Part shown: positions 1 to 29,585 of the stretch, piece by piece
Layout of the letters: each line of letters opens with the position of its first letter
Position numbering within the stretch: position 1 is the stretch's first letter
DNA from: a virus
Strand: one strand, 5' to 3'
DNA length: 29,585 nucleotides
Virus record (IMG/VR): IMGVR_UViG_3300024306_000067
Coordinates: 1-29,585 of that record
Position numbers and translations under genes: made by a program
The notes under the pieces: model-generated
Told to the model about the DNA's origin: nothing
What the model saw: the letters and a program-made list of their open reading frames with translations, nothing else
Databases searched by the model: none

Positions 1-74
1 GTCGCGGGGGTGGGGGGGGCGGGGGGGCGGGCGGGGGGGGGGGGGGGGGGGGTGGGGGGGGGGGGGGGGGGGGG
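1..74. other. Poly-G tract at the window end
   Basis: Almost pure G, broken by a few T and C. Such runs at contig ends are often artefacts of two-colour sequencing chemistry. However, G-runs continue inside ordinary unique sequence at 285-326, so a genuinely G-rich, hard-to-sequence region is also possible. No coding role is supported. Confidence 0.8.
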
Positions 75-154
75 TGGGCGCATGGCCACGAGCGTGCCAG
101 GGGGGCGTCTGAGCCTCTACCTATCTCCCCCATACACACGCTTCCCCTTCCAAA

Positions 155-227
155 ACCCAGTGGGAACCCAGTCGGTACCCAGTGGGGTACCCAACCCTAA
201 CCCAGGGCTAACCCAGAGAAAACCGGA
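155..227 (+). repeat. ACCCA repeats phased at about 11 bp
   Basis: ACCC units followed by A start at 155, 166, 177, 189, 200 and 211, with spacings of 11, 11, 12, 11 and 11 bp. A degenerate ACCGG unit follows at 222, again 11 bp on. The downstream halves differ (GTGGG, GTCGG, GTGGGG, ACCCT, GGGCT, GAGAA), so the recurring part faces one side of the helix. That is the expected shape of a binding array for an oligomeric protein. A small-terminase recognition (pac-like) site or a regulator array are the likeliest roles; both are inferred. Confidence 0.6.
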
Positions 228-236
228 TCGAAAGCT

Positions 237-257
237 AACCGAGAACCAATAACCAAT
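237..257 (+). repeat. Three tandem 7-bp AACCRAK-type repeats
   Basis: Three head-to-tail heptamers are visible: AACCGAG, AACCAAT and AACCAAT. They directly follow the phased ACCCA array and share its ACC core, but with a shorter period. The A-rich tail that follows (AAAAGTAAAAGG) may be flexible DNA. Function unknown. Confidence 0.5.
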
Positions 258-284
258 AAAAGTAAAAGGTAGAGTAGACGCCAC

Positions 285-326
285 GGGGTGGCGGGGGGTA
301 GGTGGACATTTGGGTGGGGAGGGGGG
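285..326 (+). other. G-run cluster, potential G-quadruplex
   Basis: G-runs of 4 (285-288), 6 (293-298), 3 (312-314), 4 (316-319) and 6 (321-326) lie on the + strand, and the last three are separated by single bases. This satisfies a loose quadruplex pattern. No function is shown; it is recorded because it lies between the repeat arrays and the first gene. Confidence 0.4.
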
Positions 327-353
327 AGGTCTTCGGGACTCCTGCCGGTTTTT
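325..353 (+). terminator. Weak terminator-like hairpin
   Basis: GAGGTC and GGACTC flank a TTCG loop, giving a short stem with a bulge, followed by TGCCGG and a run of five T. The stem is imperfect and the T-run is displaced from it. It could insulate the terminase promoter from upstream transcription, but this is a weak call. Confidence 0.25.
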
Positions 354-373
354 GCTAATTCCAACAAGACCCC

Positions 374-405
374 TTGTAATTCCGGATCGTGAAGCTATAG
401 TCCGG
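374..405 (+). promoter_or_regulatory. Candidate sigma70-type promoter with inverted repeat over the -10 box
   Basis: TTGTAA (374-379) and TATAGT (396-401) are separated by 16 bp and match the -35 and -10 consensus at 4/6 and 5/6 positions. An inverted repeat CCGGA (382-386) / TCCGG (401-405) brackets and touches the -10 box, as an operator would. The predicted start lies near 408, about 135 bases before the first terminase gene. Only the sequence match supports this. Confidence 0.4.
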
Positions 406-543
406 GCCAGGATGGAAGAAGTCTCCTCCAGCGGCTGGTGAGGCATAACCACCGCAGTCAGGGGCTTCTCTCTCGCTCGTGTCTCCTCAAAGGGGCTGAC
501 CTGACCGGCTGGCCCACGACACGGGCCAACTCAATGAACTGCT

Positions 544-858
544 ATGGCAACCAAGAAACAATCCCGTGAAGAACAGTTGAGCGTACGTCGCCAACAGATC
601 CGGGATGAGCACGCCACTGCGGTTCGCGAAAAGATTCAGGTCACGCAGATCGTTGAGCGTTTGCAGAAGTTTGCGCTCGGCGATTCCAGGACGAAGGTTA
701 CGTCGGCTCAGTTGAAGGCGATGGAAATGCTCCTGGACAAGACGGTTCCAAACCTCGCGTCGGTGAAGCATGAGGTCGACGCGAAGCAGGTGACATTCCT
801 CATCGACACGAGCGTTCCCGATGGCCCAGCAAACAATTCAGTACCGGCCTCCGGGTAA
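544..858 (+). CDS. Probable terminase small subunit
   Basis: A 104-residue, charged, mostly helical protein directly before and overlapping the large terminase gene by 38 bases. In tailed phages this position and size usually mark the small terminase subunit, which binds the packaging site, oligomerises and loads the large subunit. The N-terminal part (about residues 5-70) is Lys/Arg/Gln-rich with helix-forming composition; residues 65-75 (KAMEMLLDKTV) resemble the short helix seen after the DNA-binding part in such proteins. The C-terminal tail is Pro/Ser-rich and lies in the overlap. The ATG has only a weak ribosome binding site. The phased repeats at 155-227 are a natural candidate target. 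Identity rests on context more than on a diagnostic motif. Confidence 0.65.
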   Translation: MATKKQSREEQLSVRRQQIRDEHATAVREKIQVTQIVERLQKFALGDSRTKVTSAQLKAMEMLLDKTVPNLASVKHEVDAKQVTFLIDTSVPDGPANNSVPASG

Positions 859-2263
859 GGTAGCCGCCGCCTTCCATAATTCGACCGCCTTCGTTCGCGG
901 CATCAAGGGCCCAGTAGGGTCGGGCAAGTCTTCGACTTGCTGTATGGAGATCATCAAGCACAGCCTGAAACAGACTCCCCACAACGGCTGGAGGAAAGCA
1001 CGCTGGGCGGTGATCCGGAATACCTACCCGGAATTGAAGTCCACCACGATCAAGACCTGGTCGCACTGGATGGACGAGGAGCTCGCGCCGATCAAGTGGG
1101 ACGCCCCGATTACCTGCACCTTGAAGATCAAGGACTGCGGGGATGGGAACGGGTTGGATCTCGAGGTCATCTTCATCGCGTTGGATAAAGCCAGTGAGAC
1201 TGGCAAGCTCCGGTCGCTCGAACTGACAGGAGCGTGGATCAATGAAGCATCGGAAGTGCCCCGTGAAGTGTTTGACATGGTCACACAACGTGTCGGGCGC
1301 TTCCCGGCTAAGAGTCACGGCGGTGGCCCTGTCCACCCGTGCATCATCCTCGACACGAACCCGCCTGACGACGACCACTGGTATTACAAGATTGCTGAAG
1401 AGGACACCCCCGAAGGATGGGAGTTTTTTGACCAACCAGGTGGTCTCATTCGTATTCAAGAGGGCGATGACGTTCGGTATGAGCCGAATCCAGAAGCGGA
1501 GAATGTCTTCAACCTTCCGCAAGGCTATGAGTACTACCTGAAGATGGTGGGTGGTAAGACCGAGGACTGGATCAAGATCTTCGTCCTTGGGCAGTACGGA
1601 ACCACCGCTGACGGTAAGCCGGTCTACCCGGAGTACAACGACAAGATCCACTGCGCCGACAACGAGCTCGAGGTCAACCGTGGAGCCCCGATCTATCTGG
1701 GCTGGGACTTCGGGCTGACGCCAGCGTGCATTGTTGGACAGATCACACCCAAGGGTCAGATGGTGATCCTTGAAGAGTTCGTCGCCGAGGACATGGGCAT
1801 TCGCCAGTTCGCGGCGGAGGTGGTCAAGCCCGCCCTGATGAACAAGTACCACGGTTGCAGAATCATTAGCCGTGGCGACCCCGCTGGGGTCAACAGATCA
1901 CAAGTCGACGAGCGAACCTGTTACCAGGAGCTCCTCGAGGTGGGCATTGCCAGCGAGCCCGCCGACACCAATGACTTCATCCCCCGCCGAGAGTCTGTCG
2001 CGTTCTTCTTGAACAAGATGGCTGGCGGGGAACCCGGATTCCTCCTGTCACCCAACTGCCGCCAACTCCGCAAGGGGTTCATCGGCGGATACCGCTACGA
2101 GCGGTTGAAGGTCGCAGGGGAGAGATACCGGGATCGCCCGGTCAAAGACCGGTTCAGCCACCCGCACGATGCGCTTCAGTATCTCTGTCTCGCGGCGCGG
2201 GAGGGAGGAAGAAACGTGCGAGCACGATCAGTAGGTAGAGCGTCCGCCAAAGCGTGGACGTAA
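821..2263 (+). CDS. terL: Terminase large subunit (ATPase-nuclease)
   Basis: The 480-residue packaging motor. It hydrolyses ATP to push DNA through the portal and cuts concatemers into head-sized units. The Walker A loop is GPVGSGKS (residues 30-37). The Walker B/catalytic segment is GAWINEAS (137-144), with Asn in place of the usual Asp before the catalytic Glu142, a variant I recall from this kind of podophage terminase. RNase H-like nuclease acidic residues are Asp296 (in YLGWDFGL), Asp353 (in RGDPAG) and Asp450 (in HPHDALQYL). Length is normal for the family. The start lies inside the small-subunit gene, suggesting translational coupling. The end is 11 bases before the portal gene. Confidence 0.95.
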   Translation: MAQQTIQYRPPGKVAAAFHNSTAFVRGIKGPVGSGKSSTCCMEIIKHSLKQTPHNGWRKARWAVIRNTYPELKSTTIKTWSHWMDEELAPIKWDAPITCTLKIKDCGDGNGLDLEVIFIALDKASETGKLRSLELTGAWINEASEVPREVFDMVTQRVGRFPAKSHGGGPVHPCIILDTNPPDDDHWYYKIAEEDTPEGWEFFDQPGGLIRIQEGDDVRYEPNPEAENVFNLPQGYEYYLKMVGGKTEDWIKIFVLGQYGTTADGKPVYPEYNDKIHCADNELEVNRGAPIYLGWDFGLTPACIVGQITPKGQMVILEEFVAEDMGIRQFAAEVVKPALMNKYHGCRIISRGDPAGVNRSQVDERTCYQELLEVGIASEPADTNDFIPRRESVAFFLNKMAGGEPGFLLSPNCRQLRKGFIGGYRYERLKVAGERYRDRPVKDRFSHPHDALQYLCLAAREGGRNVRARSVGRASAKAWT

Positions 2264-2274
2264 GGAAGTAATCC

Positions 2275-4293
2275 ATGACCCAGGTATATCAGGCCATTGC
2301 ACCCGTCTCCGCAGACGTCAGTGCCGCACAGCCGGAAGGCGTGGACAACTCCGACCTGATTGCCTCTGGAATTTCCGGTCACATCACGAATTGCTGGAAC
2401 AAAGCCAAGTTCCAGAAGCAACGCATCACTGAGCGCCTCCTCGCTTGTGAGCGCCAGCGCCGTGGGGAGTACGACCCCGACAAAGCGCAGGAGATTGCAC
2501 AGACCGGCGGCTCCGACATCTACATGATGATTACGGACGTCAAGTGCAACGGCGCGAAGGCGTGGATTCAGGACGTCATGTTCCAGGACGACCGTGGCTT
2601 CGACCTGTCGCCAAGCCAGGAGCCGCAGATCCCGCCCGAGGTCAAGATGTCCATCATCGACTTCGTGCGCCAGGAGGCGATGGAGTTCTTGGCTCAAGGC
2701 CAACAGATGCACCCGGACGCTTTCCGGGAACGCCTCGAGGAAGTCCACGACACGATTCTGTTGCGTATCCGCGACGAAGCCAAAGAGTGCGCCGAGCGCA
2801 TGGGCGGCGTCATCCAGGATCAGATGCAAGAGGGTGGCTACAAGCGGGCGATGGAAGACTTCATCGACGACTTCGTCACCTACCCGACCGCGATCCTGAA
2901 AGGGCCCACCGTCCGGAAGAAGAAGAAGCTGACCTGGGGCCCGAACTTCGTGCCCATCGTCACCAACGACTTCTTCCGCGAGGTGGAGCGCGTCTCCCCC
3001 TACGACATCTACCCGAGCCCCAACAGTTCCGGCGTCGATGACGGCTTCCTGATCCAGCGCCACCGCCTGACCTCCAAGGACTTGGAGTCCATGAAGGGTG
3101 TGCCCGGATACAGCGACGGCGACATCGACCAGGTGCTCGTCCGCTACGGGAACAGCGGCTTCCGTCTGTTCGAGTACGGCGACCAGCAACGCGACAACCT
3201 CGAGGGCAAGTACTACAGCCGCCTGTACCAGGACGGCCTGATCGAGGCGCTCGAGTTCTGGGGCCCGGTGATGGGCGATATGCTCATCCAGTGGGGCATG
3301 AAGGACGTTGACCCGACCAAGGTGTACGAAGTCAACGCTTGGCAGATCGGCTCCTACGTCATCAAGTGCGTCATCAACCCTGACCCGTTGGGTCGCCGCC
3401 CCTACGAGATCGCGCAGTGGCGCAAGATCCCCGGCGCGTTCTGGGGCACGGCTCTGCCCGAGGTGATGCGCGACGTCCAGGTCATGTGCAACGCCGCCGC
3501 TCGTGCGCTGGCGAACAACATGGGCATTGCGTCTGGCCCGCAGGTTGACGTCGCCGTTGACCGCCTCGCCGATGGCGAGGAGCTCACGCAGATGTACCCG
3601 TGGAAGATCTGGCAGACCACCTCGGACAAGACCGGTGGCAACCAGCCAGCCATCCGCTTCTTCATGCCTGAAATGAAGGCGGCGGAGCTGATGGGCATCT
3701 ACAACCAGTTCGTCCGTCAGGCCGACGAAGTGACCGGCATCCCGAACTATGTGTATGGCGCGGGTGGCGGTGGCTCCGGCGCAGGGCGCACGGCGTCCGG
3801 TCTGTCCATGCTGATGGACAACGCCGCCAAGGGCATCAAGGCCGCGATCCTGTCCGTCGACCATGTGGTCACGATGGTGGTCAACCGCTTCTACGTCCAC
3901 AACATGATGTACAACCCCGACCCGTACATCAAAGGCGACTTCAAGATTGTGGCGCGTGGAGCGATGGGTCTGGTTCACAAGGAACAGATCAACGTCCGCC
4001 GCAACGAATTCCTGGCGGCTACCTCGAACCCGGTGGATCTCCAGATCCTGGGCCCCGAGGGTCGCGCCTACCTGTTGCGCGAAATGGCGAAGGGTCTCCA
4101 GATGGACACCGACAAGCTGGTGCCCACCGTGGACATGATGAAGTTCAAGCAGGAACAGATTCAACAGGCCATGCAAGCGCAACAGATGCAACAGCAACAG
4201 TTGCCCGCACCAGCCGAAGCCGGTGTCGGTGGCGACTCCGCACCACCGCCCGCTGACATGAACACCGTCCAACCACAGCAAGGAATCGCATGA
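2275..4293 (+). CDS. Portal protein
   Basis: A 672-residue protein directly after the large terminase, which is the standard place for the portal. The dodecameric portal ring forms the unique vertex, docks terminase during packaging and later holds the tail connectors. The long form, about the size of the P22 portal, fits a podovirus-type head. The central part contains the conserved-looking RRPYEIAQWRKIPGAFWG segment (about residues 374-391) and a flexible Gly-rich YGAGGGGSGAGRTASG stretch (about 494-509). The C-terminus (about 625-650) is strongly Gln-rich, as often seen in the barrel or crown of long portals. A good ribosome binding site (AAGGAAG) precedes the ATG. The stop overlaps the next start (ATGA). 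Assignment is from context plus overall resemblance. Confidence 0.88.
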   Translation: MTQVYQAIAPVSADVSAAQPEGVDNSDLIASGISGHITNCWNKAKFQKQRITERLLACERQRRGEYDPDKAQEIAQTGGSDIYMMITDVKCNGAKAWIQDVMFQDDRGFDLSPSQEPQIPPEVKMSIIDFVRQEAMEFLAQGQQMHPDAFRERLEEVHDTILLRIRDEAKECAERMGGVIQDQMQEGGYKRAMEDFIDDFVTYPTAILKGPTVRKKKKLTWGPNFVPIVTNDFFREVERVSPYDIYPSPNSSGVDDGFLIQRHRLTSKDLESMKGVPGYSDGDIDQVLVRYGNSGFRLFEYGDQQRDNLEGKYYSRLYQDGLIEALEFWGPVMGDMLIQWGMKDVDPTKVYEVNAWQIGSYVIKCVINPDPLGRRPYEIAQWRKIPGAFWGTALPEVMRDVQVMCNAAARALANNMGIASGPQVDVAVDRLADGEELTQMYPWKIWQTTSDKTGGNQPAIRFFMPEMKAAELMGIYNQFVRQADEVTGIPNYVYGAGGGGSGAGRTASGLSMLMDNAAKGIKAAILSVDHVVTMVVNRFYVHNMMYNPDPYIKGDFKIVARGAMGLVHKEQINVRRNEFLAATSNPVDLQILGPEGRAYLLREMAKGLQMDTDKLVPTVDMMKFKQEQIQQAMQAQQMQQQQLPAPAEAGVGGDSAPPPADMNTVQPQQGIA

Positions 4294-4643
4294 TGAAGAA
4301 GCCCATGAAGCCCATGAAGGGAATGATCCCCGCCGGTTACGCCGACGGTGGCAAGGTCAAGCCGTTCACCGGCAAGGACACCAAGGCCGAGGAAATGGCC
4401 GAGGCCAAGCAAGTGCGCTCCGGCAAAGTTTCTCCCAAGCAGTACGTCCGCAAGGAAATGGCTGAGGAGAAGAAAGAGGGCGAGAAGTCCAATCCCAAGG
4501 AGCTCATGGCCAAGGGCAAGGCGCTCGCCAGCGGCAAGCTGTCGGCTGAGAAGTATGGCTCGATGGCCAAGATGGCCGACGGCGGAATGGTGGGCAACTG
4601 CAACACCTACGGCGTTGCTGTCCGCATGAACGCAAAGAAGTGA
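4290..4643 (+). CDS. Small Lys-rich protein with ADGG motifs
   Basis: A 117-residue basic protein translationally coupled to the portal gene through an ATGA overlap. It is rich in Lys, Met, Ala and Glu, and carries two ADGG motifs: YADGGKV near the N-terminus and MADGGMVGNCNTYG near the C-terminus. The same ADGG element recurs in the probable ejection protein at 25090-26154. I recall ADGG-bearing small proteins beside portal genes in other podophages, but not an experimentally assigned role. A minor virion protein, capsid-internal protein or assembly factor are all possible. No enzyme motif or membrane segment is visible. Confidence 0.75.
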   Translation: MMKKPMKPMKGMIPAGYADGGKVKPFTGKDTKAEEMAEAKQVRSGKVSPKQYVRKEMAEEKKEGEKSNPKELMAKGKALASGKLSAEKYGSMAKMADGGMVGNCNTYGVAVRMNAKK

Positions 4644-4651
4644 GGCAACAC

Positions 4652-4828
4652 ATGGAACAGCTTTCGCCCAACGACATTCAAGAGTGGCAACGTGCTGACA
4701 ACAGCAAGGGCGGTAAGCCCGAGGCCGCTCCCTATCAAGTTGATCCCAAGACCGTCACCGGCCCGAAGGATCAGATGAACAGCAAGATCGCCACGCCGAC
4801 CCACCCGAAAGGCGGCATGGTTTGCTGA
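4652..4828 (+). CDS. Small hypothetical protein between portal and scaffold
   Basis: A 58-residue polar protein ending in the motif HPKGGMVC, which echoes the GGMVGNC ending region of the gene just upstream. The ATG at 4652 is preferred over the in-frame GTG at 4640 because GTGAGG sits six bases before it as a ribosome binding site. No domain is recognised. Its place in the packaging/head operon suggests a structural or assembly role. The stop codon overlaps the next gene's start. Confidence 0.6.
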   Translation: MEQLSPNDIQEWQRADNSKGGKPEAAPYQVDPKTVTGPKDQMNSKIATPTHPKGGMVC

Positions 4829-5055
4829 AGAAACCATCACACGAGGTTTTAGTTGCCCTGTCATCGCTACAGGGCAACTTGCAATTCGAGACCATCCGAA
4901 CCTGGCTCGAGGAATCCCTGCAAGACCTGTATCGCGACTCCTGCAACACCAAGGACGAAACTCTGTCCAGGTGGCAACAGGGAGCCGCACAGGCTGTTGG
5001 CGACTTCCTCGATAAAGCCAAGGACTCCGGAGAAGCTCTCCGCAGATCGCGGTAA
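4822..5055 (+). CDS. Small conserved helical phage protein, TTG start
   Basis: A 77-residue protein with a predicted mostly helical fold. It has a regular pattern: HEVLVALSSLQG, then RTWLEESLQDL, then LSRWQQGAAQAVGDFL. I recall similar short proteins in the head modules of other podophages, without known function. It starts at TTG (4822), seven bases inside the preceding gene, with no in-frame ATG near the N-terminus, so translation is probably coupled. It is followed by a 133-base gap with hairpins before the scaffold-like gene. Confidence 0.7.
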   Translation: MLKKPSHEVLVALSSLQGNLQFETIRTWLEESLQDLYRDSCNTKDETLSRWQQGAAQAVGDFLDKAKDSGEALRRSR

Positions 5056-5188
5056 CAGGCCGTCGGTCTGTTAGCGGCGTTCTGCCGCAAAAGGGGCTGG
5101 CCCTTTAACCAGCAACCGTTGAACACCGAACGAATCGCTCGAACACCGCGAGGCTCGAACGCGACCGTCTTCGGCTCACGGAGTATCA
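5056..5188 (+). promoter_or_regulatory. Structured intergenic region before the scaffold gene
   Basis: A 133-base gap holding three small hairpins. GCGGC/GCCGC with a 5-nt loop spans 5074-5088. AAAGGG/CCCTTT with loop GCTGG spans 5090-5106. GCTGG/CCAGC spans 5096-5113. The last two share bases, so they cannot form together. Direct repeats GAACACCG begin at 5121 and 5141, 20 bp apart, with a partial copy GAACGCGA at 5157. A ribosome binding site (GGAG) closes the region. It may be an attenuator, processing site or regulator site; there is no classical T-run. Confidence 0.35.
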
Positions 5189-6100
5189 ATGTCATCTTTA
5201 CCACGCGCTGTCCTGGAAGCCGAAGAAAAGGCCAACAGACTTCAAGAAGAACTGCTGAAGCGCCAGCAACCGAACGAGTCAGGCGAGCAACAAGGTCAGC
5301 CCCCGGCTGATCCGAACGCCACGCCACCGGAAACCCCGGCACCCCAAGGCGACTCCACAACTCCTCCTGCATCCGGACAGGACGAGCAACTGGAACACCG
5401 CTACAAGGTATTGCAGGGCAAGTACAACTCGGAAGTTCCACGCCTCTCGGCGGAGAACAAGGATCTGAAGAACAGACTCCAGCAACTTGAGCACGACCTC
5501 GAGGTGCTGAAGAATGCCAAGCCGCCCGAAGCCCTGGTCAAGCCAGAGGAGATCGAGGAGTACGGCGAGGGTCTGATCGACGTAGCCCGTCGCATCGCTC
5601 GTGAAGAGCTCGCGGCGAAGCAAGCGGAGATCGACGCCCTCAAGAGCCGCATCGACTCGCTATCCAATGTCACGACTCAGAAGGTCGAGACGGACTTCTT
5701 CAAGACCCTGACTGCACTGGTTCCCGATTGGGAGCAAGTCAACCAAGACCCCAAGTTCCTTGCTTGGCTGGAGGAGGTGGACGAGCTCACGGGGGCAAGT
5801 AAACAGAATCTCCTGTCGAACGCAGAGCGTGCTCGGGATGCAGAGCGCACCGCGAAGTTCTTCAATGCGTTCAAGAAGACATCTTCAACGTGGGCGGCGA
5901 ATGCAAACGCATCGCTGGAATCCCAAACCGTCCCGCCGACGAACAAGGCACCCAACGCTCCTCCAGCCAAAAAGATCTGGACGCGAGCCGAGGTGGCCGA
6001 CTTCTATGCGCGGCAACGTTCCGGGAAGATCAGTGACGCCGACGCAGTAGCCATTGAAGCCGACCTCATGGCGGCTCAAATCGAAGGTCGCATCCGATGA
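5189..6100 (+). CDS. Probable scaffolding protein
   Basis: A 303-residue, highly charged protein immediately before the major capsid gene, which is the usual scaffold position. A scaffold nucleates and shapes the procapsid and then leaves. Residues 1-75 are Gln/Glu/Pro-rich and look disordered. Residues about 75-110 and 145-170 have strong coiled-coil composition (for example LKNRLQQLEHDLEVLKN). The C-terminal third includes basic residues near the end (RAEVADFYARQRSGK), consistent with a capsid-binding helix-turn-helix. No protease motif is seen. The ATG has GGAG at correct spacing. The call depends on position and composition. Confidence 0.78.
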   Translation: MSSLPRAVLEAEEKANRLQEELLKRQQPNESGEQQGQPPADPNATPPETPAPQGDSTTPPASGQDEQLEHRYKVLQGKYNSEVPRLSAENKDLKNRLQQLEHDLEVLKNAKPPEALVKPEEIEEYGEGLIDVARRIAREELAAKQAEIDALKSRIDSLSNVTTQKVETDFFKTLTALVPDWEQVNQDPKFLAWLEEVDELTGASKQNLLSNAERARDAERTAKFFNAFKKTSSTWAANANASLESQTVPPTNKAPNAPPAKKIWTRAEVADFYARQRSGKISDADAVAIEADLMAAQIEGRIR

Positions 6101-6138
6101 CCTTCAACAAACCTTTTCAACTTTAGGAGTGATTCATC

Positions 6139-7050
6139 ATGGCATTTCCCGCAAGCGGCGGCTATACGCAATACAGCGGTAACTTCATCCCCGAGATTTG
6201 GTCTGGCAAGCTCCAGGTCAAGTTCTATAAGACCACCGTCTTCTCCGAGATCGCTAACACCGATTGGGAAGGCGAGATCAAGGGTCAGGGCGACAAGGTT
6301 CACATCCGCACCATCCCCACCATCACGATCAACTCGTACACCAAGGGCCAGAACCTGACCAATCAGGTGCCTGACTCCACCCCCGTCGAGCTCTTGATCG
6401 ACAAGGGCAAGTACTTCGCAGTCGTGCTGGACGACGTCGATGCTGTGCAGACCGACATCAAGCTGATGGACGTCTTCACCAACGACGCCACCACCCAGAT
6501 GAAGATCGCCATCGACGCTGACGTCCTCAACGGCGTGAAGGCTTCTGCCGCCACCGCCAACAAGGGCGCTACCGCTGGTGTGATCTCCGGCAACATCAAC
6601 CTCGGCACCGACGCTTCTCCCCGCGCCGTGACCTCTTCCAACATCCTCGACCTGTTCTTGGATGCTGGTCAGGTTCTCGACGAGCAGAACGTCCCCGAAG
6701 ATGGCCGCTGGTTGGTTATCCCCGCCTGGATGGCTTCGATGGTCAAGCGTTCTGACCTCAAGCAAGCCTACCTGACTGGCGACTCTGTCTCCCCGTTGCG
6801 TAACGGCAAGCTCGGCATGATCGACCGCTTCATGGTCTACGTGTCGAACAACCTGCCCAAGACCAACGACGGCGACAGCTACGTCATGGCTGGTACCCGT
6901 GACGCCATCACCTTCGCTTCGCAGATGACCAACGTGGAAACCCTCCGCGCTCAGTCCACCTTCGGCAACATCGTCCGTGGTCTGAACGTGTACGGCTACA
7001 ACGTCATCAAGCCCGAGGCTCTGGTGAACATGGTTGCCGTCAAGGGTTAA
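6139..7050 (+). CDS. Major capsid protein
   Basis: A 303-residue protein that would form the icosahedral shell, with an HK97-type fold assumed from family resemblance. It starts with MAFPASGGYTQYSGN, followed by the segment IPEIWSGKLQVKFYKTTVF that I recognise as typical of podophage coat proteins. The internal ASASAATANKG-like Ala/Thr stretch (about 136-150) may be a surface insertion. It has the strongest ribosome binding site in this region (TTTAGGAGTG), 38 bases after the scaffold gene, and very regular codon use (CTG, AAG, GGC) suggesting high expression. Two intrinsic terminators follow directly, as expected for a highly expressed head gene. Confidence 0.93.
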   Translation: MAFPASGGYTQYSGNFIPEIWSGKLQVKFYKTTVFSEIANTDWEGEIKGQGDKVHIRTIPTITINSYTKGQNLTNQVPDSTPVELLIDKGKYFAVVLDDVDAVQTDIKLMDVFTNDATTQMKIAIDADVLNGVKASAATANKGATAGVISGNINLGTDASPRAVTSSNILDLFLDAGQVLDEQNVPEDGRWLVIPAWMASMVKRSDLKQAYLTGDSVSPLRNGKLGMIDRFMVYVSNNLPKTNDGDSYVMAGTRDAITFASQMTNVETLRAQSTFGNIVRGLNVYGYNVIKPEALVNMVAVKG

Positions 7051-7051
7051 T

Positions 7052-7080
7052 ACCCTCCTGTGAGTGAGGGGGGTTTCTTT
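7052..7080 (+). terminator. Intrinsic terminator 1 after the capsid gene
   Basis: ACCCTCCT (7052-7059) pairs with AGGGGGGT (7067-7074) through eight pairs, including one G-T, around a 7-nt loop. TTTCTTT follows. The stem begins directly after the capsid stop codon. Confidence 0.7.
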
Positions 7081-7101
7081 CCATTTTCCTCCCTCGCCCT
7101 T

Positions 7102-7135
7102 AACCGCCCTGGGGAAACCTGGGGCGGTTTCTTTT
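7102..7135 (+). terminator. Intrinsic terminator 2 after the capsid gene
   Basis: AACCGCCC (7102-7109) and GGGCGGTT (7122-7129) form a perfect 8-bp stem around a 12-nt loop, running straight into TTTCTTTT. It is the second of a tandem pair. The next gene starts only 12 bases later, so downstream genes need read-through or an unseen promoter. Confidence 0.88.
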
Positions 7136-7146
7136 GAGGAACACGA

Positions 7147-7344
7147 ATGTCAAAGCTCATGCGAAATGTGCGTACCGGCAAGATGGCCGTGTACGACCGC
7201 GAGCTTGTTGAATCCGGTCGTTGGATCGAGGTTACAAACGAGCCAGCGCCCAAGAAATCTGTTGAGGACAGCCTCGCGCTCAAGGACGAGCTCGAAGTAG
7301 TCATCACGAGGAGCTCCGATGAAAGCATCGAATCTGAAGCGTGA
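7147..7344 (+). CDS. Small hypothetical protein after the capsid gene
   Basis: A 65-residue acidic protein. The N-terminus MRNVRTGKMAVYDRELVE and following RWIEV resemble a short protein type I recall downstream of capsid genes in other phages, of unknown role. A ribosome binding site (TGAGGA) precedes the ATG. The 3' end overlaps the next gene by 26 bases in another frame. A head-decoration or connector-accessory role is possible but unproven. Confidence 0.7.
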   Translation: MSKLMRNVRTGKMAVYDRELVESGRWIEVTNEPAPKKSVEDSLALKDELEVVITRSSDESIESEA

Positions 7345-7630
7345 GGGCGGCAAGATCGTCTATCGCGGCCACGAGTTCCCCGGCTTCGACAAGCCTGTGA
7401 ACGCACCCGCTGGTGCCAAGCAAAAGAAGATGGTTCTCGCCAAGAAGGGCGACGAAGTAAAGCTGGTTCGCTTCGGCCTTCGCGGCATGGAGGACTTCAC
7501 CCAGCACAAGGACGCCGAGCGCCGCAAGAACTATCTGGCCCGGTCTGCCGGGATCAAAGACAAGAACGGAAACCCGACGAAGGACGACAAGTTCTCCGCC
7601 AACTACTGGGCCCGCAAGGTGCTCTGGTAA
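7319..7630 (+). CDS. Conserved small basic phage protein (RFG...QHKD...YWARKVLW type)
   Basis: A 103-residue basic protein. The recognisable pattern is VRFGLRGMEDFTQHKDAER, then NYLARSAGIKDK, then FSANYWARKVLW at the C-terminus. Proteins with this aromatic YW-R-VLW ending occur widely in phage structural modules. I know of no experimental function; a nucleic-acid or virion-associated role is plausible from the charge. A clear ribosome binding site (GAGGAGC) supports the ATG at 7319, which lies inside the previous gene. The next gene follows after nine bases. Confidence 0.8.
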   Translation: MKASNLKREGGKIVYRGHEFPGFDKPVNAPAGAKQKKMVLAKKGDEVKLVRFGLRGMEDFTQHKDAERRKNYLARSAGIKDKNGNPTKDDKFSANYWARKVLW

Positions 7631-7639
7631 GGAAACGCA

Positions 7640-8323
7640 ATGCTGGCAAGCGACATCACTTCTCGAGCACGGATCATCCTCCAGGATGCAGACGGTGTGC
7701 GCTGGGCTGACTCGGAGCTCCTGAAATGGATCAGCGACGGCCAGCGTGTCATCGCAGTAGTACGACCGGACGCGAGCTCTGCCAACTACACCCACACACT
7801 TGCGGCGGGTTCGAAGCAGACCTTGCCCGCAAACGGATCGCGTCTGTTGGACGTTGTTCGCAACGTCTCTAACGCCGGTGCCCCAGGCCGTGCTGTTCGT
7901 ATTGTCGACCGGGAAACACTGGATGCCCAAAACCCAAGCTGGCATACCGCCACGCCCACGGGAACCATCTACAACTTCACCTATGACAACCGAGACCCGC
8001 TTAACTTTTATGTATACCCGCCTTCAAACGCTGGTCAAAAGCTGGACATCATCTATTCGGTCATTCCTTCAGAGGTGCAAAGCACGGGTGCAACGCTGGC
8101 GCTCATAGACCTGTACGCCGAGCCCCTTCTCAACTACGTCCTGTTCCGCGCCTACAGCAAGGACGCCGAGTTCGGCTCCAACGCCGGACTCGCGCAGGGC
8201 TATTTCCAAGTGTTCATGTCCCTGTTGGGTCTCAAGACCAGCAAGGACTTTGCGTTCTCGCCCGAGGCCAACAAGCCCGGTGGCACGGTCAACGCAGTAG
8301 CCGTCCAGGCGGGAGGCGTCTAA
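7640..8323 (+). CDS. Head-tail adaptor (DUF6682-like)
   Basis: A 227-residue protein resembling the phage adaptor family I know as DUF6682. Its N-terminal hallmark is DITSRARIILQD followed by WADSELLKWISDGQRVIAVVRPDA (residues about 24-46). In podoviruses such proteins sit below the portal ring and begin the tail. The middle part, with YNFTYDNRDPLNFYVYPP, has the beta-rich pattern of the family, and the C-terminal half is helical (YAEPLLNYVLFRAYSKDAE). It is preceded by AAGGAAAC as ribosome binding site. The stop is immediately followed by the next ATG, and both genes probably form one connector. Confidence 0.8.
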   Translation: MLASDITSRARIILQDADGVRWADSELLKWISDGQRVIAVVRPDASSANYTHTLAAGSKQTLPANGSRLLDVVRNVSNAGAPGRAVRIVDRETLDAQNPSWHTATPTGTIYNFTYDNRDPLNFYVYPPSNAGQKLDIIYSVIPSEVQSTGATLALIDLYAEPLLNYVLFRAYSKDAEFGSNAGLAQGYFQVFMSLLGLKTSKDFAFSPEANKPGGTVNAVAVQAGGV

Positions 8324-8980
8324 ATGTCAGTTTCCTACGAAGAGTTCTTCTCTTGGGTTCTGCCCGAGGTGGCCGGGTGTCCCGAGATCACCGCCATTCA
8401 GGCCATCCGCGACACGGTCATCGACTTCTGCGAGAAGTCCCTGATCCATGTCGTCGATCACGACCCGGTCAAAGTGATTGCAAAGCAATCCGACTACGAG
8501 CTCGATACTCCTATCCTAGGCCACCGGATCATCAAGGTGATGCAAGCCTATTACCAGGGCCAGATGCTGGAGCCGGTGTCGCCGGATGACGTCACCGACC
8601 CCTCGGTCTACAACCAGAAGATCGGTGGCTACACAGCCTCCTACGCCACTCCTCGCGGCTTCATGCAGAAGTCGTGGGACACCATCAGTTTGATCCCAAT
8701 TCCGGATCAAACGGTGAGCTCCGCCGTTACAATGCGTGTGGCGCTCGCACCTCTTCGCACGAGCACAACGTGCGAGAACTTCCTCCTCGAGCAGTACGCC
8801 GAAACCATCGCCTTCGGCGCAGTCGCCAAGCTCCAGCTTTCCGCTGGCAAGCCTTACTCCAACGATAAGGCCGCGACGATCAACAACGCACGCTACATGG
8901 TGGGCCTCAACGTGGCTCGCCAGCGTGGCGTTCGTGGCTTCAACCGCTCGACCTTGAGCGTGCAGTTGAGGAAGCCATGA
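8324..8980 (+). CDS. Probable second head-tail connector / tail protein
   Basis: A 218-residue protein starting directly after the adaptor gene; its ribosome binding site (GGAGGCG) lies inside that gene. The N-terminal pattern EFFSWVLPEVAGCPE followed by AIQAIRDTVIDFCEKS is one I recall from podophage tail or connector proteins located beside the DUF6682-type adaptor. A beta-rich middle contains IGGYTASYATPRGF, and a helical C-terminus follows. The likely role is a ring between the adaptor and nozzle. The exact family name is not certain. It overlaps the next gene by an ATGA junction. Confidence 0.72.
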   Translation: MSVSYEEFFSWVLPEVAGCPEITAIQAIRDTVIDFCEKSLIHVVDHDPVKVIAKQSDYELDTPILGHRIIKVMQAYYQGQMLEPVSPDDVTDPSVYNQKIGGYTASYATPRGFMQKSWDTISLIPIPDQTVSSAVTMRVALAPLRTSTTCENFLLEQYAETIAFGAVAKLQLSAGKPYSNDKAATINNARYMVGLNVARQRGVRGFNRSTLSVQLRKP

Positions 8981-9264
8981 CGTTGCAACAGCTTGGCATC
9001 CGCGCTCTGTCCCAACAGATCGTGGAGATCGCGATATGTCGCCACGGTAAACAGATCTGTCGGGTTCCGACGACAACAGATTCAACAGACGACAGCGTGA
9101 CGTTCATCGCTGATCTGGGCGACCGAGATCTCGGCGAGTTCGACGAAATCAAGGTCTTTGAGGGAGGCGAGCTCGTGCGGCAGAAGAGCATTCCGCCGGA
9201 GCTCAAGCACGCGCCAGATTCGGCGCAAGTCCGGTGGAAGATCACCGTCGAAGCACAAGATTGA
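8977..9264 (+). CDS. Small hypothetical virion-module protein
   Basis: A 95-residue protein translationally coupled to the connector gene by ATGA. It has a beta-rich, acidic composition with repeated Asp/Glu/Phe turns (FIADLGDRDLGEFDEIKVF). No known motif, signal or membrane segment is visible. Placed between connectors and the long fibre, it may be a fibre-attachment or tail accessory protein. This is inference from position only. Confidence 0.7.
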   Translation: MTLQQLGIRALSQQIVEIAICRHGKQICRVPTTTDSTDDSVTFIADLGDRDLGEFDEIKVFEGGELVRQKSIPPELKHAPDSAQVRWKITVEAQD

Positions 9265-9268
9265 AGTA

Positions 9269-9281
9269 GCACCCTCGGTGC
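9269..9281 (+). other. Small perfect hairpin upstream of the fibre gene
   Basis: GCACC and GGTGC are separated by CTC, giving a tight 5-bp hairpin in the 32-base gap between genes. No T-run follows, so it is not an intrinsic terminator. It may modulate translation or mRNA stability. Confidence 0.25.
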
Positions 9282-9296
9282 CGCAGTGAGGTACGA

Positions 9297-12200
9297 ATGT
9301 CCATCCCAACCGTAGCAGTCACCTGTCGAGCCTACGACCAGCAAGGCAACCCCGTCGCCGGGGGAACCTTCCGGTTCAAGCTCGACCGCACCGAGATCTA
9401 TAACGGCTTTGTCGCGCCCGAGCTCTACGAGGCGACCGCCAACGATCAGGGCGTAGCCGTCGTCAATGTCTTCCCCAACGCACTGGGAACCGCGAGCTCG
9501 CAGTACCGTGTCCAGGCTTTCAACGCCGACACCGGGTCGAAGTACCTTGACGTCATGGCTGTGGTGCCCAACAGCGCCTGTGACCTTGAGGACATCGTCC
9601 AGTTGCCGCCCTATCCGTCGGTAGATCAGTCCCAACAGGCTCTGCAAGCGGTGCAAGCCGCCGCCGCTGGGGTTACTGCCGATGCTAATGCCGCCGCCGC
9701 ATCGGCTACTGCCGCTCAAACCAGCGCAACCAACGCCGCTACTTCGGCCACCAACGCCGCCAACAGCGCAACAACCGCGACCAACGCCGCCAACAGCATC
9801 GGTAATGCGGTCTCTCAGGCCCAAGCCGCCGCCACTACGGCCACCACACAGGCCGGAATTGCCACCACCAAGGCTGGCGAGGCCAGCACCAGCGCCACGA
9901 ACGCCGCATCGAGCGCCTCTTCGGCGACTGGAAGCGCCGCAACTGCCACGACCAAGGCCACGGAAGCCGCCAACAGCGCGTCTTCGGCCTCGACGTCGGC
10001 CACAAATGCCGCCTCGAGCGCAACAACCGCCCAAAATGCGGTCGCTTCCATCGGCAATTCAGTGACCCAGGCGCAGACTGCCGCCACTACCGCCACGAAT
10101 TCCGCCACAACGGCCACTACCAAGGCTTCGGAGGCCACGGCAAGCGCGTCTGCCGCCGCAACTTCCGCCTCGAATGCCGCCGCAAGCGCCGGTCAGGCCG
10201 CAACCAGCGCCACCAACGCCGCCGGTTCAGCGTCGACCGCCAGTTCTGCCGCCACAACGGCGACAAACGCCTCCAACAACGCCCTGTCGTACGCCAATAC
10301 GGCTACGACACAGGCCCAATCGGCTACAGCGTCGGCTACTTCCGCCGCAACCTCTGCAACCAACGCTTCAAACAGCGCAACCAGCGCCGCTCAAGCGCAA
10401 TCTGCCGCCGAAACCGCTCGTGACCAGACTCTCGCGGCCTTCGACAACTTCGACGACCGCTATCTGGGTGCGAAATCCAGCGATCCGACGGTCGACAACG
10501 ACGGCAACCCCCTTGTTTCGGGCGCTCTGTACTTCAACACCAACCCGTTGAACTCCGGTGGTGGCATGAAGGTGTACGACGGGAGCGTTTGGCTTGCCGC
10601 CTACGCCAGTCTGTCGGGCGCTCTGTTGTCGGCGAACAATCTGTCCGACCTGGCGAGCGCATCCGCCGCCAGAACCAACCTTGGCCTGGGCAACGTCGAG
10701 AACAAGAGCTCGGCCACGATCCGTGGCGAGATCACCTCGGGCAACGTGACGACTGCGTTGGGCTTCACGCCCTACAACGCCACCAACCCGGCGGGTTACA
10801 TCACGAGCTCGGCGCTCACGCCCTATCTGTTGAGCGCGGACGCCGCTTCGACTTACCAGACGCAAGCTGGTATGTCCGCTTACCTCACGACGGCAAGCGC
10901 GGCCTCGACCTACCAGACCCAAGCGGGAATGTCGGCCTACTTGACGACGGCTGACGCTTCGACCACGTACCTGACTCAGGCCAACGCCTCGAGCACGTAC
11001 CTCACCCAGGCCAACGCCGCATCGACCTACCAGACTCAGTCGGGGATGTCGTCTTATCTGACGACCGCCAGCGCGTCGAGTACCTACCTAACGCAAGCAA
11101 ACGCCGCCAGCACGTACCAGACTCAATCTGGGATGTCGGCTTATCAGCCCACGCTCGTCTCGGGCACCAACATCAAGTCGGTCAACGGGAGCTCGTTGCT
11201 GGGCTCTGGCGACCTGACCATCCAGGGCGGCATCAACTTCACCCGCCGCACCGCCAACTACACCGCCGTCGACAAGGACGGCATCCTGGCCGACACCACT
11301 GGCGGCGCGTTTACGGTCACGCTCCCGGCAACACCGTCCTCCGGCAATCAGGTCTGGATTGCTGACGGTGGCAACTTCGGAACCAACAACCTGACGGTTG
11401 GCCGCAACGGCTCAACCATCGAGGGCCTGTCCGAAGATCTGTTGCTCGACATCCAGGGCGCACTCGTGCAGTTGATCTACGACGGCACGACATGGCAAGT
11501 GTTTGCTGAGGTCGGCTACTTCGGCGGGTCTGCGGTTGACACCACCACCGCACAGACTCTGTCGAACAAGACGCTGGCAAGCCCGACGCTTACCGGGACT
11601 CTTGCGTTTAGCGGAACTGGCAATCGAATCACTGGCGATTTCAGCAACGGCACATTCTCAAGCCGGACGCTGTTCCAAACCAGCACCGCGAATGGCAACA
11701 CGCAGATTGGCCTGATCCCCAACGGAACAGCAGTCAACACTGCGTTCTTTGCGTACAACGCCGCAGATCCAACCAACGCCAGCACGGCGGCTTTGCGTGT
11801 CAACGCTTCTGAAGCGGCACTCATCAGCGGCATTACGGGCACAGGCACTTACCTGCCACTGGTCTTCCTGACCGGGAACTCAGAGCGAGCTCGCTTCGAT
11901 ACAAGCGGTCGCTTTGGTGTGGGCATGACCCCCGCCGCCAGCCAGGGCCAACTTCAGGTCTTTGGGGTCGGCGTCACGGGCGGCGCTCCTGCAACTTCCG
12001 GTACAACAGACGCCAACCAGATTGCGGAGTTTGGCGCTGGATCTGTTCAGTTGTCGTTTGGTGCATACGCTAACGGCGATGCGTGGATTCAGCAGAGAAG
12101 CACCGCAAACTTTGCCACCAACTATGGCATGGGGCTCAACCCCAACGGAGGTCGCGTTTGGGTTGGCGGCGGCTTTCAAGAGACTCGCTCGGCGATGGGT

Positions 12201-12482
12201 GCCAACGACATCAACCTGACGCTTGGCAACTACTTCACCAAGACCATCAGCGGCGCGACGACCCTAACGGTCAGCAACGTCCCGGCGGCGGGTACTGCCG
12301 GTAGCTTCATCCTCGACCTCACCAACGGCGGTAGCGCCACGATCACTTGGTGGTCTGGAGTGAAGTGGGCGGGCGGCACTGCCCCCACCTTGACGAGCTC
12401 AGGACGCGACGTCCTTGGCTTCTTCACCCACGACGGCGGCACAACCTGGACTGGTTTGCTCTTGGGCAAGGATGTGAAGTAA
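9297..12482 (+). CDS. Long repetitive tail fibre protein
   Basis: A 1061-residue fibre. Residues 1-112 form a compact N-terminal domain (AVTCRAYDQQGNPVAGG), probably the virion-anchoring part. Residues about 113-380 are almost entirely Ala, Ser, Thr, Asn and Gln, with an 84-residue higher-order repeat: SIGNAVSQAQ near 168 returns as SIGNSVTQAQ near 252. This suggests a long trimeric shaft. A conserved phage-fibre segment follows at about 383 (NFDDRYLGAKSSDP...YDGSVW). Residues about 510-620 contain repeats of STYQTQAGMSAYLTTA. Later come a QTLSNKTLASPTLTGTL motif and a C-terminal beta domain ending GTTWTGLLLGKDVK. No intramolecular chaperone domain is obvious. GTGAGGT is the ribosome binding site. 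Confidence 0.9.
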   Translation: MSIPTVAVTCRAYDQQGNPVAGGTFRFKLDRTEIYNGFVAPELYEATANDQGVAVVNVFPNALGTASSQYRVQAFNADTGSKYLDVMAVVPNSACDLEDIVQLPPYPSVDQSQQALQAVQAAAAGVTADANAAAASATAAQTSATNAATSATNAANSATTATNAANSIGNAVSQAQAAATTATTQAGIATTKAGEASTSATNAASSASSATGSAATATTKATEAANSASSASTSATNAASSATTAQNAVASIGNSVTQAQTAATTATNSATTATTKASEATASASAAATSASNAAASAGQAATSATNAAGSASTASSAATTATNASNNALSYANTATTQAQSATASATSAATSATNASNSATSAAQAQSAAETARDQTLAAFDNFDDRYLGAKSSDPTVDNDGNPLVSGALYFNTNPLNSGGGMKVYDGSVWLAAYASLSGALLSANNLSDLASASAARTNLGLGNVENKSSATIRGEITSGNVTTALGFTPYNATNPAGYITSSALTPYLLSADAASTYQTQAGMSAYLTTASAASTYQTQAGMSAYLTTADASTTYLTQANASSTYLTQANAASTYQTQSGMSSYLTTASASSTYLTQANAASTYQTQSGMSAYQPTLVSGTNIKSVNGSSLLGSGDLTIQGGINFTRRTANYTAVDKDGILADTTGGAFTVTLPATPSSGNQVWIADGGNFGTNNLTVGRNGSTIEGLSEDLLLDIQGALVQLIYDGTTWQVFAEVGYFGGSAVDTTTAQTLSNKTLASPTLTGTLAFSGTGNRITGDFSNGTFSSRTLFQTSTANGNTQIGLIPNGTAVNTAFFAYNAADPTNASTAALRVNASEAALISGITGTGTYLPLVFLTGNSERARFDTSGRFGVGMTPAASQGQLQVFGVGVTGGAPATSGTTDANQIAEFGAGSVQLSFGAYANGDAWIQQRSTANFATNYGMGLNPNGGRVWVGGGFQETRSAMGANDINLTLGNYFTKTISGATTLTVSNVPAAGTAGSFILDLTNGGSATITWWSGVKWAGGTAPTLTSSGRDVLGFFTHDGGTTWTGLLLGKDVK
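9633..10440 (+). repeat. Ala/Ser/Thr-coding imperfect repeat in the fibre shaft
   Basis: About 800 bases of low-complexity coding repeats, dominated by short GCC/ACC/AGC units. One longer unit repeats with an offset of 252 bases (84 codons), anchored at the ATC codons at 9798 and 10050. Such DNA is prone to recombination and slippage that changes shaft length. Confidence 0.75.
10846..11145 (+). repeat. Short tandem coding repeats in the fibre
   Basis: Repeats coding for versions of (A)STYQTQ(A/S)GMS(A/S)YLTT(A) and STYLTQANA, about 10 to 18 codons each. They have synonymous differences between copies, so they are not a simple assembly error. Confidence 0.7.
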
Positions 12483-14935
12483 TGACGGCAAAGAACATTG
12501 TGATGGCGGCGGCTGGTGCGTCTACCGGCTCTGTGCTTGGCGTGGAAGATGTGTTCAGCACATACCTCTACACCGGCAATGGCTCCAGCCAAAACATCAA
12601 CAACGGAATTGCTCTCGGAGACGATACGGTTCAGGTGAGCTTGGTAGGCAAGACGGTTACAAATTTGGGTGGAGCTTTTCATCCCTCCTACCCAATGTCA
12701 TATATCAATGACGGTGTGCTTGAAACAACCAATGGTTCAAACCTTGCGTACGTACCTGCACCAAACTACCTTGATGTTTACGTAGATCTTGGCTCGGCAT
12801 CTATCGTCACAACCTATTTCGTTGCGCCGCAAGGTACACGAGATTCTGGAATCTATAACCTCCCGACAGACTTCATTGTCAAAGCATCTAATGATGCTTC
12901 GACCTGGACGACTGTTGCGACGTTCTCAAACATTTCCCAAAACTTCCCGAGCGACTGGAACCCCGGCACATTCCGTCAGTTCACTTTCAGCAACTCCACG
13001 GCTTACAGATATTGGCGTCTTCAAAACACGTCCATTGGATCTGCAAGCGCAGGGGTGTCGATCAGTGAGTGGGCAGTCGGTGTAACTACCGTCGGCGTCG
13101 GTAAAGGCGGGATGGTTTGGATTAAAAGCAGAAGCAACGCAATCGTAAACGCTCTTTACGACACAAATAGAGGGGCCGGCTACCATTTGGTATCAAGCTG
13201 GACTGATGGACAAGCATATTTTGCAACAGAACTAAACGCATTTAATGTAAACGGGTTTGGTGTAGGTAGCGACTCTTATGTAAACCAGAACAACGCAACA
13301 TACGCCTCTTGGACATTCAGAAAGCAACCCAAGTTTTTTGATGTAGTCACATGGACTGGCAACGGAACAAACAACCGTCAGATCAGCCATGCGCTTGGCT
13401 CTGCTCCTGGTTGCATCATCGTCAAGGAGTTGAACCAGACAGGTTCTTGGTATGTTTATCACAGGAGCAATGGCACTGGTGCTTATATGAGGTTGAATGC
13501 TGTTGATGCGGTGACAACTGCGGCGGCCTACTTCCCAGCAGTCAGTAGCACAACCTTCACTCCAACATCAGACACTCAACTAAACACCTCCAGTGTCACC
13601 TATGTCGCCTACCTTTTTGCCCACGATGCAGGAGGCTTTGGTACTGCTGGCACAGACAATGTGATTAGTTGTGGGTCTTACACAGGTAACGGTAGCGGAA
13701 GCCAGTCGGTGAATCTTGGATGGGAGCCGCAGTGGATTCTTGTGAAGTCAATTACACCCGGCGCAACATACAACGAGTGGTGGCTCTTTGATTCCATGCG
13801 CAACTGGCCTGTTGACGCATCCGCTCAAAAGGCATTTTTGAAACCAAACGCTAGTGCGGCCGAAAACACAACGAGCGGCATGGTTGCTCCATCGGCAACC
13901 GGGTTCAATATTGTCGGCGGTAGTGACTTGGGGCAAAGCGGAATCACCTTCATCTACATCGCCATTCGCCGTGGCCCGATGAAAACGCCTACGAGTGGGA
14001 CTAGTGTGTTTACTCCAGTGGCGCGTACTGGAACGAGTGCAACCGCATCAATAACATCTGTTGGATTCCCTCCAGACGCATGGTGGATTTCTAGGCGTTC
14101 AGGATCAGTTACGGTCGATCAAACTAGAGTAGATAGACTGCGCGGAGACGGAATTATTCTCGATCAAAAGACCAACCCAGAGTCTTCCACAACGCCTGCC
14201 CAGTTGAACATAACAAATTCAATGTCTGGTGTTTCTGTTGGGTCGGGTAGCACATGGAATGACTCATCAAATACTTACATTAATTGGTTTTTTAGGCGTG
14301 CTCCGGGATTTATGGATGTGGTCTGCTACACAGGGACGGGTTCTGCTAGGACTGTGAATCACAACTTGGGTGTTGTTCCTGAGTTAATCATTGTTAAGCG
14401 CCGAGACGCAATCACCAACTGGATGGTTTATCAGACAAGCGCAACCAACACAAATGACAAGCACCTTCGACTAAATTTGACCGATCCAGTAACTCAAATT
14501 GCGGGCTTTGAGTATTGGGGAACTCCGTCAACAGCAACTCCTAACATGACAGCCACAACCTTTGGGCTTGGGACAAGAACTGAAGGAAACGCAAGCGGAG
14601 GAACTTATGTCGCCTACCTGTTTGCCTCCTGTCCGGGTGTGAGCAAGGTTGGTTCGTTCACTCAGGTGGCTGGTGTTGATACAGCCGTGAACTGCGGCTT
14701 CACAAGTGGCGCACGATTCATTCTGATTAAGAGCACGGCAACCACATCTAACGACGATTGGTATGTGTGGGATTCGGCTAGAGGTATCACAAGCGGAACT
14801 GATCCGTACCTTCGACTCAATAGCTCAAACGCCGAAGTAACCAGTTCCAACGCAATCGTGCCGAATGCAAGCGGCTTCACTACAAGTGGTAGCTGGTGGT
14901 CGGCAGGAACCTACATCTTCCTCGCAATCGCATAA
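12482..14935 (+). CDS. Large adhesin with discoidin-like domain and repeated beta modules
   Basis: An 817-residue probable receptor-binding protein. The ATG overlaps the fibre stop by one base (TAATG), so the longer open frame upstream is not used. Residues about 75-190 look like an F5/8 type C (discoidin, carbohydrate-binding) domain: YLDVYVDLGSAS, LPTDFIVKASNDASTW, then FSNSTAYRYWRLQNT. The rest contains several diverged copies of a module with GxxPxxIIVK, a Trp-containing strand, RLN and (T)YVAYLFA: IIVK near 310 and 636, YVAYLFA near 373 and 708, with partial copies near 420 and 746. I recall such repeats (DUF7483-like) from aquatic phage tails. Its DNA is clearly more AT-rich than its neighbours, suggesting recent acquisition. 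Confidence 0.85.
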   Translation: MTAKNIVMAAAGASTGSVLGVEDVFSTYLYTGNGSSQNINNGIALGDDTVQVSLVGKTVTNLGGAFHPSYPMSYINDGVLETTNGSNLAYVPAPNYLDVYVDLGSASIVTTYFVAPQGTRDSGIYNLPTDFIVKASNDASTWTTVATFSNISQNFPSDWNPGTFRQFTFSNSTAYRYWRLQNTSIGSASAGVSISEWAVGVTTVGVGKGGMVWIKSRSNAIVNALYDTNRGAGYHLVSSWTDGQAYFATELNAFNVNGFGVGSDSYVNQNNATYASWTFRKQPKFFDVVTWTGNGTNNRQISHALGSAPGCIIVKELNQTGSWYVYHRSNGTGAYMRLNAVDAVTTAAAYFPAVSSTTFTPTSDTQLNTSSVTYVAYLFAHDAGGFGTAGTDNVISCGSYTGNGSGSQSVNLGWEPQWILVKSITPGATYNEWWLFDSMRNWPVDASAQKAFLKPNASAAENTTSGMVAPSATGFNIVGGSDLGQSGITFIYIAIRRGPMKTPTSGTSVFTPVARTGTSATASITSVGFPPDAWWISRRSGSVTVDQTRVDRLRGDGIILDQKTNPESSTTPAQLNITNSMSGVSVGSGSTWNDSSNTYINWFFRRAPGFMDVVCYTGTGSARTVNHNLGVVPELIIVKRRDAITNWMVYQTSATNTNDKHLRLNLTDPVTQIAGFEYWGTPSTATPNMTATTFGLGTRTEGNASGGTYVAYLFASCPGVSKVGSFTQVAGVDTAVNCGFTSGARFILIKSTATTSNDDWYVWDSARGITSGTDPYLRLNSSNAEVTSSNAIVPNASGFTTSGSWWSAGTYIFLAIA

Positions 14936-14944
14936 GGAGTAGTA

Positions 14945-15385
14945 ATGGAAATCAGAATTCGCACCACCGGTCAGGTGGTCGGCGAGGGCGAGTTTCGCGC
15001 TTTGTTCCCGGACACATCGTTCCCGGCGCGACTGACTCCCGAGCTCCTCGACGAGCTCGGCGCTGACCCCGTGCTCGAGGGGCCCCAAGCCCAGCCGACT
15101 AGGTACCAGTCCGCCTACCGCGATGGCGTCGAACAGATCGACGGCCAGTGGTTTACCAAGTGGTCTGTCTCAGAAATGACAGACGAGGCGAAGGCCGCGC
15201 TCGACGCTCGACAGGCAGAGTCTGTCCGCGCCGAACGCAACAGATTGCTGGCCGCAACAGACTGGCGCTTCCGCAGTGACCTCGCCCCGTCACAGGAGTG
15301 GAAGGACTACTGCCAAGCCCTTCGCGACATTACCAGCCAAGCCGGATTCCCGTGGGAAGTCACTTGGCCCACACAGCCGGAGTAA
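14945..15385 (+). CDS. Tail fibre assembly chaperone-like protein (first copy)
   Basis: A 146-residue protein. Its C-terminal part (RNRLLAATDWRF, then WKDYCQALRDITSQAGFPW) matches the conserved end of the phage tail assembly chaperone family (Phage_tail_APC type), found next to many fibre genes. The N-terminal part, with LFPDTSFPARLTPELLDELG, is a separate beta/helix segment also common in these proteins. It probably helps fold or attach the adjacent adhesins. A paralogue with the same C-terminal motif lies at 24025-24552 beside the second fibre. Its DNA returns to the GC-rich, GAGCTC-containing style. AAGGAGT precedes the ATG. Confidence 0.8.
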   Translation: MEIRIRTTGQVVGEGEFRALFPDTSFPARLTPELLDELGADPVLEGPQAQPTRYQSAYRDGVEQIDGQWFTKWSVSEMTDEAKAALDARQAESVRAERNRLLAATDWRFRSDLAPSQEWKDYCQALRDITSQAGFPWEVTWPTQPE

Positions 15386-15388
15386 TCA

Positions 15389-15625
15389 ATGTCAACGCTT
15401 TCTCAATTCGTTGCGCCGCAGAACGTCACCACTGCCGCGAACACCCAGACCCTGACCAACAAAACTCTACAGGCCGCAAACCTGACGGGAGCCACCCTCT
15501 TTGGTGGTTCCGCCGGGACGGCAGGACAAGTGCTGACCTCGAACGGGGCTGGCCAAGCGCCGTCGTATCAGGCGGGATTCTCAACAGGTAAGGCCATTGC
15601 AATGGCCGTTGTATTCGGAGGTTAA
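15389..15625 (+). CDS. Small fibre-related protein
   Basis: A 78-residue protein starting 3 bases after the chaperone stop. The TQTLTNKTLQAANLTGATLF segment is the same motif seen in the long fibre (QTLSNKTLASPTLTGTL). A Gly-rich GSAGTAGQVLTSNGAG stretch follows. It probably represents a fibre-type beta segment on its own polypeptide, perhaps a small virion surface protein. A ribosome binding site (CGGAGT) is present. It could also be a remnant of a split fibre gene, but its own start and good spacing argue that it is translated. Confidence 0.7.
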   Translation: MSTLSQFVAPQNVTTAANTQTLTNKTLQAANLTGATLFGGSAGTAGQVLTSNGAGQAPSYQAGFSTGKAIAMAVVFGG

Positions 15626-15627
15626 TC

Positions 15628-15981
15628 ATGGCCGCTCCCAACATCGTCAACGTCGCAACCATCAACGGCAAAACTGCCGTTCAATTGGTTGGAACATCAG
15701 CTACGGCAATTGTGAGTAATGCCGCCAACAGCAACAAAGTGCTCAAGATCAATTCTTTGTACGCCGGGAATATTGACAGCACGGCGAACTTTGATTTGAC
15801 CGTAGACATCTTTAGAGCAAGCACTGCTTATCGGTTTGCGCCGACCATCACCATTCCTTCAAAAGCGGCGCTTGATGTCATCAGCAAGCCGATCTACCTT
15901 GAAGAGGGCGACTCTCTTCGGTTGACCGCATCCAGCGCGAACAAAATTGAAGCTATCTGCTCGTATGAGGAGATCAGCTAA
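15628..15981 (+). CDS. Small virion-associated protein
   Basis: A 117-residue, beta-rich protein starting with MAAPNIVNVATINGKTA. I recall closely similar small proteins in the tail modules of aquatic phages, without assigned function. It has no Cys clusters or membrane segments. A strong ribosome binding site (CGGAGGTT) precedes it, and its stop overlaps the next ATG by one base (TAATG). The DNA is moderately AT-rich, like the 12482 gene. It may decorate the tail or form part of the adhesin complex. Confidence 0.75.
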   Translation: MAAPNIVNVATINGKTAVQLVGTSATAIVSNAANSNKVLKINSLYAGNIDSTANFDLTVDIFRASTAYRFAPTITIPSKAALDVISKPIYLEEGDSLRLTASSANKIEAICSYEEIS

Positions 15982-16838
15982 TGCAACGGGGTAACGGCGG
16001 GATCATCGGCCCCCGTAACGCGCCGAGCAACACAAGCGCCTCGGGCCTCTGGGAGCTTTACGAGCAACAGCTTGCTAAGGGCGCAAGTCAATGGCCGGTC
16101 AACTTTGTTGTGCAGACGTTCACATCATCCACGACATGGACGGCTCCTGCGGGTGTCACCAGCGTTGAGTATTTGGTGGTGGCTGGTGGAGGTGCTGGAG
16201 GGAAGGATCTATATACAGCCCGAGGCGCTGGTGGTGGAGGCGCTGGCGGTATGTTGACCGGAACGCTATCGGTTACTCCCGGCAACTCGTACACCGTAAC
16301 AGTTGGTGCGGGCGGTGCTACCACAGCAACCTTTGGTGGTGATGGTTCTAATTCGGTGTTCTCGTCAATCACGACCACTGGTGGAGGTGGGGGCGGCTAT
16401 ACCGATGGTAATGGCACTCCATACAACGGTCGAAATGGTGGCTCAGGCGGCGGCGGCGGTCATTCTAATCCAGGGGGAACAGGAACCGCTGGGCAAGGAA
16501 ATGAAGGTGGCGCAGGAAACGGTGCCGCGCCATATCAGGGAGGCGGCGGAGGCGGCAAGGGTGGTGCCGGTTCCGGGGGAGGTAACGGATCGGGTAATGG
16601 AGGCGTTGGAGCTTCGTCTTCCATTAGTGGATCGCCCGTTTTCTACGCTGGCGGTGGCGGTGGCGGTGGCGGCGCGGCAAGCACTGGTGGCAATGGTGGT
16701 GGCGGCAACGGCGGTTCATTTGGTTCGGGCACATTTGGAACCGCTGGAACGGCAAACCGAGGTGGTGGCGGTGGTGGCGGATGGAACACATCCGGTGCTG
16801 GAGGGTCTGGCATTGTCATCATCAAGTACATCCCTTAA
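15981..16838 (+). CDS. Glycine-rich tail protein / putative tip adhesin
   Basis: A 285-residue protein. The N-terminus (GGIIGPRNAPSNTSASGLWELYEQQLAKG) is of the type I associate with phage glycine-rich structural proteins. It leads through FTSSTTWTAPAGVTSVEYLVVAGGGAGG into a domain that is roughly half Gly, with long GGGGGG runs, ending SGIVIIKYIP. Glycine-rich domains of this pattern can form polyglycine-II sandwiches, as in the gp38 adhesins of T-even-like phages, with loops between Gly runs contacting receptors. Thus a receptor-contacting tip is plausible, by analogy only. It is coupled to the preceding gene by TAATG; GAGGAGAT is the ribosome binding site. Confidence 0.82.
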   Translation: MQRGNGGIIGPRNAPSNTSASGLWELYEQQLAKGASQWPVNFVVQTFTSSTTWTAPAGVTSVEYLVVAGGGAGGKDLYTARGAGGGGAGGMLTGTLSVTPGNSYTVTVGAGGATTATFGGDGSNSVFSSITTTGGGGGGYTDGNGTPYNGRNGGSGGGGGHSNPGGTGTAGQGNEGGAGNGAAPYQGGGGGGKGGAGSGGGNGSGNGGVGASSSISGSPVFYAGGGGGGGGAASTGGNGGGGNGGSFGSGTFGTAGTANRGGGGGGGWNTSGAGGSGIVIIKYIP

Positions 16839-16848
16839 GGAGATTTGA

Positions 16849-17220
16849 ATGGCTCACTTTGCTGAACTTGACGAGCACGACAATGTATTGCGAGTCATTG
16901 TGGTTGCTGACGCAGACACATCTGATGTTGACGGCAACGAGATTGAAAGCATTGGAGTTGCTTTTTGCCAGCGACTGTTTGGTGCAAACACACGCTGGGC
17001 AAAGACCAGCTACAACGGCAACATCCGCAAGCACTACGCCGGGGTCGGATTCACCTACAACTCAACGCTGGATGCGTTTGTTCCGCCACAGCCATTCCCA
17101 AGCTGGACGTTGGATGAAGCAACCTGTCAATGGCAACCGCCGACGCCCATGCCGAATGACGGCAAGCTGTATCAGTGGGACGAAGCAAAAACTTCTTGGA
17201 CTGAAGTAGTTCCTGCCTAA
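16849..17220 (+). CDS. Conserved aquatic-phage virion protein (MAHFAELDE type)
   Basis: A 123-residue protein with the pattern MAHFAELDEHDNVLRVIVV, then CQRLFG, KTSYNGNIRKHYAGVGFTY, FPSWTLDE, and YQWDEAKTSWTEV. I recall this family from many cyanophage and other aquatic-phage genomes, where it is usually near tail fibre genes; no biochemical role is known to me. It is probably a small virion or adhesin-associated protein. A strong AAGGAGAT ribosome binding site sits before the ATG, 10 bases after the glycine-rich gene. Confidence 0.8.
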   Translation: MAHFAELDEHDNVLRVIVVADADTSDVDGNEIESIGVAFCQRLFGANTRWAKTSYNGNIRKHYAGVGFTYNSTLDAFVPPQPFPSWTLDEATCQWQPPTPMPNDGKLYQWDEAKTSWTEVVPA

Positions 17221-17234
17221 CCTGTGAGGGAGAA

Positions 17235-17564
17235 ATGCCTACCACCTATGCGTGGCAAGTGTTGAATCTGGACGTCTACTGCCAAGTAGGCGAGCTTCAA
17301 GATGTTGTCTATGCAGTGGACTGGAGGCGAGTAGCCGACGACAGCAACGGCCATGCTGGCGTGGTCGCCGGTCGAACCGGACTGGGGAGCCCGGATGTGA
17401 ACAACTTCACGCCGTTTCCAAACCTAACCGAGGCGCAAGTCGAAGGGTGGGTTGAGGAACGGATTGGGGTCGCTGGTCTGGCGGAACTGACCGCCACCCT
17501 CGACCAACAGATTGCGGAACAGATTGCACCGACCGTGGAGCACTTAGCGCCGCCCTGGATATAG
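17235..17564 (+). CDS. Small conserved phage protein (Tyr/Trp-rich, DUF7936-like)
   Basis: A 109-residue protein beginning TTYAWQVLNLDVYCQVGELQ, with VVYAVDWRR and a C-terminal helical part (LTEAQVEGWVEERIG). Similar short proteins, which I associate with the DUF7936 family, are common in aquatic phage tail modules; the family name is from memory. It ends in APPWI. It is the last gene before an intrinsic terminator, closing the adhesin operon. GAGGGAG is the ribosome binding site. Function unknown; a structural role is likely by context. Confidence 0.75.
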   Translation: MPTTYAWQVLNLDVYCQVGELQDVVYAVDWRRVADDSNGHAGVVAGRTGLGSPDVNNFTPFPNLTEAQVEGWVEERIGVAGLAELTATLDQQIAEQIAPTVEHLAPPWI

Positions 17565-17585
17565 CAGTATTGGAAGTGACGACAA

Positions 17586-17612
17586 GACCCGCTTTGGCGG
17601 GTTTTTTGTTTT
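17586..17612 (+). terminator. Intrinsic terminator ending the adhesin module
   Basis: ACCCGC (17587-17592) and GCGGGT (17597-17602) form a perfect 6-bp stem around TTTG, followed by a run of T (17602-17607) and TTTT shortly after. It separates the adhesin genes from the lysis cassette, whose first ribosome binding site begins only bases later. Confidence 0.88.
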
Positions 17613-17624
17613 CAGGAGTAGGAA

Positions 17625-17930
17625 ATGACAGAGGAAGTACACCTTGCCAAAAGCGACAACGAGCATCTTGACCGTCGATTCGACGAGGTGATTTCGGAGC
17701 TCAAGAAGATCAATGGTGCGTTTGCGACCAACCCCGACGGTAGCACTGACTTCGATGGGCATCGACGCTTCCACGAGGAAAAGCTACGCGCCGCCAAAGC
17801 TGAGGCGGAGTTCTGGGCGGAGCTCAAGATGGAGATTGCAAAGAAGGGCATCTGGTCGCTCCTTGTGATTGTTTCCGGCCTAGTGGTCGTCGGGATCTCG
17901 GCCAAGCTGGGTCTCGCCACCATCAAGTGA
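17625..17930 (+). CDS. Small membrane protein, first gene of lysis cassette
   Basis: A 101-residue protein with a charged, helical N-terminal two-thirds (including NEHLDRRFDEVISELKKIN and EEKLRAAKAEAEFWAEL) and one clear C-terminal membrane segment (about residues 76-97, GIWSLLVIVSGLVVVGISA). The shape, a soluble coiled coil plus one membrane anchor, fits small phage lysis or membrane proteins. It could be a pinholin or a lysis regulator, but no family-level match is certain. AGGAG precedes the ATG. The following gene's ribosome binding site overlaps its stop. Confidence 0.75.
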   Translation: MTEEVHLAKSDNEHLDRRFDEVISELKKINGAFATNPDGSTDFDGHRRFHEEKLRAAKAEAEFWAELKMEIAKKGIWSLLVIVSGLVVVGISAKLGLATIK

Positions 17931-17938
17931 GGTGAGCC

Positions 17939-18679
17939 ATTGATCCGATCAGTCTCTTGCTCATGGCGCAGAGCACCGTCGCGGCTATCCGCAAAGGGTG
18001 CGAGCTCCTTAACGAGGGCAAGGCAGAGATTGGCAAGATCAAGAAGGCTGTTGCCGACGCTCAAGCCATTGTCAGCGAGGCCAAGGGCATCTGGCAGATG
18101 GTGCTGGGGTTCTTCCGCAAGCCCAAGCCTCCCGCCGTTTCACCCGTCGCGGCCCCCGAGCCAGCGACAGCCAAGCCCGTCGCCAAGAAGAAAGCCGAGC
18201 CCGAGCCTGAACTGAGCTACGAGGAATACCAGACCCGCGCCATCCACGAGGTCTGCGAGCAACTCAAGAAGTTCTTCGAGATCCGCAGGAAGCTGAAAGA
18301 GCACTGCCACGACCTCGAGGAGATCTCCAAGACGACAGACAAGGTCGAGGACAGCGCCATCGACCGAGTCCAGATCGAAATGCAACTGGAGAACATGACC
18401 ACCCAGATTCGGGAGGCGATGGTCTACGCGCCCAAGGAGCTCCGCGACATCTACTCACGTTTCCTCAAGATGTACGACCAGATCCTTGAGGAGCAGGAAT
18501 TCGCCAGACAGGTGAAGCGGAAGCTGGAAAGGGACAGGAAGTGGCAACGAGAGCAAATCCGCAATCATCGTATCGACCGAACACTGGCAGTTCTTTGGGT
18601 GGTTCTCGTTCTGGCGTGGACGTGGAATCTGATGCTGTTGTTCGCATGGCTCGTGAAGACACTCGCTGGTTCGCAGTAG
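17939..18679 (+). CDS. Membrane-anchored coiled-coil protein with probable ATT start
   Basis: About 246 residues if started at ATT 17939, giving the N-terminus MDPISLLLMAQSTVAAIRKG. That form agrees with phage proteins I recall beginning MDP-(I/L/V)-(S/T)-L. GAGGTGAG lies just upstream at functional spacing. The in-frame TTG (17957) and ATG (17963) have no ribosome binding site. Residues about 10-60 are helical. Residues about 65-90 are Pro/Ala/Lys-rich (KPKPPAVSPVAAPEPAT). A long charged helical region (about 95-205) includes IHEVCEQLKKFFEIRRKLKE. A C-terminal membrane segment (about 213-240, LAVLWVVLVLAWTWNLMLLF) anchors it. Role unknown. Confidence 0.72.
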   Translation: MDPISLLLMAQSTVAAIRKGCELLNEGKAEIGKIKKAVADAQAIVSEAKGIWQMVLGFFRKPKPPAVSPVAAPEPATAKPVAKKKAEPEPELSYEEYQTRAIHEVCEQLKKFFEIRRKLKEHCHDLEEISKTTDKVEDSAIDRVQIEMQLENMTTQIREAMVYAPKELRDIYSRFLKMYDQILEEQEFARQVKRKLERDRKWQREQIRNHRIDRTLAVLWVVLVLAWTWNLMLLFAWLVKTLAGSQ

Positions 18680-18849
18680 CCGTTGTCATTCTCTCCCTCG
18701 TTCTGTTCCTCGCGTTACCCCTCGCCGCGCTGGTTGCCATTGAGGCTCGCAAGACGCAAGCAGAAGTCCGTTCCGAGCTCAGGGAGCTTCGGAGTCTCAA
18801 GAAGGAAATCAAGGAAGCCAATGCGAAGAAAACTGCTGATTCTGAGTAG
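18541..18849 (+). CDS. Single-pass membrane protein overlapping its neighbour
   Basis: A 102-residue protein read from GTG at 18541, with AAGGGA upstream. Its first 139 bases overlap the preceding gene in another frame. A Gly/Ser-rich N-terminus (NTGSSLGGSRSGVDVESD) leads to one membrane segment (about residues 44-67, FAVAVVILSLVLFLALPLAALVA) and a charged coiled-coil tail (EVRSELRELRSLKKEIKEAN). An internal ATG at 18646 could give a 67-residue form that avoids most of the overlap but lacks a good ribosome binding site. The GLGGSRSG-type lead-in resembles N-termini I recall in aquatic phage proteins. Possible holin accessory or spanin-like role; unproven. Confidence 0.65.
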   Translation: MATRANPQSSYRPNTGSSLGGSRSGVDVESDAVVRMAREDTRWFAVAVVILSLVLFLALPLAALVAIEARKTQAEVRSELRELRSLKKEIKEANAKKTADSE

Positions 18850-19066
18850 CGTCCTGCTTGCCCTCGTGGCTTGTGAGGATCGCTACCGATACCCGTGCCA
18901 GAACCCGGACAACTTCAAGAAAGAAGAGTGTCAGCGTCCTAAGTGCCTATTCACCCAGCAATGCTCCGACTACCTAGTCGCCCCGATATTGGAGAAGCCA
19001 GTTGTTCAACAGCAGTCCCAACCAGCACAGCCAGAGCCAAAGGCTTCTGACAGCCGAGGAAATTGA
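18821..19066 (+). CDS. Small lipoprotein in the lysis cassette
   Basis: An 81-residue lipoprotein. The signal peptide MRRKLLILSSVLLALVAC ends in a lipobox (LVAC) with the modified Cys at residue 18. The mature part begins EDRYRYPCQNPDNFKKEEC and has four further Cys (26, 37, 42, 48), able to form two disulfides in the periplasm, then a Gln/Pro-rich tail. I recall the CEDRYRYPCQ start from aquatic phage small lipoproteins of unknown function. The ATG at 18821 is chosen over an earlier in-frame start because it begins the signal peptide and has AAGGAAG upstream. It overlaps the previous gene by 29 bases and the next by 65. Confidence 0.8.
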   Translation: MRRKLLILSSVLLALVACEDRYRYPCQNPDNFKKEECQRPKCLFTQQCSDYLVAPILEKPVVQQQSQPAQPEPKASDSRGN

Positions 19067-19523
19067 GGTTCGCGTCTGGGCCACAGTCGTCATTGTGGTG
19101 ACGCTGATCCTGTCCGGCATCGTGTTCTTCATGCTCTACAGCGTGACCTTCGTGACCCAGCCGATCAAGTCGATGGCTCCCATCGACCAGGCTTACACGA
19201 AGATGCTGAACGACATTGTTCTGTTGATCGTCGGCGGCATCGGGGGCGTCATGTCCAAGAAGGGCGTCACCAACCTGTCCGAGAAGATCGCGGCCAACCA
19301 GCCGCCGCCTCCGCCGCCTCCGGTGGTGTGCGCCCCGACGCAGACCGCATCACCGTCGGTCACGCAGAACTCCATGCCCAACTTCAACTGGATGGGCATC
19401 ACCAATCCGGATCTCGACGAGAACTGGAGACCGCCACCCCCGCCGTCGACTCCCCCGGATCACATCCCGCCCGAGCGCGATGAGATCGCGATGGAGCGGG
19501 CGCTACTGAAGGCATCGACATGA
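19002..19523 (+). CDS. Two-membrane-segment protein, candidate holin (TTG start)
   Basis: A 173-residue protein with membrane segments at about residues 25-50 (VWATVVIVVTLILSGIVFFM) and 72-86 (IVLLIVGGIGGVMS), then a Pro-rich soluble tail with PPPPPPP and PPPPPSTPP runs. LTAEEIEVRVWATVV is a sequence type I recall in aquatic phages. Two membrane passes, small size and a place just before the spanins and endolysin suggest a holin; this is inference. The start is TTG, supported by GGAG seven bases upstream. It begins inside the lipoprotein gene in another frame and ends with an ATGA overlap into the spanin gene. Confidence 0.75.
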   Translation: MFNSSPNQHSQSQRLLTAEEIEVRVWATVVIVVTLILSGIVFFMLYSVTFVTQPIKSMAPIDQAYTKMLNDIVLLIVGGIGGVMSKKGVTNLSEKIAANQPPPPPPPVVCAPTQTASPSVTQNSMPNFNWMGITNPDLDENWRPPPPPSTPPDHIPPERDEIAMERALLKAST

Positions 19524-20035
19524 TCTGGCTCAGTCTGATTTCCAACCCTTGGGTCATCCGGATCGTGGTGGTTGTGGTTGCCGTGATCGGCTTGTACGGC
19601 TACGGCCACCACAAGGGATGGACAGCCCGAGACGCAGAAATGCAAGCCGCGATTGCCGAGGCCAACGAGAAGGCCAGGGCAACAGAACAGAAACTCACCG
19701 AACAGATCGGCGAACAGTCCAACAAACTGAAGGAGGCAAACGATGCAGTCACTGAAAAGCAGTCTGCTCTTGATCGGGCTATCCGTGCTGGCAGGGTGCG
19801 CCTCCCAACCAGCAGTTGTGTATCAACCGCCCAAGGTGCCGCCGCTCCCAGCGGACATCGGTACGAAACGGGAAGTCAATCTGACCGAGCGGCTGACCAA
19901 CCTTCTGATGCCGAGCGAGCAACCCTCGCCGCAATCGCAGAAATCGTCGCCCAAGGGGACAGAAACACCGCGCAACTGAATGCGTGCATCGACGCCTACA
20001 ACGCAGTAAGGGAACAGATCAATGGTCAACGCTAG
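19520..20035 (+). CDS. Rz: Inner-membrane spanin (Rz-type)
   Basis: A 171-residue protein with one N-terminal membrane segment (about residues 12-29, RIVVVVVAVIGLYGYG) and a long periplasmic, Ala/Glu/Gln-rich coiled coil (about 35-85, for example AEANEKARATEQKLTEQIG), then a less regular tail. This is the i-spanin layout: it bridges to the o-spanin and fuses inner and outer membranes at the last step of lysis. The identification is greatly strengthened by the nested lipoprotein gene in another frame (19743-19979), the classical embedded Rz/Rz1 arrangement, and by the endolysin directly downstream. Confidence 0.88.
   Translation: MIWLSLISNPWVIRIVVVVVAVIGLYGYGHHKGWTARDAEMQAAIAEANEKARATEQKLTEQIGEQSNKLKEANDAVTEKQSALDRAIRAGRVRLPTSSCVSTAQGAAAPSGHRYETGSQSDRAADQPSDAERATLAAIAEIVAQGDRNTAQLNACIDAYNAVREQINGQR
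19743..19979 (+). CDS. Rz1: Outer-membrane spanin lipoprotein (Rz1-type), nested in Rz
   Basis: A 78-residue lipoprotein entirely inside the Rz gene in another frame. The signal sequence MQSLKSSLLLIGLSVLAGC ends with a lipobox (LAGC, Cys19). The mature part is Pro-rich (VVYQPPKVPPLPADIG), like known o-spanins. A near-perfect ribosome binding site (AAGGAGG, 19731-19737) lies before the ATG, inside the Rz coding sequence, so the Rz protein must encode it as well. The product would sit in the outer membrane and bind the Rz coiled coil. Confidence 0.88.
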   Translation: MQSLKSSLLLIGLSVLAGCASQPAVVYQPPKVPPLPADIGTKREVNLTERLTNLLMPSEQPSPQSQKSSPKGTETPRN

Positions 20036-20621
20036 TCAACTGGCACAGCTACACATCGGGCCGGAATGGGTTGATCCCCTCAACGAAACATTCGAACGGT
20101 TCAACATCCGCACCCTCAACCAACAGGCCATGTTCATTGGGCAATGCGGTCACGAGTCAGCGAAGTTCCGAGTCCTCGAGGAGAACCTGAACTACCGCGC
20201 CGAGACGCTCATGCGGATCTGGCCGAAGCGATTCCCCACCCGCGAGATCGCCGACCAGTACGCCAAGAATCCGAAGAAGATCGCCAACATGGTGTACGCC
20301 AATCGTATGGGAAACCGAGACGAGGCGTCAGGCGATGGTTTTCGTTTTCGCGGCAGGGGTGCCGTCCAGTTGACCGGCCATGCGAACTACTTCCACGCCT
20401 CGAAGGCGCTCGGCGAAGACTTCGTGATGAACCCGGATCTGGTGGCGACACCCAGGTACGCCGCACTCACGGCTGGCTGGTTCTGGGAAACCCACAAACT
20501 TAATGCGCCAGCAGATTCGTGGGATTTTCTGCGCTGTACGAAGATAATCAACGGCGGAACCATCGGGCTCGAAGAGCGCAAGAAAGAAGGCGAGGCGGCT
20601 CTGGCCGCTTTGCGAAGCTGA
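20022..20621 (+). CDS. Endolysin, GH19 (chitinase/lysozyme-like) family
   Basis: A 199-residue peptidoglycan hydrolase. The GH19 hallmark is QQAMFIGQCGHESAKFRVLEE (about residues 34-55, with catalytic Glu45 in the GHES motif and a second acidic residue near 54-55). FRFRGRGAVQLTGHANY (about 108-124) forms the substrate cleft. The C-terminus (WDFLRCTKIINGG, then EERKKEGEAALAAL) is also typical. There is no signal peptide, so export through the holin is expected. AAGGGA is the ribosome binding site, and the start overlaps the Rz gene by 14 bases. It completes the lysis cassette. Confidence 0.92.
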   Translation: MVNASQLAQLHIGPEWVDPLNETFERFNIRTLNQQAMFIGQCGHESAKFRVLEENLNYRAETLMRIWPKRFPTREIADQYAKNPKKIANMVYANRMGNRDEASGDGFRFRGRGAVQLTGHANYFHASKALGEDFVMNPDLVATPRYAALTAGWFWETHKLNAPADSWDFLRCTKIINGGTIGLEERKKEGEAALAALRS

Positions 20622-20639
20622 ACTACTGGCAGGACTGAA

Positions 20640-22268
20640 ATGACCGCAATCGTCGTCAAAGCATTCAATGGGCTCAAGCCGATTACCGCCCCACGTCTGT
20701 TGGATCAGGGCGATGCCCAGGTCGCGGACAACGTGCGCCTAGTCTCTGGCTCCCTGACGCCGCTCAAGGGGCTCACCACGCTCAAGGCCACCACGCTGAA
20801 CCCGCCGACGACGATCTTCCGCTACGGCACCAGCAACACCGAGACCGACTACTGGCTGGAGTTCTCGACCGACACGGACATCATGCGGTCGCCCATCGCC
20901 CAGGATCAGTGGAACCGCTTGTACTGGACTGCGCCTAACGCTCGCCCGCGCTACGCCACAAGCGACATGATCCTAGGGAATACCCTACCGTACCCCACCA
21001 ATTCGTACGAGCTCGGGATTCCCAATCCGGGCGCCGCTCCGACGATCACCAACTTCAGTCCTGCGCCGTCTGGTAGCACTCCCGAGACCCGCACATACGT
21101 CTTCACGTTCGTGTCGGCCTACGGCGAGGAGGGCCCGCCTTCTGCGGCCTCCGCCTTGCAGTCTGTTGACCCCGCCCAGCCGGTGACGATCACGGTTCCT
21201 GGCGGCGCTCCTGCGGGCTCCTACAACATCACCCTCAAGCGGATCTACCGCTCGAGCACGGTCGGCTCCCGCGCCCAGTTCCAGTTCGTGGCCGAGATCC
21301 CGGTGGCGACCACCAGCTACGTGGACAGCATCACCCAAGCCAACCTCGGCGAGACGCTTCAGACGGACACCTGGATCGCTCCTCCGGTGGGGCTCAAGGG
21401 TCTGCGCCTCATGGCAAACGGCGCGGCTGTCGGCTTTGTAGGGAAAACCCTGTACTTCTCCGAGCCGAACCTCCCGCACGCATGGCCTCACCAGTACCCG
21501 GTGGACGAGGAGATCGTCGGCATCGCAACCTACGGACAGACTGTTGCAGTCCTAACGACTGGCTACCCCTATCTGTTCCAGGGCATCGACCCGGCGGCAA
21601 TGGCTTCGACGAAGCTGTTGATCCCGCAGTCCTGCTCGAGCAAGACATCCATCGTCGAGACCGGTGACGGGGCGATCTTCGCTTCGCCGGACGGGCTGAC
21701 CTCGATTGGCTCGACGACCGGGGTCATCACCCAGAACCTGTTTAGCCGGGATCAGTGGCAAGCCTACAACCCGAGCTCGATGAAGTGCTACGTCTACAAC
21801 GGTCGCGTCGTGATCCTCTACACGACCACCGGCAACGTGAACGGCATCCTGGTGCTGGACATCAGCGGGCAGGGCGCGACCCTGACGACCAGCAACGTCA
21901 ACACCGCCGCCGCCATGTCTTGTGGGTACTACGACCCCAGAAGCGACACGCTGTATCTGGCGCAAGGCCAAGCCATCAAGCGGTTCGACAGCGGCGACAA
22001 CCTGTCCATGACCTGGAAGAGCAAGCAGTTCCGGGTCGGCTACCCCATGAACTTCTCGGTCGCCCAGGTCAGGGCGGCGGCATACCCGGTCACGTTCAAG
22101 TTGTACTCCGGTGGGCAACTGCGTCACACGCAGACGGTCACGAGCAACTCGCAATTTCGACTGCCGTCCGGCTATCGCGACATTAACTGGGAGTTTCAGA
22201 TCGAGGGCACGAATGAGGTGTCTGAAGTTGTTGTGGCCCAGAGCTCTGACGAATTGAAGGCAGTATGA
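20640..22268 (+). CDS. Probable beta-propeller tail nozzle protein
   Basis: A 542-residue protein. The N-terminus (FNGLKPITAPRLLDQGDAQVADNVRLVSGSLTPLKG) is a well-known start in podophage tail proteins I associate with a beta-propeller nozzle, which extends the connector and gates DNA. An inserted beta-sandwich lies at about 130-235 (RTYVFTFVSAYGEEGPPS). Later come repeated short strands with Tyr and Gly turns, such as LYFSEPNLPHAWP, and IETGDGAIFASPDGLTSIG-like segments typical of propeller blades. No enzymatic motif is seen. The next gene starts within its stop (ATGA). Role inferred from resemblance and from the absence of other tail-tube genes. Confidence 0.78.
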   Translation: MTAIVVKAFNGLKPITAPRLLDQGDAQVADNVRLVSGSLTPLKGLTTLKATTLNPPTTIFRYGTSNTETDYWLEFSTDTDIMRSPIAQDQWNRLYWTAPNARPRYATSDMILGNTLPYPTNSYELGIPNPGAAPTITNFSPAPSGSTPETRTYVFTFVSAYGEEGPPSAASALQSVDPAQPVTITVPGGAPAGSYNITLKRIYRSSTVGSRAQFQFVAEIPVATTSYVDSITQANLGETLQTDTWIAPPVGLKGLRLMANGAAVGFVGKTLYFSEPNLPHAWPHQYPVDEEIVGIATYGQTVAVLTTGYPYLFQGIDPAAMASTKLLIPQSCSSKTSIVETGDGAIFASPDGLTSIGSTTGVITQNLFSRDQWQAYNPSSMKCYVYNGRVVILYTTTGNVNGILVLDISGQGATLTTSNVNTAAAMSCGYYDPRSDTLYLAQGQAIKRFDSGDNLSMTWKSKQFRVGYPMNFSVAQVRAAAYPVTFKLYSGGQLRHTQTVTSNSQFRLPSGYRDINWEFQIEGTNEVSEVVVAQSSDELKAV

Positions 22269-24046
22269 CCCGCGAAACCCTAGTCCCCGCCATTCCCGAG
22301 ATCCGGGACGACAACATCAAGGAGGTGTTGTCTGCCATCAAGGCGACCCTCCAGGTGCGCGAGGGCAACATTGGCGACCCTCTGGATCAGGCGGCAACGC
22401 TTCGGGATCTGGTCGCCCTGAATGTGGCAGACCCGGACACGGTCACGACCAACAACGCCGGGAACCAGCTACCGGTGGGCCCCATCGTCCCGCTCCCAAG
22501 CGACGGCTACATCCCGGAGAAGGACTTCACGACTCCGCCCGCGCCGACGGGATTCGTGGCAACAGGCGGCTTCTCGAACTGTTATCTGTCCTGGACTGGG
22601 GCGAATTACCGCAACCACGCCTACACCGAGATCTGGCGCTCGCAGACCAACAACGTCAACACGGCAGTCCGGGTGGGCACGACGGTCTCCAACGTCTACG
22701 CCGACGCCGCCGTCATCAACACGACCTACTACTACTGGATTCGGTTCGTCTCGGTAGCCAACGTCACCGGCCCGTGGAACAACACGACGGGCACTGCCGC
22801 CACGACAGCGGTGGATGTGAGCTCGGCCTACGACGCAATCTTCAACGCCACGGTCGCGAACGGGAACTACAACTCTGGCGTCCCGTTCATCTACCTGAGC
22901 TCGCCGCTGACGATTGGCGGGATCACGTACCCCGCTGGTACGTGGATCAAGGACAGCTTCATTGCCAACGCCACGATCTCGAGCGCCAAGATCCAAAGTC
23001 TGGTGGCCGACAAGATCACGACCGGAACCCTGAGCGCGTCCATCGGGATCAGCACTGGCTACATCGCTGGCGGCATCACCCCCGGCATCTACCCCCCTGG
23101 ACACCAGTTCTTCGGGACTGGCTTCTTCCTGGGCAACTACAACGGTACGCAACAGTTCTACATCGGATCGTCGACCAACAATCTGTTGTGGAACGGCACC
23201 GACCTCCAGGTCAAGGGGATCATCTACGCCAACGCCGGAGCCATCGGCACGAACATCCTGGACGCAAACGGGCTTCGCTCGAGCAACTTCGCGGCGAACT
23301 CGGCTGGCTGGAGACTCCAGAACAGCGGTTCCGCTGAGTTCAACGACGTCTACCTTCGAGGTCAACTGACCGCTGGCGCAAGCACGGGGTACGCCTACAA
23401 CCCAAACGGGCAGTGGGGTCTGTACATCGGCCCATCCGGGTTCTTGATGGGCAACGCTTTTGCTGGTCGCTACTTCAGTATCGACGGAAGCGGGAACGTG
23501 TATGCGCCTGGGTTCCAGATTGTCAACGGCTCGGCGACTTTCAGCGGGAATGTCAGCGCCAACACGCTGTCGACAAACTCCGGTCGATTCACTGCGTACG
23601 CCGACGGCTCTGTGGTTGCGGACTTGGTCGACATTCGTCGCCGCTTGGTGCTGGAGACTGGAGCTCTTGACCCGGCGGAATTTGTGATTGGGACAGACGG
23701 CAACGGGAACTACTACGGAGCCGGAACGGTGTTCATTGGAGAGATCTATCAGATCGTCTTCACCAACATCTACGACTCAAACACCCAGAACACCTACGCC
23801 AACCAGCCGTATTACGTTTCGGCGTATTTCACCGGCAGTCAGTTCCGCAACTACAGCGGTGGCACAACAGAATTTAACCTCAAGCTCACCGCCAGCGTTG
23901 AGCCTGTTCGCACCTACTCCAACACGGGGTCTGGTGGAAACGACTATCGCTTGGCGCTCACCTTCAAGTACGAAATCAAGTTGGTATCCGGCACCTTTAA
24001 CTCGTTCCGACTCCCGACTGCTTCATGGACGCTTTACAAGCTGTAA
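22265..24046 (+). CDS. Central fibre / J-like host-specificity protein
   Basis: A 593-residue fibre protein. Residues about 1-75 are helical and may join it to the nozzle. Residues about 90-185 look like a fibronectin type III domain (PPAPTGFVATGG, then YYYWIRFVSVANVTGPW). The next region (SAYDAIFNATVANGNYNSG, TWIKDSFIANATISSAKIQS, LVADKITTGTLSASIG) matches the type found in the C-terminal half of siphophage tail-tip protein J. The remainder is beta-rich (NLLWNGTDLQVKG, GWRLQNSGSAEFNDVYLRG) and ends near NSFRLPTASWTLYKL. It is probably a host-recognition fibre distinct from the 9297-17564 system. Confidence 0.8.
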   Translation: MTRETLVPAIPEIRDDNIKEVLSAIKATLQVREGNIGDPLDQAATLRDLVALNVADPDTVTTNNAGNQLPVGPIVPLPSDGYIPEKDFTTPPAPTGFVATGGFSNCYLSWTGANYRNHAYTEIWRSQTNNVNTAVRVGTTVSNVYADAAVINTTYYYWIRFVSVANVTGPWNNTTGTAATTAVDVSSAYDAIFNATVANGNYNSGVPFIYLSSPLTIGGITYPAGTWIKDSFIANATISSAKIQSLVADKITTGTLSASIGISTGYIAGGITPGIYPPGHQFFGTGFFLGNYNGTQQFYIGSSTNNLLWNGTDLQVKGIIYANAGAIGTNILDANGLRSSNFAANSAGWRLQNSGSAEFNDVYLRGQLTAGASTGYAYNPNGQWGLYIGPSGFLMGNAFAGRYFSIDGSGNVYAPGFQIVNGSATFSGNVSANTLSTNSGRFTAYADGSVVADLVDIRRRLVLETGALDPAEFVIGTDGNGNYYGAGTVFIGEIYQIVFTNIYDSNTQNTYANQPYYVSAYFTGSQFRNYSGGTTEFNLKLTASVEPVRTYSNTGSGGNDYRLALTFKYEIKLVSGTFNSFRLPTASWTLYKL

Positions 24047-24552
24047 ACCCGATGTATGCAAAGATTGACCCTAATGGATTCTTCGATGGCTATATCGCGA
24101 AAGCGGCGGTCAACGAGCACAACCAGCACCTTGTCGTAGAGGCCGAGCTCCCCGAGGTATTGCTCCAGCCTCTGCAAAGCTGGCGCTGGCAAAACAACCA
24201 GTGGACGGCGGCAACAGACCATCGCGGCCACTCCTGGTACAACCCGGACAACACCGACGAGGTGTTCGAGGCCAAGAAGTTTGACGATGTCCCGCCGCAA
24301 GGCTGGACGTGGTGGCAACCTGGTCAGACCCCGGTCATCACCCCGGCAGAGGCGCTCCGCAAGAAGTGGGCGGCAGTCCGCGCCAAGCGCGACAAGTTGC
24401 TGGCCGAAAGCGACTGGGTTGCGATCCGTGCCGCAGACCAGGGAACGCCAGTTCCGAAGGCGTGGAAGGATTACCGTCAGGCGTTGCGCGACATCACGCA
24501 ACAGACAACAGATCCCGACCAGATCGTGTGGCCTGTGAAGCCTTCCGCCTAA
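24025..24552 (+). CDS. Tail fibre assembly chaperone-like protein (second copy)
   Basis: A 175-residue protein. Its C-terminal segment (KRDKLLAESDW, then AWKDYRQALRDITQQ and IVWPVKP) is the tail assembly chaperone motif and is clearly related to that of the 14945-15385 protein. The N-terminal half (MYAKIDPNGFFDGYIAKAA, then WRWQNNQWTAATDHRG) differs, suggesting specialisation for the preceding J-like fibre. Two starts are possible: ATG 24025, overlapping the fibre gene by 22 bases, or ATG 24052 (MYAKIDP), after it. Neither has a convincing ribosome binding site, so translational coupling is likely. Confidence 0.82.
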   Translation: MDALQAVNPMYAKIDPNGFFDGYIAKAAVNEHNQHLVVEAELPEVLLQPLQSWRWQNNQWTAATDHRGHSWYNPDNTDEVFEAKKFDDVPPQGWTWWQPGQTPVITPAEALRKKWAAVRAKRDKLLAESDWVAIRAADQGTPVPKAWKDYRQALRDITQQTTDPDQIVWPVKPSA

Positions 24553-24569
24553 CCACAACTGCATCCAAT

Positions 24570-24626
24570 TTGCCCTTGTTTTGCACTGTTCGTCGATAAA
24601 ATCGGCGACATCGAAACGAAGGGCAA
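24570..24626 (+). promoter_or_regulatory. Long stem-loop sequestering the acetyltransferase ribosome binding site
   Basis: The outer stem pairs TTGCCCTTGTTTTG (24570-24583) with CGAAAC and AAGGGCAA (24612-24617 and 24619-24626): 14 pairs with one bulged G and one G-T. The inner hairpin TCGTCGAT (24590-24597) / ATCGGCGA (24601-24608) has eight pairs, one G-T, around AAA. A small internal loop lies between them. The 3' arm contains the Shine-Dalgarno-like GAAGGG of the gene starting at 24629. No T-run follows, so it is not an intrinsic terminator. It may be a translational switch, protein-binding operator or RNase III processing site. Confidence 0.6.
24576..24602 (+). promoter_or_regulatory. 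Weak promoter-like boxes in the same gap
   Basis: TAAAAT (24597-24602) resembles a -10 box at 5/6 positions, and TTGTTT (24576-24581) a -35 box, but the 15-bp spacer is short and both lie inside the stem-loop described at 24570-24626. The RNA structure is the better explanation for this sequence. Confidence 0.2.
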
Positions 24627-24628
24627 CG

Positions 24629-25078
24629 ATGCTGAAAGTACGACGCGCAACAGAAGACGATCACCTCGATCTCTTCAAGCTCGCGGTGCAGATGCACCGT
24701 GAGACCGACTTTCAGCATTTCACTCTAAATCCAGAGAAGCTGTTCAATAGCATCGGCAACTGGATTCACCACGAGAGCGGGATCTGCCTCGTGGCAATCA
24801 AAGACAACACGCTGGTTGGCATGATGTTCGGAACGATCATGCCGACTTGGTTCAGCGACGATCTTGTCGCTCGAGAAGATCTTCTCTTTGTTCGCCCGGA
24901 TCACCGTGGTGGACGCACTGCCTACATCCTCGTTCGCTCCTTCATGGAAGCGGTAAAGGGTGCTGGCATCAAGCACGTACAGACAGGTGTTTCGACAGGT
25001 TCAGGCCAGGGTGCGGAACGACTGTACCGGCATTTTGGAATGACCTACATGGGTGGCAACTTCGTCGCCCATTTTTGA
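24629..25078 (+). CDS. GNAT-family N-acetyltransferase
   Basis: A 149-residue single-domain enzyme predicted to transfer acetyl from acetyl-CoA to an amine. The N-terminus MLKVRRATEDDHLDLFKL is the GNAT strand-helix start. The acetyl-CoA loop is VRPDHRGGRTAYILV (about residues 89-103), preceded by the strand EDLLFV. A C-terminal GQGAERLYRHFGM motif (about 128-140) is the usual late GNAT signature. The substrate cannot be read from the sequence: host protein, phage protein, polyamine or small molecule. GNAT genes do occur in phage virion modules, and this one sits between tail and ejection genes. Its leader is strongly structured. The next gene starts 11 bases later. Confidence 0.88.
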   Translation: MLKVRRATEDDHLDLFKLAVQMHRETDFQHFTLNPEKLFNSIGNWIHHESGICLVAIKDNTLVGMMFGTIMPTWFSDDLVAREDLLFVRPDHRGGRTAYILVRSFMEAVKGAGIKHVQTGVSTGSGQGAERLYRHFGMTYMGGNFVAHF

Positions 25079-25089
25079 AGGAGTAGCTT

Positions 25090-26154
25090 ATGTGTGGCAA
25101 AGGTGGTGGTGGAGCTCCGGCTCCAGATCCGTTGATCGGACAAGCGGCAAAGCTGAACGCTGAGACTGCCGCCCAAGCTCTGACTTGGTACAAGGACGTT
25201 TACACCAACGAACTGTTGCCGATGCAACGCGAGCAACAGGACATGACTCGCACGTTGGTGGATCGGTACCTCGCCAACATGGAGAAGCAACAGCAGTTCG
25301 CTGAGGAGCAGAACGCTTACTACGAGAAGACGTTCAAGCCCATCGAAGAGCGCATGGCGAAGGACGCGATGGAGTACGACTCCGAGGGCAACATTCAGCG
25401 CCGCTCCGGTATCGCCTCCGCCAACGTCGCACAACAGTTCTCCAACGCCCAGCAAGAGACCGCACGCAATCTGTCGCGCTACGGCCTGAACCCCAACAGT
25501 TCAGCCTTCGCCGCCACCAACGAGCGGCTGATGCGCGAGTCGGCGCTTGGTCGTGCTGGTGCGGCAACGGGTGCCGCATTCGACACGATGGACAGGGGCA
25601 TCGCCCTGCGTGCCGGTGCCGCCAACTTCGGTCGCAATATGCCGAACACGGCATCCAACTTCTACAGCAACGCGAATGCGTCTGGAGCCAACGCTACCAA
25701 CGCTTCCGCGACCAACATGAACTCGGCGATTCAAGCCGGTAACTTTGCTGGGCAAGGATTCAACACCGCAATTCAGGGCAACAACTCCGCTGGCAACCTC
25801 ATGCTCGGCGAGTATAACGCTCGGATGCAGGGCTACCAAGCAGACCAGCAAGCCAATGCTGGTATGTGGGGCGGCGTCGGGACACTCGCTGGCTTGGGCA
25901 TCAAAGCCTACGCCAGCAACCCTGCGGCCTTCGCCGGTCTGGCGGATGGCGGCACAGTCCACGAGGGGCACGGCGCGGTGCGCGGCCCAGGTGGCCCGGT
26001 CGACGACAAGATCCCGGCAATGCTCTCCAACGGCGAGTACGTGGTTCCCGCCGATGTGGTGCGTGCCAAGGGACTCGAGTTCTTCGAGAAGCTCAAAGAC
26101 AAGTACCACACCCCGGCGGCTATCCAGCGTCGTCAAGCGATTCAGAGAGGTTAA
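25090..26154 (+). CDS. Probable internal virion / ejection protein 1
   Basis: A 354-residue protein starting MCGKGGGGAPAPDPLIGQAA. Residues about 15-110 are helical and Gln/Glu-rich (LPMQREQQDMTRTLVDRYL). The middle (about 130-260) is Ala/Asn-rich with many NAS/NAT steps. A hydrophobic Gly/Ala segment (about 257-280) could contact membrane. The C-terminus holds LADGGTVHEGHGAVRGPGGP followed by PAMLSNGEYVVPADVV, a phage-protein ending I recall from podophage ejection modules. It probably travels inside the head and leaves with the DNA. It shares ADGG with the small protein at 4290-4643. GAAGGAG is the ribosome binding site. Confidence 0.78.
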   Translation: MCGKGGGGAPAPDPLIGQAAKLNAETAAQALTWYKDVYTNELLPMQREQQDMTRTLVDRYLANMEKQQQFAEEQNAYYEKTFKPIEERMAKDAMEYDSEGNIQRRSGIASANVAQQFSNAQQETARNLSRYGLNPNSSAFAATNERLMRESALGRAGAATGAAFDTMDRGIALRAGAANFGRNMPNTASNFYSNANASGANATNASATNMNSAIQAGNFAGQGFNTAIQGNNSAGNLMLGEYNARMQGYQADQQANAGMWGGVGTLAGLGIKAYASNPAAFAGLADGGTVHEGHGAVRGPGGPVDDKIPAMLSNGEYVVPADVVRAKGLEFFEKLKDKYHTPAAIQRRQAIQRG

Positions 26155-26156
26155 TC

Positions 26157-27455
26157 ATGGCAACAAGCGCAATCGGCGGATTTGCCGCTGGACTCGCTGG
26201 CGGGCTCAAGCTGGGCCAGGAATTGAATGAGTCGGAACAGCGCCGCAAGCTCGCGCTCGAGCAAGCGGAGCGAGACAAGACTCGCTTCGAGTTCGAGAAG
26301 GAAGAGGCCGAGGACAAGTCGTCTCGCCGTAAGAAAGTGAAAGCGGCAGAAGACGAGCTCGACAAGATCGACGGTCTTTTGACCAGCGGACAGATTCCGC
26401 TGGAACAGCAACCAGCCGCACCAACAACCGCGATTGCCGCTCCTCCTGTTGAGCCACAGCCGATGGTGGAGTCCGGTGCTATCCCGACCCCGGCTCCTGC
26501 GCCCACGCCTCGTGCCGCGATTACGCCTCCAGGTGCAACTCCCGCTCCGGCTCAACAGCCGCAACAGAATCCGTTCCTGACTGGCGCAGAGGGTAAGTAC
26601 AAAGACCCGAACATGGCTATCGACAAGTACTACGACATGAAGGAGGCGGCGCTCACAAAGCTGTTCCGCGCTCGTGGCGAGTACGACAAGGCCGAGCAAG
26701 TGCCCGAAATGATGCGCCAACTCAAAGAGAACAAGTGGACGCAGAAGGTAGGTGCATCGCTCGCCGCAATGGCTGGTAACGCACCTGGAGCACGCGATGC
26801 TTTTGGCCGCGTCTACGGTATGTTCGCCGACGGATACGAGCTCGACCCCACGAAGGGCAAGTTCGAAGAGGGCAAGGGCTGGGTTGGTCTTGAGCGCGTC
26901 AGCGCAGATGGCAAGCGCGAGACGTTTAACCTGTCTCCCGAGCAAGCCATGATGCTTGCCTCGAAGTACAAGAAGCCCGACGAGGTCATCAAGTTCCTAC
27001 TGGATCGTGGCGACAAGGCTCGCCAAGAGAAGCGCGAGGACACCAAGGTCGAGAACGACACTACCCGCGCCAAAGCCGCCGCCGCAGAAGTCGAGATCAA
27101 GCGTCCTTACTACCAAGCCTACGCCGGGGCATTGGAGCGCCGTGGCCGGGACGAGGCCAACGCCCAGCAACAGCGTGCCAGCGTCGAAGCCGCCGCCCGG
27201 ATGTTCCCGCTTGCGAACAAGGAGTTCAAGCCCGAGGAGCTAATGCTCGATCAGGATCGCGGCAAGGCTCGGCTTGAGAAGAAAGCGGCAGACGAGCGGA
27301 TGTACAACAAGACGCTCGATCTCGCCGGACTCAACCCCAAGGTGGACATCCGAACGCTGGCGCAACTTGCCCGTCAAGGGAAGGTTGACGCACAGGAGGA
27401 TGCGGACGGTCGTGTCTTCACGATGGTCGGCAAGACGAAGGTATTTCTGAATTAA
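26157..27455 (+). CDS. Probable internal virion / ejection protein 2
   Basis: A 432-residue protein. The ATG at 26157, two bases after the previous stop and preceded by AGAGAGG, is chosen; the longer upstream open frame only shadows the previous gene. A short Gly/Ala hydrophobic start (SAIGGFAAGLAGGLKLGQEL) is followed by a very charged helical region (about 22-75). Next comes a Pro/Ala-rich linker (about 85-145), then a mostly helical remainder with many Arg, Lys and Glu. There is no enzyme motif. Its place between two other putative ejection proteins, and its shape (helical, charged, with a flexible linker), fit a component of the ejected channel or head core. Confidence 0.75.
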   Translation: MATSAIGGFAAGLAGGLKLGQELNESEQRRKLALEQAERDKTRFEFEKEEAEDKSSRRKKVKAAEDELDKIDGLLTSGQIPLEQQPAAPTTAIAAPPVEPQPMVESGAIPTPAPAPTPRAAITPPGATPAPAQQPQQNPFLTGAEGKYKDPNMAIDKYYDMKEAALTKLFRARGEYDKAEQVPEMMRQLKENKWTQKVGASLAAMAGNAPGARDAFGRVYGMFADGYELDPTKGKFEEGKGWVGLERVSADGKRETFNLSPEQAMMLASKYKKPDEVIKFLLDRGDKARQEKREDTKVENDTTRAKAAAAEVEIKRPYYQAYAGALERRGRDEANAQQQRASVEAAARMFPLANKEFKPEELMLDQDRGKARLEKKAADERMYNKTLDLAGLNPKVDIRTLAQLARQGKVDAQEDADGRVFTMVGKTKVFLN

Positions 27456-27467
27456 GCAGGACAAGCC

Positions 27468-29585
27468 ATGCAACCCACGCTTCGACTGGGCCGAGTCCCA
27501 GACCCACTGGATAATGACATCGAAGACGATCCCGCTGGTCTGTTCAAGTCCAGTGGCGAAGCGTATCGACAAGACGTCGTTCCCCTGTCCCGAGGGGAAC
27601 AGGTTGCATCGGCTGAGTCTGTTCAACCGTCTGCCGCTCCCAAGGGCGGCAAGTTCTCGTTCGACCTGTACGGCGGGATGGATCAGCCCCGCGCACAGCC
27701 CGCACCCAAAGCCGAGCCTCGTGCTGGCAAGTTCCAGTTCGACCTGTACGGCAACGAACCCAAGCCAGAAGCCGAAGCGCCCGCACCCAAGGAGCCGGGT
27801 CTCGACATCAGCGGAGGTTTGAAGAAGGGCTTCAAGGGACTGGCGGTCACTTGGGACTTCCTCGCCAACAAGCTCGAGAAGGCTGTCACCGGAAGCGACG
27901 AAGACACCGGACAGATTCTGGCCAAGAGCGCCGACGAGTACCGTCGCCTGGAGTCCGATCCCCGAATCGCCGAGCTCGTGAGGAAGGGCGATGCCGCCCC
28001 TGACACGATGTCTGCGGTCACGGATATGTTGGGCTACGCCGTTCGTAACCCGACCATGATCGCCAACTTCCTGGCCGAACAGGTTCCGGGCATGACGGTT
28101 GGTGGCGGTATTGGCGCGGTGGCTACTGCACCCGTGAAGGCGGCGGCAGTTGGTGCGGCCACACGTCTCGGCGCAAGCGCGGGAGTGCAGACAGCGGTGG
28201 GTGCTGGCGCTACCGGCGCTGGCATCAACACTGGTGCGGTGGTGTTCCAGTCGCTGGGCTCCAACTACGTCGAGGGTCTGAGCAAGTACAAAGGAGACAC
28301 AGAAGCGGCCTCCGAGTACGCCGTCACCAAGACCGCCGCCGAAGTCCCGGCCAACGCTATCGCTGGCGCGTTCCTTGGCCTCAACCCGTTTGCATCCAAG
28401 CTGGCGAATGTCGGCACTCAGGCTGTGATCCAAGGCGCTGGCGGTGCCGCTGGCGCGTACCAAGCCGCAACCGCAGTGGGCGAGGAAGCCAGCCGTGGCG
28501 AAATGATCCTCGAGTTCTTGGGCGAAGCGTTCTCCGCCCCGGTGGACATCATGGTCGAGAAGTTCGGTGCCAAGGGCCAGGACATCGACAAGACCATCGA
28601 GAAGAAGATGGAGAAGCCCACCGAACGCGAGGAGATCTACCAAGCCCTCGTGGCGGATGAGCGCGTGGCCGAGGCCATGAACAAGGCTGGCATCACCGGG
28701 CCCGACGATCCTGCATTTGACGGTGCTGTTGCGTCGTTCCTTGGAGCTCGTCGCAAGGCGGAGGAGATCGCGGCAGTCCAGCCGATCTCGGATGAAGAGC
28801 GTGCCCAGCGCACCAAAGAGCGCGGCGAAGATGTGCAAGCCGCATTCGGCGACACCGCCAGCACAGGGGTGGGCGTCGGCACAGACACCAACGCTGAGGG
28901 ACAGGGCGTCATCAAGCGTGAATCTGTTCGGGTCACAGACCAGGGGCTTGAGCCAGTCGGCGACAGATTCGAACCTGTTGTCCTGCCGGAGTCCCAGACG
29001 GGCAACCAGGCCCGGACGACAGCCATCGCACCCGAAGACATCGTCGCTCGCCAAGAGGGCTTCGAAGTTCTGCCCGCCTTCACGGTCGATGGTCGCAAGG
29101 TGGGCAACTCGTTTGTCTCCGAGAAGTCTGCCGAGACCTTTTTATTTGGCCCCGTCAACAAGGAAACTGGTAAGCGCGAGGGCGGTTACGCAAGTTCTGT
29201 TGAGGGGATGGAGTTCCAGATCCGTCGTGGCAAGCGAGCCAAGTCGGCGGGTGGCGGCACGTTCTTCTTCATCGAAGGCCGCGAGAAGCAGAACTCCGCT
29301 GGGTTCGTGTCCGAGCCCGCACCGCAGTTGCAAGCGCAGATCGACGCCGTGCGCGACGGTCGCAAGAAGGCCGCAGTGCTGGGCACTGAGGATCTTTCCA
29401 AGGTCAAGACCGATGGCCTGACCACCTTCGAGGTGAAGGGCGAGGACGGCAAGACCGCCGTCGTCGTGGTCAAGGACAAGAAGCTGGTCAACAAGACCCG
29501 TACACGCGCCAAGAAGGTTGGCCTCAAGCAAGCGATGGGTGAGGTGCTCGAGTACGCCGAGCCGACCGTCACCACCGAGGCCAAG
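27468..29585 (+). CDS. Very large internal virion / ejection protein (partial, 3' cut by window)
   Basis: An open frame from ATG 27468 to the window end with no stop: at least 706 residues. The N-terminus has two near-identical motifs, GKFSFDLYG (about residue 61) and GKFQFDLYG (about 87), 26 residues apart, which may be capsid-sorting or docking signals. Residues about 190-265 are Gly/Ala/Val-rich with glycine-zipper-like spacing (MTVGGGIGAVATAPVKAAAV), and a second such stretch lies at about 295-345; both could insert into a membrane. The rest is charged and helical. The size and order fit the large ejection proteins of podoviruses (T7 gp16-like in role). Enzymatic domains may lie beyond the window. 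Confidence 0.82.
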   Translation, partial: MQPTLRLGRVPDPLDNDIEDDPAGLFKSSGEAYRQDVVPLSRGEQVASAESVQPSAAPKGGKFSFDLYGGMDQPRAQPAPKAEPRAGKFQFDLYGNEPKPEAEAPAPKEPGLDISGGLKKGFKGLAVTWDFLANKLEKAVTGSDEDTGQILAKSADEYRRLESDPRIAELVRKGDAAPDTMSAVTDMLGYAVRNPTMIANFLAEQVPGMTVGGGIGAVATAPVKAAAVGAATRLGASAGVQTAVGAGATGAGINTGAVVFQSLGSNYVEGLSKYKGDTEAASEYAVTKTAAEVPANAIAGAFLGLNPFASKLANVGTQAVIQGAGGAAGAYQAATAVGEEASRGEMILEFLGEAFSAPVDIMVEKFGAKGQDIDKTIEKKMEKPTEREEIYQALVADERVAEAMNKAGITGPDDPAFDGAVASFLGARRKAEEIAAVQPISDEERAQRTKERGEDVQAAFGDTASTGVGVGTDTNAEGQGVIKRESVRVTDQGLEPVGDRFEPVVLPESQTGNQARTTAIAPEDIVARQEGFEVLPAFTVDGRKVGNSFVSEKSAETFLFGPVNKETGKREGGYASSVEGMEFQIRRGKRAKSAGGGTFFFIEGREKQNSAGFVSEPAPQLQAQIDAVRDGRKKAAVLGTEDLSKVKTDGLTTFEVKGEDGKTAVVVVKDKKLVNKTRTRAKKVGLKQAMGEVLEYAEPTVTTEAK

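Follow-up and report, generated by a model that had tools for sequence, protein, structure and literature searches.

What purpose could be served by a strong RNA hairpin that fills the gap between two genes of a phage late region and holds the ribosome binding site of the second? The stretch of DNA analysed here, called the window, spans a virus record of 29.6 kb from a short-tailed phage and belongs to its late region; the genes run in the order terminase, portal, capsid, tail genes, endolysin, internal virion protein, tail fibre, fibre chaperone, GNAT acetyltransferase and virion proteins; all genes of interest lie on the + strand. We call the virion proteins 3' of GNAT the 'ejection block', a name taken over from the initial annotation. 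The best listed hits of the internal virion protein are proteins of Vibrio, Aeromonas and Achromobacter phages (33-36%), and Stx and Burkholderia phages are also present among the 168 records that match it. No near DNA relative of the window was found among cultured phages, and a GNAT relative was confirmed in none of the genome contigs searched. The window carries two tail-fibre assembly chaperone genes (14945-15385 and 24025-24552), the products of which have similar C-termini. The features of the locus are collected in Table 1.

Table 1. Genes, RNA structures and promoter-like elements around the GNAT start (window coordinates)
Feature	Position	Strand	Remarks
Tail-fibre assembly chaperone	24025..24552	+	Upstream gene; stop 17 nt 5' of the hairpin and 76 nt 5' of the GNAT start
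Outer stem, 5' arm	24570..24583	+	TTGCCCTTGTTTTG; from folding
Weak -35-like hexamer TTGTTT (putative)	24576..24581	+	PWM scan; in the 5' arm; 15-nt spacer
Upper stem	24587..24610	+	3 bp, bulged U24590, 7 bp, AAA triloop 24598-24600; from folding
-10-like hexamer TAAAAT	24597..24602	+	Hairpin apex; sole + strand TARAAT of the 29.6-kb window
Predicted transcription start, about 24609	24607..24611	+	7 nt past the -10; transcript would lack the 5' arm
Outer stem, 3' arm	24612..24626	+	Bulged G24618; from folding
Shine-Dalgarno (SD) GAAGGG	24618..24623	+	Within the 3' arm; AUG at 24629
Second RNA domain, three-way junction	about 24628..24719	+	Ends inside the GNAT ORF; z -6.9
GNAT acetyltransferase	24629..25078	+	phrog_1249, PF00583
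Virion (ejection-block) protein	25090..26154	+	phrog_8003; downstream of GNAT; query for syntenic relatives

The gap (24553-24628) folds as an irregular 24-bp hairpin. In the 14-bp outer stem, 24570-24583 is paired with 24612-24617 and 24619-24626, which leaves G24618 bulged, and a 3x1 internal loop separates this stem from the upper one. The stem-loop reported at 24570-24626 by the initial annotation is thus present, with GAAGGG inside the outer 3' arm as described, but it counts 14 + 3 + 7 pairs rather than 14 + 8. The region 24550-24650 has a computed energy of -33.0 kcal/mol (z -4.29) and 24566-24640 a z of -4.60, and in neither case was any of 200 shuffled sequences as stable. Taken with 5-nt flanks, the gap reaches z -6.1, the most extreme value among the gaps scored. 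The statement that pairing is far stronger here than in any other gap holds, then, for z-scores; it fails for absolute energy, since the gap 3' of the capsid gene, which contains a terminator-like stem, has a lower raw value (-45.3 kcal/mol, z -3.7).

A search of Rfam gave no match above the gathering score, and a terminator reading of the hairpin was rejected for want of a U tract 3' of the stem. Terminator-like stems were seen elsewhere in the window: a 12-bp GC-rich stem at 7097-7135, followed by TTTCTTTT and located between the capsid gene and 7147, and another at 17585-17610 (GACCCGCTTTGGCGGGTTTTTT), between 17564 and 17625. Against an expectation of 3.8, the window has 16 sites of the pair TTGCCCT/AGGGCAA, and most of them read AGGGCAA on the + strand.

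The structure does not stop at the end of the gap. A fold extending into the GNAT ORF, a masked start codon and the TAAAAT in the hairpin loop had all been missed initially. The second domain is closed by a stem in which the AUG region, 24628-24642, pairs with 24706-24719 (ATGCTGAAAGT with ACTTTCAGCAT). The fold of 24540-24740 has a z of -6.9, and 24601-24800 has the lowest z among 294 windows of 200 nt. The two neighbouring masking domains score -5.5 (hairpin) and -6.9 (second domain) when taken separately, and the first 180 nt of the GNAT ORF are more stable than all of 300 synonymous recodings (z -4.3).

Masking of translation starts was measured as the cost of opening positions -18 to +6 around the ATG. 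For GNAT this cost is 26.6 kcal/mol, which ranks first both among the 351 ATGs of the window and among its 28 gene starts; the runner-up gene start costs 16.9 kcal/mol, or 18.2 if the alternative start at 4822 is used. Compared with shuffles, the GNAT cost has a z of 5.26 (0/100 as high), for 2.4 at the next gene. The same test gave 16.6 kcal/mol and z 3.5 for T4 gene e, below GNAT in both respects, and 11.5 kcal/mol and z 0.7 for Mu mom. As the latter is a proven lock and nevertheless scores low, the test is specific rather than sensitive. The computations (GNAT first among 351 ATGs, z 5.3, above T4 gene e) lend good support to a buried ribosome binding site and to a translational switch, one of the functions initially proposed for the stem. 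Another candidate lock in the window, at 4851-4879 (an 11-bp perfect stem ending in AGGGCAAC, with TTG next; AGTTGCCCTGT/ACAGGGCAACT; z -5.4), was set aside, being most likely inside the ORF 4822-5055.

How could such a start be opened? Translational coupling of GNAT to the chaperone gene is disfavoured, because a stop codon 76 nt away is too far. We tentatively favour, at somewhat less than even chances, a switch of the T4 gene e type, in which a local promoter wrapped in an RNA lock controls GNAT. Read-through mRNA coming from the upstream tail genes would fold the hairpin at once, completing it ahead of AUG emergence; the SD would be hidden, as would the AUG once the second domain forms, and GNAT would stay silent on this mRNA. 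Were RNA polymerase to start locally, with TAAAAT (24597-24602) as -10 and +1 at about 24609, the message would lack the whole 5' arm, so that the SD would be free, ahead of synthesis of the distal strand of the second domain, and GNAT could be translated. The motif would then act as a promoter and the hairpin as a repressor in vivo, and timing would presumably be the purpose of the device.

The energetics of release were computed by truncating the RNA in silico. Once the 5' end lies at 24580 or later, opening the ribosome binding site alone costs about 1-2 kcal/mol instead of 13-14. For nascent RNA, opening the SD-AUG region costs about 18-19 kcal/mol on the read-through molecule, versus 5-7 kcal/mol after a local start. 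The AUG of the local transcript is still paired in the second domain, at about 7 kcal/mol.

Loss of the 5' arm may also result from cleavage. In this main rival, RNase III would cut the irregular stem in read-through mRNA, splitting the tail from the ejection messages and freeing the downstream SD. A 24-bp irregular stem is long enough for the enzyme, which needs about 20 bp or more, comparable stems precede late genes in T7, and the truncation series indicates that a 3'-side cut near the internal loop, leaving a 5' end near 24610, would free the SD. We nevertheless regard cleavage as unlikely. The T7 sites (R0.3 to R18.5), folded alongside at what we take to be their positions, resemble the GNAT hairpin in being irregular stems between phage genes, but on visual comparison of the folds their layout is different: a lower stem, an asymmetric loop and an upper stem of 9-10 bp, with the SD left unburied. 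Moreover, no further T7-like irregular stem is present among the scored gaps, and cleavage leaves unexplained the conserved TARAAT motif described below.

The lock may instead be opened by a phage factor that binds the leader or the hairpin, the local promoter playing no role. Masking of both SD and AUG fits this scheme, for which there is a precedent in Mu mom, where a start-codon hairpin is opened by Com (PMC6483171). Against it, no Com-type zinc ribbon (PF10122) was matched in the window, a weak search given that the control genomes gave no match either and that the record is a fragment; the relatives, furthermore, have no conserved binding site, and the conserved motif would again be left without a role. 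We consider such a factor very unlikely.

The reading in which GNAT depends on a local promoter draws on the position of TAAAAT. This -10-like hexamer is unique on the + strand of the window and its position is conserved, while the -35 is weak. The site at 24597-24602 was missed by a simple sigma-70 scan. Conservation was examined in 58 relatives of the 25090-26154 gene, fetched for synteny, and the gene order in these relatives agrees with the initial proposal that the tail genes end, and the ejection genes begin, at the hairpin gap. Most of the 58 contain a single TANAAT within about 6 kb, which in about half of them lies directly 5' of the first block gene. The motif stands 6-35 nt upstream of that gene, which in many relatives is a phrog_1249 GNAT and in others encodes a short tail fibre (phrog_12032). 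Across 14 related records, which amount to about 780 kb, the 70-nt leaders of first block genes contain 11 of the 36 TARAAT occurrences, for 0.02 expected (nominal P about 2e-26, with related genomes counted as independent). The motif is present in 20/24 real leaders versus 4% of shuffled ones, some of the 24 starts having been picked next to it, and in 15/20 leaders when starts are derived from GNAT reading frames. The simplest reading of the TARAAT motif is a promoter. The conserved element of the locus is a promoter-like motif inside the hairpin, which is new relative to the initial annotation.

Two sub-types of the motif can be distinguished. The first is C-rich, about CCYCCCACC-TARAAT, with an ATG 6-9 nt later and no SD; C-rich copies are also present 5' of other genes (G003:222, G012:7088, G013:22645). 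In related phages, CCCNCC-TAGAAT was likewise observed 5' of other genes (L305:222; L309, - strand, 408; L312:446), two of which encode MPGF... proteins, and these sites possibly form a small promoter family. The second sub-type reads GTCAACA-N3-TGTTG...GGTAAAATCG, where (T/G)CAACA, 17 nt before TAAAAT, is -35-like. A CAACA-N3-TGTTG dyad about 20 nt 5' of TAAAAT was noted in seven leaders (L273, L277, L279, L282, L289, L290, L293), where it may be an operator.

Such dyads bear on another explanation, in which the promoter is governed at the DNA level: a dyad around the -10 (GTCGATAAAATCGGC) would bind a repressor or an activator, and the RNA hairpin would be largely a by-product. The upper stem is indeed centred on the -10, and relatives have their dyad close to the same motif. 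However, the dyads differ in sequence and in place, and neither the 14-bp outer stem nor the in-ORF second domain finds an explanation, so that a DNA operator, too, seems to us improbable.

The distribution of the hairpin itself is narrow. It was expected to be conserved in relatives and is not: apart from the window, a single IMG/VR contig carries it, which differs by 1 base in 6.4 kb. Model R1 matched the window, this twin and, weakly, the GNAT start of L087, and nothing else. With the hairpin limited to the window and a near-identical contig, selection on pairing cannot be shown by compensatory change. No covariation was found for the second domain: across three homologues, of about 50% protein identity, 68.9% of cells are paired, versus 67.4% in shuffles. 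The combination TAAAATCGG...ATGCTGAA, tried as a specific marker, was abandoned because viral contigs matched it at least 119 times.

Most motif-bearing relatives also lack a strong lock, and the hairpin is hence best seen as something that this lineage has added to a promoter-like site of wider conservation. Locking as a general trait of phage GNAT genes was rejected on the same ground and because the cultured-phage homologues have z values of at most about 1 relative to all ATGs of their loci; the GNAT genes of cultured phages mostly overlap or abut the preceding gene. One may ask, then, whether the hairpin is incidental, or weakly selected and merely lowering GNAT output, next to a conserved ejection-block promoter. 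That the motif is conserved and the hairpin is not, and that the first gene past the motif varies among relatives (GNAT or short tail fibre), would both be accounted for. Yet two adjoining masking domains (z -5.5 and -6.9), together with the synonymous-codon result (z -4.3, 0/300), are unlikely to arise by chance, and we judge an incidental hairpin quite unlikely, if slightly less so than a DNA operator or an opening factor.

Among the relatives that bear the motif, L087 repeats this logic with an unrelated, perfect 14-bp hairpin (z -4.2): its stem contains the AUG, its loop the SD, and its 5' arm has TAGAAT at the base; the opening cost of 17.1 falls to about 4 if the RNA starts at 9193, within the 5' arm. 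In L073, L082, L262 and L270, the motif stands 6 nt before the ATG and an SD is absent, an arrangement to be expected of leaderless mRNA that is made solely from a local promoter. Leaderless designs would achieve uncoupling too, because read-through mRNA would present no SD to the ribosome. It is conceivable, although rather doubtful, that in this clade of short-tailed phages translation of the first ejection-block gene is uncoupled from late read-through by three designs tied to a conserved local promoter, namely an SD-masking hairpin, an AUG-masking hairpin and a leaderless start without SD.

If the switch proposed for GNAT is real, the promoter-inside-hairpin trick of T4 gene e would have an independent counterpart in phages of an unrelated group, on a GNAT gene at the tail/ejection boundary, and the conserved TARAAT would represent a rare case of a promoter internal to a late operon. 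The locus would also make it possible to test directly when phages keep GNAT silent on the late message, and for what reason.

Among known systems, the homing endonuclease genes mobE of Aeh1 and segB of T4, which likewise stand between other phage genes, have their ribosome binding sites sequestered in RNA hairpins (PMC3014915); GNAT is no homing endonuclease, however, and its hairpin coincides with a promoter-like site that is conserved. The start signals of an enzyme gene are predicted to be locked by RNA structure, as in Mu mom, where the translation inhibition structure includes the start-codon hairpin opened by Com (PMC6483171); unlike at that thermodynamically mild site (11.5 kcal/mol), no Com was found in the window. 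The closest parallel is T4 gene e, together with soc, 49 and I-TevI, where a hairpin over the ribosome binding site, a proven RNA lock, has a late promoter in its 5' strand (PMC3014915). As judged in silico, the GNAT locus shares with gene e an SD placed in a hairpin on long transcripts and a promoter-like element in the hairpin region, such that local transcripts would be without the 5' arm and have the SD freed. It differs from gene e in belonging to an unrelated phage group, in the gene concerned (GNAT here, lysozyme in T4), and in having its -10 in the loop, a larger stem and an extra second domain that masks the AUG. The T4 late promoter TATAAATA is not matched by the sequence found here, GATAAAATC, which places the locus outside the T4 late-promoter set and makes the two systems alike in logic only.
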